From a virus: a DNA stretch of 64,000 nt. The notes under the pieces were generated by a model. That model did no database searches and was not told the DNA's origin. It saw only the letters and a list, made by a program, of their open reading frames with translations. The stretch is taken from IMG/VR virus record IMGVR_UViG_3300032224_001473, positions 1 to 64,000 of that record. One strand, given 5' to 3'. Positions within the stretch are counted from its first letter, which is position 1. Each line of letters begins with the position of its first letter. The translations under genes and the position numbers were made by a program. Below are positions 1 to 64,000 of the stretch, piece by piece.

Positions 1-1
1 T

Positions 2-436
2 AAACCTTATACAAACACATTAATCATTGTTAATCAACCTTGGGTAGAATTACCTGATAATCCTTTTGGACAACCTAAAATTAAAGCAAAAGGTGGAGAA
101 GCAATTTGGTTAAACTCAAGTATCGTATTCTTATTTGGTAATCAAAAAGGAGCGGGAACAACAAAAATCTCAATCACAAAAGATAAGAGAAAAGTTAAAA
201 TAGCAACAAGAACAAAAATCTCAATTATGAAAAACCACATCAATGGTTTAGGATATGAAGATGGACGTATCTTAGTTACATCACACGGATTTATGCCAGG
301 TAGAGAAGACGCTGAAGAGAAGAAATCTATCGAGGAATATAAAAAAGAAAGTGGTGATTACATCAGTAAGATGTTAGGTGTTAATGTTACAGACATCACA
401 GACGTGGAAGTTGTAACAGAAGAAAGTGATCTTTAA
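2..436 (+). CDS. RecA/UvsX-type recombinase, C-terminal part (5' end outside window)
   Basis: The frame is already open at the left edge, so only the last 144 residues of a longer protein are seen. It reads as the C-terminal part of a RecA/UvsX recombinase, the ATP-driven filament that pairs single strands with duplex DNA in phage recombination and repair. Visible support: a LIIVNQPW strand at the edge, a GGEAIWLNSSIVFLFG segment like the one following loop L2 in RecA folds, a basic KIATRTKISIMKN strand, and a late GLGYEDGRILVTSHGFM hairpin. The tail is acidic (EVVTEESDL), as in UvsX. The Walker motifs are outside the window, so the call depends on this half and on the recombination and replication genes that follow 9 bp downstream. 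A start at the internal ATG (227) is rejected because the homology extends upstream of it. Confidence 0.72.
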   Translation, partial: KPYTNTLIIVNQPWVELPDNPFGQPKIKAKGGEAIWLNSSIVFLFGNQKGAGTTKISITKDKRKVKIATRTKISIMKNHINGLGYEDGRILVTSHGFMPGREDAEEKKSIEEYKKESGDYISKMLGVNVTDITDVEVVTEESDL

Positions 437-445
437 ATTTAACAA

Positions 446-1480
446 ATGTCGGTTTTACTTGTTGATGGAGATAATCTATTAACTATTGGTTATTACGGTG
501 CAAAGAACGTGTTCTATAAAGGAACACACATCGGTGGTATCTACCACTTTCTAAACACTCTAAGAAGATCTTTTGAACAGTACCAATTAGACAAGATTGT
601 TGTTTTTTGGGACGGATTAGAAGGTTCACAATGTAGAAGAAAGATTTACGCACATTACAAGGAAAACAGAAGACAAAGAGTTAGAACAGAAGAAGATTTA
701 CAATCTTACTTATATCAGAGAGATAGAATCAAACAATATCTTGAAGAAGTTTATGTAAGACAAGGGGAATTTGAGTATTGTGAGACTGATGACAACATCG
801 CTTACTATACTCAAAATTCACCCAACGAAAGGAAAATTATTTATTCATCGGACGGGGATTTAACTCAACTCGTTTCACAAAACACACAAGTTTACAATCC
901 ATCACATAGGAAATTATATTCACCTAATGATATAATCGTTTACGAACACGAAGAAATTCTCATCGAAAATGTTCGTTTAGTTAAAATGATTTGTGGAGAC
1001 TCATCAGACAACATTGCAGGAATAAGAGGAATGGGACTTAAAAGATTATTGTCTTTGGTTCCTGAACTAAAAAATCAACCAATTACGGTTGATCAGGTTA
1101 GAGATAGATGTAACCAATTATTTGAACAAGACAAACATAATAAGTTAATTACTAATTTATTGACAGGTGTAACAAAACACGGAGTACTCGGTGAGGAATT
1201 CTTCGACGTAAACAAAAGGATAGTAAGTTTGGATGAACCGTTTTTAACGGACGACGCAAAAGAGACAATTAATCTTTTAATAAATGAATCGTTAGACCAA
1301 GAAGGTAGATCATATAAGAACGTAATAAAGATGATGACGGAAGATGGTCTTTTTACTGTCTTACCAAAATCAGAAGACGCTTGGATAAATTTTATAAACC
1401 CTTTTCTTAGATTAACAAGAAAAGAAAAAAACATAAATAACAATAAAACAAAAACAATTAAAGTAAGACCCTATGAGTAG
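446..1480 (+). CDS. 5'-3' exonuclease / flap nuclease (T4 RNase H-like, PIN plus H3TH)
   Basis: This 344-residue protein has the FEN/PIN nuclease layout: metal-binding acidic residues in VDGDN (D7, D9), VVFWDG (D56), ETDDNIAYY (D115, D116) and SSDGDLTQL (D136, D138). These are followed by the helix-three-turn-helix DNA-binding motif GDSSDNIAGIRGMGLKRLL (about 184-202). Family members remove RNA primers and 5' flaps during lagging-strand synthesis. Its length is close to T4 RNase H (about 305 residues), with a basic C-terminal tail (RKEKNINNNKTKT). It follows the recombinase gene by 9 bp and overlaps the next gene by 8 bp, so it is probably in one operon with the helicase. No Shine-Dalgarno is seen before the ATG, as elsewhere in this window. 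Confidence 0.88.
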   Translation: MSVLLVDGDNLLTIGYYGAKNVFYKGTHIGGIYHFLNTLRRSFEQYQLDKIVVFWDGLEGSQCRRKIYAHYKENRRQRVRTEEDLQSYLYQRDRIKQYLEEVYVRQGEFEYCETDDNIAYYTQNSPNERKIIYSSDGDLTQLVSQNTQVYNPSHRKLYSPNDIIVYEHEEILIENVRLVKMICGDSSDNIAGIRGMGLKRLLSLVPELKNQPITVDQVRDRCNQLFEQDKHNKLITNLLTGVTKHGVLGEEFFDVNKRIVSLDEPFLTDDAKETINLLINESLDQEGRSYKNVIKMMTEDGLFTVLPKSEDAWINFINPFLRLTRKEKNINNNKTKTIKVRPYE

Positions 1481-1931
1481 AGATTATCAAAACCAAGACA
1501 ACATAACTAAATTTGAGTTCTTGTTGTCATTAGAAGGACATATCGTATGTCAAAGATTTTTTAACGTTAGAGATCATGTTGATCAATCTAGACGTTCATT
1601 GAATCTTCACTATTATATAAAAAATATTTGTGAGGATTTTATGGAAGATTTGAAAATAAAAAGTTCCAACTATCTATGTGAGAATCAAAACTATATCCTC
1701 AATACAGAGGTTGTGGATGAGTCGGCAATTCCAGAAAAAGAACATTTTTTAATGGAAATTAAGTTGGGTGAGGATGTATTTATTCAAAGACTATACCCCG
1801 CATATCTTTATCATCCAAAGGCAAGATACACGGTGGACATTCGTCCAAGATTGAAGAGAATTTTGTCAGATTTGACAGACATTTTGTCTTCAGAAGAATT
1901 GGAGACAAGTTATTTAGGATACGAATTATAA
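1473..1931 (+). CDS. hypothetical protein between exonuclease and helicase
   Basis: I do not recognise this 152-residue protein. Its start overlaps the end of the exonuclease gene by 8 bp, which suggests translational coupling, and it ends 25 bp before the helicase gene. It is mixed alpha/beta in look, with no membrane segment, metal motif or P-loop. It has several aromatic and charged stretches (FFNVRDHVDQSRRSLNLH) and an acidic C-terminus (LSSEELETSYLGYEL). Its place between flap nuclease and replicative helicase makes a replication accessory role (loader or mediator) a reasonable guess, but no sequence feature demonstrates it. Confidence 0.7.
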   Translation: MSRDYQNQDNITKFEFLLSLEGHIVCQRFFNVRDHVDQSRRSLNLHYYIKNICEDFMEDLKIKSSNYLCENQNYILNTEVVDESAIPEKEHFLMEIKLGEDVFIQRLYPAYLYHPKARYTVDIRPRLKRILSDLTDILSSEELETSYLGYEL

Positions 1932-1956
1932 GAAAAAACAATATATAATAAACACT

Positions 1957-3333
1957 ATGGAAGAAAGGAATTTTGGGTATTTGGGGTTTTCGTTTCAACA
2001 ATCCCTTATCAAAGCAATTATTGAAGATAAGAAGTACGGAGAAACAATTATTGATGTATTAGACAGTAAGTTTTTTGATAATAACTCTTTTAGATTTATT
2101 ATGGAAAATACAAAGGAGTTATATAAGAATTACAATAAAATTCCTGATTATAATACATTAGCACAGAAAATCATGGCTGAAGGTGGTAACAAAGATTCCT
2201 CTAAAATTCACGTAGATACATTAGAAGCAATTAAAAACAATGAATCTCAAATTGAGTATGTTAAAGATACAGCGCTTAATTTCTGTAAACAACAAAACTT
2301 GAAAAGAGAGTTAAAAAGTGTACAGAATATTATTGAGAGTGGTGAATTTGAGGCATATAATAAAATTGAACAAATCATTCAAAAGGCATTACAAGTTGGT
2401 ATTTCCAACGATGAAGCTACAGATGTATTTCATGATATTGACGGAGCGTTAGAAAAGGACTTTAGACACCCATTACCGACAGGTATTGTGGGAATTGACA
2501 ACTTACTTAAGGGTGGGTTAGGAATAGGAGAATTGGGGGTTGTATTAGCTCCCACAGGTACCGGTAAAACTACCTTACTTACTAAGTTCGCAAACACAGC
2601 ATATAACTTAGGTTATAATGTAGTTCAAATATTTTTTGAAGATAATCCAGGTAATATTAAAAGAAAACACTATACAATTTGGACTGAAATTGCTCCCGAT
2701 AGTCAACCTGAATTTAAGGAAGAAGTAAAAGCAAAAGTTGAAGAAGCTCAAACTAAATCTAAAGGTAGTTTGAAGTTATTAAAATTGGCAAGTGATAATG
2801 TTACCGTTTCTGAGATTAAAAATAAAATCAGAAAGATGAATTCTGACGGAACTAAAAAAGTTGATTTATTAGTAATAGATTATGTAGATTGTATTTCAAC
2901 TGATAAATCAGCTAATGGTGAAGAATGGAAAGGTGAAGGTTCTATTATGAGAAGTTTAGAATCTATGACAGGTGAATTTGAAATGGCAATATGGACGGCA
3001 ACACAAGGTAACCGTGAGTCAATTTCAAGTGAAGTAGTAACTGGAGATCAAATGGGTGGATCAATTAAGAAAGCACAAATTGCTCACGTTATAATATCTA
3101 TTGGTAAAACATTAGAGCAAAAAGACCATAACTTGGCAACACTTACATTATTAAAATCTCGTATTGGTAGAGATGGTGTTGTATTTCAAAACTGTAAATT
3201 CAATAACGAGTTTCTTCTTATTGATACAGAGTCTCAAAGTACATTATTGGGACATGAAGAACAAAAAGTTCAGATAAATGCTAATAGAGCGGCGGAAGCA
3301 TTTAAAAGGAGACAACAAGTGGCTGGAAAATAA
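1957..3333 (+). CDS. replicative DNA helicase, DnaB/gp41 type
   Basis: This 458-residue protein has the DnaB plan. An N-terminal helical domain (about 1-150) includes the LGFSFQQSLIKAII start typical of DnaB N-domains, followed by a RecA-like ATPase domain. The Walker A motif is APTGTGKTT (198-206) and Walker B is KVDLLVIDYVD (301-311). A later QMGGSIKKAQIAHVIISI segment matches the DnaB Q-motif and arginine-finger region. DnaB-type hexamers unwind the fork 5' to 3' on the lagging strand and recruit primase; a DnaG-type primase is encoded at 27715. The gene lies 25 bp after the small hypothetical gene and 31 bp before the ribonucleotide reductase, consistent with one replication operon. Confidence 0.92.
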   Translation: MEERNFGYLGFSFQQSLIKAIIEDKKYGETIIDVLDSKFFDNNSFRFIMENTKELYKNYNKIPDYNTLAQKIMAEGGNKDSSKIHVDTLEAIKNNESQIEYVKDTALNFCKQQNLKRELKSVQNIIESGEFEAYNKIEQIIQKALQVGISNDEATDVFHDIDGALEKDFRHPLPTGIVGIDNLLKGGLGIGELGVVLAPTGTGKTTLLTKFANTAYNLGYNVVQIFFEDNPGNIKRKHYTIWTEIAPDSQPEFKEEVKAKVEEAQTKSKGSLKLLKLASDNVTVSEIKNKIRKMNSDGTKKVDLLVIDYVDCISTDKSANGEEWKGEGSIMRSLESMTGEFEMAIWTATQGNRESISSEVVTGDQMGGSIKKAQIAHVIISIGKTLEQKDHNLATLTLLKSRIGRDGVVFQNCKFNNEFLLIDTESQSTLLGHEEQKVQINANRAAEAFKRRQQVAGK

Positions 3334-3364
3334 TAATAAACAAACATAAAAGGAAAAAGAAAAA

Positions 3365-5626
3365 ATGCAGAAAGGTAAAAAATTTCTGAGTGACTTGAAG
3401 TTACACTCAGATTATTTCAAATGGAAGGAAGATGAACAAAGGTATGAATCATGGGAAGATGCATGTGAGAACATAATTGACGGACACAGAAAAAAATATG
3501 TGGATTATGCTGAGGCAATTGAACCATATTTACAATCTGCTGTTGAAAGCATGAAAGATCAAGCTGTATTAGCTTCACAAAGAAACTTACAATACAGACA
3601 TGAACAAATCATGAAACATAACACGAGAATGTTTAACTGTACGTCAGGACACATTGCTCGTAATAGAGTATTCCAAGAGATTTTCTATTTGGCATTATCT
3701 GGTTGTGGATTCGGTGGAGGATTATTAACTCCTTTTGTAAATAATTTAAGTAAAATACAAAAAAGAACTTTAGGAACTAAAACTTTTTATATTGAAGATT
3801 CAATTGAAGGTTGGGCAAACGCATTGGGTGTATTGTTATCGTCTTACTTTGTTGACGAACAACCATTCCCTGAATATGCAGGATATGAAGTTAAATTAGA
3901 TTATTCTTTAATTCGTGAGAAAGGTGCGTTCATCAGTGGCGGTTTTAAAGCACCTGGTCCTGAAGGTTTAAAACAATCTTTAGAAAAAATAGAATCTTTA
4001 ATTGAAAAGTGGTTAACTAATGAAGGAGAAAAAATTCGTCCTATTTTAGCGTTTGATATTATTTGTCATTCAGCGGATGCTGTATTATCGGGAGGTGTTA
4101 GACGTTCAGCTTTGAATATGATTGTTGACCCTAATGATGATGAGATGATCCATGCTAAGACAGGTAATTGGAGAATTGAAAACCCACAAAGAGGTCGTAG
4201 TAATAACTCAGTTATTTTATTGAGAAGTGAAGTTGTTAAAGAACAATTCAATTACTTGGTACAATTAAATGATGGAGCAAATGATATTGGTTTTGTTTTT
4301 GCAAATAGTTGGTTTGATATGTTTAACCCATGTTTTGAAATTTTAAAAATCCCTGTATTAGATACAATTGATTTTGGTAAAATCAAATATGACGAAGTTG
4401 AACAATATGTTAAAGACAACAAATCTAAGTTTGGTATTCAAGGTTGTAATTTAACCGAGATCAATGCTGAGAAGGCAACAACAAAAGAAAAATTTTTAAA
4501 GGCTTGTAAAGATGCTTCTTTTTTAGGAACACTACAAGCGGGTTATACTAATTTCCCTTATTTAGGTGAAACAAGTAAAGCAATCTTTGAAAGAGAAGCT
4601 TTGTTAGGTGTTAGTATTACAGGTTGGATGAATAATCCTAAATTATTTAATGCTGAATTATTAGAAGAAGGAGCACAAGCTGTAAAAGATGCTAATAAAG
4701 AATTGGCAGCGGTAATTGGAATTAACCAAGCGGCAAGAACTACATGTGTAAAACCTTCAGGTAATGCATCAGTAGTACTAGGAACTGCGTCAGGTATTCA
4801 CCCTGAACACTCTGAAAAGTATTTCCGTATCATGCAGTTAAATAAAGAAAGTAATACTGCAAAATGGTTGGAAGAAAACATGGGATTCTTATTAGAGGAA
4901 AGTGTATGGTCTTCAACTAAATCAGATTACGTTGTATTTGTTCCAGTTGAAAATCCAAAAGTTGGTTTATTCAAAAAGGATATGAAAGGTATTAAACACC
5001 TTGAGTTAATTAAGTTGGTTCAAAAACATTGGGTAAATGCGGGAACTAATCCTGAGTTATGTGCTTATATACCGGTAAATCATAATACATCTTGTACAGT
5101 TATTATTGATGATAAAGACGCAATTGTTGATTATATTTGGGAACAAAGAGATTTATTCACCGCCGTTAGTTTCATGTCAGACTACGGAGACAAAGACTTC
5201 AATCAAGCACCTTTCACATCAGTATTGAATTTAAATGAAGTTATTGAAACATACGGTAAAGGATCATTATTAGCGTCAGGATTAATTATTGATGGATTAC
5301 ATTACTTCAATCAAAACTTATGGTTGGCTTGTGATACATTACTTGATAGAAGTATTTTATTAACAGGAACAAGAGAACAAGTTTTATTAAAAGAATATTG
5401 GTTATCAAGAGCCAAAAAGTTTGCTAAGAATTACTTTAAAGGAGATATGAAGAAAATGGTTTATTGTTTAAAAGACGTTCATTTATTCTATAAGTGGGAA
5501 ACTATTACTCGTCAATTCAAAGAAGTAAACTTCGGTGAAATATTAAATAAACCAGAATACAAGAGTATTTCTGACTATGCTGCTCAGGCTTGTTCCGGTG
5601 CCCAATGCGACGTAACGAGTATCTAA
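3365..5626 (+). CDS. nrdJ: adenosylcobalamin-dependent (class II) ribonucleoside-triphosphate reductase
   Basis: This 753-residue protein reduces ribonucleotides to deoxyribonucleotides for phage DNA synthesis. It matches the monomeric class II (RTPR) type, known from Lactobacillus leichmannii at 739 residues. The redox cysteine lies in MFNC (C92), a glycine-rich SGCGFGGG loop follows, and SGGVRRSALNMI is the substrate/allosteric core. The thiyl-radical cysteine is in NPCFEI (C323), its partner in GCNLTEIN (C361), and the C-terminal shuttle pair CSGAQC has the five-residue spacing of RTPR. No R2-type iron subunit is visible nearby, as expected for a B12-dependent enzyme. A purine-rich AAGGAAAAAG lies upstream of the ATG. 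The stop codon overlaps the next start (TAATG). Thioredoxin and glutaredoxin genes at 50.6-51.2 kb are likely electron donors (inference). Confidence 0.9.
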   Translation: MQKGKKFLSDLKLHSDYFKWKEDEQRYESWEDACENIIDGHRKKYVDYAEAIEPYLQSAVESMKDQAVLASQRNLQYRHEQIMKHNTRMFNCTSGHIARNRVFQEIFYLALSGCGFGGGLLTPFVNNLSKIQKRTLGTKTFYIEDSIEGWANALGVLLSSYFVDEQPFPEYAGYEVKLDYSLIREKGAFISGGFKAPGPEGLKQSLEKIESLIEKWLTNEGEKIRPILAFDIICHSADAVLSGGVRRSALNMIVDPNDDEMIHAKTGNWRIENPQRGRSNNSVILLRSEVVKEQFNYLVQLNDGANDIGFVFANSWFDMFNPCFEILKIPVLDTIDFGKIKYDEVEQYVKDNKSKFGIQGCNLTEINAEKATTKEKFLKACKDASFLGTLQAGYTNFPYLGETSKAIFEREALLGVSITGWMNNPKLFNAELLEEGAQAVKDANKELAAVIGINQAARTTCVKPSGNASVVLGTASGIHPEHSEKYFRIMQLNKESNTAKWLEENMGFLLEESVWSSTKSDYVVFVPVENPKVGLFKKDMKGIKHLELIKLVQKHWVNAGTNPELCAYIPVNHNTSCTVIIDDKDAIVDYIWEQRDLFTAVSFMSDYGDKDFNQAPFTSVLNLNEVIETYGKGSLLASGLIIDGLHYFNQNLWLACDTLLDRSILLTGTREQVLLKEYWLSRAKKFAKNYFKGDMKKMVYCLKDVHLFYKWETITRQFKEVNFGEILNKPEYKSISDYAAQACSGAQCDVTSI

Positions 5627-5793
5627 TGGTAGAAGGAGTAGATTATTACATAGATGAGAAGTCGGGGCTTATGGTCCTGACTTCTTTGTTTTTACAGAAA
5701 CGAGGGTATTGTTGTTCCAATGGATGTGCAAATTGTCCTTATGACCCCCCACATATTATTAAAGAGAACCCAAAAATAAAAGAGGATACATAA
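5626..5793 (+). CDS. small Cys-rich protein, DUF5522-like
   Basis: This 55-residue protein has the core LQKRGYCCSNGCANCPYDP, which resembles the KRGYCCGxGCRHCPY signature of DUF5522 proteins common in Bacteroidota. The five cysteines suggest a bound metal or iron-sulfur centre, though no function is established. I chose the ATG at 5626 because it overlaps the reductase stop codon (TAATG), the coupling used repeatedly in this window. An in-frame ATG at 5590 would bury the start inside the reductase gene. Its coupling to the B12-dependent reductase makes a redox or cofactor role possible, but this is inference only. Confidence 0.7.
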   Translation: MVEGVDYYIDEKSGLMVLTSLFLQKRGYCCSNGCANCPYDPPHIIKENPKIKEDT

Positions 5794-5811
5794 CCATTTT
5801 GTGTTTGTTTA

Positions 5812-5819
5812 TATTTATT
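5812..5819 (+). promoter_or_regulatory. TATTTATT box before the gp25-like gene
   Basis: A one-mismatch copy of the recurring TATTTATA box, ending 4 nt before the ATG at 5824. It opens the baseplate gene block after the early replication genes. Confidence 0.35.
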
Positions 5820-5823
5820 GAAT

Positions 5824-6276
5824 ATGGCGACAACATACGGTATTGATTATCCATTTAGAGACAGTTCCAAGGGAGATTATCTGAATATGACAGAAATCCC
5901 TGAAAAGGAAATTAGAGCTAACCTAATACATCTTATATTAACAAGAAGAGGTAGTAGATATTACTTACCTGATTTTGGAACAAGAATGTATGAATTTATC
6001 TTTGATCAGAACGATTTTATTACCCATAATTTAATTGAAGAAGAAATTAGAGAAGGAGTTAAGAAGTATATTCCAAATTTAGAGATCAATACTATTTCAA
6101 TAATGTCAGCCGAAGATGATCCAGACCAACATAGAAGTTTTTCACAAGAAGAAGATGAGAGATTATTCAGGGTGTCTGAAGAATCAACAAAACCATATAC
6201 TGCAGTAGTTAAAATAAACTATACAGTAAATAACGGATCTTTCACAACATCGGACTTTATAATTTTAAACATATAA
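5824..6276 (+). CDS. baseplate wedge protein gp25-like (GPW/gp25 family)
   Basis: This protein of about 150 residues has the gp25/GpW-like fold signature. A lead of IPEKEIRANLIHLILTRRG is followed by the hallmark RYYLPDFGTRMYEFIF (family pattern R...pdfGt.l..ll.e) and by NLIEEEIREGVKKYIP. In T4-like and other contractile phages gp25 bridges baseplate wedge and sheath and helps start tail assembly in the host cytoplasm. I place the start at ATG 5824; an upstream TTG at 5818 would add only two residues and lies inside the TATTTATT box. It is one base away from the gp6-like gene. T4 keeps gp25 and gp6 apart, but many T4 relatives pair them. Confidence 0.88.
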   Translation: MATTYGIDYPFRDSSKGDYLNMTEIPEKEIRANLIHLILTRRGSRYYLPDFGTRMYEFIFDQNDFITHNLIEEEIREGVKKYIPNLEINTISIMSAEDDPDQHRSFSQEEDERLFRVSEESTKPYTAVVKINYTVNNGSFTTSDFIILNI

Positions 6277-6277
6277 A

Positions 6278-8110
6278 ATGAGTAAACAAATATCATACGC
6301 AACCAGAGATTTTCAGGGATTAAGAAATGAGTTGGTAACATTAACCAAAAACTATTATCCTGATTTAGTTAAGAACTTTAACGACGCATCAATATATTCT
6401 GTATTATTGGATATTAATGCCGCGGTTGCGGATAATTTACACTTTCATATTGATAGAGTTTGGCAAGAAACTATGTTGGACTTTGCTCAACAAAGACAAT
6501 CATTATACCATATTGCTAAAACATACGGATTAAGATTACCTGGAGTTAGACCTTCAGTTGCGTTGTGTGATTTTTCTATTACTGTTGATGTAAGAGGGGA
6601 TAAAGAAGATACGAGATATTTGGGAATATTAAAAGGTGGTGCACAAGTTTCAGGAGGAGGTCAGATTTTTGAAACAATTGATGACATTGATTTTTCTGTC
6701 CCTTTCAACAAGAAAGGAGAACCTAATAGATTAAAAATTCCTAATTTTGACGCTAATAATAAATTAATTTCATATACAATAACTAAAAGAGAAGCGGTTG
6801 TTAATGGAATTACCAAAATATATAGAAGAGTTATAAATCAAATAGATCAAAAACCTTTTTTAAAGTTATATCTACCAGAACAAAATGTATTAGGTGTAAC
6901 ATCGGTTATACATAAAGACGGTACTAACTTTGCTAGTAACCCAACAACAAATGAATTTTCAAGTACCACAAATAAATGGTATGAAGTTAAATCATTAATT
7001 CAAGATAAAGTTTTTGTTCCAGACCCAACAGCGGTTTCTGATACTAATAATTTTACCGCCGGTACCTTTATTGATGTTAATAATAAATTTGTAACTGAAT
7101 ATACTCCTGAAAACTATTTTTCAATGACGTTTGGTTCAGGTACTGTTAATCCATTAGATAATTTGGATAACTATATGACAGGTCAATTAAAAGTAAATTT
7201 GGCAAGCTATCTTAATAATTTATCTTTAGGTCAAACACCAAAACTTAATACAACATTATTTGTACAGTATCGTGTAGGTGGAGGTAAGGATAGTAATTTA
7301 GGGGTAAATGTCATCACAAGTGTTGATGATGTAGAATTTAACGTTAGTGGACCGATATCAACCAAGAACTCAAGTGTTGTACAATCATTACGTGTCACAA
7401 ATATCACACCAGCAGTAGGTGGTGCGGACGCTCCGACAATTGAAGAAATTCGTAATATGGTTTCATTTAACTTTTCAGCACAAAATAGAGCGGTTACATT
7501 AAACGATTATAAATCATTAATTGAAACAATGCCGTCCACATATGGTGCTCCGGCTAAGGTTAATGTTATGGAGGAAGACAATAAGGTTAGAATTAAATTA
7601 TTATCATATGATGATAAGGGTAATTTAACAGATACCGTTTCTAACACATTAAAATCCAATATATTATCATATCTTTCTGAATATAAAATGATTAACGATT
7701 TTATTGATATTGTAAGTGGTGAAGTTATTGATTTAGGATTAGAAATTGATTTAAACATTGATAAAAACACTAACCAAACCGATATTATTCAAACTGTCAT
7801 CAATGATGTTATTACGTATTTTGATTATACTAAACGTAAAATGGGAGATCCATTATTCATTGGAGCATTAAATAAAATCGTAGGTAGTGTTTCTGGTGTA
7901 ATCAACGTAATTGAAACTAGAGTTTTCAGTAAAATAGGTGGAGATTATTCATCCGCTCAAGTATCACAACCGTATAAGGATAGTAATACTAAAGAGATTG
8001 CACAATCAGATAATATCGTATTCATGAAATCTAATCAAATTTTTCAAATTAGGTTCCCAAATGTAGATATTAAGGTTAGAACTAAAACTTTAGGAACGAC
8101 TACATATTAA
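6278..8110 (+). CDS. baseplate wedge protein gp6-like (J-like)
   Basis: This 610-residue protein begins ISYATRDFQGLRNELVTLTKNYYPD and continues with DASIYSVLLDINAAVADNLHFHIDRVWQE, a recognisable gp6/baseplate J pattern. The middle carries APTIEEIRNMVSFNFSAQNRAVTLNDYKSLI, the core J-like motif shared by wedge proteins. In T4, gp6 dimers form the inner iris of the baseplate that joins the six wedges and reorganises when the tail contracts. Its length is near T4 gp6 (660). It starts one base after the gp25 stop, so the two are almost certainly co-translated. Confidence 0.86.
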   Translation: MSKQISYATRDFQGLRNELVTLTKNYYPDLVKNFNDASIYSVLLDINAAVADNLHFHIDRVWQETMLDFAQQRQSLYHIAKTYGLRLPGVRPSVALCDFSITVDVRGDKEDTRYLGILKGGAQVSGGGQIFETIDDIDFSVPFNKKGEPNRLKIPNFDANNKLISYTITKREAVVNGITKIYRRVINQIDQKPFLKLYLPEQNVLGVTSVIHKDGTNFASNPTTNEFSSTTNKWYEVKSLIQDKVFVPDPTAVSDTNNFTAGTFIDVNNKFVTEYTPENYFSMTFGSGTVNPLDNLDNYMTGQLKVNLASYLNNLSLGQTPKLNTTLFVQYRVGGGKDSNLGVNVITSVDDVEFNVSGPISTKNSSVVQSLRVTNITPAVGGADAPTIEEIRNMVSFNFSAQNRAVTLNDYKSLIETMPSTYGAPAKVNVMEEDNKVRIKLLSYDDKGNLTDTVSNTLKSNILSYLSEYKMINDFIDIVSGEVIDLGLEIDLNIDKNTNQTDIIQTVINDVITYFDYTKRKMGDPLFIGALNKIVGSVSGVINVIETRVFSKIGGDYSSAQVSQPYKDSNTKEIAQSDNIVFMKSNQIFQIRFPNVDIKVRTKTLGTTTY

Positions 8111-8131
8111 AATGTTTTTTCGTTATAATAT

Positions 8132-8154
8132 ATAGAAAATCACATAGTTTCTAT
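8132..8154 (+). promoter_or_regulatory. hairpin in the leader of the 1260-residue structural gene
   Basis: A perfect 7-bp inverted repeat (ATAGAAA ... TTTCTAT, loop 9 nt) lies 12-34 nt before the ATG at 8166. Its right arm overlaps a TATTTATT box at 8152-8159. No T-run follows, so it is not a standard terminator; it may be an operator or leader structure. Confidence 0.35.
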
Positions 8155-8159
8155 TTATT
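8152..8159 (+). promoter_or_regulatory. TATTTATT box
   Basis: One-mismatch copy of the TATTTATA box, 6 nt before the ATG of the 1260-residue structural gene. Confidence 0.35.
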
Positions 8160-8165
8160 ATAAGA

Positions 8166-11100
8166 ATGATACAAAAACACAGAATTTCAACTAATTTAGG
8201 GGTTGACCAAAAGATTACAGTTGAGTTAAAACAAGATTTTGACGTATTGGAGATTCTATCTCTAAAATTTTCTCAACAAGAAATCTATACATCAATATGT
8301 TCGGACTATGGGGTTGTTTGTGGTAGAGTTACCGCTAACAATGGTTTTGGACTTGGAAATGCTCGTGTTTCTATTTTCATACCTTTAGATACTGAAGATG
8401 AAGATAATCCTGTAATATCTAAACTATACCCATACAAAGAGGTTACAGATAAAGACGATTCTAATTATAGATATAATTTATTACCGTCAAGACAACAACA
8501 CGGAGGACATGCGGCAACGGGAACATTCTTTGATCAATCTGATATTTTAACAAGAGAAGAGGTTTTAGAGGTATATGAAAAATATTACAAATACACAGTA
8601 AAAACAAATAGTGCGGGTGATTTCATGATATGGGGAGTACCAGTAGGACCTCAAACAATTCACGTAGATGTTGACTTATCTGACATTGGTTGTTTCTCAT
8701 TAAGACCATATGATCTACAAAGATTAGGTATTGGTACTGATGGATTTAAAAACAAATATACATTTAAGTCATCTGAAGATTTGGATTCCTTACCACAAAT
8801 TGTGAGTTTTAATAAGATCATTGAGGTTTATCCATTTTGGGGGAACGAGGATTTATGTGAGATAGGTATCACAAGAAGTGATTTTGATTTATCAGATAAA
8901 GGAGTTAACATAAAACCAACCGCATATTTGATTGGAGGTGTTTACACAGACAATGGTAAAAATTCAATCAATAAGAATTGTACTCCTAAAGCCAAAATGG
9001 GAAGAAAGTGTGATCTGTCCGCAAAATCTGCAAATATTGAAGCCATTAGATTTTTACCAATTAAAGACGATGATAATAGACCTTATTTAGAGTATCTTCC
9101 AATTGATGAGGATATTCCTGATGACGGTGGTTTTGTTTTACCGTTAGAAATGAATATGGATTATGTTATTACTAATGAATTTGGTGAAAATGAATATACA
9201 AATGACCCAAATAAAGGTATTGCAACATCAGCATGTTATCGTTTTAGATTTAATTTAAACGATAAAGGAGTTGAACGAGCAAGAAACAACGCCGATTATT
9301 TAGTTCCTAACATTAGAGAATATGAAAATGATATTAATAGTTCATATTATTTTGGAACAGAATGGAGTGGATACCCACAAAATGCTGTTAGTGTGAATGG
9401 TAGTCACGGTATTTTATACAATGAAGGAGGTCAATTTTATCCAAGAGATTATTTTTATAGATTTAATTATAATAAAGTTTACACAGTATCTTCCTTACAA
9501 TCATCATATGTTAACAATGGAATATTTGGAAAAAATCAATATTTGGGGTTAAAAGAATTAGTCCCAAGTGAAGAAGAAGATTGTGCGGATAACTTAACAC
9601 CACCGGTAAATTTTGGGACTAAAAATTATACATTCACATTATTAATATCTGACGTTCTTTTATTTGCTGAACATTTAATAAATTTAGTAACATTAACATT
9701 TTTAAATGCATTAGTAAAATTACTTTTTACTATTGGTGATGCTGCGGATTTTAGACCGATACGAAGTTTAGCAAGAAGTATAAAACGTGCAGCATTTAGA
9801 GCGCAAGAAAATGCCCAAAGAAGACTCTACTTAATAAATTATCCTGAATGTGAAGAATGTAATGGTGATAATTCATTAGGTACAATTATAAATTCTGGAG
9901 GACAAGCGGGACAACGTTGTTCTATTGGTTCAGTTACAATTGAAGGTGATTATATAGAAAATAATAGAACATTAACGGTTAATACAATTTCATTTTTAGC
10001 AAGCACTGTGGGAAATTGTAGCGGACTTACAACAATTGATATTGTAACTTTTATTCAGACTCAAAATAATTATGTGATTTCTAGTAGTAATTACGGAGAT
10101 TTAAATTTAACAAATCAATTTAGCGGTACTCCATCATATGGTACAGATGGAATTACTATAACGGGGTACACAGATATTAAATTTCAAGACGATAGTGCAT
10201 TGTTTGGCGAACCTTTTTCATACACATTAACCTTAAGAAGTGCAACCGATACTGAATCTAGTAATACTATTACAACCATAAATTTAGAAGAAGGTTGTGA
10301 CATTTATGACACACCTTACGATGAATCATTAATTACATATTATTACATAGGTACGGGAAGAACAAAAGTTCCTTTTGTATCATTTATACCTGGTAGTGAT
10401 GTTACGGCAACAAATTTATCTGGAGATAATGGGTCAGGTTCTAATTACACATCAACGTTATCTGACGATATTTTTTATTATCCAAATGCGGGAGTACCAT
10501 TGGTATCTGTGTGGGAAGGAGAAACTCATGAACGATTAACACCAAGTGGCCAATCAGAATTTCAAAATGGAGTCTTTACGGTTGTACCAGGGGCACAAAC
10601 AACGGAAAGAATTTGGGAAATATTACGAGAATACAGAAGAAGAAAAAGAATAGGTAAATTATTTTGTGGAGGAATTGTTAACTACGGTTTTATAGATAAT
10701 TGGTTATCCGGTTCGTTATATTTTTTCCAATTCAAAGCTAAAAAAGTTAATAAAGGAATTGAGAGTGTTATAAAATATTGTAGAAATGTTGTAAGATTTG
10801 TTGAAGGTCCAAACAGATTTTATTACCGTTCAGCTTTTAGTAGTAGTAACGGAACAACATTTACAAGATCTAATGGTATACTTGGATTTCCAACAACAAT
10901 TGTTGATTTAGGACCAAGAGATGAATTTATTAAAGAAATTTGTATTGATAAAAATTTAGATCCTAACTGTTCAGTTTCACGTTCAATAGGTCCAACATCA
11001 TTTAAAAGTTTTGGTGAATTAATGGGATTAGCAATTAACTATAGAATGGATACTAGTAATAATTCTTTTGGAATTGATAATTTCTTTGATAATGCGGGAT

Positions 11101-11948
11101 TCACAGGTCAAAGTTTTAATAAGGTATTTGATGGAGATTTATTACAATTAATTTCAATTAATAATGAAGCAGGTATTGAAGAGTTTGATTTACAAAGTCC
11201 AAAATATATTGGTTATTCGTATCAAATTTTAGATCCTGATTTATATCCTAATGTGTTTAAAAAAGATGGATATTGGGGACCATTACCTGTAACGTTGGAA
11301 TTAGACGAAGACGGTGAAAGAGTAAGGTTATGTTTAAATGAACCGGGGAGATTAACTGAATCATCACAAAAAGTTCCGTTTTATTTATGGGATAAAAAAG
11401 GAACTGGATTTGGCGGAACAAGTGAAGCAACATCCGACGATCAATCATGGGATTATAGTTCGGTACAACTACAACCATTACAAGGTATGACTTATGGTTA
11501 CACATTAACAGGTGGGACAAACGATTCGTCAGACCAATATCTTTTATTACCAATAACAAATACATTTGGTGGTTTAGTTATAAGTGGAATGAACTTAACT
11601 AACGAAATTGAATTTGATGTTGTATATTCAGGAACATCCACAGGATATATACAATACAATTCTGAATATCCAGGTTATACGGTTCTACGAGTTACAGGTG
11701 GAACTATCAACGACCCAACTAGTGGTACGTTATATATTCGTTATGGATCCGCAGGAACTTGGCAAGTGATACCTTGGAATACAGGAGTTGATTTTATATT
11801 ACCACAAAGACAAGATTATTATAGTGGTACAAAACAAATTCTCTCAACACCATACCAATTTTATTTTGGACTGAAAGCCGGCAAAACAGGGCTTGATAAG
11901 TTTATTGACCTATTTGGTCCTAAAGGAGCATTCCCATCAGCTGAATAA
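8166..11948 (+). CDS. large baseplate/virion structural protein (candidate gp7 position)
   Basis: This 1260-residue protein follows gp6-like directly and occupies the place T4 gives to the large wedge protein gp7 (about 1030 residues). Sequence similarity to gp7 is not evident to me, so this is a positional guess. Near the N-terminus, GRVTANNGFGLGNARVSIFIPL and, after an insertion, YTVKTNSAGDFMIWGVPVGPQTIHVDVDLS look like the two halves of a carboxypeptidase-regulatory-like beta sandwich, common in virion proteins. Around residues 485-560 there is a hydrophobic stretch (TFTLLISDVLLFAEHLINLVTLTFLNALVKLLF) followed by a basic helix (RPIRSLARSIKRAAFRA). The rest is Thr/Ser/Gly-rich beta structure. 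The stop overlaps the next start (TAATG). Confidence 0.75.
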   Translation: MIQKHRISTNLGVDQKITVELKQDFDVLEILSLKFSQQEIYTSICSDYGVVCGRVTANNGFGLGNARVSIFIPLDTEDEDNPVISKLYPYKEVTDKDDSNYRYNLLPSRQQHGGHAATGTFFDQSDILTREEVLEVYEKYYKYTVKTNSAGDFMIWGVPVGPQTIHVDVDLSDIGCFSLRPYDLQRLGIGTDGFKNKYTFKSSEDLDSLPQIVSFNKIIEVYPFWGNEDLCEIGITRSDFDLSDKGVNIKPTAYLIGGVYTDNGKNSINKNCTPKAKMGRKCDLSAKSANIEAIRFLPIKDDDNRPYLEYLPIDEDIPDDGGFVLPLEMNMDYVITNEFGENEYTNDPNKGIATSACYRFRFNLNDKGVERARNNADYLVPNIREYENDINSSYYFGTEWSGYPQNAVSVNGSHGILYNEGGQFYPRDYFYRFNYNKVYTVSSLQSSYVNNGIFGKNQYLGLKELVPSEEEDCADNLTPPVNFGTKNYTFTLLISDVLLFAEHLINLVTLTFLNALVKLLFTIGDAADFRPIRSLARSIKRAAFRAQENAQRRLYLINYPECEECNGDNSLGTIINSGGQAGQRCSIGSVTIEGDYIENNRTLTVNTISFLASTVGNCSGLTTIDIVTFIQTQNNYVISSSNYGDLNLTNQFSGTPSYGTDGITITGYTDIKFQDDSALFGEPFSYTLTLRSATDTESSNTITTINLEEGCDIYDTPYDESLITYYYIGTGRTKVPFVSFIPGSDVTATNLSGDNGSGSNYTSTLSDDIFYYPNAGVPLVSVWEGETHERLTPSGQSEFQNGVFTVVPGAQTTERIWEILREYRRRKRIGKLFCGGIVNYGFIDNWLSGSLYFFQFKAKKVNKGIESVIKYCRNVVRFVEGPNRFYYRSAFSSSNGTTFTRSNGILGFPTTIVDLGPRDEFIKEICIDKNLDPNCSVSRSIGPTSFKSFGELMGLAINYRMDTSNNSFGIDNFFDNAGFTGQSFNKVFDGDLLQLISINNEAGIEEFDLQSPKYIGYSYQILDPDLYPNVFKKDGYWGPLPVTLELDEDGERVRLCLNEPGRLTESSQKVPFYLWDKKGTGFGGTSEATSDDQSWDYSSVQLQPLQGMTYGYTLTGGTNDSSDQYLLLPITNTFGGLVISGMNLTNEIEFDVVYSGTSTGYIQYNSEYPGYTVLRVTGGTINDPTSGTLYIRYGSAGTWQVIPWNTGVDFILPQRQDYYSGTKQILSTPYQFYFGLKAGKTGLDKFIDLFGPKGAFPSAE

Positions 11949-13846
11949 TGGAAAAGAAAGAAATATTATTACCAACCAAAAGGTACTTTAAGGCAGAAGA
12001 ACAAGATTTAAATCTTAGCGTTAAGTTAGAAAATGATGAAACATTGTTAAGACAAGGTGATAAAGATATTGTTTTAAATTTAGCTGATTTATTTAATGAA
12101 GAAAGAAATAAATCTATTAACTATAAAATTTACGGTAAAATAAAAATGGTATTTAGGAACATGTATTCAGGTTATACTCAATACCAACCATTATTAAGGA
12201 ACCTTTATTTATCAGGTGATGGTACAGGAAGTGATATTGGATTTGTACCATATAATGAATTTGCGTTTTTAAGAAATGATGTTGTAAGAGAAAAGACAAC
12301 ACCAAAATCAGGATCAACACTTGGATATCAAACTTCAGCACCGAGTATTACTTTAGATACGGGAACGCCGGTGGGTAGATACACGGGCCACACAACTATG
12401 TCATCGTTAGATGCACCATATAAAAATTGGAATTTGTATTTGAGTTATGTTGATTCACACGATACAGGATTCACAATGAATTATACATTATCTGGAGACA
12501 CAAATGGAGATAAGACATATTCATTTAAATCTAAAGATGGTATACCATTTAGGGTTGAATCAAATGATAATTATTATACATTAACATCACCTGTTGAACA
12601 TGGGATTTTACAAGGAGAACATATAATATTATCTGGATCAACAATGTTAAGTGGGTTGTCAATAAATAATAAAATTTTTTACGTTGATAGTGTCGGAAAT
12701 GAAATTTATAATTCAGAAAAATACGTAATAAATTTATTAAAAAGTGAACTTACTTTCGGTCATACATTAAGTGGAGTTACTTTTGTTTTGGGTAAAAGAT
12801 GTATTGACGTAAATGATATAACAGGAACAACATCAACATATTACGTACATAAACATAAAACATTAACAACAATAGATGACTACATTTTAGATAAAGTTGG
12901 TTTTGAAAATTCAATATGGGAAGACGAAAGAAAAATATTATTTGAAAATACATTACAAGAGAATGATGTTTTAGTGGAAAGAAACAGACAAGAGGCTTTG
13001 TTATTTGATTTTAAAAATACATTTTCATTATCAGGTATAACAAATAATTTAGGTTACACACCAACTGAGGTTTACGTCACAACAATTTTTAAAAATAGTA
13101 ATGGATTATTTGATTACCCACCAAAAGTAGGATTTAAATTTAATTTTCATGGATCGGAATCACCAACAGGTGAAAAAATAGGTTGGATTGATAATCAATT
13201 TAGTGGAACAACATCAGTTGAAAAGGCAATGAGTGGATTAACACAAACATTTAATGGTAAAAAAGTAACAATATTAGGTAATACATACAATTATACGGGT
13301 ACAACATTTACGGGCGGAACATCAATACCTTTAAACACAACCGGTATTACTGGTGCATTTGTTGAATATAATGAAAAAGAATTAAAGGAAAGAATTATAA
13401 GTGAAACATATCATAAGTTTTCACATTTAAAAATTGTAGGAGGAGTTCAAATATTTGATCATTATCAAGATCAATCAAGTTTTTATTCAGGTGCAACAAC
13501 AGGTAATACGGTCGGTTATTACTATCAACCACATTATAGAGTTAAACTAAGGGAATTATCACCATATATTGAAACATCAAAACTTGATGTAACGCAACCA
13601 AATACATTAGTTGATTTACCTGAAAACGCAATATACGACGAAAAAGAAAAACTTTGGAAATGGAGAGATCTTTATGATCACGGGTTTATTGATCAAGAAG
13701 GAAACGGAACAAATTTTCCATTTATAAATAATACACATTACGTAATTAAAAACATTAATTTTTATTTAAGAAATGAAAAATCTTATACAAATAAAAAAGA
13801 TAATTTAAATGGATTTAATAACTATAAAAATAAAACTAACTGTTAA
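11948..13846 (+). CDS. virion structural protein, probably baseplate or tail
   Basis: I do not recognise this 632-residue protein. It is a soluble, beta-rich, Thr/Ser/Gly/Asn-rich sequence with repeated SGTTS and SGATTG-like turns, a composition it shares with its neighbours from 8.2 to 26.9 kb. It starts KEILLPTKRYFKAEEQDLNLSVKL and has a basic Lys/Asn-rich end (NKKDNLNGFNNYKNKTNC). Coupled starts and stops on both sides (TAATG at 11948 and 13846) put it in one translation unit with the flanking proteins, so it is very likely a stoichiometric tail component. Position alone would suggest a gp8-like wedge role, but T4 gp8 is half this length. Confidence 0.7.
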   Translation: MEKKEILLPTKRYFKAEEQDLNLSVKLENDETLLRQGDKDIVLNLADLFNEERNKSINYKIYGKIKMVFRNMYSGYTQYQPLLRNLYLSGDGTGSDIGFVPYNEFAFLRNDVVREKTTPKSGSTLGYQTSAPSITLDTGTPVGRYTGHTTMSSLDAPYKNWNLYLSYVDSHDTGFTMNYTLSGDTNGDKTYSFKSKDGIPFRVESNDNYYTLTSPVEHGILQGEHIILSGSTMLSGLSINNKIFYVDSVGNEIYNSEKYVINLLKSELTFGHTLSGVTFVLGKRCIDVNDITGTTSTYYVHKHKTLTTIDDYILDKVGFENSIWEDERKILFENTLQENDVLVERNRQEALLFDFKNTFSLSGITNNLGYTPTEVYVTTIFKNSNGLFDYPPKVGFKFNFHGSESPTGEKIGWIDNQFSGTTSVEKAMSGLTQTFNGKKVTILGNTYNYTGTTFTGGTSIPLNTTGITGAFVEYNEKELKERIISETYHKFSHLKIVGGVQIFDHYQDQSSFYSGATTGNTVGYYYQPHYRVKLRELSPYIETSKLDVTQPNTLVDLPENAIYDEKEKLWKWRDLYDHGFIDQEGNGTNFPFINNTHYVIKNINFYLRNEKSYTNKKDNLNGFNNYKNKTNC

Positions 13847-14892
13847 TGGAAATATTAAAAAACAATACCAATTTAAATATTGTTATTAACACAGAACAAA
13901 ATTTTAGAACTGACCTAGGTTGGGAAGAAAATTTAGTTGAATTTGAAAAAGAAGTTTTGGAAGATATTATTAATCCAGCCAAAAATTATGAAACAGTTAG
14001 ATATATCCATAAACCATATACTAGTAGTTTAGGTTTATTACAATCTGACATATGGTTTAAATTTTATTTTAGAACAAGTGGAAATACAACAAATTATGTT
14101 TTAGATTATAACCCAATTGGAATCACAACAAGAGAAAATGAATTAATGTTAAAACAATCTACGGAAAGTTTTTTCAGATTAGAATTTTTTAAAACACCGG
14201 GAGTAATTTCAAATACGGGAACAACATTAACATGTGAACCACCAACAAGACAAAATAGGAGACTTGTTAATAGTAGAAATCTTTCTTTACCGTTAGGTGA
14301 AAAGTTTTTCTATACTACCAAAAATTCAGGTTATTATATTCATGTACCTGTTTTTACGGGATCAAATTATAGAAATAAAGAAAATATGTATTTGTTTTGG
14401 TTTGATGATGAAAGTACATTAACAGATACAAACTTAAGTGGAACAACAACATTGGATAAATATGTATTTGGAACGGGATCAACAATACAAACTATTTTAT
14501 TTACTAATGAGAACAATAACATAACACAAGTAAACATACCAACGAGTGGAACAACATTAGTTGGATGGGTGGGACAAACATTTACAATTTCAAATCAAAT
14601 AACATATTATAGAAATTTTTATCACGGAAAAAATACATTTTTTATGACAGGTAAATTTTTTAATGGTAAAGACGGTAGTATTGTAGATTTTACAAATCAA
14701 GCTTTCAGTACGTCACATGTTATTACGGAAGAAAAAGATATGTACTATCAAGTAGATTTTGATCATTACGAAAGAACATATCAAGTATATAAATATAGTG
14801 GAACTACGGCGGGTAGTGTGGTTGGAAAAAGTACTACGGGACATACAACCGATGTTGAATTTTTTGAAAAAGGAGGAGGAACAATAATTTAA
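13846..14892 (+). CDS. virion structural protein, probably baseplate or tail
   Basis: This 348-residue protein is unrecognised. It is soluble with no membrane segment. The N-terminal 80 residues are mixed (LNIVINTEQNFRTDLGWEENLVEFEKEVLEDIINPAKNYETVRYIHKPYTS) and could be an assembly domain. The rest is beta-rich with frequent SGTT turns and a C-terminal Gly stretch (EKGGGTII). Its start is coupled to the preceding gene (TAATG) and it ends 2 nt before the next start, so it belongs to the same tail operon. Confidence 0.68.
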   Translation: MEILKNNTNLNIVINTEQNFRTDLGWEENLVEFEKEVLEDIINPAKNYETVRYIHKPYTSSLGLLQSDIWFKFYFRTSGNTTNYVLDYNPIGITTRENELMLKQSTESFFRLEFFKTPGVISNTGTTLTCEPPTRQNRRLVNSRNLSLPLGEKFFYTTKNSGYYIHVPVFTGSNYRNKENMYLFWFDDESTLTDTNLSGTTTLDKYVFGTGSTIQTILFTNENNNITQVNIPTSGTTLVGWVGQTFTISNQITYYRNFYHGKNTFFMTGKFFNGKDGSIVDFTNQAFSTSHVITEEKDMYYQVDFDHYERTYQVYKYSGTTAGSVVGKSTTGHTTDVEFFEKGGGTII

Positions 14893-14894
14893 AA

Positions 14895-16343
14895 ATGAAA
14901 AGAAACGAATATACATTATTAAAAAGACAAATACCTGATGTGAATTTACATTCATTAACGGGACAATATTGGTTTGATTTTACAAATGCTTGGGTACCAT
15001 GGAATAGTGGTTCGGGTATGATACCCGAAACAGGTAGTTTAGTACGTGATATTAGATGGTACACGGGTATAACGTATGATGAAGATATTGTTTTATTTCA
15101 CAGTGGTAGTACGTATAATTCTTTAACAGGATCAAATATTAATAACATACCATCTACAACCAGTTCTTTTTGGGAACCTATAGAACAAAGAGCAATTAAT
15201 AATGAACAAGGAAAATATTATAAATGGAATGGTAATTCGTGGGGTCCATATGTAGGACCATTAGGTTATGATCAAGTAATTCCAATTGTACTTGAAGCAA
15301 ACGCCGATGAAATGGGTGTGATGTCTTCTTTTGATGGTAATATGGAACAAGTAGAACAATTAGTAAATTTCACATATAAAGTATCGGGATCAGTTGTAAC
15401 AATTTACGGGACGACAAACCCCGATAAATTAAGAAAAATAGTTGATCAAGATTTTACGGTTGATTGGGGTGTTAAACAAAATTTAACTGGATCAATAATT
15501 ACTGGATCACTACAAATTAATAAAGGGACTTTATATACTAATTTACCAACGGCGTCATTTAATTACACACCATATACATCGTCAAATACAGGTTTATATG
15601 TAGAGACATATACAGGATCAAGAATTAGTAGTTTTGATGTTTCGGTTTATTTAAACTCACCATGGTCAAAACAAAAAATGACAAAAACGATAACATTATT
15701 TAATACAGGTTCAATCACCGATAATGTTAATATATTAGGTACATGTACTGGTTTCACAACACCAAGTGGGTCTTTTTTAAATTATCTAAACGATTACGAA
15801 TATTCTAATACAGGTTATACCGCAACACCATCAAAGTCATTTAAATTTATGGCAATAGGTATTAGTAAAATAGGTGAATTAAGAAAATACGGTGAAAGTA
15901 CCGTAAGTACATCATCTTACACAACGGGTTCATTTTCAGGTTCATTATACTCGGGGTACACTTTACCTAATGACAGTGGAAGTTTATATTATATGGATTT
16001 AGCGGATGGGTACACGATGATCACGGGTAGTGTATCAAACTATAGATTTGGACCAACTAGCGGTTATACATATGAAATATCAGGAAATACGATTAACACA
16101 GTACCGTATCTAACAACAAGTGGAAACACTACTCAATATGCTACGGAGTATGTGATAAATCATATGTTAACAAGAAACGAACATTTCATCGGATTTATTG
16201 ATGACCCAACTGTTTATTCTGACATTTTTGTTGAAAGAGGACGACAAGGAGTGATGGAACCAAATCTAAGATTAGGGGAGATTGATAATATGAGTGAGTT
16301 AGAAGTTTATGGAAATGGATATTTTAAGGTGAGAAAACAATAA
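14895..16343 (+). CDS. virion structural protein, probably baseplate or tail
   Basis: This 482-residue protein is unrecognised, soluble and rich in Thr, Ser, Gly and Tyr (YTGSRISSFDVSVYLNSPWS, TSSYTTGSFSGSLYSGYTLP), in the manner of beta-structured tail proteins. The C-terminal 70 residues differ, being more charged and predicted globular (ATEYVINHMLTRNEHFIGFIDDPTVYSDIFVERGRQGVMEPNLRLGEIDNMSELEVYGNGYF). That tail could be the docking part that anchors it in the baseplate. It is the last gene before a TATTTATA box at 16350, so a new transcript may begin after it. Confidence 0.7.
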   Translation: MKRNEYTLLKRQIPDVNLHSLTGQYWFDFTNAWVPWNSGSGMIPETGSLVRDIRWYTGITYDEDIVLFHSGSTYNSLTGSNINNIPSTTSSFWEPIEQRAINNEQGKYYKWNGNSWGPYVGPLGYDQVIPIVLEANADEMGVMSSFDGNMEQVEQLVNFTYKVSGSVVTIYGTTNPDKLRKIVDQDFTVDWGVKQNLTGSIITGSLQINKGTLYTNLPTASFNYTPYTSSNTGLYVETYTGSRISSFDVSVYLNSPWSKQKMTKTITLFNTGSITDNVNILGTCTGFTTPSGSFLNYLNDYEYSNTGYTATPSKSFKFMAIGISKIGELRKYGESTVSTSSYTTGSFSGSLYSGYTLPNDSGSLYYMDLADGYTMITGSVSNYRFGPTSGYTYEISGNTINTVPYLTTSGNTTQYATEYVINHMLTRNEHFIGFIDDPTVYSDIFVERGRQGVMEPNLRLGEIDNMSELEVYGNGYFKVRKQ

Positions 16344-16349
16344 AAATTA

Positions 16350-16357
16350 TATTTATA
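16350..16357 (+). promoter_or_regulatory. TATTTATA box
   Basis: Exact TATTTATA in the 24-nt gap between two structural genes, 10 nt before the ATG at 16368. Confidence 0.45.
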
Positions 16358-16367
16358 ATAAAAGTTT

Positions 16368-17288
16368 ATGGCAATAGGATCATACGGAATAGTTAGACCA
16401 GCAGATGTATCACCAGATGATGTAGAAATTCTATATCATTATATGGCGGATAGAGTGGCTACGACAGCGGTTACGTTAAAAAAATTAACAGCAAATCAGG
16501 TTTTAACCCCTATTTTTCATACAGGAACAACAACCAGTGACACGGCGGCCGTTGGTACTGAAATATTAGGTGGACTTTATAATTTAAAAATAAATGCGGC
16601 AGATTTCACAGAATTAGGAATTTATACACTTTATATTAGACCAAAACAAATAAGAACAACTGTTATGGATTGTGGAATCTTAGCGTCCCTACCTTCGGTT
16701 AGAGGAGTTGTAATAGATTTATCAAATGTTCCATCTGCGGATAGAAACAAGTTTACCCCACAAGGTTTAGTTGGTTATAGAATTGAATATATCAATCCAA
16801 ACGATAATAAGAAATTACCTAACTTTTATAAGATAGTAACATCTTCTTTCTATTGTACACCTGTAACTGCAAACTTAAACACAACAACACAAAAATCAGT
16901 AAGATATCAATATAGTGAAGGTGCAACAAACTTCATGTTTTTGACGGTAACACCTTCATCGGCACCATCAAACAAACCGAATACGGTTCCTTTTATTGGA
17001 AGTCCAGGTCAAAAGATAATCTTATCAAATACATATTTCAATCCAACAACAATTGAAATTGATATGGTTGAACATGACGCTTCAACACTTGCAAATGCTC
17101 TTTACGGTAATCAAACTAAGGCGGTTACTCCGGGTATTTACACAATCTACGATAAAGATAATAACATATACAGACAATATAACTTATTTGAGATTAAGGA
17201 CGACTTTAACGAAACTCTTTATGAGGTTAGAGAAAAACGTACCGATATTGATGAAACTTTAAACTTTGATACAATTACAAATATCTAA
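16368..17288 (+). CDS. virion structural protein
   Basis: This 306-residue protein is unrecognised. It starts [29 protein letters not shown] and has a beta-rich N-terminal domain (about 1-120) with [26 protein letters not shown], which looks like an immunoglobulin-like sandwich. A second domain includes [24 protein letters not shown], and the end is charged ([17 protein letters not shown]). Codon and amino-acid use match the surrounding tail genes. Its stop overlaps the start of the 1700-residue protein (TAATG), so the two products probably act together, for example as a connector for the long adhesin. Confidence 0.7.
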
Positions 17289-20200
17289 TGGCAAAATATA
17301 AAGTTCCAAGTCAAGCTGCAAGTGGTGCTGATACATTCAGCGACAATCTAGTAGGTAATCAGATTACCACAGGTACCGGTCAATTGACTAATACGAACTT
17401 TGCATTAGATAGTGAGGTAATACAAAGAGACACAAAGAATTTTAAAACAAATCCATTTTCAAACTTTTTAACTTTAGATGATCTAAAAATTGAAACAGAT
17501 ACTTTATCTACAGATGAGATCGCTAAAAGAAAAAAGGAAATTAAATTTAAAGGTTCTAAAAGTGATGCAGGTAAATCTTTATTCGGATCTTTAAAAAGTA
17601 GATTAGGTGTTGCAACACAAAATATTGTTCGTAATTTTCCAGCGGGTATTTTAATTGACTCAGCGAGTTTAATTAGTGCTAGTGGATTAACCGCAACAAA
17701 TATAACTTATAATATCCAAAACAATACCACTCAATTTGATATTGAATATAGTATGTTGTATAATCCATTTTCGGTTATAACAACAACACCAAAAAGTAAG
17801 GACAATAAATCTTCATATAATCCAATAAGAGATTTTTATAATTCATTTAAAAAATATGTCATTACTGTTAGTGGTAAAACATACGTTATAACATCATATA
17901 CTGAACCAAATAGTAAAAATGTAATTAAATTAAAAGTAAAAGGAAAACCATTTGGAACTTCAACTGAATATACTGAAGATATTTTAATTAGACCAAATGA
18001 TGGTATAGTTGAGGAGTTTTTTAAAGGTTTAGATGATTTAGAGGAAAGTCTTTTAAATAGAGAAACTTCACCAATATACACAGCAAGTTTTAAGGTTCCT
18101 AGAGATAGCTTTGATCAAACAAAAACGGAATTAGTATCGGTAAACTATACGTGGCCTTTATCTGAAAAAGATAGTTGGAATATTAAAATAACAGGATTAG
18201 AGTATGAAGATTATTTAAGAAAATTAAGAAATATTTCAGATGAGATTGACGATTATAAATCTAATTTATTTCTAAGATTTTTAACGTCACCACAATTGTT
18301 TGAATTTGATTCTCCAAATAAAAAGGCGGAATCAATATTTCAACTTTACGGTCAATCATTTGATAACGTAAAAAAATATATTGACAACATTGCTTACATG
18401 AGAAATGTAAGTTATGATGGAATCAATAACGTACCTGATGTGTTATTAAAAAACTTAGCGAACACTTTAGGTTTAGATACGGTTAATTTAATTGATGAAA
18501 AAGGTTTAGATGAATTACTATACACTAAAACATCACAACAATATTCAGGTTTAGTATCGGGTACATCTTTATTGGATGCTGAGTTTGAATTTTATAGAAG
18601 ATTATTAGTAAACTTAGCGTACATTTATAAATCAAAAGGTACAAGACAATCATTAGAATTTTTCCTAAGATTCTTGGGGGCTCCTGAACCAATGATTAAA
18701 ATTAATCAATACGTTTATAAAGTAACGTCATATCCTAAATCATTTGATCTTGAGTTGGACGTATATAAGGCAACAACGGGTAAAAACATTATAAAAACTG
18801 CGGTATTTTTACCAACCGGAGGAACAATAGATAAAGTGGTATATTCGGGATATTCATACTACATAAAATCAACAACTGGTTATACATCCTTAAATATGGA
18901 TGGTTATCCTGTTAATTTAATTACATTACAACCAAAATCTATAACAGGTTCTACTGATTTATTTTTTCAAAAAGGATCGGGTTGGTACGATAATACTGCT
19001 ACTCATAAATCACCATTAGTTTTAGATAAAGATTTATCTAATGGAACCACTATAAATGGTGAGTTTGTGTTAACAGGTAGAACAAAAACTATTATTACTA
19101 AAGACAGTCCACGTACATATGGTGAAGATTATTTTAATGTATATAGAACATTACCCGGATTAGATACTGGTTACGGATTAGAAACGGTTATTGATAATAA
19201 TCAAACAGAATTAATTGGTGATGAATCTCATTTAATTTTAAACAGAAAAAATATTGAAGTTTATTTGTCGTCAGCACAAGCAGTTGATTATGACATTTAT
19301 CGTAGATCTAGAGATTTACCAACAACATTCGGTACAAATAGCTTAGAACCACAAACGGGTGTTACTTTCGCTGAATATGTTGATTTAATGATACACCAAC
19401 AAATTAAAAATTCTAATTTAATAAAATATAAAAAGAATTATATTACATTAGAAGACATATACCAAGATTATATTTCACGTACAGAATTTGTTCCATATAC
19501 TTTCCCTGACATTAATTTATTTATTGAGAAAATGAGTCCATATTGGACAAGTGTAATTGATCAAATTATTCCGTCAACAACATTATGGACAGGTGGTAAT
19601 TTAATTAGTAATAATATTTTTGGTAGACCAAAGTATCAATATAAATACGGATGTCAACCAATTGAGATAATTGATAATTTATATCCAGCGAAAAATGGAT
19701 ATGATAGATATTTTATGGATATCGTTGATGAATATGATAACGATATATTCAGCGAGGTTAATTCAATCGGAGAATATAAATACGATGGTCGAATCTATAT
19801 ATTTCCAACTTTTGAAATAGATGGGGTCACATATTCAGGAACAACCGGTAATACAACATCAATTACAAGCATTACTGGATTAACATATGTTTTATTATCA
19901 GGTATAACAAACACCACAAATAGTGCTAAATTATATGAACCTGATGGTAGTGGAAATGCTTATGCAATGACTAGTGGTACTAAAAATACTATTAATCCTA
20001 ATTATGATAAAATAGAAGAACTATGGCAAACGGCCATTTTAAACACTATTGAATATATAAATAATTGTACCAATTGTCCTTATTCTGGTCTTACGGTTGA
20101 CAATTTAGGTTATATAAGTTCATATGATCCATTTCTTAACGCTCCAGGTGAAAAAGCCACACCAAAAATTAGAAAAAAATTATTAACAGGTAAAATTTTT

Positions 20201-22390
20201 ATTGATAATAATGGAGAAGAAAAAATTAAGTTAACATCATATAAGTATGGTCCTAATGATTGTGCAACTGATATATACGTTGATTTAATTGCAAGTGCAT
20301 TTACAGATACTTACGATTGTTCATTGGGACAAGGGTCTGCCATATATCAAATGGCAACACCTACACCAACTCCAACACCAACTGTTACACCAACACCAAA
20401 TCCAACAGCAACACCAACACCGGAACCAACTGCGACACCAACTGCAACACCAACTGCAACACCGACAGCAACACCAACTGTTACACCAACACCAGGACCG
20501 ACTAGTACACCAACATTAACCCCAACTCCAACACCAACGCCGAATTGTAATTTTAATGTTGACACAGAAATAGTAACTAGTACTCCAACACCAACACCTA
20601 CACCAACGCCAAATTGTAATTTTGATGTTAATATAGAAATAATAACTAGTACACCAACACCTACACCAACTCCAACTGTTACACCTACACCTACACCGGA
20701 TTGTAATTTTGATGTAGATATAGATATTATAACTAGCACACCTACACCTACCCCAACTTCAACACCAACACCTACACCAACACCAAATTGTAATTTTGAC
20801 GTAGATATAGATATTATTACTAGTACACCAACACCTACACCAACTCCAACTGTTACACCTACACCAACGCCGGATTGTAACTTTGACGTAAACGTTAACA
20901 TTACAACTTCAACCCCAACACCTACCCCAACATTAACACCAACACCGGAACCCACTAATACCCCAACTAGTACCCCCACACCAACAGCAACACCAGGACC
21001 GACTAGTACACCAACATTAACCCCAACTCCAACACCAACGCCATTTTATGATATAGTTTCTTATGGTGGACCTAGTGTAGGGGATGCTTGCTATAGTCCA
21101 TGGGATAGTTTTTCAATGTTAGGGAATACAACCGATTTCTGTACATTAGGAACATTAACAAGTAGTTCTTGGGTAACTATACCAACAAATAATTACTACG
21201 TAGTTTATAACGGCAACGTTAGAAACGTACAACATACTTTAGGTAATAATTTTGCACAAACAACAGATGTTGGATGTGGAACTTGTCCTACCCCAACCCC
21301 AACACCGGTACCAACTAATACACCAACACCAACCCCAACACCAACAATTGTTAGGTATTATTACGAAGGTTTACTTTGTGGAGGTAACATCGTTGGGAAT
21401 TTCTATTCAGAAACAAATTTAGGAGATAATCCAGGTATTGTTTACGCATATTCATCTCTTGGTGGAGAATCTAATAGATGTTTTGATTATATAACACCAA
21501 CTAATACACCAAACAATAATCCTATAATTGCAACATTTGAAGATTGTTCAACTTGTTTAGGTGAACCACCGACTCCAACACCATTACCAACCAATACACC
21601 AACACCGGTACCAACGGCAACACCGATACCAACTAGTACACCTGTACCAACACCTACACCAACGCCGGTTCCTTTTTCAGGACAAATATATTATGGATCT
21701 ACAATAAGTAGTGTATGTCCTTATGGGGCGGGTAGTAGTGGTTTTGTAACGGGAGACGGAACGACATTTTGTGGTAGTCAATATTTCACAGGTAATACAT
21801 TCGCATACCAATCATCAGGTTTCTATTATATGAACTTTGAAGGTAATGTGGTACAAATATCATTAACTTATGGTTCTAATGTTGTTGAAGTAATGAGTGC
21901 TTGTTTATCTTGTCCTACACCAACACCAACACCTGTACCAACTAATACACCTGTACCAACTAATACACCAACACCGGAACCAACAGCAACACCTGTACCG
22001 ACTAATACACCAACACCAACACCATTACCGGACGGTGTTTTAAGTTTTGGATCTACAGATGGTGGACAACAACCATGTGGACCTGGTTACGGACCTAATG
22101 ACTATGAGTATTATAGAACATATGAGGTTAATTTCACAAGTGCAAGAATAATAATGGGATATGTTGTTGTTATTTTAAGTGATTATTCAACTATAACAAT
22201 ACCATTTAATGAAAATGATACCTCCGCATCTAAAACCGTTTTCTGTGGATGTGGATCACCATGTGCTGACATGTCATATGTAATGAATATAATATACACT
22301 ACACCAACTCCAACCCCAACATTAGAACCAACATTTACACCAACACCAACAACTGAAGGAGGTGGAGGAGGTGGACTAGTACCTGAATAA
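17288..22390 (+). CDS. giant tail/baseplate protein with Thr-Pro linkers and Cys modules (adhesin-like)
   Basis: This 1700-residue protein has three parts. Residues 1-1020 are a globular virion domain. Around 425-470, [33 protein letters not shown] resembles the KGT...LE..L segment of phage tail protein I (P2 gpI-like), a baseplate component. Residues about 1023-1250 are almost pure Thr-Pro repeat, broken five times by NCNF(D/N)V modules. Residues 1250-1690 hold four modules of about 70-90 residues, each with several Cys and most ending in a C..C pair (CGTC, CSTC, CLSC), separated by Thr-Pro linkers. The end is a Gly6 stretch. I infer a baseplate-anchored fibre displaying small disulfide-bonded domains at the cell surface. 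Minus-strand ORFs opposite the repeat are shadows. Confidence 0.82.
20353..21045 (+). repeat. Thr-Pro coding repeat tract with NCNF-type submodules
   Basis: ACACCAAC-like hexanucleotide repeats encode (TP)n. They are interrupted by five similar segments starting AATTGTAATTTTGA/TAATTTT (NCNF or DCNF modules). A 55-bp segment is exactly duplicated at 20487-20541 and 20988-21042. Such near-identical copies could recombine and change the number of modules. Confidence 0.85.
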
Positions 22391-22405
22391 AACAAAATAA
22401 TAAGA

Positions 22406-22413
22406 TATTTATA
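22406..22413 (+). promoter_or_regulatory. TATTTATA box
   Basis: Exact TATTTATA in the 39-nt gap before the 166-residue adhesin-like gene, 16 nt from its ATG. Confidence 0.45.
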
Positions 22414-22429
22414 AAAAGAAACAAAATAT

Positions 22430-22930
22430 ATGAACGTAACATTTACATTAACATCAGCAACATCGGGAACAACTGCATCTACTGTATTTAATATTTCAGG
22501 AAAAACATCTTCAAATGTTGTTAGTGAACTTGCAACAGGTATAACTAAATTACAATTAACAACTGGACACACAATTAATGGTGTTAATGATGCAATAACA
22601 GGTGGAACAATAGCAAGTACAAGCCCAAGTTCTTGCACAGGAGTTACAACAACTTGGTTGGTCATACAACCAACACCAACACCAACCCCAACAGCAACAC
22701 CGGTATCAACGTACTATGTTTATGAATTATGTGGTTGGTCAGACCCATCAGAACGTTATAAATATATACTATATAGTAACACATATGGTAGTAAAGGTTT
22801 AGTTAATGGAACAACCTGTTCATTATTAGATAGTGGACCTACTGCTATAACATATGCATCAGTAGGGACATTATACCCACTAGCAATGCCAATGATTTCA
22901 TTTACAACCAATAATTGCGAATGTAATTAA
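22430..22930 (+). CDS. small Thr-Pro-linker protein with one Cys module
   Basis: This 166-residue protein repeats the architecture of the neighbouring giant protein in miniature. A Thr/Ser-rich N-terminal domain (about 1-80, NVTFTLTSATSGTTASTVFN) is followed by a short [14 protein letters not shown] linker. A single Cys-containing module ends in NNCECN, where the other modules end in C..C. It probably forms part of the same surface-exposed adhesion apparatus, perhaps as an accessory decoration protein. The gene stands alone between a TATTTATA box and a strong terminator, so it looks like a single-gene transcript that could be made at high level. Confidence 0.75.
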   Translation: MNVTFTLTSATSGTTASTVFNISGKTSSNVVSELATGITKLQLTTGHTINGVNDAITGGTIASTSPSSCTGVTTTWLVIQPTPTPTPTATPVSTYYVYELCGWSDPSERYKYILYSNTYGSKGLVNGTTCSLLDSGPTAITYASVGTLYPLAMPMISFTTNNCECN

Positions 22931-22951
22931 TAAAAAACTTATAACAATATT

Positions 22952-22979
22952 AAAACCCCTTTATTTTAAGGGGTTTTTT
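22952..22979 (+). terminator. rho-independent terminator
   Basis: A 10-bp stem (AAAACCCCTT / AAGGGGTTTT) with a 6-nt loop, followed by a T-run, 22 nt after the stop at 22930. It ends the tail transcript read from the left. Confidence 0.9.
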
Positions 22980-22999
22980 GTTTAATTTATACATAATAC

Positions 23000-23007
23000 T
23001 ATTTATA
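23000..23007 (+). promoter_or_regulatory. TATTTATA box
   Basis: Exact TATTTATA between the terminator at 22979 and the ATG at 23012. A start signal is needed here because transcription from the left should stop. Confidence 0.55.
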
Positions 23008-23011
23008 GAAT

Positions 23012-24754
23012 ATGCCAGAATATTTTAGTGCAAATGTAAACATCGGAAAAAAAGGTAACTCAATTGAAAAAGTTAGTTTATATGCTTGCTCTGGATCAAC
23101 AGAACAAACATGTGACCCTACACCAATTTCGGGTTACAATAATATTCTATGGACAGATACAAAATTTTCACCACTTTTTGAGAGCGGTTCGTATCCATCA
23201 TTATCAGGATTAGTAACATTTATAACGGGATTAACGTTATACACGCACACATATATTAGAGTATTAACAACATCAAGTTATAATGATCCTTGTGTAATTA
23301 GTAGAATGATACCAATTAGCGGTATCCCAACACCTACCCCAACCCCAACACCGGTACCAACTAATACACCAGTACCTACAGCTACACCAACTGCAACACC
23401 TACATTAACTCCAACACCGGTACCAACTAATACACCAACGGCGACACCAACGGCGACACCTACATTAACACCTACACCAACACCAACTATTACACCAACT
23501 CCAACACCTACACAAGAAGTTGTTGATACTAATTTATATTATTACTATAGGTTAGGTGATTGCCAATATATGGGTTACACAACGCAACAAATAACAAATA
23601 CAGGATTTGGTATTATACGAATTACAGGTTTATGTTCTTCATATATAACTAATTTTTTAGAAGATCCAGCACATACATCATATTACACTGATTACAACGA
23701 TCCTTGTGGTTTTGCAAGTGGATACACATATACTGTATTTGGTAAAAGTTTAAAATCTAATCCACATATACCGGAAGGTACTGTTTTTACAATCGGAGAT
23801 CAATGTTTATCGGTAGTATGGATAGAAGAACAATATTTACCTGTATCGATTTCTTTAATTAGTTTAGACGGGTTAACTCCTGAACCTGGTGATAATCCTT
23901 GTAATACTTGTCAACCACCATTTACTGGATTAACATTTAATTGGTATGTTTATGGTGCAACAAGATGTGATGACCCAACAAGTAATATTTTAGTTTATAG
24001 TATATTCCCTTACACATATGATGCAACACCATATGCGCCGAACAATATAACAGGGTTACCTAAATTATCGTCATTACAGACAGGATTAACATATTCAATG
24101 GTAACATATAACTCAAGTGGTGATGTTATTGATGATGGATATTGTGCAACTATTACAAGTTATTATGGAGTATTTACAGGTCAAACAGTACAAGTTCCAT
24201 TATTACCACTTACAGATCCTGTAACATATAAAAACTTACCAATAGGAGTTCAAGCAGTAGAGGGTCATTATTCATTGGATTGTCCAAGTTGTACTCCATT
24301 ATATTATGCCAACACCGCTCAAAAATGTGGTAGTGGGTATGAATTAAGTGACGATCCGATTTGGTCAACAGTAAAATTAAACGAAGGTGATATAATAAAA
24401 GACAATAATGGTGTTTGTAGAAGAGTATTGTATGCAAACTCATATAGAGATACAAAATATGAAGGATATTGGCAATCACAAGCTCATACTGGAATTATAA
24501 GTATGGTGGGTACTAAGTATACAAATAATGATTGTAGTAGTTGTACATCTGGTGGATCCACAGTAGTGTGTGATAGTTATACCATGTTAAATACAGACCA
24601 TAATTATGATACATATTATTCATATGACGATTGTGATGGTAATACACAAACGGGTTCATTAGGACCTAATAGAGACATGACATTCTGTGCTGAACGAGGA
24701 AGTGTTTCCACAGGAGGAGCTGATTTGACAAATAATGGAACATGTACATCTTAA
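23012..24754 (+). CDS. Thr-Pro-linker adhesin-like protein
   Basis: This 580-residue protein has an N-terminal globular domain (about 1-108), then a Thr-Pro linker of about 60 residues ([20 protein letters not shown] and similar). About 400 residues of Cys-containing modules follow, with [16 protein letters not shown] and [10 protein letters not shown] boundaries. The pattern of about 80-130 residue modules ending in CxxC is the same as in the proteins at 17288 and 22430. It probably works as a host-binding or virion-decoration protein. It is preceded by a terminator and its own TATTTATA box. I cannot assign a ligand or a known family. Confidence 0.77.
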
Positions 24755-24773
24755 CAATAAAATTAAAGAAAGA

Positions 24774-24781
24774 TATTTATA
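24774..24781 (+). promoter_or_regulatory. TATTTATA box
   Basis: Exact TATTTATA in the 31-nt gap, 4 nt before the ATG at 24786. Confidence 0.45.
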
Positions 24782-24785
24782 ACAT

Positions 24786-26912
24786 ATGAGTTTTTTAAAT
24801 AGTAATAATTCGGAGTTCTTGTCAGCAAGAATAACCAATAGAGGTAGAAAGGCAATAGCTAATGGTAATTTTAATATCCAATATTTCCAAATTGGAGATT
24901 CCGAATATGATTATACAACACCTTTTAATAGTTTAACGGGAACTACAGGACAACAAAAAGTATTTGCACCATTTGATTATGAATCAGGAGTAAAATATCC
25001 TTTTGGGTTGGATAGTACAATTTCAACAACTTACGGAACACCAATATCAAATAATAAAACAGTTACATTAAGAAATGAAATGGGTCCTGCTGGATTTGTT
25101 TCAAAATATTCAAGTACACCAACAATTAAAACCAAAACACAACAAATTGCTTATTCTAAAATAAGCGGAACAACTAGTTTAGTTGTACCAACAGGAACCA
25201 CATTTAATGGTTGTGAATATGTTACATTGGTATTTGATAGTTTTTCGGGAACAACAATAACAGGTAAAACAAATAGTTTAATTTATAAAATTAGTGGTAT
25301 AACAGGAAATACAATTGTATTGGATCGTAATTTACCAAACTTAACTAGTTCAGGTTTAACAGGTAATGCACAAGTTGTTTGTAATAAATGTTTGATTGAG
25401 GCACTATCAACTAATTTAATTGAACCAATTGATTATACAGCACAATTAAACTCATGGACATTAAATACCATTTGGTCAGATAAACCAATTGGTTGGAACT
25501 CTGGAGATGAAGAATTGTCAGGTTATGAAAGCAATAAATATGTTTCAATTAAAAATTATTTAGGATATACAAAAACAGGACAAACTTTTAATAATTTTAC
25601 GGGAGGTACAATAACTGGAACATCTTTTGCCAATTCATTTTCATCAGGATCAACACATGAATTAATTCAAGTTTTACCATCAGAACAAAGATGTGTGGCA
25701 ATTTTACATTACTCAGAATTAGGTGATATTTTAATTGATCCCGAAAGATTTTTTAAGTACGATGATTACATAAGTTCATTAACAGGAACAACAGGAACAA
25801 GTATTTCATTATTTGGAGATTTAGATAGTTCGGATAGAGACTATAATAAAAGTGACAATGATTATTTTGAAGTTTATGTTCCGTTTATTTACTATCATAG
25901 AAATACAGGTAATACCTTAGGTGCTCTATTTACGATGGATAAAACAGATTATTATGTTAAATCAACAATTAATTCAAGACACCAACTTAAATTTAGATAT
26001 CTATTAGATGAACAAGGATATAAAGTTGGAAAAGTTTTTGTGAACAATAAAATCATTGTTTTTGATGATCAGGAATTGGTTGCAATTTTAGATTATAGAT
26101 CAAATAGAAGATATACTTTACCTTCACCTAAATTAGGTTTATTACCAATTGATGGTAATATTAGTAACTCAATGTTATCAACAACAGGAGTTACCGCATG
26201 GGTTACTTACATGTTTGAAAATACAAGTGGTAATACTTTAAATTCACTACCATGTAATTACTATAATAAAATTACAAGTAACGGTACACCTTCACAAATA
26301 ACGATGAAATTTAATACGGGTAATACTTTTTCAAACATGATTATTTCAACATCAGATTTAACTGATGGATTTCTTGCTAATAAATTTTATGCATTAGTAC
26401 AAACAGGAAACACCCCAACTTCAGATAATTGGAAAAAAATTGACATCACATCACAAGTAACAGGATTTACGAACGGTTATATAAATCCATCAAGTTTAAA
26501 AGATGTTTCATTTGTTATTTCATATTCAGGTTATTCATCAGCGTCTAATTTTGATTTAGAAACACATTTAACACCAATCTCAACAGATTATTTAAGTTAT
26601 ACAGGATCAACTTTACCACAATTTGGAGATGAACAACCGTTCCCCGGTAGTGTTAGATTGGTTAGGGCAACAGATATTGAAGAAATGAATATGATAATTA
26701 ATTTACCCACGGGAACGTTTGGAGACACACCAAACAGTAATGGTGGATATTCACAAAATCCAACTTATCCAAAAACAGGAACATTACCTCCAACATATAT
26801 TACTGAAGTTGCGTTGTTAGATGGTAATAAAGAACCGTTAGTTGTTGCTAAAACACCAACACCGGTAAAAAGAGCCGGAACACAAGTATTTGCTATTAAA
26901 TTAGATTTCTAA
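24786..26912 (+). CDS. virion structural protein
   Basis: This 708-residue protein is unrecognised by family. It opens with a conserved-looking segment LSARITNRGRKAIANGNFNIQYFQIGDSEYDY, which has the look of an N-terminal attachment domain of tail or fibre proteins. Thr/Gly/Asn-rich beta structure follows (SGTTITGKTNSLIYKISGITGN). The last 100 residues contain a clear globular end (YITEVALLDGNKEPLVVAKTPTPVKRAGTQVFAIKLDF) of the kind seen in virion proteins. It has no Cys modules or Thr-Pro linkers, unlike the genes before it. It is the last gene of the 5.8-26.9 kb structural block. Confidence 0.75.
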   Translation: MSFLNSNNSEFLSARITNRGRKAIANGNFNIQYFQIGDSEYDYTTPFNSLTGTTGQQKVFAPFDYESGVKYPFGLDSTISTTYGTPISNNKTVTLRNEMGPAGFVSKYSSTPTIKTKTQQIAYSKISGTTSLVVPTGTTFNGCEYVTLVFDSFSGTTITGKTNSLIYKISGITGNTIVLDRNLPNLTSSGLTGNAQVVCNKCLIEALSTNLIEPIDYTAQLNSWTLNTIWSDKPIGWNSGDEELSGYESNKYVSIKNYLGYTKTGQTFNNFTGGTITGTSFANSFSSGSTHELIQVLPSEQRCVAILHYSELGDILIDPERFFKYDDYISSLTGTTGTSISLFGDLDSSDRDYNKSDNDYFEVYVPFIYYHRNTGNTLGALFTMDKTDYYVKSTINSRHQLKFRYLLDEQGYKVGKVFVNNKIIVFDDQELVAILDYRSNRRYTLPSPKLGLLPIDGNISNSMLSTTGVTAWVTYMFENTSGNTLNSLPCNYYNKITSNGTPSQITMKFNTGNTFSNMIISTSDLTDGFLANKFYALVQTGNTPTSDNWKKIDITSQVTGFTNGYINPSSLKDVSFVISYSGYSSASNFDLETHLTPISTDYLSYTGSTLPQFGDEQPFPGSVRLVRATDIEEMNMIINLPTGTFGDTPNSNGGYSQNPTYPKTGTLPPTYITEVALLDGNKEPLVVAKTPTPVKRAGTQVFAIKLDF

Positions 26913-26947
26913 CTCTTTACTATTCAGACAATTTGAGTTAATTTTTA
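26910..26947 (+). terminator. weak terminator-like hairpin
   Basis: A 6-bp stem (TAACTC / GAGTTA) with a 19-nt loop includes the stop codon at 26912 and is followed by ATTTTT. It marks the boundary of structural and DNA-metabolism genes, but the stem is short. Confidence 0.28.
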
Positions 26948-26951
26948 CTCT

Positions 26952-27560
26952 ATGAGTATAGATATTAATTTCAAAAACAAACCAAAGATTTTAGGATTGG
27001 ATATTTCCACTAAAACTATTGGGTTTGCATTGTTTGATATGACAGGTTCTAAATTATTAGAACTAACACATTTTTCACCAAAAATTAAACCACAACCTGA
27101 AGATAAGATTGAGGAGTTAATTAAAAAGGCAGATGCATTTAAAAAACATTTGGAAAGTTATAAAGACATGGGAATTCTTCGTGTTATCATTGAAGAACCA
27201 TTGTTGCAGTCAAATAACATCTATACTATAGGAACATTATTACGTTATAATACATTGATACTTAAGAACTGTTATGATGTGTTAGGAGTGTTACCAACAT
27301 TCATTTCAACGTATAACTCAAGAAAATTTGCATTCCCTGATTTGGTTGGTCCAAATGATAAAGGACGTAATGTTTTATTTGGTGGATACCCAAGAGATAT
27401 TGATAAGAAACACGTTATTTGGGAACACGTTAATAGTGTATGTCCTGATATCAATTGGTTATACGGTAAAACGGGTAATCTTAAAAAAGAAAATTATGAT
27501 ATGGCAGATGCCGCATGTTGTGTTATTGGTTATGTTAACATGAACAAACAAACATCTTAA
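26952..27560 (+). CDS. RuvC-like Holliday junction nuclease (RNase H fold)
   Basis: This 202-residue protein shows the RuvC arrangement of catalytic acids: D17 in KILGLDISTKTIGFAL, E81/E82 in RVIIEEPL, and D183/D186 in NYDMADAACCVIGY. RuvC enzymes cut four-way junctions symmetrically. T4 uses endonuclease VII for this, so a RuvC-type enzyme here would be the functional replacement for resolving recombination intermediates before packaging. It sits just before a candidate small RNA and the primase gene. A non-RuvC member of the same fold, such as a junction-binding regulator, remains possible. Confidence 0.8.
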   Translation: MSIDINFKNKPKILGLDISTKTIGFALFDMTGSKLLELTHFSPKIKPQPEDKIEELIKKADAFKKHLESYKDMGILRVIIEEPLLQSNNIYTIGTLLRYNTLILKNCYDVLGVLPTFISTYNSRKFAFPDLVGPNDKGRNVLFGGYPRDIDKKHVIWEHVNSVCPDINWLYGKTGNLKKENYDMADAACCVIGYVNMNKQTS

Positions 27561-27565
27561 AATAT

Positions 27566-27594
27566 TCGGCAACTAAAGTTTTACTTTACGAGAT
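27566..27594 (+). promoter_or_regulatory. upstream element with CGGCAA and ACGAGAT blocks
   Basis: CGGCAA at 27567-27572 and ACGAGAT at 27588-27594, 15 nt apart, followed 10 nt later by a TATTTATA box. The same two blocks recur at 30838-30865. TTTTAC/GTAAAA around the second block can form a 6-bp hairpin here but not in the other copy. Confidence 0.35.
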
Positions 27595-27604
27595 GTAAAA
27601 GATA

Positions 27605-27612
27605 TATTTATA
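27605..27612 (+). promoter_or_regulatory. TATTTATA box before the candidate small RNA
   Basis: Exact TATTTATA upstream of a GC-rich structured segment that ends in a strong terminator, with no gene start in between. Confidence 0.5.
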
Positions 27613-27615
27613 TTA

Positions 27616-27687
27616 GGACGGGACGAGAGTTAAAAGACTCGTTTGGTTGGAGGGAGTCGGCGTGGTGTCCGGCTCCCATTTTTTTTT
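27616..27687 (+). ncRNA. candidate structured small RNA
   Basis: About 70 nt of strikingly GC-rich sequence in a very AT-rich genome, lying between the RuvC-like gene and the primase and containing no convincing ORF. It can fold into a 5' hairpin (GGACGAG 27621-27627 with CTCGTTT 27638-27644, including two G-U pairs) and a 9-bp terminator hairpin (27652-27677) followed by T9. A TATTTATA box stands just upstream. The exact 5' end is unknown. It is not a tRNA, having no cloverleaf or T-arm consensus. It could be a regulatory sRNA, or a leader/attenuator for the primase gene, whose ATG is at 27715. Confidence 0.5.
27652..27687 (+). terminator. strong rho-independent terminator
   Basis: GGGAGTCGG pairs with CCGGCTCCC over 9 bp (one G-U), with an 8-nt loop, followed by nine T. 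It lies 28 nt before the primase ATG, so it ends a short transcript or attenuates the primase message. Confidence 0.9.
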
Positions 27688-27714
27688 ATCATACTTTTTT
27701 ATTATATTATAATC

Positions 27715-28656
27715 ATGAACACCCAAGAAGTAGATTATTCTGCCGTATTTGACATTTTAGAAGATATATTTGGTGACTATAAGAATCATAATGATTATAG
27801 ATATCAAGTATCATTTGATTGTCCTGTGTGTTCACATGAAATTAAAGGATTAGATAAAGGAGACGGTAAAGGAAACCTTGAAATCAATTACAAATATGGT
27901 GTCTATAAATGTTGGGTATGTGCTGAGACACATAATACCCACGGATCGATCTATAAGTTAATTAAGAAGTTTGGCAATCCAAAACAATTAAAGAAATATC
28001 TTTTACTAAAACCTGAAGATGATGAGGAGATAGCTGCAAGAACATATAAACCTGTAAAATTACCAAAAGAATTTATTTTATTTAAAGATGCTAGCATGGG
28101 ACTTAAGATGACCCCACAATACAAGCAGGCATACAATTATATTAAAAATAGACACATAACAGATTTAATGTTGCAGATATATAATATTGGATTTTGTTAT
28201 AGTGGACCATACGAAAGTAGAATTATAATTCCATCTTATGATGAAAATAAAAGATTGAATTATTTTATCGCCCGTTCTTATTTACAGAAGACAAAGAGAA
28301 AATATATGAATCCTGAAGCACAAAAGGAAACAATTATTTTTAATGAACATTTAATTAATTGGGACGAACCAATCTACATAGTAGAAGGGGCTTTCGATAG
28401 TATTTTTATTCCTAACGCAATTCCAATGTTAGGAAAATTTATTAGCGAACATTTATTTATGAAACTCTACAATAATGCCAAAAAAATAGTTATAGTGTTA
28501 GATCCCGATGCGTATGACGACCAAGAAAGATTATACCACAGATTAAACTGCGGTAAATTAATGGGAAAAGTGTGGAGTATAAAATTAGAGGGAGACAAAG
28601 ATATTGCCGATTTACAAGGGAACATAAGTGAATATAAAATGAAACAAATAGATTAG
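27715..28656 (+). CDS. DNA primase, DnaG type (zinc finger plus Toprim)
   Basis: This 313-residue protein starts with a zinc-binding domain, C36-P-V-C39 and C66-W-V-C69. A primase core and Toprim motifs follow: IYIVEGAFDS (E224, D228) and VIVLDPDAYDD (D263, D265). DnaG-type primases make the RNA primers for lagging-strand synthesis and work with the DnaB-type helicase (1957 here). The protein is short because the C-terminal helicase-binding domain is reduced, as in T4 gp61. I use ATG 27715. A TTG at 27643 in the same frame would translate the terminator hairpin into a meaningless peptide. The next gene starts 1 nt after the stop. Confidence 0.87.
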   Translation: MNTQEVDYSAVFDILEDIFGDYKNHNDYRYQVSFDCPVCSHEIKGLDKGDGKGNLEINYKYGVYKCWVCAETHNTHGSIYKLIKKFGNPKQLKKYLLLKPEDDEEIAARTYKPVKLPKEFILFKDASMGLKMTPQYKQAYNYIKNRHITDLMLQIYNIGFCYSGPYESRIIIPSYDENKRLNYFIARSYLQKTKRKYMNPEAQKETIIFNEHLINWDEPIYIVEGAFDSIFIPNAIPMLGKFISEHLFMKLYNNAKKIVIVLDPDAYDDQERLYHRLNCGKLMGKVWSIKLEGDKDIADLQGNISEYKMKQID

Positions 28657-28657
28657 A

Positions 28658-29527
28658 ATGAATTTAAAAGACATCTCATTAGAGATAAATGATTTATTAG
28701 AAAAAAGAAGAAAAGAATTAGAATTAACATTCATAGAAGAAGAACACATTTATTATATGAAAGATGTTGATGGTGAAATTAAAAAGAACTTCCCATCAGT
28801 ATCAAAAATTGTTAAGAAATTTCATAAACCATTTGATGCTGAAGGTATGGCACTTAAGATGTCCAAAGGTGATCCTGAAGGACAGGCAGAATTACTCGCT
28901 GAATGGAAACAAGCTGGCGACTTATCAACTAATATGGGTAGTCGTGTTCACTTTGAATTAGAGAGTGAATTAATTGGTCGTTTTGATAATTACAAATCAG
29001 TTAGAGAACCTATATTCACAATCAACGAAGAACAACAACGTAAAAGTGATAACATGATTATTGCGGGAAAACAATTTCTTGATTTAATGTTAGAACGAGG
29101 TGGTGTATTATTAGATACTGAAATTGTATTAGGTGATCCTACTGAACAATACACAGGACAACCAGATAAAGTATGGTTGATGCAAAACAAAGAGAAAGAT
29201 GGATTTGGATTCGTCATTACAGATTGGAAAACAAATCAACCAAAGAACTTTGAGGTACATCATTATACAGGTAGATTATATCCACCATTCAACAATTACC
29301 ATGATAATGCCTTAGGTCATTATTATTTACAATTACCATTATATGGTCGATTGTTGCGTAAGATGTTGGAAGGAACAAAATATGACGACACTAAATTATT
29401 GGGTAATGTCGTCGTCTTATTAAAAGACGATGCAACATTTACCGAATATAAAGTTCCACATCAAATTAACAACGCAATCCTACAAATGGATTTATCAAAA
29501 TATATTTCAAGATGGTCAAAAAAATAA
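28658..29527 (+). CDS. PD-(D/E)XK nuclease (RecB/Cas4-like exonuclease fold)
   Basis: This 289-residue protein shows the PD-(D/E)XK order: H98 in GSRVHFELE, E154, D170 in TGQPDKVWL, the D189-W-K191 pair in VITDWKTN, and Q225 in HYYLQLPLYG (the QhXXY motif of the RecB-like class). Such enzymes resect or trim DNA ends. It lies between primase and the gp47-like gene and overlaps the latter by 16 bp, so it probably belongs to the same recombination and end-processing unit. Exonuclease polarity cannot be read from sequence. Confidence 0.8.
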   Translation: MNLKDISLEINDLLEKRRKELELTFIEEEHIYYMKDVDGEIKKNFPSVSKIVKKFHKPFDAEGMALKMSKGDPEGQAELLAEWKQAGDLSTNMGSRVHFELESELIGRFDNYKSVREPIFTINEEQQRKSDNMIIAGKQFLDLMLERGGVLLDTEIVLGDPTEQYTGQPDKVWLMQNKEKDGFGFVITDWKTNQPKNFEVHHYTGRLYPPFNNYHDNALGHYYLQLPLYGRLLRKMLEGTKYDDTKLLGNVVVLLKDDATFTEYKVPHQINNAILQMDLSKYISRWSKK

Positions 29528-30330
29528 TACACATTGCCGATTTACACATTCGTACAATTCAAATGCACGATTTATATAGGGAACAATTTGAAAACCTATT
29601 AGAAGAAATTAGTAACAAATCTTTAGAATGGGAAAATGAAAATATATCGCACGACGAAATTAGAATTATTATCGCAGGTGATGTTGCACATCAAAAAATC
29701 AATATCTCAAATGAACAATTACTTTTAACAAGTTGGTTCTTGAGAGAATTAACTCTTTATGGTAAAGTTGTTATTATTCCTGGCAATCATGATTTCTTGG
29801 AAAACAATACCCAACGTATGGATAGTATTACGCCGGTTGTTCAATTATTAGACGACCCAACTATTGTTTACTACAAAGATAGTGGTGATTATATCGATGA
29901 AAACATTCAATGGGTTGTTTATTCGTTATATCAACATAACGCACGTCCTGAATTTACAAAAGATGAAACTAAATTAACTATTGGATTATTTCACGGACCT
30001 ATTATGGGATTATCGACAGACTTAGGTTATGAGTTTGAAGATGCGTATGACCAATTAAACTTTGTTGATTTGGATTTATTGTTATGTGGTGATATTCACA
30101 AGAGACAGCAATTCACATTACCTAACGGAGGTCATGCAATTATGGTTGGAAGTTTAATACAACAAAACTTTGGAGAGACAGTTAAACATCATGGGTATGG
30201 AGTATATGATGTAGAATCTAATGAATATGAATTTCACGATTTAGAAAACGAACAACCGTTCCTACACTTTAGAATAAACGATATCAAAGACATAGAAAAT
30301 GAAACCGAAGAGCACGTTAATCTTGGATAG
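29512..30330 (+). CDS. gp47/SbcD-like recombination nuclease (metallophosphoesterase)
   Basis: This 272-residue protein carries the calcineurin-like phosphoesterase motifs in order: D10-L-H12 (IIHIADLHI), GD57 (IIIAGDVAHQ), GNHD (91-94), the HG of LFHGPI, and GDIH in LLLCGDIHKRQ. It is the nuclease subunit partner of the gp46/SbcC-like ATPase at 34153. In T4 the 46/47 pair resects double-strand ends to feed UvsX. Unlike T4, the two genes are separated here by 3.8 kb. It overlaps the previous gene by 16 bp and the next one by 32 bp. Confidence 0.87.
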   Translation: MVKKIIHIADLHIRTIQMHDLYREQFENLLEEISNKSLEWENENISHDEIRIIIAGDVAHQKINISNEQLLLTSWFLRELTLYGKVVIIPGNHDFLENNTQRMDSITPVVQLLDDPTIVYYKDSGDYIDENIQWVVYSLYQHNARPEFTKDETKLTIGLFHGPIMGLSTDLGYEFEDAYDQLNFVDLDLLLCGDIHKRQQFTLPNGGHAIMVGSLIQQNFGETVKHHGYGVYDVESNEYEFHDLENEQPFLHFRINDIKDIENETEEHVNLG

Positions 30331-30832
30331 TGAGTTCATTCAATATTGTGGATTAAACAAAATAGATAATGTAGATAAGTTAGCACAGGAAACCTTCAAT
30401 AGAGGGTTTTCTTTGTTAAAGTATGGTGAAACACCAAATGGTAATAGAACTAAAGAAATAGTTGAAGTCACAAAAGAGGTTATAAAAGAAGTGATTGTTG
30501 AAGTTGAAAAAATTGTAGAGGTACCTATTGAAGTTATTAAAGAGGTAATCAAGGAAGTAAGAATAGAGGTACCAATAGAGGTCATTAGAGAGGTTGTAGT
30601 TGAAAAGAAGGGTAAAACTAAGACCGTTACAAAAGAAGTTATTAAAGAGGTTCCTGTTGAAAAAATTGTGGAAGTTATTAAAGAGATAACCAACAACGAA
30701 GAGATAGAAAAATTGATGAAGGAAAATGAGAAATTAAAGACGGATTTAGAAAAGATAACTAAATCTTTAAGTGGGTTAGGTAAGGGTAGATACTTGAAGA
30801 ATTCAGATCTTGGAAGTTTATACGACGAGTGA
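30299..30832 (+). CDS. repeat protein with alternating Ile/Val-Glu/Lys heptad-like stretch
   Basis: This 177-residue protein of unknown function has three parts: an N-terminal unit (1-50), a remarkable low-complexity stretch (about 52-130), and a C-terminal coiled coil (KLMKENEKLKTDLEKITKSL). The stretch is built of EVIKEV, VEVEKIVEVP and IEV units. Similar KEVPVEKIVEVP strings occur in assorted phage and filament-like proteins and may form an extended rod. It starts inside the gp47-like gene (32-bp overlap), so it is co-translated with a recombination nuclease. A structural linker or scaffold role is inference only. Confidence 0.7.
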   Translation: MKPKSTLILDSEFIQYCGLNKIDNVDKLAQETFNRGFSLLKYGETPNGNRTKEIVEVTKEVIKEVIVEVEKIVEVPIEVIKEVIKEVRIEVPIEVIREVVVEKKGKTKTVTKEVIKEVPVEKIVEVIKEITNNEEIEKLMKENEKLKTDLEKITKSLSGLGKGRYLKNSDLGSLYDE

Positions 30833-30837
30833 TAATA

Positions 30838-30877
30838 TCCGGCAATTCACTTTTTTTTACGAGATAATTTATTTATA
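30838..30877 (+). promoter_or_regulatory. second CGGCAA/ACGAGAT element with TATTTATA box
   Basis: CGGCAA at 30840-30845, ACGAGAT at 30859-30865 and TATTTATA at 30870-30877, in the 62-nt gap before the hypothetical gene at 30895. Compare 27566-27612: same blocks in the same order with different spacing. Confidence 0.42.
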
Positions 30878-30894
30878 CTTTATTATAATCAGAA

Positions 30895-31470
30895 ATGATA
30901 AATAAACGACGTATAAAAAAGAAAATTATGTCAGTTAAAACAACAGGTAGACCAAGAGTCTACAACACGGGAGGTTTCGATGATTCCTCATCAAGAAATG
31001 CAATAATTAAATTCTCAATGGAAACATTAGAACTCGAAATGATTGCAAACCCAAATAAGTACGGTATTGATTTATTGTACAAAGAAGACCCAACATGGGG
31101 GGTAGAAATAGAACATTCCAAAAATTGGACTGGTGATTTCTTCTCGGATGAAAACAAGGGTCTCAATAACAAAAGCGGTTTAGGTTTTAAAACCGTAAAC
31201 ATTCCTTGGTGGAGGAAATCCAAATATTGGAATCCCGAAAAAAACCAAGGATGGGATAAAAATATTTACATTAGAACTAATGTAGATTTTTCTCAGGTTA
31301 TTTTAATTAGACCTGAAACATTTGCAAATCCCGCTAAATGTCATGTTGCGAATTTCCAAACAAAATGGATTACAACTGGTGAACCTGAAGAATGGAGATC
31401 ATTTAAAAGAGAAGATGTTGAAGTGTACAACTTAATAAACGGAATTTACATTTTAGATACAAACTTTTAA
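30895..31470 (+). CDS. hypothetical protein, possible nuclease-like
   Basis: This 191-residue protein is unrecognised. It starts at 30895 or, more simply, at an in-frame ATG at 30928 (MSVKTTGRPRVYN). The central YGIDLLYKEDPTWGVEIEHSKNWTGDFF puts an Asp and a V-E-I-E-H strand at the spacing seen in some PD-(D/E)XK folds, but the lysine is replaced and the match is weak. It is Trp-rich (WWRKSKYW, FQTKWIT) with no membrane segment. It is the first of the genes inserted between the gp47-like and gp46-like genes, just upstream of a DNA methyltransferase, so a restriction or modification role is conceivable. Confidence 0.65.
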   Translation: MINKRRIKKKIMSVKTTGRPRVYNTGGFDDSSSRNAIIKFSMETLELEMIANPNKYGIDLLYKEDPTWGVEIEHSKNWTGDFFSDENKGLNNKSGLGFKTVNIPWWRKSKYWNPEKNQGWDKNIYIRTNVDFSQVILIRPETFANPAKCHVANFQTKWITTGEPEEWRSFKREDVEVYNLINGIYILDTNF

Positions 31471-31471
31471 T

Positions 31472-31777
31472 ATGATATTAATATTTTACGCGCTAGCAGC
31501 ATATGGTATGACTTCCATATTGGTATGGGGAAAAATATTCAATAATCAAAGGGATTGGATAAAAAAACATTCTAATTTTTTTGGTGATTTAATATCATGT
31601 ACATTATGTACATCAACATGGGTTGGATTTTTTATGTCACTTGTATTAGGTGGTTTAAGTAATCATTATTTTAAAGCACCATGGTTTATATATATGTTTT
31701 TTGATGGAATGTTTTCTGCTGGTTCGGTGTGGGCAATAAATGCAATAATTGAGACCTATGAAAACAAGTCTAATTAA
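31472..31777 (+). CDS. small membrane protein, DUF1360-like
   Basis: This 101-residue protein has three likely transmembrane segments: MILIFYALAAYGMTSILVW at the start, WVGFFMSLVLGG in the middle and a final amphipathic one (FDGMFSAGSVWAINAII). The segment LISCTLCTSTWVGF has the C..C....W pattern of DUF1360 membrane proteins. Its function is unknown. It starts one base after the previous stop, and the next gene starts inside it. Confidence 0.65.
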   Translation: MILIFYALAAYGMTSILVWGKIFNNQRDWIKKHSNFFGDLISCTLCTSTWVGFFMSLVLGGLSNHYFKAPWFIYMFFDGMFSAGSVWAINAIIETYENKSN

Positions 31778-32549
31778 ATCAACACATATGAATTTCGCAT
31801 TAGAAAATAATACAAAAAAAATAATAAAACTGGCTGTTGAAAAAATAACAGATACTGTTGATTATCATAAAGAAATGATAAAAACCAGTAAGAAAACACA
31901 TAAAATGCAGGAACAAGGACATGCGAATGCTGATAGTGTTGATAGTCAAGTTTGTGATATTTTAGAATCGTCAGGAGATGAAATGGAATTTTCATATAAA
32001 AATATTTCATATGTTATAAAGATAGTTGGTAAGGAACAAAAAAGGTCTTTTGGTGACATATATGCTGAAATATATGTTAAAGATACTATGGAAATGTTTT
32101 ATAAATTCCCAATAAATACTAAAGTCACATTTAATGATGCAAGTGGTAATCCAAATTTAGCTGCCTTTAATAGAATATTAGAAAATTGTATTAACGGTTC
32201 TTTCCATTATTTTGTATTTACAGTCGATTGTACATTACGTGAAAAAGATTGTGACGGACCAATTTCTGTATATTGTACTAGTGTACCATATATTATGAAT
32301 TTAGAACCATTAAAATATGTTGGTTATAATGCTGGCCCCGGTCAAATGATGTTAAACAAAAATCAATTACATAAATTGAGAACTGAAAAAAATGTGAATG
32401 TTCTTTTTGATACTGAAATGAGTTTTGATGGTTTTGATAAGGTATTACATTTATATAATGACAAAGTACAAGAACATATTGAATTAAAGAAAGAACAAAT
32501 GGAAACTAAAAAAACATTAATTAACGAAAATATAGATAAATTTTATTAA
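31758..32549 (+). CDS. hypothetical protein upstream of adenine methyltransferase
   Basis: This protein of 263 residues (from ATG 31758) is unrecognised. An alternative start at ATG 31788 (MNFALENN) would avoid most of the overlap with the membrane gene. It is mixed alpha/beta with a long C-terminal helix (KVQEHIELKKEQMETKKTLINENI). The middle has FGDIYAEIYVKDTMEMFYKFPINTKVTF, and a Cys-containing strand (FTVDCTLREKDCDGPISVYCT) follows. It lies 5 bp before the methyltransferase, the position in which a cognate restriction enzyme or specificity partner often sits, but I see no nuclease motif that proves it. Confidence 0.65.
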   Translation: MKTSLIKSTHMNFALENNTKKIIKLAVEKITDTVDYHKEMIKTSKKTHKMQEQGHANADSVDSQVCDILESSGDEMEFSYKNISYVIKIVGKEQKRSFGDIYAEIYVKDTMEMFYKFPINTKVTFNDASGNPNLAAFNRILENCINGSFHYFVFTVDCTLREKDCDGPISVYCTSVPYIMNLEPLKYVGYNAGPGQMMLNKNQLHKLRTEKNVNVLFDTEMSFDGFDKVLHLYNDKVQEHIELKKEQMETKKTLINENIDKFY

Positions 32550-32554
32550 AGTAG

Positions 32555-34153
32555 ATGACAAAGGCAAAAACAAATAGGGGACATAAACAACAGATGGGGC
32601 AATTCATGACTCCACCCAATTTATCTTTATCAATAATTGAAAAAAATAATTACACTATAGATAGTAAAGTATTAGAACCATCATTTGGAGAAGGTTCTTT
32701 TATATTAAATCAAATCGACATATTCATTAAAAATGTTTATAAAGATAATTCAATTGATACTATTAAAACCATATTGAAAAATAACATTTATGGATGTGAA
32801 TACGATGAAAATCTATATGAAAAATGTATTGAAAACATCAAAAAAAAATATAATTTAGATGAATTTGAGCATAATTTAAAACATGGTGATTTTTTAATCA
32901 CTAAATTTGATGGTATAACTTTTGATTTTATAGATGGTAATCCACCATTTGGTGGTACTATCAATCCTTTATATAATGAAAAATTAGATAAGGAATATGG
33001 TAAGGTTAATGGATTAAAAATAAAAAAAGAAACCTATTCATTTTTTGTGATAAAATCATTGGAAATGTTGAGTGAAAATGGTAAGTTAACATTTATATGT
33101 TCAGATACTTTTAAAACCATCAACACAATGAAAGGATTAAGACAGGTTATGTTGCAACATACCGTCAACTTAAAAAATTTAAATTATTTCTCGGAAGAAA
33201 CAACATATGGAATGGTGGTTGTAAGTGTCACAAAAAATAATACATCTAAACTAATATATGATGATAAAGAAATTAATTTAGATTCAATTAAACAAACACC
33301 TAATTTTTCATTTGAAATAGAAGAAGATTTGATAAAATATTTTAATGGGCGATTATTATCTAATTACATGAAATGTAGTAGTGGAATGACAACAGGTAAA
33401 AATGAATATTTTGTAAGAAAAATTGTTAATGGAAAAATTATTGAGCCGTATGAATTTACATATTACCAAAGAAAAATAACATTGATTGACGAACTATCTA
33501 AATCTAATCATAATTTTTTAAGTGAAGCTAAAGAAAATAAATATAAAGAAAAAGAAAAAAACGGAGATACCATTGAAGATGTCTTAATGACACCAAGAGA
33601 AACACCATTAGAAATTGAAATACCAAACGAAGATTATTTTTATTTTAATAAAGCGGTAAGCGATGTTCTTTACGCTAAACCAACATTTGTAATATATTGG
33701 AAAGATATGGGAAAGGCGGTTATTACATACAAAAAAAATGGTAATTGGTATTTAAATGGAGTTGGAGGAAAACCTTTTTTTTATAAAGAAGGTTTGACAT
33801 GGTCATTAATAGGGTCAAAGGTAAATCCAAGATATCTACCAATTAATTATGTATTGGATAGTGGAGCTCCAATTGGTATATTAAATGATAATGTAGATAA
33901 AGATGAATTATATTTTATAATTGGTTGGTTGAATAGTGATTTATGTAATTTAATATTAAAAAAAGTAATCAATCATACAAGAAATATACAAAGTAAAGAT
34001 GTTGAAAGATTACCATATCCATTTTGGGTTAATGATGAAAATAAAAAAATTGCTATTAATATTACAAAAACGGCAATTAAAAATAAAATAGAAAATGACG
34101 AGTTATCCCAAGAATATTTTAATGAGATAAATAATATTTATAAATTTAATTAA
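32555..34153 (+). CDS. N6-adenine DNA methyltransferase (TaqI/BsuBI-like, gamma class)
   Basis: This 532-residue protein transfers methyl groups from S-adenosylmethionine to adenine in a specific DNA sequence. The order is the gamma-class one: GQFMTP lead (15-20), SAM-binding motif I LEPSFGEGSF (40-49), and catalytic motif IV NPPF (129-132) in FIDGNPPFGG. A large C-terminal target-recognition region (about 260-530) follows. It may protect phage DNA from host restriction or belong to a restriction-modification pair with a neighbour. Its stop overlaps the start of the gp46-like gene (TTAATGAG), so the insertion has kept tight translational linkage. The gene is Asn/Lys-rich and very AT-rich. Confidence 0.85.
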   Translation: MTKAKTNRGHKQQMGQFMTPPNLSLSIIEKNNYTIDSKVLEPSFGEGSFILNQIDIFIKNVYKDNSIDTIKTILKNNIYGCEYDENLYEKCIENIKKKYNLDEFEHNLKHGDFLITKFDGITFDFIDGNPPFGGTINPLYNEKLDKEYGKVNGLKIKKETYSFFVIKSLEMLSENGKLTFICSDTFKTINTMKGLRQVMLQHTVNLKNLNYFSEETTYGMVVVSVTKNNTSKLIYDDKEINLDSIKQTPNFSFEIEEDLIKYFNGRLLSNYMKCSSGMTTGKNEYFVRKIVNGKIIEPYEFTYYQRKITLIDELSKSNHNFLSEAKENKYKEKEKNGDTIEDVLMTPRETPLEIEIPNEDYFYFNKAVSDVLYAKPTFVIYWKDMGKAVITYKKNGNWYLNGVGGKPFFYKEGLTWSLIGSKVNPRYLPINYVLDSGAPIGILNDNVDKDELYFIIGWLNSDLCNLILKKVINHTRNIQSKDVERLPYPFWVNDENKKIAINITKTAIKNKIENDELSQEYFNEINNIYKFN

Positions 34154-36489
34154 TGAGTAATCCATTTATAAAAGTAACTTGGGAAGATGTACCTGAAAAT
34201 TTCACCCCTGAGAAAATCAGAAGGGTAAAATCCTATTTTGAGAAAAAGTATAATGCGAAGACCGTTCAGGTAATTACTAAGACTTTAACTAATGTTAATC
34301 AAACACGTTTAGAGTCTTTAGAAGCATCTGATAACATCTTAGATCATCAATACCAAAAGAAATTGATGAAGGATTTTCTTTCCGATAATGAAATAATCAT
34401 TAAGGAGGAGTTAATGGAAAGATTAGATAATAAAGTAAATTCCCAAATAGATAAATTAAATGAAAACAAAGTTAGATATAATAAATGGTATATTAGGAAA
34501 GTGGAGTTTTCTAATTTTCTATCATTCGGAGATAATAACGTTATTGATTTTACTGGGTTGGACGGTATTACGGTAATCGAATCCACACCAAAGAATTTCG
34601 GAGGTAAGTCTACATCATCTGTAGATCTTTTAATGTTCTTATTCTTCAACACAACAACTAAAACAAAAACTAACGGAGAAATCTTTAATAGATTTACTGA
34701 TAAGAATGATGTAAGTGTTCGTGGTGAGATTACAATTGATGGAGATGATTATGTAATTGAGAGAAAGACATCTCGTAAGATGAGTAAATCAGGTGAATAC
34801 ACGGTTAAGAATGACTTAGAATTTTTTAAGAAAGCTGAAGATGGATCCATTGTAAACTTATCAGGTGAACAAAGAAGAGAGACGGAAGCATTTATATCAT
34901 CAGCAATTGGAACACAAGAAGACTTCTTATCGACTATATTAACAACAGGTTATAACTTAGAAGAACTTATTGAATCTAAACCAACAGCTCGTGGACAGAT
35001 ATTAACAAAGTTCATGGGATTAGAAAGTCTTAAAGCAAAAGAAGAAATTGCTAAAGAGATGTTTAATGATTGGTCTAAAAAATTAGTATCCAATACATAT
35101 AACAAAGTTAGTTTAGAATCTGATAATGAAACACTTAAAGAAAGTATTACCAATTCCGAAAGTGAGATTGTTAAATTAACAAAAGAATTAGGTAAGTTTG
35201 AAAAAGAATTAACAAAGTTAGAAAAGAAAAGAGACGAAGTATTCTTAAAAAGAAACAATGACGTAGATAAGGAACTTATCAATACCAATCCAATTTTATT
35301 ACAAAGAGAAGTTGATGAAATAACAAAACAAAGAAACGTTAGTCAAACAAACGCCGACGGTGTAAATGTTGTTGAACCATCACAATTTTATCATGAAGAC
35401 CAACATAAAGAATTGAGAGGACAAATGGCGGACTTACAAGGAATTGATATTGCGTACAAATATGAAAAGGGGGATAGGGAGAAATTAATTAAACAATTTG
35501 AAGAAGGAACAGTTTGTCCAACTTGTAATAGAGCATTAGATGAGGTCGACCACACAGATGAAATCAATAAGATTAAAAAAGAAATTGAAGACATCATTAA
35601 GGAAATAGAATTAAATCAAAAGCAGTTTGATTTATTAAAGGAACAATCAGAAGGGTTTGATAAATTAAAAACTGAATTTGAAAATTACGAAAGAAATAAA
35701 CTTCGTAAAGAAAGATATGAATTAGAGGTTGAACAAAAACAATTGGAGATTGATGGTAAACAAAGAAGATTAGACAATTACGAAAGTAATAAAAAGAAAC
35801 TTGAAGAGAATCAAAAAATTGATGCTGAAGTAATTGCTCTTAAAACTAAAATAGAAACTGCAAACGGAGATATTAGACAAACTAATATGAATATTGAAAA
35901 ACATATCAATAGTATTACAAATATGAGTGAGAAGATTGGTATTAATGAGGAGTTGATTAAAAAGATTATATCTGAGGAAGAATTATCCGCTGTGTTTAAA
36001 ATATATTTAACTGTTTATGGTAAAAATGGTATATCCAAGATTATTCTTAAAAATATGATTCCATTAATCAATCAGGAGTTATATCGTTTGTTGGTAGATA
36101 GTTGTCACTTCATTTTAGAGATGAATATAAACGATAAGAACGAGGTTGAATTTATTATGATAGATACTGAGACCCGAATTGTTAAACCTCTTAATGCGGG
36201 ATCTGGTTACGAAAGAACGATATCCTCGTTGGCACTTCGTAGTGTATTGACCAAGATATCATCTTTACCTAAGCCCAATATAGTTGTAATGGATGAAGTG
36301 TTTGGTAAGATTGCGGACGAGAACTTGGAAATGGTTGGTGAGTTTTTTAAAAAGATTAAAAACTACTTTGACCATATATTAGTCATATCACACAATTCTT
36401 TAATACGTAATTGGTCGGATAACATCATTATGATTAAAAAAGAGGAGAATGTTTCGTCGATAGATTTTATTACAACAAAAATTTCTTAA
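34153..36489 (+). CDS. gp46/SbcC-like recombination ATPase with zinc hook
   Basis: This 778-residue SMC/Rad50-type ATPase partners the gp47-like nuclease at 29512 in end resection. It has an N-terminal extension (1-112) not typical of gp46. The ATPase half follows (WYIRKVEFSNFLSFGDNNVIDF) with P-loop PKNFGGKST (146-154). Long coiled coils flank a CPTC zinc hook (C455, C458), and the C-terminal half has Walker B VVMDEVFGKIADE (D714, E715). The first glycine of the GxxxxGKS motif is a proline here (P146), where T4 gp46 has GRNGGGKS. The gene is translationally coupled to the methyltransferase upstream. Confidence 0.86.
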   Translation: MSNPFIKVTWEDVPENFTPEKIRRVKSYFEKKYNAKTVQVITKTLTNVNQTRLESLEASDNILDHQYQKKLMKDFLSDNEIIIKEELMERLDNKVNSQIDKLNENKVRYNKWYIRKVEFSNFLSFGDNNVIDFTGLDGITVIESTPKNFGGKSTSSVDLLMFLFFNTTTKTKTNGEIFNRFTDKNDVSVRGEITIDGDDYVIERKTSRKMSKSGEYTVKNDLEFFKKAEDGSIVNLSGEQRRETEAFISSAIGTQEDFLSTILTTGYNLEELIESKPTARGQILTKFMGLESLKAKEEIAKEMFNDWSKKLVSNTYNKVSLESDNETLKESITNSESEIVKLTKELGKFEKELTKLEKKRDEVFLKRNNDVDKELINTNPILLQREVDEITKQRNVSQTNADGVNVVEPSQFYHEDQHKELRGQMADLQGIDIAYKYEKGDREKLIKQFEEGTVCPTCNRALDEVDHTDEINKIKKEIEDIIKEIELNQKQFDLLKEQSEGFDKLKTEFENYERNKLRKERYELEVEQKQLEIDGKQRRLDNYESNKKKLEENQKIDAEVIALKTKIETANGDIRQTNMNIEKHINSITNMSEKIGINEELIKKIISEEELSAVFKIYLTVYGKNGISKIILKNMIPLINQELYRLLVDSCHFILEMNINDKNEVEFIMIDTETRIVKPLNAGSGYERTISSLALRSVLTKISSLPKPNIVVMDEVFGKIADENLEMVGEFFKKIKNYFDHILVISHNSLIRNWSDNIIMIKKEENVSSIDFITTKIS

Positions 36490-36505
36490 GTTCAAATATC
36501 TTAAT

Positions 36506-36513
36506 TATATTTG
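36506..36513 (+). promoter_or_regulatory. TATATTTG box (Bacteroidota-type -7 element)
   Basis: Matches the TANNTTTG -7 element of Bacteroidota primary-sigma promoters, 17 nt before the ATG at 36531. A clear -33 TTTG partner is not visible. Confidence 0.4.
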
Positions 36514-36530
36514 TCCTATAAACTAAATTT

Positions 36531-37208
36531 ATGACACCAAAAGATTACCAACAGTTTGGTCTTTACGCAAAAGACAAGGGTATTAGTTCGTTGAAATTGG
36601 ACTATTATAACCAAAAAGTAGAAAACAGTTTAACTCCTTACATCTTAGAGGAACGAAGCTTAAATGTAACCGTTATGGACGTGTTTTCACGTTTGATGAT
36701 GGAACGTATCATTTGGGTTGCGGGTGGAGTTGACGATCATATGTCAACAATCGTTCAAGCACAATTAATGTTCTTGGATAGTATTGACGGTAATGACATC
36801 ACAATGCACATTGACAGTCCAGGTGGATCCGTTAAGTCAGGTCTTTCTATGGTAGATGTAATGGATTATATTAAATCCGACATTAGAACCATCAATACAG
36901 GTATGGCGGCTTCAATGGGTTCAGTCCTATTGGGTGCTGGTACCAAAGGTAAAAGAGGGTCTTTAAGATTCTCTCAAACTATGTTACACCAATCTTCAGG
37001 TGGTGCAGGTGGAAATATCCAAGACGCTAGAATTACCTTCCAAGAATGGGAAAAAGTAAATAATATCTTATTTGATTTATTGGGAGGATATTGTGGAAAA
37101 TCAGCAGAACAAGTTTTAAACGATGCAAGTCGTGATTTATGGTTAAATGCCGAAGAGGCACTATCCTATGGTATCATCGACGAAATCGTGGGTAAAAAGA
37201 AGAAATAA
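36531..37208 (+). CDS. ClpP-like serine protease (S14 family)
   Basis: This 225-residue protein has the ClpP fold signatures. ITMHIDSPGGSVKSGLSMVDVM is the oxyanion region, GMAASMGSVLLGAG carries the nucleophile S128, MLHQSSGG carries H153, and ASRDLWLNAEEALSYGIIDEIV carries D202. All three catalytic residues are present. ClpP alone cleaves peptides; protein degradation needs an AAA+ partner, and one AAA+ ATPase gene lies at 49490, though nothing links them directly. In some phages a ClpP-like enzyme is the prohead maturation protease, another possible role. It is preceded by a host-like promoter box. Confidence 0.88.
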   Translation: MTPKDYQQFGLYAKDKGISSLKLDYYNQKVENSLTPYILEERSLNVTVMDVFSRLMMERIIWVAGGVDDHMSTIVQAQLMFLDSIDGNDITMHIDSPGGSVKSGLSMVDVMDYIKSDIRTINTGMAASMGSVLLGAGTKGKRGSLRFSQTMLHQSSGGAGGNIQDARITFQEWEKVNNILFDLLGGYCGKSAEQVLNDASRDLWLNAEEALSYGIIDEIVGKKKK

Positions 37209-37213
37209 GTTTA

Positions 37214-37238
37214 AAGAAGGGATAAAACCCCCTTTCTT
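37214..37238 (+). terminator. possible terminator hairpin after the ClpP-like gene
   Basis: An 8-bp stem (AAGAAGGG with CCTTTCTT, one G-U) with a 9-nt loop, 5 nt after the stop. It is followed by CATATTTAT rather than a clean T-run, so it may be weak or bidirectional. Confidence 0.35.
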
Positions 37239-37240
37239 CA

Positions 37241-37248
37241 TATTTATA
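37241..37248 (+). promoter_or_regulatory. TATTTATA box
   Basis: Exact TATTTATA, just after the hairpin and 14 nt before the ATG at 37263. Confidence 0.45.
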
Positions 37249-37262
37249 ATAAAACATATAAT

Positions 37263-37601
37263 ATGAAGATAAATAAATCCAACATTTTATTAGTTATAAT
37301 TATCGTTTTGGCGGCTTGGAATATTTTTACAACAAATGGTATAAGAACCGACGTTGCGGGATACAACCATAAGATAGATTCAATCCAAAATGAAATAGAT
37401 TCTGTTCATACTGAAAATCTTAAATTAAACGAACAAATGGTTACTATTGACAAAGAAATCGACAAAGTCGATGCGAATGTAAATAACGTTACCAAAAACA
37501 TAACTATTATTAAAAATCAAACACATGAAAAAATTGATTCTGTTAACAATTATAACTTTAGTGACCTTGAAAAGTTTTTCTCAGACCGTTACAAAAACTA
37601 A
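37263..37601 (+). CDS. small membrane-anchored coiled-coil protein
   Basis: This 112-residue protein has one N-terminal membrane segment (ILLVIIIVLAAWNIFTTN). A long coiled coil then fills the rest (HKIDSIQNEIDSVHTENLKLNEQMVTIDKEIDKVDANV). That topology, a cytoplasmic stub, one membrane helix and a periplasmic coiled coil, is what inner-membrane spanins (Rz) have. Its 3' end overlaps the next gene by 77 bp in another frame, also a feature of spanin pairs. No lysis function is proven. Confidence 0.7.
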   Translation: MKINKSNILLVIIIVLAAWNIFTTNGIRTDVAGYNHKIDSIQNEIDSVHTENLKLNEQMVTIDKEIDKVDANVNNVTKNITIIKNQTHEKIDSVNNYNFSDLEKFFSDRYKN

Positions 37602-37941
37602 CGTAGATACTGTTGTGGCATTAAAAGTACCGGTAGCTAAATTGGTTATCAAAGACCTTATGAAAGGTGACGGTGCAGTTGCTGAAGTCGTTGAATTAAA
37701 TAAAGTTGTATCATTAAAGGATGAGCAAATTGGTTTATACAAACAAAAGGACTCATTAAAAGAACAAAAAATCGGTAATCTTGAATTAATCATCACTAAA
37801 AAAGATGAACAATTTGGATTAGAAAGACAAAAATCTGAAAGTTTATTTAAAGAATTAAAAGGACAACGAAGAAAAACATTCTTTTATAAGGTTGGGACTT
37901 TTGCGGGAATAATAATGACCTCTTTATATCTTCTTAAGTAA
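37525..37941 (+). CDS. secreted/membrane protein with signal peptide, overlaps previous gene
   Basis: This 138-residue protein has a clear signal peptide (MKKLILLTIITLVTLKSFSQT, likely cleaved near SFS-Q, as common in Bacteroidota), a helical middle (VVSLKDEQIGLYKQKDSLKEQKIGNLELI) and a C-terminal hydrophobic segment (VGTFAGIIMTSLYLLK). There is no lipobox cysteine, so it is not a classic outer-membrane spanin lipoprotein. The start lies inside the previous gene. With both genes carrying coiled coils it may form an envelope-spanning pair; the direction and role are inference. Confidence 0.7.
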   Translation: MKKLILLTIITLVTLKSFSQTVTKTNVDTVVALKVPVAKLVIKDLMKGDGAVAEVVELNKVVSLKDEQIGLYKQKDSLKEQKIGNLELIITKKDEQFGLERQKSESLFKELKGQRRKTFFYKVGTFAGIIMTSLYLLK

Positions 37942-37943
37942 AT

Positions 37944-38591
37944 ATGAAACACATCTTAGACATTAGAAATATAATAATTGTATTATTGATTGGTGTGGCT
38001 ATTGTGGAATTCGTAAACCCAAAAGATATTATGCCACATAGAACTATTACAATACGTGATACGGTAGGATATGAAGTTCCTGTACATGATACAATTGGTG
38101 TTGAAGTACCCGTTGAGGTGGAGGTACCGGTGGAAGTAAAAGTCCCATATGCGGTTCATGATACCATGACGGTAACAAATTTAATAGACACTAATGCGAT
38201 TTTAAATTCTATTGGTATGAGAATGTTTAAAAAAGATATTCTTAAATTACCAAACAACGTTGGAACAGTCACAATATTTGATACCATATCAAGTGGCAGA
38301 ATATTAGGTCGTTCATTTAAGAGTGATATTAAACAGAAAGTAGTAAGAGACACTATGTTTTTGGGAGATGCAAGAAAAAATCTATATTATTTTGGTATTG
38401 ACGCTAAATTAGATAAACCAAATGTAATCAATTTAATAGGGCTTGGATTTATCATTAAAGATAAAGACGCAAAACATCTATATAAAATTGGTATAGGGGT
38501 ATCTAATAAAATAGGTACTGACGGAACAAATGGAACTTTAGTACCATATATTGGTGGAGGTGTTTATTGGAACGTAAATCGTAAGAAATAA
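37944..38591 (+). CDS. membrane-anchored protein with Val-Pro repeat
   Basis: This 215-residue protein begins 2 nt after the previous stop. It has one N-terminal membrane segment (IIIVLLIGVAIVEFV), then a repetitive rod (VPVEVEVPVEVKVPYAVHDT, about 47-70). A globular end follows, with alternating hydrophobic strands (LYKIGIGVSNKIGTD, VPYIGGGVYWNVN) that look like beta-hairpins. The three genes at 37263, 37525 and 37944 form a compact set of envelope proteins. I know no family match. Confidence 0.68.
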   Translation: MKHILDIRNIIIVLLIGVAIVEFVNPKDIMPHRTITIRDTVGYEVPVHDTIGVEVPVEVEVPVEVKVPYAVHDTMTVTNLIDTNAILNSIGMRMFKKDILKLPNNVGTVTIFDTISSGRILGRSFKSDIKQKVVRDTMFLGDARKNLYYFGIDAKLDKPNVINLIGLGFIIKDKDAKHLYKIGIGVSNKIGTDGTNGTLVPYIGGGVYWNVNRKK

Positions 38592-38597
38592 ACTACT

Positions 38598-39053
38598 ATG
38601 AGATCATATTTGTTATTTATATATGGTGTTTTTGATGACCACCAAGACATTGAATTTTTTTGTTTAGAAATATTAGGTAAATCACCATTTATTTGGACTG
38701 TTAGATATGTTATTGAAAATAACCAAAACATAATTGTTATGTTTGATTCTAACGAAGACCACGGAGTATTATCGGATGAAATACATTTATTATCAAAAAA
38801 CGATAGCGTTAAATTTTATTTTTTAATTGAAAAAACTTCTATAGTTAGTGTATTTTTACCCGAAACAATTAATGATTTTATTTTTAAACCATCAACTTCT
38901 GATCCATTAATGATTAAAGTTGAATACGAAAAACATACTGAGGTACAACGAGAAAGATTAGAATTAGACGACGTATTAGATAAAATTGATCTATATGGAA
39001 TTGAAAGTCTAACCGAAGAGGAAAAAAAATTCTTAGACAATTTTGAAAAGTGA
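38598..39053 (+). CDS. hypothetical protein
   Basis: This 151-residue protein is unrecognised. It is a soluble alpha/beta sequence (FIYGVFDDHQDIEFFCLEILG, NIIVMFDSNEDHG) whose C-terminus (LDDVLDKIDLYGIESLTEEEKKFLDNFEK) resembles the short 'LDKI...G..SLT.EEK.FL' helical tail found at the ends of several Bacteroidota proteins. It lies 6 nt after the previous gene and 45 nt before the sigma factor. Confidence 0.62.
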   Translation: MRSYLLFIYGVFDDHQDIEFFCLEILGKSPFIWTVRYVIENNQNIIVMFDSNEDHGVLSDEIHLLSKNDSVKFYFLIEKTSIVSVFLPETINDFIFKPSTSDPLMIKVEYEKHTEVQRERLELDDVLDKIDLYGIESLTEEEKKFLDNFEK

Positions 39054-39098
39054 TATTTTTTACTTATTTTTATATATACATAATTAAACACCAACCAC

Positions 39099-39908
39099 AT
39101 GAAAAAATCCATCTTAAACAACACCGAGGAGATACAACAGTATATAAAAGACATTCGTAAAATACCCGTTATATCACACGAAAGACAGGAGGTGATTTTT
39201 GATAGACTTAATGATAAGACCATAACTAAACATGAAAAGAAGTTTTTATACGATGAATTGGTTGTAGGTAATTTAAGATTTGTTATATCAGTTGCAAAAA
39301 TGTTTCAAAATCAAGGGATGGATATTATGGACATCATATCCGAAGGTAATATTGGTTTAATGAAGGCGGCGGAAAGATTCGATCCAACAAGTGGATTAAA
39401 ATTTATTTCATACGCTGTGTGGTGGGTTAGACAATCAATAATGGCATCATTAAATGAAAACGCAAGAACAATACGTCTTCCATCAAATTTGGTTCAAGAG
39501 TCACAGAAATCTAAAAAAGAAGAATTAAATCAAGAAGATAATTTCTTTATCAATAATAGTGAAGAACCTGTTTCAAGTGGTTTACCGTATTGTGTTGGTT
39601 TATATCGAGAAATTAACGAAGACGGAGATCAATTAATCGATATCATTCCAAACAAAGAAGCGGAAAGACCTGACGCTATTATGAACTCACCTGAAGAAAT
39701 AAAGAAAAAAGTTTCAGCAATGTTAAGTGTATTAGATGAAAGAGAAAGAGTTATTATTGAGAGATATTATGGTCTAACGGGTATTGAATCAAACTTAGAA
39801 GACTTGGGAGAGGAATACGGTTGTACAAAAGAACGTATTAGACAATTACGTGATAAGGCCATTAAGAAGCTTAGAAACGAGAGTTTTGGTCTATTAAACT
39901 ATTTATAA
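39099..39908 (+). CDS. RNA polymerase sigma-70 family factor (phage-encoded)
   Basis: This 269-residue protein contains region 1.2 (EEIQQYIKDIRKIPVIS), region 2 (LVVGNLRFVISVAKMFQNQGMDIMDIISEGNIGLMKAAERF and KFISYAVWWVRQSIMASL) and region 4 (LDERERVIIERYYG with EEYGCTKERIRQLRDKAIKKLRN). The core-binding and -10 recognition helices closely resemble the Bacteroidota primary sigma. The region-3 helices between them (about 133-200) appear replaced by an unrelated acidic stretch. It should redirect host RNA polymerase to phage promoters. T4 uses the much reduced gp55 for late transcription, so this is a fuller alternative. The likely targets are the TATTTATA boxes (inference). Confidence 0.92.
   Translation: MKKSILNNTEEIQQYIKDIRKIPVISHERQEVIFDRLNDKTITKHEKKFLYDELVVGNLRFVISVAKMFQNQGMDIMDIISEGNIGLMKAAERFDPTSGLKFISYAVWWVRQSIMASLNENARTIRLPSNLVQESQKSKKEELNQEDNFFINNSEEPVSSGLPYCVGLYREINEDGDQLIDIIPNKEAERPDAIMNSPEEIKKKVSAMLSVLDERERVIIERYYGLTGIESNLEDLGEEYGCTKERIRQLRDKAIKKLRNESFGLLNYL
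39900..39907 (+). promoter_or_regulatory. TATTTATA box
   Basis: Exact TATTTATA overlapping the sigma gene stop codon, 13 nt before the ATG at 39921. Confidence 0.4.
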
Positions 39909-39920
39909 AAATAAATTATT

Positions 39921-40214
39921 ATGAAAAAATTAATCGAATTAATAAAAACATATAAACTACAGATACTGATTTTTTTAACAGTCATCTTCTTTTTTAAGTC
40001 TTGTAGTAATTCAAGTAAAGTGACTAAATTAGAAAAAATTGAAAAACAAAACATCTTTACAATTGATAGTCTTAAAACTGCACATAAAAACGAAAAAATA
40101 GCAATTCACAGTTTTTATGATAATTGGATTACACAAAAAGATAGAGGACCACAGTTAATGGAACTACATTTTATTGTTAAAGAAAACTTAAAAAAAGAAC
40201 AAGAATCTAAATGA
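39921..40214 (+). CDS. small membrane-anchored protein
   Basis: This 97-residue protein has one strong membrane segment near the N-terminus (ILIFLTVIFFFKSC). A hydrophilic tail of about 65 residues follows, helical at first (KLEKIEKQNIFTIDSLKTAHKN). The cysteine just after the membrane segment (FFKSCS) could be a non-canonical lipobox, but positive charge before it argues against this. The stop overlaps the next start (ATGA), so it is coupled to the multi-pass membrane protein. Confidence 0.66.
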   Translation: MKKLIELIKTYKLQILIFLTVIFFFKSCSNSSKVTKLEKIEKQNIFTIDSLKTAHKNEKIAIHSFYDNWITQKDRGPQLMELHFIVKENLKKEQESK

Positions 40215-41691
40215 AACATTGGTTAAACCAAAATTTTAAAGCATTAATCATTGCGGCATTTTTGATTCCAATCATTACTGTTGCTATTGTTTCTATTTCA
40301 CACGTAACAAAATGGTATGGTATATCTAACCCCGTAAGTTGGGCAGTTTATTTATCAATTGGAATTGAGATTGCAGCATTATCAGCATTGGCTGCCATTT
40401 CCGCAAACATGGGTAAGAAAGTTTATTTCCCATTTGCGGTTGTAACGTTAATACAGTTTATAGGTAATATATTTTTTGCATACACATATATTGATATCAA
40501 TGGACAGTCTTTTAGAGATTGGGTTGATTTAGTATCGCCATTAACAGATTTAATGGGGGTAGACCCGACTGACTTAGTTGGTAATAAAAGATTCTTAGCA
40601 TTTTTTGCTGGAGGTATGTTACCAATCATTTCATTATCCTTTCTTCATATGTTAGTTAAATTTACAGAAGAAGATAGATTAAAAGAAAATGAAACACCAC
40701 CAATTAAAGAATTGGAATCAAATCCCGAAGATTTAAAACACTTTGTTGATGAGTCTATAAGATTACATTTAAGTGAAGAAGATTTAAAAAAATTGGAAGA
40801 TGTTTTAATAAATCCACCTAAACCAAATGAAGAATTAAAGAAAGCGGCGAATGAATATGAAAGACGAGGAGAGCTATTACGTGAGATAATGAAAAATGAT
40901 GAAGAGTTAGGTCTTTACGATGAACCATTGGATAACCCAATGATTAAAGAAGATTTGGATGATGAAGTATCTGATTGGGATAAAACATTAATGGATGGTT
41001 TAGAAGATGAAGAACCTTTCTTTACTGAAGAAGAAGTGGAGAAAATTTTACAAGAAGAACCAACAGAAGAAGAAATCCAAGGAAATTTTTCCACTATAGA
41101 ACCAAATACGGAGAATATTTTCCAAGAAAAAGATCATATACCATCATTATCTGATGAAGAGATAATGAATATGAATCAAGATGAATACGAAAGAAATTTA
41201 GATACGGAAGATGATTTTGATGGTTTTGTTCCAGAACCGTTTGCAACACCGGAAGAAGTTGAGGAATTAAAAATAGACGTTAAGATTGAAATTCCTGAAG
41301 ACGACGAAAGAATGAACATTATAGGTCAGAATGGGAATGAAGGTTTACATTACGAAAACGAAGAAACTACATCATCCGAACAAGATGATGAAAAAAAAAA
41401 TTAGAAGAGTCCCCAATTCTAACATCGGAGGAATTAACGGAGGAATCGGATTTGTTAACAACAGAAGATTTATTTCCCCAAAAGGAGGAAATTCAAACCT
41501 TAGAATCGACAGACTCTAAAGAAGAGACTTTATATTGGGAATCTGATGATACCAACCCAAACCAAGTCATTTATGATTTGGAAAATAACCAAACAATAAT
41601 ACCAACGTCTGAAGAAGAAATAATTGTACCACCACAAGGAGAAAAAATCATATCCAGAAATGTTAGTTCAAGACGTAGAAATTTTAGATAA
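40211..41691 (+). CDS. multi-pass membrane protein with acidic tail, probably extended by -1 frameshift at A10
   Basis: The zero-frame product (40211-41404) has 397 residues. About four membrane helices (first 155 residues, for example ALIIAAFLIPIITVAIVSI and FAGGMLPIISLSFLHML) are followed by a long cytoplasmic tail very rich in Glu and Asp. The zero frame stops at 41404, right after ten consecutive A at 41391-41400. The -1 frame is open from 41392 to 41691 and continues in exactly the same acidic style (LEESPILTSEELTEESDLL, TSEEEIIVPP). A -1 ribosomal slip or polymerase slippage on A10 would therefore give one protein of about 493 residues ending in a basic RRRNFR tail. A sequencing error in the homopolymer is the alternative. 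Function unknown. Confidence 0.68.
41391..41400 (+). promoter_or_regulatory. A10 slippery run, candidate programmed frameshift site
   Basis: Ten A in GATGATGAAAAAAAAAATTAG. The zero-frame stop codon lies 1 nt downstream at 41402-41404. Decoding two AAA codons and slipping back one base would enter the open -1 frame. Confidence 0.5.
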
Positions 41692-42244
41692 TTTAAATAT
41701 TACTCGTAAAAAGTCTAAAAAAACACAAATATTCCTATACGACACCCAAAGAAGATTAGATGATTTTTTAAATAAAATCAAATATCGTTTAAATGGAAAA
41801 TACGAAGATGTTCCTCATTATGTAATATCTAAATTAGGTGTAGTTTACCAACTGTTTGATACCGACCATAGTTCCAATACATTTGACGATCCTCAAGTAG
41901 ATAAAAAACAGATCAAAATAGCCGTCGAGAACTTAGGATGGTTGAACAAAGATACCATCACTGGTGTCCTTTATAATTGGATTGGTGACCCTTATAGGGG
42001 GGAACCACATATCCGTAATTGGAGGAATTATTATTTTTGGGACGTTTACTCTGAAACCCAAATAAAATCACTTTCTGAACTTTGTAATGAGTTATGTGAT
42101 AAACATAAAATAATTAAACAATCAGTACCGTCCCACGGATACTTGGAAAATGCTTCAAATTTCAGAGGAATAGTATGTAAATCCAATTTTTCAAGTATTT
42201 ATACAGATATAAACCCTTCCTTTAACTTTGGGGTTTTTTTTTAA
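41660..42244 (+). CDS. N-acetylmuramoyl-L-alanine amidase-like protein (Amidase_2/PGRP fold), zinc site degenerate
   Basis: This 194-residue protein follows the Amidase_2 pattern. A TQIFLYDTQ strand is followed by RRLDDFLNKIKYRLNGKYEDVPHYVISKLGVVYQLFDTDHSSN and KIAVENLGWL, and it ends with FRGIVCKSNFSSIYTDINPSFNF. Active amidases have a His in the first strand (IVIHHT-like) and another near the end. Here the first is Tyr/Asp and the last region has Cys/Lys, so the zinc ligands look incomplete. It may be a cell-wall-binding or inactive relative, or a divergent endolysin. The ATG at 41660 overlaps the frame-shifted end of the previous gene by 32 bp. Its last codons form the arm and T-run of a terminator. 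Confidence 0.55.
   Translation: MLVQDVEILDNLNITRKKSKKTQIFLYDTQRRLDDFLNKIKYRLNGKYEDVPHYVISKLGVVYQLFDTDHSSNTFDDPQVDKKQIKIAVENLGWLNKDTITGVLYNWIGDPYRGEPHIRNWRNYYFWDVYSETQIKSLSELCNELCDKHKIIKQSVPSHGYLENASNFRGIVCKSNFSSIYTDINPSFNFGVFF
42211..42242 (+). terminator. rho-independent terminator inside the end of the amidase-like gene
   Basis: AAACCC (42211-42216) pairs with GGGTTT (42231-42236), loop 14 nt, followed by more T. The stop codon is at 42242-42244, so the terminator is encoded by the last codons. Confidence 0.75.
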
Positions 42245-42246
42245 CA

Positions 42247-42771
42247 ATGCAAAAGAAAACTAAAAATGATTACGACGTAATGAAAGGTATGTTAAAGACT
42301 ATGAGAACTTTAACAGAATCTAAGACATCAAATAAAACAATCAACGAGGTGGTTGAGTTTCAATCACCTGAGGTGGATAAGGCAGAAGAAAACCTAAAAA
42401 ATGATATTATCGTTGTTAATGATGTTGAAATTAAAATGAATTCTTCAGATCAAGCCGATTTAACATTACAAGATAGTCAAAAAACGGCAATATCTCAGTT
42501 GATTGATAATTTTAAACAACAAGTTTCACAAATTGCTGACTTTCATCCTGGTATCACAATGACACCAGATCAAATTAGATTGGACGGTACATTAACTGAT
42601 CAAGATATTAGTTTTGTTTTTATTGCTGGAAAAGATTCGGGGGCATATATCAATGCTGATATGTTAAAATTAGAACAAGACGTCGCAAATGAATTAGAAA
42701 AATTAGCTAAGTTTCAAGAAACATTTGAAACTGCAATGAACCCATTAATACAAGAGAGAAAAACTAACTAA
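42247..42771 (+). CDS. hypothetical protein
   Basis: This 174-residue protein is unrecognised, soluble, acidic and mostly helical. An N-terminal helix (YDVMKGMLKTMRTLTESK) precedes a central block with alternating beta strands (GITMTPDQIRLDGTLTDQDISFVFIAGKDSGAYINADML). A C-terminal coiled-coil-like helix ends it (QDVANELEKLAKFQETFETAMNPLIQE). It begins 2 nt after the amidase stop. The upstream TATTTATA inside the amidase gene (42196-42203) is a possible promoter. It heads a run of four tightly packed acidic proteins up to 45127. Confidence 0.62.
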   Translation: MQKKTKNDYDVMKGMLKTMRTLTESKTSNKTINEVVEFQSPEVDKAEENLKNDIIVVNDVEIKMNSSDQADLTLQDSQKTAISQLIDNFKQQVSQIADFHPGITMTPDQIRLDGTLTDQDISFVFIAGKDSGAYINADMLKLEQDVANELEKLAKFQETFETAMNPLIQERKTN

Positions 42772-42774
42772 TAA

Positions 42775-43014
42775 ATGGCACTAACAGATCAAGATAAGAG
42801 AGAGATTGAGAATATCACAAAGAAAGAGATTAAATCTTTTATGGATACAACACAAGCCCATAAGATTGTTGTGAAGATGATTCAAGACGAGTTAGGTACC
42901 AAGAAGATAGACGATAAAATAGTTGATTTATCAACCAAAGTGGTGGTTGAGTTGTTCAAAACCCTATGGCAAAGAAAATCATTCTGGGAAAGTGCTTTAA
43001 AATCGGTTAAATAA
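42775..43014 (+). CDS. small helical hypothetical protein
   Basis: This 79-residue protein is unrecognised. It is almost entirely helical and charged (DKREIENITKKEIKSFMDTTQAHKIVVKMIQDELG), ending in TLWQRKSFWESALKSVK. It starts 3 nt after the previous gene and its stop overlaps the next start (TAATGG), so it is translated with the ParB-like protein. No motif allows a function. Confidence 0.6.
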   Translation: MALTDQDKREIENITKKEIKSFMDTTQAHKIVVKMIQDELGTKKIDDKIVDLSTKVVVELFKTLWQRKSFWESALKSVK

Positions 43015-43859
43015 TGGAATACCTTAAACCAAATTTTGAACATGAGTGGTCTGAAGCCCTTCGTTACCGTGAATTTGAAAAGATGGGTAAGGATAAGTGG
43101 TTAGAAAAAGCATCTAAAGATTTTGAAATTTCTAATTTTAAATCAATTAAAGATATATTGAATAATGTGGATTTAGATTATGACACATTAGAGGACGAAA
43201 AAAAGAAAAGATTTGATGAAGCCTTTAAAAAAGGTAAGGTAGAGATACCAATGGTGGTTAAATTCAGTGATACAGATTACGATCTTTTAGGTGGTAATAC
43301 AAGACTTGCTGGTTTAATTAGTAAAGGTATTAATCCAAAATTATGGGTTGTGGATATGACAAAAAAGAAAAAAGAAGTAAAAGAAACAGGTGCCGATTCA
43401 TCGGGATCATTTGAAGGTTTGGCGTTTGGGGGAGAGGGAGATGTTATAAAACGACCAATTTCTAAAATACCCAATTTTGAACCAAAAGAGGGTGAATTTA
43501 CGGAGGCAATGGACGCATCATCATCAGGTGCATTTGATGTCCCTGCGTTCGGTAAAACGACTAAGGGTGGTCGTAGAGACCCATTGAAGATAGATGGACC
43601 TGATAGTATCTATAAAGGTAGAGCGGTAACAGATAAAAATTTCCCTAAATGGGGTGGACCCGATAGTGTTTTTGTTAAGATAAAGGAGAAATGTAAGAAG
43701 TTCCCTTATTGTAATCAAGGTAATACAGGAGCAATTGAATACGTCAACGAAGACAAAGAAATACAACAAATAATAAACGAAATCTCAAAGACATACGGTT
43801 TACCACGTAAACAAGTGGAAAATATCGTATTAAATGAGATTAAAGATATATTTATATAG
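43014..43859 (+). CDS. protein with ParB/Srx-like nuclease-fold motif
   Basis: In this 281-residue protein, VEIPMVVKFSDTDYDLLGGNTRLAGLISKG carries the GGNTRL box of ParB N-terminal (sulfiredoxin-like) domains. There is no recognisable ParB helix-turn-helix, so DNA-binding partition activity is doubtful. Phages often use such domains as nucleases, NTPases or modifying enzymes. The middle is Gly/Ser-rich linker (SGSFEGLAFGGEGD), and a C-terminal region holds KCKKFPYCNQG and a terminal helix (SKTYGLPRKQVENIVLNEIKDIF). It is coupled at both ends to neighbours. The nucleotide or DNA target cannot be inferred. Confidence 0.55.
   Translation: MEYLKPNFEHEWSEALRYREFEKMGKDKWLEKASKDFEISNFKSIKDILNNVDLDYDTLEDEKKKRFDEAFKKGKVEIPMVVKFSDTDYDLLGGNTRLAGLISKGINPKLWVVDMTKKKKEVKETGADSSGSFEGLAFGGEGDVIKRPISKIPNFEPKEGEFTEAMDASSSGAFDVPAFGKTTKGGRRDPLKIDGPDSIYKGRAVTDKNFPKWGGPDSVFVKIKEKCKKFPYCNQGNTGAIEYVNEDKEIQQIINEISKTYGLPRKQVENIVLNEIKDIFI
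43849..43856 (+). promoter_or_regulatory. TATTTATA box
   Basis: Exact TATTTATA inside the last codons of the previous gene, 5 nt before the ATG at 43862. Confidence 0.4.
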
Positions 43860-43861
43860 AT

Positions 43862-45127
43862 ATGAAAGTAAGTGAAATCAAACAATTAATCGAAAGTATA
43901 GTTACTGACGAAGTTAGAAAAACTATAATGGAAGAAGCTGAAGGTAAAAAAGAAGTATACCATATCAAATGTGAAGGTATTCCTTTAGGTACATATGAAA
44001 GCGAAGAAGATGCTGAGAAAGACATGGATAAGTTCAAAAAAGAACATCCAGGTAAAGAACTTATCATTGAAAAAGGTATTTATGACTCACAAGAGGATAT
44101 GATAGATAAATTAGATGAAATGAATGATCAATTAGAAGAAACAGACGATATGGAAAATACAGAAATGCAACCTGAAGAAGGAAACGCATTTAGTGGTGCT
44201 TTAGCTGCCGCTAAATTAAAAGGTGAAAAAGAATTTAAAGTAGGTGATAAAGAATATGATGTAAAAGAGGAAGAAGAATGTGATGAGTGTGGTAGTGGTT
44301 ACATGGAAGAAGAGGAAGAAGGTGACGATGATTTTGAAGAAATGTTAAGAGGTAGAAGAAGAAAACATAGTTATGTGGATAAAGGTGAAGAAACACCTGA
44401 AGACATGAATGAAAACAAACAGATGTGTTCTGAATGTGGTAATATGTTAACCGCAGAAGGTGAATGTAATGAGTGTGGTAATAAAATGTACGAATCAAAA
44501 AAGAAAAAAATACGTTTAAGTGAAACTGAATTAACTAAAATGATAGCTAAAATGGTTAGTGAATCAATACCAGGTTTAGACGCCGCAAAGAAAGCACATA
44601 CTGAAAGTGGTAAAGAAAATAAAGCAAATATTTCTGCAGTTGAAAAGAAAATTGCTGCAACAATGAAATTCGATGGTAATGATAATCCTGAATTTCCTAA
44701 GGCTATCGGTAAAGGTGAAAAAGTTGCAAGAAAAAATACTACAGCACAAGAAGATGAGATCAAGAAAAACTTCGCAGGTTTAGAAAATTTAGATTACGAT
44801 ATTGAACCGGATGATAAATTTAAAGATAGACTAAAAAAAGCAATTGAAGGACATACAACAATGGGTAATGCTCCAACAACGGAAAAGACAGATGTAAAAC
44901 CATCCAATGGTGCAAAACTTGGTGAAGAACCTAAAGATAAAGACGGTAATGTAATTCCAACACCTGAAACGGCCAAAGGAATTGAAAAACAAGTTAAAGA
45001 CAGACAAAAAGATAAGGATAGTAGAGAGTTATATAACAAACAAGCCGTTCCGGTTAAAACTAAATCAATCAACGAAGAAGTTGAGAAGATGAAGAAAATG
45101 TTTAAATACAACGAAAAAACTCAATAA
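43862..45127 (+). CDS. acidic protein with zinc-ribbon-like Cys pairs
   Basis: This 421-residue protein is highly charged (Glu/Lys/Asp). Two Cys clusters (CDECGSG, and CSECGNMLTAEGECNECGNK) have the spacing of zinc ribbons. Two short helices (KQLIESIVTDEVRKTIMEE at the start and RLSETELTKMIAKMVSES in the middle) are like a repeated 'RLSE.EL..MI..MVSE' module. The tail (EEVEKMKKMFKYNEKTQ) is another helix. It looks like a flexible scaffold or nucleic-acid-associated protein. It could be a prohead core (scaffold) component, given its acidity, but that is a guess without supporting motifs. Confidence 0.6.
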   Translation: MKVSEIKQLIESIVTDEVRKTIMEEAEGKKEVYHIKCEGIPLGTYESEEDAEKDMDKFKKEHPGKELIIEKGIYDSQEDMIDKLDEMNDQLEETDDMENTEMQPEEGNAFSGALAAAKLKGEKEFKVGDKEYDVKEEEECDECGSGYMEEEEEGDDDFEEMLRGRRRKHSYVDKGEETPEDMNENKQMCSECGNMLTAEGECNECGNKMYESKKKKIRLSETELTKMIAKMVSESIPGLDAAKKAHTESGKENKANISAVEKKIAATMKFDGNDNPEFPKAIGKGEKVARKNTTAQEDEIKKNFAGLENLDYDIEPDDKFKDRLKKAIEGHTTMGNAPTTEKTDVKPSNGAKLGEEPKDKDGNVIPTPETAKGIEKQVKDRQKDKDSRELYNKQAVPVKTKSINEEVEKMKKMFKYNEKTQ

Positions 45128-45154
45128 TACCTTTTAAATCTTTTCATTAATCTT

Positions 45155-45162
45155 TATATTTG
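45155..45162 (+). promoter_or_regulatory. TATATTTG box (Bacteroidota-type -7 element)
   Basis: Second exact TATATTTG (TANNTTTG) in the window, 15 nt before the ATG at 45178, in a 50-nt gap. Confidence 0.4.
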
Positions 45163-45177
45163 TATTATAATGAAGTT

Positions 45178-45633
45178 ATGGAAAATAAAGAGAATTATTT
45201 AGAGTTTATTGGGTCGGAAAATTACAAACAACAAATTGATGTATGGTATAGGGCATACAATATCAGTAGAGAAAAGACAGAACTTTTCTATGATTTTCTT
45301 ATTTCATTATATAATTTAATTGAAGAGACTTATTTAGGTCCCGATGCGGTTAAAACAACCGATGACCAAATGAACCATTTTACATGGTGTTGGGATAAGG
45401 CGGTAGATAGTTTTAGTAAAGAAAAAATTTATTTTAAAGAAAGGGGTAACGCATATGAATATATGTGGAATTTTTATTTAGAGGCTTATTATTACCCTAA
45501 GAATTTAGAAAATACAATAAGAATACCAGAATATTTTTATGTACTTTTTGACTTTGTACATCGAAAAACCAGATCTGAACTGGATATGTTAACAGAATTA
45601 TACAAATTGTTAGAACAAAACTTGAAAAAGTGA
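45178..45633 (+). CDS. hypothetical protein
   Basis: This 151-residue protein is unrecognised. It is acidic, helical and Tyr/Phe-rich (YKQQIDVWYRAYNISREKTELFYDFLISLYNLIEETYLG), with no signal peptide. I take ATG 45178; a TTG at 45160 in frame would extend into the promoter-like box. It stands as a separate small transcript candidate between two gaps. Confidence 0.65.
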   Translation: MENKENYLEFIGSENYKQQIDVWYRAYNISREKTELFYDFLISLYNLIEETYLGPDAVKTTDDQMNHFTWCWDKAVDSFSKEKIYFKERGNAYEYMWNFYLEAYYYPKNLENTIRIPEYFYVLFDFVHRKTRSELDMLTELYKLLEQNLKK

Positions 45634-45672
45634 ATTTTTTTCCATATATTGATATTAAAATCGTAATAAAAT

Positions 45673-45864
45673 ATGGAAACCTTAAAAAAAATTGACGAAC
45701 TTTTCATGAAGATGAAAGTTGACACGGAGAAGGTTTATGGAAAGGGTAACAGAAGCGCTTCTATTAGAGCAAGAAAATACGCCCAAGAAATAAAACAATT
45801 AATTGGAGTCTACAGAAAAGAGATCCTTGATGAAATGAAACAACATGATGATGCAACAAATTAA
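45673..45864 (+). CDS. histone H1-like protein (Hc1-type), DNA-binding
   Basis: This 63-residue protein with the pattern KGNRSASIRARKYAQEIKQLIGVYRKEILDEMK closely parallels Bacteroidota histone-H1-like (Hc1 family) proteins. Those have a VEKGNKAAGTRARK-type loop followed by a basic helix. Such proteins bind DNA and affect nucleoid compaction. The N-terminal helix (LKKIDELFMKMKVDTEKVY) completes the usual two-helix unit. The stop overlaps the next start region by 17 nt. A phage copy could act in host-nucleoid takeover or phage DNA organisation (inference). Confidence 0.72.
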   Translation: METLKKIDELFMKMKVDTEKVYGKGNRSASIRARKYAQEIKQLIGVYRKEILDEMKQHDDATN

Positions 45865-46027
45865 ACTTTTCTTTTTTGTATTAGGTATATTATATCTTAC
45901 AAAATTTTTACTTGAATTTATTGTAAAATTATTTCAAGAAAACCCTGAACCGATGAAATTATCTAATGTGGAACAAATAATCCTATTAGTTGCATCTTCA
46001 TATATAATAACTTACATTTTAACTTAA
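45848..46027 (+). CDS. small membrane protein
   Basis: This protein of about 59 residues has two hydrophobic segments (IKLFFFVLGILYLTKFLLEFIVKLF and IILLVASSYIITYIL) joined by an acidic turn (QENPEPMKLSNVEQ). It has three consecutive ATG codons (45845, 45848, 45851) as possible starts. It overlaps the histone-like gene by 17 nt. A hairpin-like membrane protein of unknown function; phage small membrane proteins of this type are often holin-like or superinfection-related, but nothing here proves it. Confidence 0.55.
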   Translation: MMQQIKLFFFVLGILYLTKFLLEFIVKLFQENPEPMKLSNVEQIILLVASSYIITYILT

Positions 46028-46031
46028 TACC

Positions 46032-46487
46032 GTGTTTGAAGAAATAAAATCATTAAGACCACATTTTCATTCTTTAAGAGAGATACAAAATAATGTTAGT
46101 TTAGACATTAAAGTACCTTTATCTTGGAAGTATGAAGATATAGTAAAACCATATAGAACTGTTACTTTAAAAGTGCAGGACAAAAACGATAAATTTAATT
46201 TGGTATCATTTATATCACAGGCAACACAAGAAGGATATGATGTTTTATTTGCATGTGCTGACGAAATATTTAAGTATAATAAAGAAGAAGAGGAAAAACA
46301 AAAGTTGTTCCATCAAAAAGTAAAAGAATTACAAGAATTATTTAAAACAGAAACTTTAGATAAATTAAAAGAGATAAACCTAACTGATAATTATGGACAA
46401 GAAATTACAACAGGGATTGAATTGGTTGGACAAGGAGATGAAGAAGGATCAGAAGGAAGTGGAGATACAGAAGACGAGGATGATTGA
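46032..46487 (+). CDS. acidic hypothetical protein with GTG start
   Basis: This 151-residue protein starts at GTG (46032); no in-frame ATG gives a comparable protein. N-terminal 70 residues are mixed beta (RPHFHSLREIQNNVSLDIKVPLSW, YRTVTLKVQDKNDKFNLVSF). The middle has a coiled-coil helix (KEEEEKQKLFHQKVKELQELF), and the tail is extremely acidic (EGSEGSGDTEDEDD). The gap to the previous gene is 4 nt. Function unknown. Confidence 0.62.
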   Translation: MFEEIKSLRPHFHSLREIQNNVSLDIKVPLSWKYEDIVKPYRTVTLKVQDKNDKFNLVSFISQATQEGYDVLFACADEIFKYNKEEEEKQKLFHQKVKELQELFKTETLDKLKEINLTDNYGQEITTGIELVGQGDEEGSEGSGDTEDEDD

Positions 46488-46590
46488 TGAAATAAAAAAA
46501 ATTAATAAGGAAGAGTTGTTTAAACCAAAAAAGAAAGTATCTATAATAGACAAATTATTAAAGATATTAGGTTATGGAAAAAAAAGGTGA
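46393..46590 (+). CDS. small basic protein overlapping previous gene
   Basis: This 65-residue protein shares 95 nt with the end of the previous gene in a different frame, then continues beyond it. It is Lys-rich and helical (KLQQGLNWLDKEMKKDQKEVEIQKTRMIDEIKKINKEELF, then PKKKVSIIDKLLKILGYGKKR). The last 35 residues lie outside the overlap and are coding-like, which makes a real gene more likely than chance. Its 3' end overlaps the next start by 17 nt. Confidence 0.5.
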   Translation: MDKKLQQGLNWLDKEMKKDQKEVEIQKTRMIDEIKKINKEELFKPKKKVSIIDKLLKILGYGKKR

Positions 46591-46807
46591 GTTATTAAAT
46601 CAATTGGCAATCATAAGTGACTTATTAGAAAAGTTAAACACAAATACAGAATCAAAAACTATTGTATTAAACTTAAAAGAGGAAGAATTTTTAATTGCAT
46701 TTAATCTAATACAAAAAAAATACGGAAGAAGAATTGAAAAACCAGAAGAAACGTTTACTATAAAAATAGGTGAAGTGGATATTATTTTTAATATGAGTAA
46801 TGTCTAA
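46574..46807 (+). CDS. small hypothetical protein
   Basis: This 77-residue protein starts inside the previous gene. It has an N-terminal helix (LLNQLAIISDLLEKLNTNTES), then strands (KTIVLNLKEEEFLIAFNLIQKKYG and TFTIKIGEVDIIFNM). It is unrecognised, and its end overlaps a minus-strand gene by 20 nt (convergent). Confidence 0.58.
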   Translation: MEKKGELLNQLAIISDLLEKLNTNTESKTIVLNLKEEEFLIAFNLIQKKYGRRIEKPEETFTIKIGEVDIIFNMSNV

Positions 46808-47426
46808 ATAATTCACGTCTATTAAATCCTTTAGACTCTAACAATTTATATAATTGTTCTCTTTGGTAGGTTGTAATGTCTTTGACAAACATAAAGTTCG
46901 TCTTTTTCTTTTTAAGAAGGTCTTGTTTTAATAATTCAAATAATCTATCGGAGTCATTAAGATTTTTATTACCGTACATCTTAACGTCATCCTCAATCTG
47001 AACAAATAGATTTTTATTTAATGTGAATATTTGAGTAATTTCAGTAATTGGTAGAATTTTATCCACCATCTCATGATACCTAATTCTTTTCTTAGTCCCA
47101 AAATCATATATCAATTCTTCCTGCCAATACGGTAGGATTTCTTTTATACGAAATTTATCGTCTTCAATCTTAGCTTCCATATTCCTACCTAAACTATCTT
47201 TGACGTATGTTGCAGTTGCCCAACGGTTGTTTGGGTAGATTAAAGCGATCTCATAAACTAACTCTTGTTTGCGTTTACTACCTTGAACTTTTAGAAATGG
47301 AGGTACACGCTGTGTTTTAAATTCCCTCCAGTATTCATATACGGTGGTTCTTTTCATACAACGGTATAATACTTTCACTCTTTTTTTATTACAAAAAAGA
47401 ACTATAAAATATTTTCCTTTTTTCAT
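46788..47426 (-). CDS. hypothetical protein (minus strand)
   Basis: This 212-residue, basic, Tyr/Arg-rich protein of unknown function is one of only two credible minus-strand genes in the window. It is mixed alpha/beta, with an N-terminal strand and basic loop (YFIVLFCNKKRVKVLYRCMKRTTVYEYWREF). A central hydrophobic-acidic block follows (YGNKNLNDSDRLFELLKQDLL), then a helical tail (REQLYKLLESKGFNRRELF). Its ATG overlaps the stop of the upstream minus-strand gene (ATGA), so the two are coupled. Its 3' end meets the plus-strand gene tail to tail. Confidence 0.68.
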   Translation of the reverse strand: MKKGKYFIVLFCNKKRVKVLYRCMKRTTVYEYWREFKTQRVPPFLKVQGSKRKQELVYEIALIYPNNRWATATYVKDSLGRNMEAKIEDDKFRIKEILPYWQEELIYDFGTKKRIRYHEMVDKILPITEITQIFTLNKNLFVQIEDDVKMYGNKNLNDSDRLFELLKQDLLKKKKTNFMFVKDITTYQREQLYKLLESKGFNRRELFRHYSY

Positions 47427-47572
47427 ATTAATTTAGTTATTAAGGTGTATAAACCATACCCACCTAATAAAAACCAAACAATAGTAAAAATGACAATACC
47501 TGTGGAGACAAATTGAGTTGTCTTTTCCACATCTTCCCTTAATTGTTTTTTCTTACATGTGCTACAAGCCAT
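47423..47572 (-). CDS. small membrane protein with CxxC (49 aa, minus strand)
   Basis: This 49-residue gene is read on the minus strand: MACSTCKKKQLREDVEKTT, then a membrane helix (FVSTGIVIFTIVWFLLGGYG) and LYTLITKLI. The N-terminal C-S-T-C with a run of Lys could bind metal or form a disulfide. The stop/start overlap with the 212-residue gene (ATGA) shows that they form a two-gene minus-strand operon. It is too short for standard ORF cutoffs but is supported by the coupling and the helix. Confidence 0.66.
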   Translation of the reverse strand: MACSTCKKKQLREDVEKTTQFVSTGIVIFTIVWFLLGGYGLYTLITKLI

Positions 47573-47644
47573 AATAAAATATATACTTTAAATTTCTCTT
47601 TATCAAATATTTTGGTTATATTTTTTGATATAAATGAATGATTA
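47573..47644. promoter_or_regulatory. divergent promoter region between minus-strand operon and Dam-like gene
   Basis: A 72-bp AT-rich gap from which both strands must be transcribed. TATATTTTTTG and TATTTTGG on the plus side resemble the TANNTTTG element imperfectly. ATG codons at 47634 and 47638 open tiny ORFs (3 and 4 codons) that end at or inside the methylase start. Confidence 0.35.
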
Positions 47645-48616
47645 ATGATTAGTTACATCGGAGGAAAGGCACGAATAGGTAAATGGATAGTTCCACATAT
47701 ACCCACAGATATTGAAACATATGTTGAGGGTTTTAGCGGTATGTTCTGGGTATTCTTTAATATGGATTTAAGTAAGTTCCCAAATCTAAAAACGGTCGTT
47801 TATAATGACTTTAATCGTCTTAATGCTAACTTGATGAAATGGACTAAACAATATGATGTTTTACATCAGGCGTTATCAACGTACCCATGTCAAACGGTTG
47901 GAGTTGAAGATACACCACCCGAATATGAACAAATGTTTAATCAATATCAAAAAGAAGTGTTTAATCCTGAATTGGTTATAACAGAAGAGAATAGTTTAGA
48001 AATAACTTGTAAGTATGTTTATGTATTAACACAAGTATTCTCAGGATCAAAACCTGAAACATCTTCATATACAGATTATAAAGGAGTTTATCGTTGTAAG
48101 GTTTTAATCTTTATGGATAAGTTAAAAAATTCAAAATATAGAGAACATATTGATCGTATTAGTTTTGTTGAGAATAAAGATTTTTGTGACGTTGTAAAAC
48201 AATATGATTCACCAACAACTTATTTCTATATGGATCCACCATATTGGAAAACTGAAAATTATTATTCTAATCATGACTTTGACGTGAATGACCATATTAG
48301 ATTGGCGGAATGTATGAAAGGTATTGAAGGTAAATTTAGTTTATCATATTATGATTTTCCTCAATTAGTTGAGTGGTTCCCAATTGATCAATTTGAATGG
48401 AGAAGAGAAAACTTTAAGAAAGCCGCCGCCGCCAAGAAAGACGGAACCCAAAACGAGGGAACAGAATTATTAATTATGAACTACAAAGCACCACAAGTTG
48501 AAGGTAAAGTTGCAAAAATTAAAAGATTGGCTGAAGAGAAAATTGAAAGAGAAGAGAAACAAAAATTAAAAAAATTAGAAACTGAATTAAAGAATAAATT
48601 AAAGGATATAAAATAA
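47645..48616 (+). CDS. DNA adenine methylase, Dam/D12 class
   Basis: This 323-residue protein has the alpha-class adenine methylase order. MISYIGGKARIGKWIVPHIP is the SAM-binding start typical of Dam/D12 enzymes, YVEGFSGMFWVFFNM continues it, VVYNDFNR is a further core motif, and DPPY (197-200) is the catalytic motif IV. A C-terminal Lys/Glu-rich coiled tail (about 280-323) is an extra. It differs in class from the methyltransferase at 32555, so the phage carries two adenine methylases. It may protect phage DNA from host restriction or regulate it. Confidence 0.86.
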   Translation: MISYIGGKARIGKWIVPHIPTDIETYVEGFSGMFWVFFNMDLSKFPNLKTVVYNDFNRLNANLMKWTKQYDVLHQALSTYPCQTVGVEDTPPEYEQMFNQYQKEVFNPELVITEENSLEITCKYVYVLTQVFSGSKPETSSYTDYKGVYRCKVLIFMDKLKNSKYREHIDRISFVENKDFCDVVKQYDSPTTYFYMDPPYWKTENYYSNHDFDVNDHIRLAECMKGIEGKFSLSYYDFPQLVEWFPIDQFEWRRENFKKAAAAKKDGTQNEGTELLIMNYKAPQVEGKVAKIKRLAEEKIEREEKQKLKKLETELKNKLKDIK

Positions 48617-48621
48617 AAGAC

Positions 48622-49146
48622 ATGAATACAGCATGGTATGTGGTAAAAGTTTTACCTGGTAAAGAAAGATCATTAACTGAACAATTTAATAAAGATATTG
48701 GGTTAGGTAGAATTTCTAATGTTATGAGATTTATTTGTCCAACAGAAAAAGAATTTGTTGTTGTAAAAAATAAAAAAACATTAAGAGAGAAAGTTCTTTA
48801 TAGTGGGTATCTTTATTTTGAAGCACCAAAGAAATTAGAAGAGGACGATTTAAAAATTATATCTTTGATTCCTAATATTATGGGTATGATGGGTGATAGG
48901 ATGCCAATGTTATTAAAAGAAAATGATGTTAGAAGAATATTAAAAGATGATACGTTGGAAGAACATATTGAAAGTAAAAAATTAAAATTTGACAATGGAG
49001 AACCTATTATAGTATGTGATGGACCATTTAAAGACTTTAATGGTATCATTAAAGAACTTAAGGGAGATAGAGTGGATGTTGAAATAAAAATATTTGGAAG
49101 GAATACCGCAGTTTCATTAACTTTGGAACAAATACAGAAACCTTAA
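48622..49146 (+). CDS. NusG-like transcription elongation factor
   Basis: This 174-residue protein begins WYVVKVLPGKERSLTEQF (NusG NGN start) and has a clear C-terminal KOW domain (GEPIIVCDGPFKDFNGIIKELKGDRVDVEIKIFGRNTAVSLTLEQI). Length and two-domain layout are those of NusG. NusG paralogues bind RNA polymerase and alter pausing, termination or antitermination. A phage copy beside a phage sigma factor (39099) suggests control of transcription on phage templates. It lies between the Dam-like gene and a small hypothetical gene, with a stop/start overlap downstream. Confidence 0.88.
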   Translation: MNTAWYVVKVLPGKERSLTEQFNKDIGLGRISNVMRFICPTEKEFVVVKNKKTLREKVLYSGYLYFEAPKKLEEDDLKIISLIPNIMGMMGDRMPMLLKENDVRRILKDDTLEEHIESKKLKFDNGEPIIVCDGPFKDFNGIIKELKGDRVDVEIKIFGRNTAVSLTLEQIQKP

Positions 49147-49481
49147 TGGATAAAATATCGCCTGAAGTTTTGATATATCTTCAATCGGTTAAAAACTACT
49201 TTGAAACCAATATAGAAGCAAAAGAATTCTTTTTAAGCAATTCAAATGAGGAGTTATTTTATAAACATATGACTGAGATTGCTCAAAAGAATTTTGATAA
49301 AAACGGAACAGCAACATTGGACAGAGAACAATTTGAACTATTAAGAAAAACAATAGCAGCTATTACCGTTATAAGCGAAACAAAATTTAAAAACGGAGTA
49401 GAATTTAAAAAAGAAGACTTTGATTACGATAATGGGGTGTTTATTGGATTCCCTAATTTTGGAATGATATGTCTTAATTAA
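49146..49481 (+). CDS. hypothetical protein
   Basis: This 111-residue protein is coupled to the NusG-like gene by a TAATGG overlap. It is helical (LIYLQSVKNYFETNIEAKEFFLSNSNEELFYKHMTEIAQKNF) with a short C-terminal domain (FDYDNGVFIGFPNFGMICLN). Not recognised. The coupling suggests it is needed together with the NusG homologue or the next ATPase. Confidence 0.62.
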   Translation: MDKISPEVLIYLQSVKNYFETNIEAKEFFLSNSNEELFYKHMTEIAQKNFDKNGTATLDREQFELLRKTIAAITVISETKFKNGVEFKKEDFDYDNGVFIGFPNFGMICLN

Positions 49482-49489
49482 AATATTAT

Positions 49490-50572
49490 ATGAATAAGAA
49501 TTTACCAATTAATTATTCCATTTACGATACTGTTTATGGAAATGAAATACCAACAGAACAATATTATGTTATAAAGTATGACAAATTACCGTCAAAGTTT
49601 ACTGACATAAGTATGTCGTATGAACCTGAAATTATTGAAGAAATAAAAAATAATGGATTTGTTGAAGTTATAAAAATTAATATCAAATCTAAAACTTATG
49701 AATCATCAACACAATCTTTATTTATAAATGATGTTGCTGGAATTTTTGTAAGAACGTATAAATCAAGTAGAGGACATAAAGAACCAAAAGAAAATCATAT
49801 TCATATAGAATTTGCTTACGACGGAACAAAGGGAGGTATTAAAGAACAAATTGATTTTAATGTCTTCAAGAAATATGAGATTGCGAAAAAGAAAGCTAAT
49901 ATTCAACTTGTTAAAAGCGATATGGGTCATTTAGATACGGAAGAATACGATTTATATGTCCCACCAACAGATTTAGAATTAAATTATGGAAGTGACTTTA
50001 ATAAGATTCATGAGGTTATCGTTGAAAGATTGAATAAAAATAACGATAAGGGGATAATTTTACTTCACGGAGATCCTGGTACTGGTAAGACATCTTATAT
50101 TAAACATTTAACCACCTTAGTTAAAGACAAAGATATTTTGTTTATTCCACCATCAATGGCGGAGATGTTATCTGAACCAACCATTATTCCATTCTTGATG
50201 GATCATAAAAACTCAGTTTTAATAATTGAGGATGCTGAACGAGTTATATCAGATAGAGAAGGTAACGGGTCACCGGCAGGTGTATCTAACATCCTTAACT
50301 TAACTGACGGTATTTTGGGAGATTGTTTAAATATCCAAGTCATAGCAACCTTCAATATGAAGAGAGAGAAGATTGATCAAGCATTACTTCGTAAGGGTCG
50401 TTTAATTGCGGAACATAAGTTTGAGAAATTATCGGTGGAGGAAACTAACAAATTATTAAAACATTTAGAAAAAGATCAAATAGTTGAGGAAGGTATGGTT
50501 TTAGCTGATATTTATAACATAGACACAGAAGTCTATAAAACATCCACAAAAGGAAATAAAATAGGATTTTAA
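49490..50572 (+). CDS. AAA+ ATPase
   Basis: This 360-residue protein has an N-terminal domain of about 160 residues of unknown fold, then an AAA+ module. Walker A is GDPGTGKT (194-201), Walker B is VLIIEDAE (about 243-250), sensor 1 is in IQVIATFN, and an arginine-finger segment lies in ALLRKGRLIAEHKFEKLS. The layout resembles BCS1/proteasome-like single-ring AAA+ proteins. What it remodels is unknown. A ClpP-like protease (36531) could be a partner, but there is no IGF-type loop that I can see, so this is speculation. Confidence 0.8.
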   Translation: MNKNLPINYSIYDTVYGNEIPTEQYYVIKYDKLPSKFTDISMSYEPEIIEEIKNNGFVEVIKINIKSKTYESSTQSLFINDVAGIFVRTYKSSRGHKEPKENHIHIEFAYDGTKGGIKEQIDFNVFKKYEIAKKKANIQLVKSDMGHLDTEEYDLYVPPTDLELNYGSDFNKIHEVIVERLNKNNDKGIILLHGDPGTGKTSYIKHLTTLVKDKDILFIPPSMAEMLSEPTIIPFLMDHKNSVLIIEDAERVISDREGNGSPAGVSNILNLTDGILGDCLNIQVIATFNMKREKIDQALLRKGRLIAEHKFEKLSVEETNKLLKHLEKDQIVEEGMVLADIYNIDTEVYKTSTKGNKIGF

Positions 50573-50581
50573 AATTATAAA

Positions 50582-50887
50582 ATGGAATACGTTACATCCG
50601 CACAAGTTGCACAATTACAATCAGAAGGAAAAAAATTATTAGTTCAGTACACTGCCGATTGGTGTTCACCATGTAGAGCACTAACCCCAAGATTATCTAA
50701 TTTATCTAACAAATATTCAGATATAACATTTGTTAAAGTAAATGTTGATGAAAATCAAGATGCGGTTATGGAGTTAGGTGTTAGCACAGTACCTACAATT
50801 ATGATTTACGATGGAGATACATTAATAAATAGATCAGTTGGTGCTAACGTTGACAGTGTATATAGTAAAATTTTAGATACATTATAA
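50582..50887 (+). CDS. thioredoxin
   Basis: This 101-residue protein of full thioredoxin length has active site WCSPC (C28, C31), with Ser in place of the usual Gly of WCGPC. The conserved cis-proline is in STVPTIMIYDG and the strand pattern VKVNVDENQD is typical. It reduces disulfides, most likely including the regenerating C-terminal CxxxxC of the class II reductase encoded at 3365. It precedes a glutaredoxin-like gene with one base between. Confidence 0.9.
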   Translation: MEYVTSAQVAQLQSEGKKLLVQYTADWCSPCRALTPRLSNLSNKYSDITFVKVNVDENQDAVMELGVSTVPTIMIYDGDTLINRSVGANVDSVYSKILDTL

Positions 50888-50888
50888 T

Positions 50889-51155
50889 ATGGAGGTTCTT
50901 GTTTTTTCATTAAGTGATTGTGTACATTGTAAAGATCTTAAAACAAGATTAACTAACACAAAAATACCATTTAAAAATTTTGATATCGATCAACATGGAT
51001 TATTTTGGAAAGAAATTGTTAAACAAACGGGAGAAAACGTTGTACCAACAGTTTGTTTATATGATAATGATGAAAAAATAAATATTTTTATACCAGGAAA
51101 AGACTTTAATAATGGGGATGAGGCTATCAAAATCATAAAAAAATACACATTATAA
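50889..51155 (+). CDS. glutaredoxin-like redox protein
   Basis: This 88-residue protein has the glutaredoxin/NrdH plan: LVFSLSDCVHCKDL (C11, C14), then the cis-proline element VVPTVCLYD. The C-terminal helix (NNGDEAIKIIKKYTL) completes the fold. The CVHC active site differs from the CPYC of glutaredoxins and the CVQC of NrdH. It probably shares reduction of the ribonucleotide reductase with the thioredoxin just upstream. Confidence 0.82.
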   Translation: MEVLVFSLSDCVHCKDLKTRLTNTKIPFKNFDIDQHGLFWKEIVKQTGENVVPTVCLYDNDEKINIFIPGKDFNNGDEAIKIIKKYTL

Positions 51156-51183
51156 AAAAAAAGGGTTTCAAACCCTTTTTTTT
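51154..51183 (+). terminator. rho-independent terminator
   Basis: A 13-bp stem (AAAAAAAAGGGTT with AACCCTTTTTTTT), loop 3 nt. It immediately follows the glutaredoxin stop and separates it from the fibre gene block. Confidence 0.9.
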
Positions 51184-51205
51184 ATGCCTATTAGTGGAAT
51201 AAAAG

Positions 51206-51213
51206 TATTTATG
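51206..51213 (+). promoter_or_regulatory. TATTTATG box before the first fibre gene
   Basis: One-mismatch copy of the TATTTATA box, placed after the terminator and 19 nt before the ATG at 51233. A new start is needed here. Confidence 0.4.
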
Positions 51214-51232
51214 TAAAAGACTTTACTTTTAC

Positions 51233-53410
51233 ATGGCACTACAAAGAATAAATTGGACTCAGATTGAAACAGAAAATGTCACATCAGGCACTACAATTGA
51301 TCTCGGTTCATCCACGACTCCATTAAATGCGGTCTACGTAAATAATTTATATGTTTCAGGAACAAGTTTATCGGATTTAGTTTCCGGTGGCGGTAATGGA
51401 TCGTCGGGTACTTCCGGCAGTTCAGGTACTCGTGGTTCATCAGGTACTTCAGGTTCTTCAGGTTCATCGGGTATTAAAGGTTCGGACGGTACCTCAGGTA
51501 CAAGTGGGTCTTCAGGAACATCTGGTGTTAACGGTACCTCAGGTTCTTCAGGTTCTTCAGGTGCGATAGGTGCAACAGGATCATCAGGTACATCAGGTAC
51601 ATCAGGGTTAAGTGGAACAAGTGGTTCATCAGGTCAGGATGGTGCAAATGGAACAAGTGGTTCATCAGGTACTTCAGGACAAGCGGGTTCATCAGGTACT
51701 TCAGGAAATGGTACGAGTGGTACGTCAGGTACATCTGGAGCAAGAGGTTCATCAGGTACATCAGGTTCTTCAGGAACTTCAAGTAATGGAACAAGTGGTT
51801 CATCAGGTACTTCAGGACAAAACGGTGCGAATGGTCAAAACGGAACAAGTGGTTCTTCAGGTACATCGGGACAAGCTGGATCCTCAGGAACTTCAGGTCA
51901 AGATGGTGTGAATGGTGTAAACGGACAAAACGGTTCATCAGGTACATCGGGAACAAGTGGTATTGCGGGTAATCATGGTACAAGTGGTACATCGGGTACT
52001 TCTGGTTTAAGAGGGTCACACGGTAGTTCAGGTACTTCAGGTAATATATATCAAACATCTTCAACAACATATATTTCAGATATTGATGAACATGATGGTA
52101 ATGAAGTTACGTTCACAGTAGATAGAGGTTTATCTTATACGGTAGGTCAAATTGCTATTGCGGCATATGACGTAAACGATTATTTAATCGGTAGAGTTGT
52201 AAGTTATGTTAATACTCAACTTACATTATTAATATTAGAACATGCGGGAGGTAGCGGACACAATAGTTGGTCTATTAATTTATATAGTGCAATTAGTGGA
52301 GGTGCAGGTGGATCCTCAACTTTAAAAGTAACAGATGATACAACATTAGTTAATGGAGTATCAAAAATTACATTTGATGGTGCTCAAGTTACAGATAACG
52401 GATTAGGGAATGTAACGGTTACAGTTATTGGTGGTGGAGGATCGGGTTCTTCAGGAACATCGGGTTCTTCAGGAAACTCAGGTTCAAGTGGAACATCAGG
52501 TATTGCTGGAAGTGGTGGAACATCGGGTACAAGTGGTTCATCAGGTTCTAACGGATCTAGTGGTACGTCAGGATCTTCAGGTACATCAGGATCTAGTGGT
52601 TCATCAGGAACATCGGGAGCACAAGGTCCTTCAGGATCTAGTGGTACTTCAGGTGTTGCAGGGTCAAGTGGAACATCAGGAGCACAAGGTCCTTCAGGAT
52701 CTAGTGGAACATCAGGATCACAAGGTCCTTCAGGATCTAGTGGTACATCAGGTACATCAGGTTCGTCAGGTGCTGCCGGTACAAGTGGAACATCAGGTTC
52801 ATCAGGTTCATCAGGTTCATCAGGTTTATCAGGTTCATCAGGTACTTCAGGTTCATCTGGAACTCAAGGAACTTCAGGATCGTCAGGTACTTCGGGAGGT
52901 ACGGGTTCTTCAGGAACTTCAGGTAGTTCAGGAATAGCAGGAACTTCAGGTACAAGTGGTGCAACAGGAACAAGTGGAACTTCAGGTTCATCAGGTGTAG
53001 GCGCATCAGGTGCCGCTAAAATGTACCAAATTACATTGAATATGTCGGGTGGTAATATTGATGGAACAACACCATTTGCAAGTGTATTGGGACCAAACGG
53101 TGAAAATAAAACAACGTTGGAAGGATTGGGATGGACTTTTAGTTCACCATCATCACAAAAAATTACAGTTACAAGACCAAATAGTTTACAAGTACAACCT
53201 ATCGTTAATATTTTATCACATGGCGTGAATGGTTCGACAGTTAGAACAAATGCTTTAGTGGGTACATCAACCGGCACTCATAGTTGTTTTCAAACATATT
53301 CATCCCCAAATTGGACAAGTTTTGATATAAATGCAATAACAAACAATACAACTGGATGTGGGGGAAGTGGAGCTTCGACAGTAATAATAACATTTGGGTT
53401 GGTTAGTTAA
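51233..53410 (+). CDS. collagen-like virion fibre protein 1
   Basis: This 725-residue protein has an N-terminal attachment domain (1-50, QRINWTQIETENVTSG), then two Gly-X-Y collagen-like tracts (about residues 54-270 and 403-595) made mostly of GTS, GSS, GSN and GAS triplets with almost no proline. They are separated by a globular insert (about 275-400, ISDIDEHDGNEVTFTVDRGL). A globular C-terminal domain (about 600-725, GAAKMYQITLNMSGGN, with Cys pairs) probably carries receptor-binding or trimer tip functions. The tracts suggest a long trimeric rod. Minus-strand ORFs across this region are shadows of the repeats. Confidence 0.82.
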   Translation: MALQRINWTQIETENVTSGTTIDLGSSTTPLNAVYVNNLYVSGTSLSDLVSGGGNGSSGTSGSSGTRGSSGTSGSSGSSGIKGSDGTSGTSGSSGTSGVNGTSGSSGSSGAIGATGSSGTSGTSGLSGTSGSSGQDGANGTSGSSGTSGQAGSSGTSGNGTSGTSGTSGARGSSGTSGSSGTSSNGTSGSSGTSGQNGANGQNGTSGSSGTSGQAGSSGTSGQDGVNGVNGQNGSSGTSGTSGIAGNHGTSGTSGTSGLRGSHGSSGTSGNIYQTSSTTYISDIDEHDGNEVTFTVDRGLSYTVGQIAIAAYDVNDYLIGRVVSYVNTQLTLLILEHAGGSGHNSWSINLYSAISGGAGGSSTLKVTDDTTLVNGVSKITFDGAQVTDNGLGNVTVTVIGGGGSGSSGTSGSSGNSGSSGTSGIAGSGGTSGTSGSSGSNGSSGTSGSSGTSGSSGSSGTSGAQGPSGSSGTSGVAGSSGTSGAQGPSGSSGTSGSQGPSGSSGTSGTSGSSGAAGTSGTSGSSGSSGSSGLSGSSGTSGSSGTQGTSGSSGTSGGTGSSGTSGSSGIAGTSGTSGATGTSGTSGSSGVGASGAAKMYQITLNMSGGNIDGTTPFASVLGPNGENKTTLEGLGWTFSSPSSQKITVTRPNSLQVQPIVNILSHGVNGSTVRTNALVGTSTGTHSCFQTYSSPNWTSFDINAITNNTTGCGGSGASTVIITFGLVS
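51394..53015 (+). repeat. collagen-like coding repeats of fibre 1
   Basis: Two blocks of GGT/TCA/AGT-type triplets (51394-52045 and 52434-53015) with period-9 and longer near-repeats. Many 12-20 bp segments recur, so recombination within or between the fibre genes is likely. Confidence 0.85.
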
Positions 53411-53425
53411 AAATTTTAATTATAA

Positions 53426-56400
53426 ATGGCAATACAGAGACCGAATTTATTGATAATTGGTAGTTTAGATTACAGCACAACTACACCTAACGAAATTTTT
53501 GTTTCAGGTAGTAGTTCATATAATGGCACTTATCAATCGTTTATTGGAACATTTACAATTGTACCTCAAACGGCCAATTACCCTAATAATGAATATAATT
53601 ACGGTCTATATACTGCTAACAATATACAATCTGGATTAAAATACGCTTTACCATCAGGTAAAATTTACGATGTAATTTCAGTTACAGGTGTCAGTGAATC
53701 TTCGGTGATAGTTGAATTAAGAGATACTGATTTACACATATATGCAAGTTCAAATTCAGTAATACCAAATAACTGGCCCGATGAAGGTCAAAATGGTATA
53801 TTTTATGAATATGTAAATGGAGTTGCACAATTAGGTAATTTAGCAGAAAATCAAGGTTTTTTTACTGATTTAGGTTATTGGGTTGATGATATATTTGCAG
53901 ATTCAATCGGTAAGTTATCAATTAGTGGTGGTACTTCAGGTTCAGCGGGTACTGCAGGTTCTTCAGGAACTAGTGGTATAGATGGTTCATCAGGTACAAG
54001 TGGTATTGATGGAACCAATGGTACGGACGGAACATCAGGTATAAGTGGTACAGATGGAACTAGCGGAACTAGTGGTGTTGATGGTGTAAGTGGTACAAGT
54101 GGAACTTCAGGAGTAGATGGAACAGATGGTTCTAGTGGTACTTCAGGAGTAGATGGAACAGATGGTTCTAGCGGTACATCAGGAGTTGATGGTGTATCGG
54201 GTACATCAGGAACAAGTGGTTCTTCAGGGTCAACAGGTACATCAGGAACAAGTGGAATTAGTGGTGTGGATGGTGTATCAGGAACAAGTGGTACATCAGG
54301 AACTAGTGGTTCATCTGGAGATAGTCTATTTGCTCAAACAGGCTCTTTTTGGGCAACAACAAACAACATACAGATTACAGGTTCGTTAGATATCACCTCA
54401 ACATTAGGTATAACTGACGCAAATATTATAATGACCGACAGTTCTTCATTATATATGACGAGCGGGTCAAACATCTACGTTAATGGAGGTATTATTAGTG
54501 GAGCTTACATTTATGGTGATGGTTCTAATTTAATAAACATACCAGCAAGTGGAGTTACAGGATTACAATTAAATCAAATCGTTAGTGGAAGTGCAACAGC
54601 ATCTATTTCACCTGATGGATTTCAAATAAATGTACCAACATCAATAACAGGTGCATTAAACGTTGATGGTATTATTACGGCAAGACAATTAAATATTGAT
54701 TACGTAAGTTCTTCAATACTTTATACCTCAGGTTCAACCAAATTTGGTGATACTTCAGACGATACTCACGAATTTACTGGTTCATTATTTATTAGTGGTT
54801 CGGTAAATATTTCAAGTGGTAGTTTATATATTGATGGTGTTGCATTTAGTGCAATGACATCGGGTACTAGTGGAACTGCTGGCACATCAGGTTCTAACGG
54901 TTCATCTGGTACAAGTGGTAGTAATGGTTCTTCAGGAACTAGTGGTTCAGATGGTAGTTCGGGTTCTTCAGGGTCTAATGGTTCATCAGGTTCTTCAGGT
55001 TCAGACGGTTCTTCAGGAACGTCAGGTTCTAGTGGAGCAACGGGAACTTCTGGTTCTGACGGATCTTCAGGTACTTCTGGTTCTGACGGATCTTCAGGTA
55101 CTTCTGGTTCTGACGGATCTTCAGGTACTTCAGGTTCTGATGGAACTTCAGGTTCAGACGGATCGAGTGGAACTTCAGGTTCAGACGGATCGAGTGGAAC
55201 TTCAGGTTCAGACGGATCGAGTGGAACTTCAGGTTCAGACGGATCGAGTGGAACTTCAGGTAGTGATGGAACTTCAGGTAGTGATGGAACTTCAGGTATT
55301 TCAGGGGTAGATGGAACTGACGGTTCATCTGGTACTTCAGGAACAAGTGGTAGTGACGGTACTTCAGGAACAAGTGGAGTTGATGGAGTTTCAGGAACAA
55401 GTGGTACTTCAGGTTCTAGTGGAGTAAATGGAACTTCAGGAACAGATGGTTCTTCAGGTACTAGTGGTTCAGACGGAACTTCAGGTACTTCAGGAACAGA
55501 TGGTACATCGGGTACTTCAGGAAGTGATGGTACAAGTGGAACATCGGGGACTAGTGGAGTTGATGGAGTTTCAGGAACAAGTGGAACATCAGGTTCTAGT
55601 GGTAGTGATGGTACTAGTGGCACTAGTGGTACGTCAGGAACTAGTGGTAGTGATGGTACTAGTGGTACGTCAGGTTCTAGTGGTAGTGATGGTACTAGCG
55701 GGTCAGACGGTACTTCAGGTACTAGTGGAGTTGATGGAGTTTCAGGAACAAGTGGTACATCAGGAACTGCAGGTACATCCGGATCAGACGGTACATCAGG
55801 AGATAGTTTATTTACTGAAACAACACCAGGAACATGGACAACAACAAACAACGTTGAAATTACAGGAAGCTTAAAGATAACTTCTCAATTAGGTGTTACT
55901 GATAGTAATATCATAATGACAGATAGTTCTTCATTATATTTAACAAGTGGTTCAAACATATATGTCGATGGTGGAATTATAAGTGGAGCTTACATCTACG
56001 GAGATGGTAGTCATTTGATTAACATACCGGCATCAGGTGTAACAGGATTACAATTAAATTTAATCAGTAGTGGTAGTAATACGGCTTCTATTGATTTAGA
56101 CGGATTACATATTAATACGGATACTACAATTACAGGTTCATTAACGGTTAGTCATGGTACTAATGCGGTTAATTCTTTCTTGTATTTGACAGATAGTAGT
56201 TCAATGATTTTAAATAGTGGTAGTAATATCATTATAGAAAACGGTGGTTATATTACTGCAGCCTTCTTTGGTGATGGTGCTGGTTTATATAATATACCAG
56301 CAAGTGGAGTTACAGGATTAGAATTAAATAAAATAGTAAGTGGATCGGTAAGTGCATCTATTCAATCTGACGGAACATTTAGGGTTAATGGAAACACTTA

Positions 56401-59400
56401 TATTGATGGTATACTAACTGCGAGAGAATTACATATGGACTATGTAACTTCTTCAGTTCTTTACACATCAGGTTCAAATAAATTTGGTAATACATCAGAC
56501 GACACACATCAGTTTACAGGTTCAGTTTTTATATCAGGATCGGTTAATATTATAAGTGGTAGTCTTTCAATAGACGGTGTTTCATTCTCAGCAATGACAT
56601 CAGGAACCAGTGGAACTAGTGGTTCTTCGGGTAGTAATGGTACATCGGGAACATCAGGAACAAGTGGTTCAGACGGTACTTCAGGAACTAGTGGTAGTGA
56701 TGGTACATCAGGTAGTGATGGTACTAGTGGAACTAGTGGTTCTTCGGGTAGTAATGGTTCTTCGGGAACTTCAGGTAGTGATGGTACTAGTGGAACTAGT
56801 GGTTCAGACGGTACAAGTGGTACATCAGGTAGCGATGGTTCTTCAGGAACTAGTGGTGTTGACGGTGTATCAGGAACAAGTGGAACTTCAGGTACGAGTG
56901 GTTCAGATGGTTCTTCAGGAACTAGTGGTTCAGACGGCACAAGTGGTACTTCAGGTTCAGACGGAACATCAGGATCAGATGGATCTTCAGGAACTAGTGG
57001 ATCAGACGGTACTTCAGGAATTAGTGGATCAGATGGTACATCAGGTACTTCAGGTAGTGATGGTACATCGGGTATTTCAGGTGTAGATGGTACTGACGGT
57101 AGTTCAGGTACTTCAGGTTCGGATGGTTCTAGCGGTACTAGTGGTGTTGATGGTGTATCAGGTACTTCAGGTACAAGTGGATCATCAGGTGCTACAGGTT
57201 CATCAGGAACTAGTGGTACTTCAGGAGTTGATGGGGTTTCGGGTACATCAGGAACAAGTGGCACATCGGGAAGTGCAGGTACTTCAGGATCTAGCGGAGA
57301 TAGTTTATTTGCTCTAACGGGTAGCGTTTGGGCAACAACAAATGATGTGGAAATTACGGGATCATTATCAATAACTTCCCAATTAGGAGTTGTTGATGCT
57401 AATATTATAATGACAGATAGTTCGTCATTATACATGACGAGTGGTTCAAACATATATGTAGATGGTGGAATAATAAGTGGTGCTTACATTTACGGAGATG
57501 GTAGTCATTTGATTAACATTCCGGCAAGTGGAGTTACAGGATTACAATTAAATCTTATCAGTAGTGGTAGTAATACCGCCTCTATTGATTTAGATGGTTT
57601 ACATATTAATACTAACACATCGATCACAGGATCGTTGAATGTTAACGGAATTATTACGGCGAAAGAATTACATATTGATTATGTTACCTCTTCAGTAATG
57701 TATACATCAGGATCAACCAAATTTGGTGATACAATTGATGACACACACGAATTTACTGGTTCATTGTTTATTTCAGGTTCGGTTAATATATCGAGCGGTA
57801 GTTTAATAATAGATGGGGTTTCATTCTCAGCAATGACATCAGGAACTTCAGGAACTGCTGGTACATCTGGTACTTCAGGTTCTAGTGGTTCATCTGGTAC
57901 AAGTGGAACTTCAGGTTCTAGTGGTTCTTCAGGAACATCTGGTACATCAGGTTCTAGCGGTTCTTCAGGAACATCTGGTTCTAGCGGTAGTGATGGTTCT
58001 AGTGGTACTTCAGGTTCTAGCGGATCAGACGGAACTAGTGGAACCTCAGGTAGTAATGGTTCTAGTGGCACTTCAGGTACAAGTGGATCTTCAGGAACTT
58101 CAGGAACTAGTGGATCCGATGGTTCATCAGGAACTAGTGGTACATCGGGTGTTGATGGAGTATCAGGAACAAGTGGAACTTCAGGTACTAGTGGATCAGA
58201 TGGTTCTTCAGGAACAAGTGGTACTAGTGGTTCATCAGGAACTAGTGGCACTTCAGGTACTAGTGGATCAGATGGTTCTTCAGGAACATCTGGAACAAGT
58301 GGTACTTCGGGTACTTCTGGATCAGATGGTTCATCGGGAACTAGTGGTACTTCAGGATCTAGTGGATCATCAGGAACCGCCGGTACATCAGGAACTTCAG
58401 GTTCCGATGGAACAAGTGGTACTTCAGGTACTTCTGGATCAGATGGTTCATCGGGATCTAGCGGTACTTCAGGAACTTCAGGAACTAGTGGTACATCGGG
58501 TGTTGATGGAGTTTCAGGAACAAGTGGAACAGCAGGAACAAGTGGTTCTTCAGGAGATAGTTTATTTAGTGAAGTAACTGCTGGAGTTTGGACAACAACA
58601 AATGATGTATTAATTACGGGTTCTTTATATGTTTCAAATACAGTTCATGCGGAATCAGGTTCATTTAATTATATCCATACAATATATGAAACATCTTCAG
58701 TAATATATAGTAGTGGATCAACTAAATTTGGAGATACATTTGATGATACACACACATTTACGGGATCGATTAATATTACAGGATCAATAACATTGAATGG
58801 TCAAGCGATCGGTACGGGTAAGTTAGATGAAATAGCATTCAATGCATATACATCTTCAGTTACTTCATCATTTGCAGGTACATCATCATATGCTATTTAC
58901 GCGGAAAATGCAGTAATTGTATCGGGAGCTAATAAACAATTATACGTTTCTTCACCCGCAACAACTTGGTCTTTCACACATAATTTACATGAAAGATATC
59001 CTGTTATAAATGTTTTTGACGATAACGGTTACATTGTTGTACCTGAAACTATCAGATCAATTGATCAAGATAATATTGAAGTATATTTTAATGTCGCAAC
59101 AGCGGGACATGTAGTTGCTTCAGTTGGTGGTGCTGGTACAAGTGGAACATCAGGTTCCGCAGGTACAAGTGGATCAGATGGTTCTTCAGGAACTAGTGGT
59201 AGTGATGGATCTAGCGGAACATCAGGTTCTAACGGATCTAGTGGAACGTCAGGAAGTGATGGTTCATCAGGAACTAGTGGTAGTGATGGTTCATCAGGAA
59301 CTAGTGGTAGTGATGGTTCATCAGGAACTAGCGGTAGTGACGGTACATCGGGTACATCAGGATCAGACGGATCTAGTGGAACATCAGGTAGTGATGGTTC

Positions 59401-60403
59401 ATCAGGTACATCAGGATCAGACGGATCTAGTGGAACTTCAGGTTCAGATGGAACATCAGGAAGTGATGGTAGTTCAGGTACTTCAGGTTCAGATGGTACA
59501 TCAGGTTCTAATGGTACAGATGGTACTTCAGGTTCTAATGGTACAGATGGTACATCAGGAACGTCAGGTTCTAGCGGTACGTCAGGAGTTGATGGTGTAT
59601 CAGGAACAAGTGGAACATCAGGAACGGCAGGAACAAGTGGAACAGCAGGGTCTTCAGGATCAAGCGGAGATAGTCTATTTGCACAAACAGGTTCATATTG
59701 GGCAACAACAAACGATATTCAAATTACTGGTTCATTAGATATAACATCTCAATTAGGGGTGGTAGATTCTAATGTTATAATGACAGATAATTCATCATTG
59801 TATTTAACAAGTGGATCTAATTTACATGTTTTCAATGGTCTTGTTGATTTAACAAATAGTGATTTAGAAATTAATACAGGTAATTTAACCGTAAATAACG
59901 GAACTATTAGTGGTTCATTTACAGGTGATGGTGCAGGATTATATAACATTCCATCATCAGGAATTACAGGACTTAACTTAGATAGAATTGTTAGTGGAAG
60001 TGTAAGTGCATCATTGGCGGATGGAAAATTAAAAGTTAATACAGATGTAGTAATTGATGGTACGATCACAGCAAAAGAATTACGTATTGATTATGTAACA
60101 TCTTCAATTCTTTATCAATCAGGGTCAACAAAGTTCGGTGATACATTAGATGATAATCATAATTTTACAGGTTCATTACGTACAACAGGTTCAGTTATTA
60201 TTGATGGAGATTTAATAGTACGTGGAACAACAACTTTAACATCAACCGATCTATTAAGAGAATCTTTAATCATATCAGGAGCAATGGCAATAATGAATGC
60301 TCAAATTCAAGCTCAAATGGTTTCTGCGTCATTATCAATGCAAGGGCAGGTGGTAATTATTCAACAAGGAAACGTTGATGTGATGGATTTGGGTGGATTT
60401 TAA
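53426..60403 (+). CDS. giant collagen-like tail fibre protein 2 with recurring globular modules
   Basis: This 2325-residue protein starts with a domain (1-165) with QRPNLLIIGSLDYSTTTPNEIFVSG. It then alternates proline-poor Gly-X-Y tracts (GSDGTSGSSGTSG and similar) with five related globular modules beginning GDSLF (near nt 54319, 55798, 57295, 58553 and 59665). The modules share strings such as SSSLYMTSGSNIYV, GDGSHLINIPASGVTGLQLN and FTGSLFISGSVNISSGSL, and three include a SAMTSGTSG exit. The C-terminal end (about 2250-2325) is helical (SLIISGAMAIMNAQIQAQMVSASLSMQGQ) and may act as trimerisation or tip. It is probably a long host-binding fibre; no chaperone is identified nearby. Confidence 0.85.
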   Translation: MAIQRPNLLIIGSLDYSTTTPNEIFVSGSSSYNGTYQSFIGTFTIVPQTANYPNNEYNYGLYTANNIQSGLKYALPSGKIYDVISVTGVSESSVIVELRDTDLHIYASSNSVIPNNWPDEGQNGIFYEYVNGVAQLGNLAENQGFFTDLGYWVDDIFADSIGKLSISGGTSGSAGTAGSSGTSGIDGSSGTSGIDGTNGTDGTSGISGTDGTSGTSGVDGVSGTSGTSGVDGTDGSSGTSGVDGTDGSSGTSGVDGVSGTSGTSGSSGSTGTSGTSGISGVDGVSGTSGTSGTSGSSGDSLFAQTGSFWATTNNIQITGSLDITSTLGITDANIIMTDSSSLYMTSGSNIYVNGGIISGAYIYGDGSNLINIPASGVTGLQLNQIVSGSATASISPDGFQINVPTSITGALNVDGIITARQLNIDYVSSSILYTSGSTKFGDTSDDTHEFTGSLFISGSVNISSGSLYIDGVAFSAMTSGTSGTAGTSGSNGSSGTSGSNGSSGTSGSDGSSGSSGSNGSSGSSGSDGSSGTSGSSGATGTSGSDGSSGTSGSDGSSGTSGSDGSSGTSGSDGTSGSDGSSGTSGSDGSSGTSGSDGSSGTSGSDGSSGTSGSDGTSGSDGTSGISGVDGTDGSSGTSGTSGSDGTSGTSGVDGVSGTSGTSGSSGVNGTSGTDGSSGTSGSDGTSGTSGTDGTSGTSGSDGTSGTSGTSGVDGVSGTSGTSGSSGSDGTSGTSGTSGTSGSDGTSGTSGSSGSDGTSGSDGTSGTSGVDGVSGTSGTSGTAGTSGSDGTSGDSLFTETTPGTWTTTNNVEITGSLKITSQLGVTDSNIIMTDSSSLYLTSGSNIYVDGGIISGAYIYGDGSHLINIPASGVTGLQLNLISSGSNTASIDLDGLHINTDTTITGSLTVSHGTNAVNSFLYLTDSSSMILNSGSNIIIENGGYITAAFFGDGAGLYNIPASGVTGLELNKIVSGSVSASIQSDGTFRVNGNTYIDGILTARELHMDYVTSSVLYTSGSNKFGNTSDDTHQFTGSVFISGSVNIISGSLSIDGVSFSAMTSGTSGTSGSSGSNGTSGTSGTSGSDGTSGTSGSDGTSGSDGTSGTSGSSGSNGSSGTSGSDGTSGTSGSDGTSGTSGSDGSSGTSGVDGVSGTSGTSGTSGSDGSSGTSGSDGTSGTSGSDGTSGSDGSSGTSGSDGTSGISGSDGTSGTSGSDGTSGISGVDGTDGSSGTSGSDGSSGTSGVDGVSGTSGTSGSSGATGSSGTSGTSGVDGVSGTSGTSGTSGSAGTSGSSGDSLFALTGSVWATTNDVEITGSLSITSQLGVVDANIIMTDSSSLYMTSGSNIYVDGGIISGAYIYGDGSHLINIPASGVTGLQLNLISSGSNTASIDLDGLHINTNTSITGSLNVNGIITAKELHIDYVTSSVMYTSGSTKFGDTIDDTHEFTGSLFISGSVNISSGSLIIDGVSFSAMTSGTSGTAGTSGTSGSSGSSGTSGTSGSSGSSGTSGTSGSSGSSGTSGSSGSDGSSGTSGSSGSDGTSGTSGSNGSSGTSGTSGSSGTSGTSGSDGSSGTSGTSGVDGVSGTSGTSGTSGSDGSSGTSGTSGSSGTSGTSGTSGSDGSSGTSGTSGTSGTSGSDGSSGTSGTSGSSGSSGTAGTSGTSGSDGTSGTSGTSGSDGSSGSSGTSGTSGTSGTSGVDGVSGTSGTAGTSGSSGDSLFSEVTAGVWTTTNDVLITGSLYVSNTVHAESGSFNYIHTIYETSSVIYSSGSTKFGDTFDDTHTFTGSINITGSITLNGQAIGTGKLDEIAFNAYTSSVTSSFAGTSSYAIYAENAVIVSGANKQLYVSSPATTWSFTHNLHERYPVINVFDDNGYIVVPETIRSIDQDNIEVYFNVATAGHVVASVGGAGTSGTSGSAGTSGSDGSSGTSGSDGSSGTSGSNGSSGTSGSDGSSGTSGSDGSSGTSGSDGSSGTSGSDGTSGTSGSDGSSGTSGSDGSSGTSGSDGSSGTSGSDGTSGSDGSSGTSGSDGTSGSNGTDGTSGSNGTDGTSGTSGSSGTSGVDGVSGTSGTSGTAGTSGTAGSSGSSGDSLFAQTGSYWATTNDIQITGSLDITSQLGVVDSNVIMTDNSSLYLTSGSNLHVFNGLVDLTNSDLEINTGNLTVNNGTISGSFTGDGAGLYNIPSSGITGLNLDRIVSGSVSASLADGKLKVNTDVVIDGTITAKELRIDYVTSSILYQSGSTKFGDTLDDNHNFTGSLRTTGSVIIDGDLIVRGTTTLTSTDLLRESLIISGAMAIMNAQIQAQMVSASLSMQGQVVIIQQGNVDVMDLGGF
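53929..59680 (+). repeat. collagen-like coding repeats of fibre 2
   Basis: Five Gly-X-Y tracts, at about 53929-54320, 54850-55800, 56590-57300, 57835-58560 and 59130-59680, separated by homologous globular modules. The tracts differ in unit mix: GSD dominates in some, GSS in others. Confidence 0.85.
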
Positions 60404-60475
60404 AAAAAAACAAATTAGTAATAAAAATATATTGAAAAATAATAGAAATAACTCGGTAGATGTAATAAAACACAC

Positions 60476-60483
60476 TATTTATA
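60476..60483 (+). promoter_or_regulatory. TATTTATA box
   Basis: Exact TATTTATA in the 101-nt gap between fibre genes 2 and 3, 21 nt before the ATG at 60505. Confidence 0.5.
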
Positions 60484-60504
60484 AACAAAACAAACACAAA
60501 GTAG

Positions 60505-63500
60505 ATGGCACAAATCATTAAACACAGGAGGGGTTCGATATCGGCCCTCAAACTTACAACAGCTAGAAATGGTGAATTAATCATCGCAACCGGTTCGGTT
60601 GGTAATTTACAAGGACCTTTCATTTTTATCGGTTCACCTGTATTATCAGACGAAGGAGTTGCTGGAGCATTCAATGCGGTATCTAAAATATACCAAGGGT
60701 CAACCGCACCTACAATTTCCGCTGGTACATATGGTTCTGGATTAGATGGTACACCATTCTACTCTAGTACAGATCATAAATTATACATATTAAACAATGA
60801 TAATATTGGTAATACCTCCATGAATTTGGTTGGTAACATTGAAGGTAATACCATCAGTGGTGTTACAATTACTAATTTAACAGGTACAACTGCAACGTTT
60901 AGTAGTCAAGTAAATGTAAGTGGTTCGTTAAATGTTACGGGTAGCTTATATATAAACGGAACATCATACACCGCTGCAACTTCAGGTACTTCAGGTTCTT
61001 CAGGATCTAGTGGTTCATCAGGAACTGCAGGTACATCAGGTAGTTCAGGTTCTTCAGGTTCTAGTGGTTCTTCAGGAACAGCAGGTACATCAGGTTCTTC
61101 AGGATCTAGTGGTACGTCAGGTTCTTCTGGAACTGCGGGTACATCAGGTAGTTCAGGTTCATCAGGGTCTAGTGGTTCATCAGGTACCGCAGGTACATCA
61201 GGAACTAGTGGTAGTGATGGTTCATCAGGATCTTCAGGTTCTTCAGGAACATCAGGTTCTTCAGGAACGGCAGGAACTTCAGGATCTAGTGGTTCATCAG
61301 GAACATCAGGATCTAGCGGTTCTTCAGGAACAGCAGGTACTTCAGGTTCATCAGGAACAGCAGGTACTTCAGGTTCTTCAGGATCTAGTGGTTCATCAGG
61401 AACTGCAGGTACATCAGGTACATCAGGTTCATCAGGTAGTGATGGTTCATCAGGTTCTAGTGGTTCATCAGGAACTGCAGGTACATCAGGTACATCAGGA
61501 TCAAGTGGTAGTAATGGATCATCGGGTTCTTCTGGTTCTGCAGGTACATCAGGTTCTTCAGGATCATCGGGTACTTCAGGTTCATCAGGAACTGCAGGTA
61601 CATCAGGTTCTTCAGGATCTAGTGGTTCAAGTGGTTCTTCAGGAACTGCAGGTTCTTCAGGAACGGCAGGTACTTCAGGAACGGCAGGAACATCAGGTTC
61701 TTCAGGAGATAGTTTATTTGCTTTAACAGGTTCAATATGGTCAACAACAAATCCAGTAAGAGTAGTTGGAGCGGTAACCGCTTCAATTGTTTCATCTTCA
61801 TTTGTAGGTGACGGTCAAGGATTATATAATATTCCTGCAAGTGGAGTTACAGGATTACAATTAAATAAAATTGTAAGTGGTTCAGTAAGTGCATCAATTT
61901 TATCTGATGGAACATTCAGAGTAAATGGTGATACATTTATCAATGGTATTTTAACTGCAAAACAATTAAATATTGATTACGTAAGTTCTTCGATAATGTA
62001 TACATCGGGTTCAACCAAATTTGGTGATACCAATGATGATACACATGATTTCACGGGTAGTGTTAATATCACAGGTTCATTAAAATTGAATGGTGTAACA
62101 GTTGGAACGGGTAAATTAGATGAAACAGCGTTCAATACATATGTTTCAGGTTCAAATTCTCAATTTGGTGGAACATCATCATTTGCAGTTTCTTCATCAT
62201 ATGCGGTATACGCTGAAAACGCAGTTATTGTTTCAGGTCAAACTAAAACATTAGTAATTGGTTCAGCATCAACAACATGGTCATTCAACCACAATTTAGG
62301 ATACAAATATCCTGCAATTAATGTGTTTGACGGTTCAGATAGAGTTGTTATACCAACAGAAATTGAAGTTATTGATAGTAATAATTTAAAAGTATACTTT
62401 AACGAAGCTCAAACGGGTACAGTAATTGCCACTATTGGTGGTAATGGTTCATCAGGTACAAGTGGATCAGGTGGTACTTCAGGTTCTTCAGGATCTGCGG
62501 GTACATCAGGTACTTCAGGTTCTTCAGGATCTAGTGGAACATCGGGATCTAGTGGTTCTTCAGGTTCTTCAGGATCTAGTGGAACATCGGGATCTAGTGG
62601 TTCTTCAGGAACAGCAGGTACTTCAGGTTCATCAGGTTCAAACGGTTCTTCAGGTTCTAGTGGTTCTTCAGGAACAGCAGGTACTTCAGGAACAAGTGGA
62701 TCTAGTGGTTCATCAGGTACAAGTGGTTCATCAGGATCTAGCGGTTCTTCAGGAACAGCAGGAACTTCAGGATCTAGTGGTTCATCAGGTTCATCAGGAA
62801 CAGCAGGTACATCAGGTTCTTCAGGAACGGCAGGTACTTCAGGATCTAGTGGTAGTGATGGTTCATCAGGATCTTCAGGAACGTCAGGTTCATCAGGTTC
62901 TTCAGGAACAGCAGGTACTTCAGGTTCATCAGGTTCTTCAGGGTCTAGCGGTTCTTCAGGAACTGCGGGTACATCAGGAACTAGTGGTAGTAATGGTTCA
63001 TCAGGTTCTTCAGGAACAGCAGGTACATCAGGATCTAGTGGTTCATCAGGAACTTCAGGATCTAGCGGTTCTTCAGGAACAGCAGGTACTTCAGGTAGTT
63101 CAGGAACTTCAGGATCTAGCGGTTCTTCAGGAACAGCAGGTACTTCAGGTAGTTCAGGAACAGCAGGTACTTCAGGTTCTTCAGGATCAAGTGGTTCATC
63201 AGGAACATCGGGTTCTTCAGGGTCAAGTGGTTCTTCAGGTTCTTCAGGAGATAGTATATTCGCTTTAACAGGATCAGTTTGGGAAACAAACTTAAGTGTT
63301 AAATTTAACCAACCAGTAACTTCTTCTATATTCACAGGTTCATTTAAAGGTGATGGTGCAGGACTTTATAATATACCGGCAAGTGGTGTAACAGGATTAC
63401 AATTAGACAAAATTGCAAGTGGTGCGGTAACAGCATCGGTAACTTCAGCAGGTCTACAAGTTAATTCTAACACATCAATTACAGGTTCATTAACGGTAAG

Positions 63501-64000
63501 TTCAGGTTCAGCAACAATGTTAGGTGGTAATTTATTTGTATCAGGAAACTTACAAGTATTAGGTTCATCAACAAATGTAAGTATCCAATCAAGTACAGTT
63601 GCAATCGGTGATAATATCATCTTAGTAAACGCTTACTCACCATTCCAAAGATACGCAGGTATCAGTGGATATGATTCAGGTTCAGCGGATCAATCAGGAT
63701 CATTATTATGGGATTCTACTAATAACAAATGGTTAACAGTTGATGGTTCAAATAACTCAAGTAAAGTAATTGGAACAACTACAGGTACATTAGGAAGTGA
63801 AACAAGTTTAACAAGTGGAAATTTCCCAATCGCATCAGCTGATAACACAATAGGTAATAGTTTATTAACATACTCAGGTACAACGTTACAATTCAATACA
63901 GATAAATTCACAGTTGAATCAGTATCAGGTAATACGGTTGTAGCGGGTACATTAAAAGTATCAACTAACGGTAGTGATTTGATAAGTAGTACGAGATCAA
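60505..64000 (+). CDS. collagen-like tail fibre protein 3 (3' end outside window)
   Basis: An ORF from ATG 60505 stays open to the right edge (1165 codons, no stop). The N-terminal domain is MAQIIKHRRGSISALKL... with GELIIATGSVGNLQGPFIFIG, different from fibres 1 and 2. Then come two Gly-X-Y tracts (about 60976-61700 and 62440-63250), rich in GTS/GSS/GTA, with GDSLFAL or GDSIFAL module starts at 61706 and 63247. The second module continues into GDNIILVNAYSPFQRYAG and a beta-rich segment to the edge. Structure and role match fibre 2. Confidence 0.85.
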   Translation, partial: MAQIIKHRRGSISALKLTTARNGELIIATGSVGNLQGPFIFIGSPVLSDEGVAGAFNAVSKIYQGSTAPTISAGTYGSGLDGTPFYSSTDHKLYILNNDNIGNTSMNLVGNIEGNTISGVTITNLTGTTATFSSQVNVSGSLNVTGSLYINGTSYTAATSGTSGSSGSSGSSGTAGTSGSSGSSGSSGSSGTAGTSGSSGSSGTSGSSGTAGTSGSSGSSGSSGSSGTAGTSGTSGSDGSSGSSGSSGTSGSSGTAGTSGSSGSSGTSGSSGSSGTAGTSGSSGTAGTSGSSGSSGSSGTAGTSGTSGSSGSDGSSGSSGSSGTAGTSGTSGSSGSNGSSGSSGSAGTSGSSGSSGTSGSSGTAGTSGSSGSSGSSGSSGTAGSSGTAGTSGTAGTSGSSGDSLFALTGSIWSTTNPVRVVGAVTASIVSSSFVGDGQGLYNIPASGVTGLQLNKIVSGSVSASILSDGTFRVNGDTFINGILTAKQLNIDYVSSSIMYTSGSTKFGDTNDDTHDFTGSVNITGSLKLNGVTVGTGKLDETAFNTYVSGSNSQFGGTSSFAVSSSYAVYAENAVIVSGQTKTLVIGSASTTWSFNHNLGYKYPAINVFDGSDRVVIPTEIEVIDSNNLKVYFNEAQTGTVIATIGGNGSSGTSGSGGTSGSSGSAGTSGTSGSSGSSGTSGSSGSSGSSGSSGTSGSSGSSGTAGTSGSSGSNGSSGSSGSSGTAGTSGTSGSSGSSGTSGSSGSSGSSGTAGTSGSSGSSGSSGTAGTSGSSGTAGTSGSSGSDGSSGSSGTSGSSGSSGTAGTSGSSGSSGSSGSSGTAGTSGTSGSNGSSGSSGTAGTSGSSGSSGTSGSSGSSGTAGTSGSSGTSGSSGSSGTAGTSGSSGTAGTSGSSGSSGSSGTSGSSGSSGSSGSSGDSIFALTGSVWETNLSVKFNQPVTSSIFTGSFKGDGAGLYNIPASGVTGLQLDKIASGAVTASVTSAGLQVNSNTSITGSLTVSSGSATMLGGNLFVSGNLQVLGSSTNVSIQSSTVAIGDNIILVNAYSPFQRYAGISGYDSGSADQSGSLLWDSTNNKWLTVDGSNNSSKVIGTTTGTLGSETSLTSGNFPIASADNTIGNSLLTYSGTTLQFNTDKFTVESVSGNTVVAGTLKVSTNGSDLISSTRS
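60976..63252 (+). repeat. collagen-like coding repeats of fibre 3
   Basis: Two Gly-X-Y tracts with many GTAGTSGSSG strings, separated by a globular module (61706-62440). Confidence 0.85.

Follow-up and report, generated by a model that had tools for sequence, protein, structure and literature searches.

The 154-base gap between a resolvase gene and a primase gene in a virus record contains an element which, judged by comparison with relatives, is a real and previously uncatalogued RNA family, common to dozens of related phages. The record, IMGVR_UViG_3300032224_001473 of IMG/VR, is 66.5 kb long; positions 1-64,000 were analysed and are called the window below. We consider it rather probable that the element is an independently transcribed phage small RNA of ~72 nt, which would act via a fixed loop and a hairpin foot.

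Locus and predicted structure

The element occupies the middle of the intergenic gap. The features are distributed as follows, all on the + strand:

26952..27560, +, RuvC-like Holliday junction resolvase gene, upstream neighbour (PHROG 159, E 4.4e-6; context in relatives)
27603..27610, +, TATATTTA box, promoter-like -7 element for the RNA (Bacteroidota TAnnTTTG type)
27615..27687, +, small RNA, ~72 nt (putative 5' end at 27615-27617; 3' end within the T run)
27617..27648, +, hairpin 1 (GAC 27617-27619 pairs with GUU 27646-27648; 27621-27627 pairs with 27638-27644)
27649..27651, +, linker GGA (both G 97-99% conserved as columns)
27652..27677, +, hairpin 2, an intrinsic terminator (9-bp stem 27652-27660 / 27669-27677)
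27661..27668, +, terminator octaloop CGUGGUGU (GUGGUGU almost invariant among relatives)
27679..27687, +, T9 run of the terminator (T columns 86-100% conserved)
27703..27710, +, TATATTAT box, promoter-like, before the primase ATG (27715)
27715..28656, +, DnaG-type primase gene, usual downstream neighbour (PHROG 47, E 2.4e-38; Pfam DNAG_N at cut-off)

The preliminary description had placed the element at the correct coordinates and had pointed to a GC-rich stretch in an AT-rich genome. At 61% GC, 27616-27677 is richer than any other 62-nt stretch of the 64 kb; the mean over the window is 32.8%. The same description held that the stretch contains no ORF; a mechanical TTG start at 27643 does read into the primase frame. 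However, relatives have the next gene in each of the three frames relative to the RNA about equally often (26/22/22), so no conserved protein covers the RNA, and in that sense the statement stands.

Folded as + strand RNA, the element is predicted to form two hairpins (-28.4 kcal/mol, z = -2.95), and the covariance model R1 matches the window at 27615-27686 with 71.5 bits (E 4e-18). Hairpin 1 includes a G.G mismatch (27620/27645) and a loop, AGUUAAAAGA, at 27628-27637. A GC-rich stem followed by a U run, as expected of an intrinsic terminator, is found in hairpin 2 only. Hairpin 2 and its T9 run are the top entry of the terminator list obtained from the 20 kb scanned; the 9-bp terminator hairpin plus T9 that had been proposed is thus present, and it is conserved in relatives.

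Three other observations concern the window upstream of the element. The resolvase of the window ends early compared to its relatives (27558-27578), and the CGGCAACTAA found past its stop resembles a remnant of the KSGN-stop end of these relatives. This conserved CGGCAACTAA upstream of the box was considered as a promoter part and rejected, since in relatives it is the resolvase C-terminus. A perfect inverted repeat, AAAACCCCTT...AAGGGGTTTT, lies at 22952-22977 between two tail-region genes and is terminator-like on either strand. Tail-region genes also carry long runs of ACACCAAC (Thr-Pro) repeats, at 20363-22686 and 23384-23499.

Covariation and fixed positions

We collected 70 distinct RNAs. 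A covariance model built from nine of them recovers 69, one per locus, and misses the divergent RNA of locus L060. In the 69 aligned RNAs, 98.1% of the pair cells are paired and 17 of the 21 pairs are altered on both sides in some sequence. The covariation score is 0.792 (0.208 after shuffling), and 416 cells are changed on both sides where shuffles lead one to expect 132; fitting the alignment to the structure flatters these values, but the raw sequences, inspected by eye, give the same picture. When the partner is slid by 1-3 bases, pairing falls to 34-56% and the score to at most 0.25. A set of 36 RNAs behaves likewise (98.1% of cells paired, score 0.69 vs 0.18 shuffled). Both hairpins contribute: hairpin 1 has 98.0% of its cells paired and both-side changes in 8 of 12 pairs, hairpin 2 has 98.2% and 9 of 9. 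Conservation of the hairpins with compensatory changes in relatives had been named beforehand as the test of the element, and its outcome is strongly in favour.

The pairing also indicates a strand. G-U accounts for 281 of the 1423 pair cells (20%), and three G-U pairs in the hairpin 1 foot are almost fixed. Pairing drops from 98.1% on the + strand to 78.4% on the - strand, A-C cells numbering only 5. Taken with the T run on the same strand, the G-U cells point to a structure that resides in a + strand RNA, which would be transcribed from left to right.

Near-fixed primary sequence is present only in two places. The first is the foot of hairpin 1, GACGGG...UUUnGUUGG, of which all columns except n are 87-100% conserved. 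The second is the terminator loop GUGGUGU (columns 131-137: G 97%, UGGUG 100%, U 90%), where the invariance of the core is partly by construction, because UGGUG was used in the search that gathered the later RNAs; the unbiased test is the primase-only fetch described below. Outside the hairpin 1 foot, column conservation in the stems is 41-77%. The terminator stems GGGAGUCGG/CCGGCUCCC, GGGGCGAGA/UCUCGCCCC and UCCCUCGGA/UCCGGGGGA, for instance, differ widely and enclose an identical loop. The loop of hairpin 1 is variable: 29 of the tree rows have a GAAA-type loop and 20 a UUAAAA-type loop, with several switches on the primase tree. A G-quadruplex formed from the GG runs was dropped, because these runs are not all conserved.

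Occurrence among relatives

A first search with the primase protein alone gave 80 loci. The element precedes the primase in all 64 loci whose primases are 62-98% identical; it is absent from the 16 loci with 47-53% identical primases, where resolvase and primase almost abut. A primase alignment, used as query in a second search, contributed another 80 locus entries, some contigs being present in both sets. Over both primase-fetched sets, a UGGUG-loop hairpin is present in 143 of the 144 entries with primase identity above ~60%, 140 of them detected automatically and three (L056, L355 and L372) read by eye in the sequence. The sole entry without the hairpin is L371, and L372 has lost hairpin 1 and kept the terminator hairpin alone; the RNA is therefore not essential everywhere.

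On the primase tree, the RNA-less phages all lie on one side of a single branch (split support 99/98), a distribution explained by a single gain or a single loss. In L371, which is outside that tree, the RNA would have been lost later. Contigs of up to 335 kb carry one copy of the RNA, and no convincing second copy was found in the 33 virus records searched. The model gave further weak matches in G030, G002 and L067, which turned out to be coding sequence or common terminators. L236, L284 and L238 contain GTGGTGT-loop hairpins in other, unrelated surroundings; these do not have the GACGGG foot and, by a rough estimate and not a computed one, are about as many as the pattern searched would yield by chance. 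A loose DNA pattern for the element gave many chance matches in GC-rich contigs.

Two loci show particular forms of the RNA. In L280 (7312-7436, - strand), hairpin 1 keeps its stem and has an insertion of ~58 nt in its apical loop. In L059 (4900-4971), an RNA like that of the window group is set in flanks of the L014/L021 group, a mismatch which suggests exchange of the RNA by recombination. A more general exchange of hairpin alleles between near-identical phages was not retained: striking by protein identity, it is modest in DNA (9 of 63 close pairs, 7 of them with L059).

Promoter-like boxes and transcription units

The main sigma factor of Bacteroidota recognizes a -7 consensus TAnnTTTG, confirmed in Flavobacterium johnsoniae too (PMC7366714). 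The preliminary description had mentioned an upstream box; TATTTATA is indeed present at 27605-27612, but is better read as TATATTTA at 27603-27610. At least 7 of the 8 positions of this box are matched in the adjacent upstream interval of 64 of 68 relatives, compared to 2-12 of ~69 in intervals farther upstream, and the box starts 12-17 nt before the GAC in 65 of 69.

All 69 of 69 relatives have a second box, TATATT(T), which matches at 5-7 of 7 positions and lies 10-18 nt ahead of the next ATG. This distance from the ATG implies a primase mRNA that would be leaderless or almost so; leaderless mRNAs are rare in Bacteroides (PMC7366714). From the conserved TATATTTA box and the second box before the ATG, it is most likely that the RNA has its own start and stop and that the primase restarts past the terminator, almost without leader, a separate transcription that rests on consensus-like boxes within an AT-rich region.

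The gene order varies in two relatives. L206 has the order resolvase, RNA, aminotransferase, primase; the aminotransferase gene inserted between RNA and primase (12218-13441) is of class III and has a TATATT box of its own. In L371, a 173-aa gene (2390-2911) follows the resolvase and overlaps its end, and the RNA is lost; a plain terminator and the primase's own box are retained before the primase.

Database and literature searches

Searched against Rfam 15 at the curated gathering threshold, neither the window nor 11 relatives gave a match. At a permissive threshold chance matches alone appeared, the best with 17.5 bits where 60 are needed. A T-box riboswitch was considered because the loop contains UGGU, and rejected as without match in Rfam. 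BLASTN against 50,697 phage records gave no match, nor did model R1 against 296 sampled genomes from the phylum of the L376 genome (Paludibacteraceae), with filters that drop weak matches. In another whole-genome scan, some genuine but divergent RNAs, e.g. those of L250 and L225, escaped detection. A literature search found no report of such an RNA.

Among cultured phages, those of Flavobacterium have the nearest primases (35% identity), and the hosts are probably Bacteroidota. Three remote matches excepted, the primase family is absent from the genomes of bacterial species, which fits lytic phages.

Possible function

The reading that we favour is the following. RNA polymerase would start at the TATATTTA box, the RNA beginning at ~27616 and stopping in the T9 run, and the primase would be transcribed separately from its own box. 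The RNA would then, with less certainty, act in trans, its helices serving as a scaffold and the fixed loop and foot as a recognition surface for one partner, possibly a protein or an RNA with an ACACCAC-like sequence. The terminator would additionally insulate the tail/resolvase genes from the replication genes. A fixed foot and a fixed loop spaced by a freely changing helix of ~9-11 pairs may be the look of a recognition RNA. The regulatory small RNA proposed in the preliminary description is supported, as far as sequence goes, by a conserved structure, a terminator of its own and a promoter-like box at constant distance; its expression and any regulatory effect are putative.

The main rival, which we regard as unlikely, is a boundary working in cis only: the 3' end of the tail-resolvase transcript with a strong insulating terminator, free of any function as a separate RNA. 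The strong terminator stands exactly at the border of two gene groups, a plain terminator occupies the same place in Flavobacterium phage immuto and in L371, and the terminator hairpin is all that L372 retains. However, conservation reaches 87-100% in the GUGGUGU loop and in the GACGGG/UUUnGUUGG foot, the stems being free, and a promoter-like box is found at a fixed distance from hairpin 1. Termination needs neither the fixed loop nor hairpin 1, and this is the main reason to favour a trans-acting RNA over a plain insulator.

A trans-acting small RNA could also be cut from the 3' UTR of the resolvase mRNA and have no promoter of its own. Small RNAs derived from 3' UTRs are a known class, and the terminator and location fit such an origin; the conserved TATATTTA box directly upstream in 64 of 68 relatives speaks against it and leaves this origin with a slim chance.

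The RNA lies 5' of the primase in nearly all relatives and includes a terminator, as would a riboswitch-like leader or attenuator controlling the primase gene. The attenuating leader envisaged in the preliminary description is nevertheless very improbable. A separate conserved box is present between terminator and ATG, in L206 RNA and primase are separated by an aminotransferase gene that has its own box, and the primase of L371 does without the RNA. Moreover, each terminator arm covaries only with the other and does not pair with slid partners, so that no conserved antiterminator is visible.

A DNA element, e.g. an origin, single-strand or cruciform, that the neighbouring primase would recognise, has hardly any likelihood: the inverted repeats do adjoin a DnaG-type primase, and covariation by itself cannot separate DNA from RNA, but the G-U cells, among them the three nearly fixed ones at the hairpin 1 foot, would be mismatches in DNA, the - strand pairs far less well with just 5 A-C cells, and in L206 the RNA stays beside the resolvase and not the primase.

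As to a partner of the favoured trans-acting RNA, no enrichment of complements of the loop or linker was observed near 37 gene starts of the window. An ACACCAC target at the primase start, seen in L051, L233, L243 and L250, was rejected as missing in most relatives. UGGUG, the invariant core of the loop, is exactly complementary to CACCA, a five-base match spotted by eye, and CACCA (C72, A73 and CCA) is the 3' end common to many tRNAs. We hold it for very doubtful that the RNA captures tRNA 3' ends, or another host RNA, through the terminator loop; if it did, the terminator would double as the binding part of a trans-acting RNA. More generally, a terminator with better conservation in the loop than in the stem suggests that terminators can have a second role as binding elements. 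The RNA offers a precise bait for pull-down or loop swap, since its family spans the clade, is described by a covariance model, sits at one syntenic position and has a fixed, recognition-like loop.

Comparison with known systems

Small RNAs are known from few phages. The OOP RNA of lambda is a short phage RNA with its own promoter and intrinsic terminator, located beside the replication genes and antisense to a neighbouring gene. The window RNA is likewise short, has a promoter-like box and a terminator, and lies beside replication genes; unlike OOP, it has no gene opposite, and it shows no sequence relation to OOP and no match in Rfam. The CI immunity RNA of phage P4 (~70 nt) is encoded upstream of the primase gene and pairs with leader sites of its own operon. 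Size (~72 nt) and position upstream of a primase gene are similar here, whereas no conserved complementary site is found near the primase start, and the primase has its own box.

The c4 antisense RNA of P1/P7-type phages (RF01695) is listed in PMC2864571. The window RNA resembles it in being structured and phage-borne, but belongs to other phages and another context, with no match at the Rfam gathering threshold in the window and 11 relatives. No obvious Hfq or ProQ is present in Bacteroides (PMC7366714). Finally, the terminator of Flavobacterium phage immuto (MW353175) is plain, having neither the GACGGG hairpin nor the GUGGUGU loop, but this phage shares with the window the order primase then exonuclease and a terminator just before the primase start.
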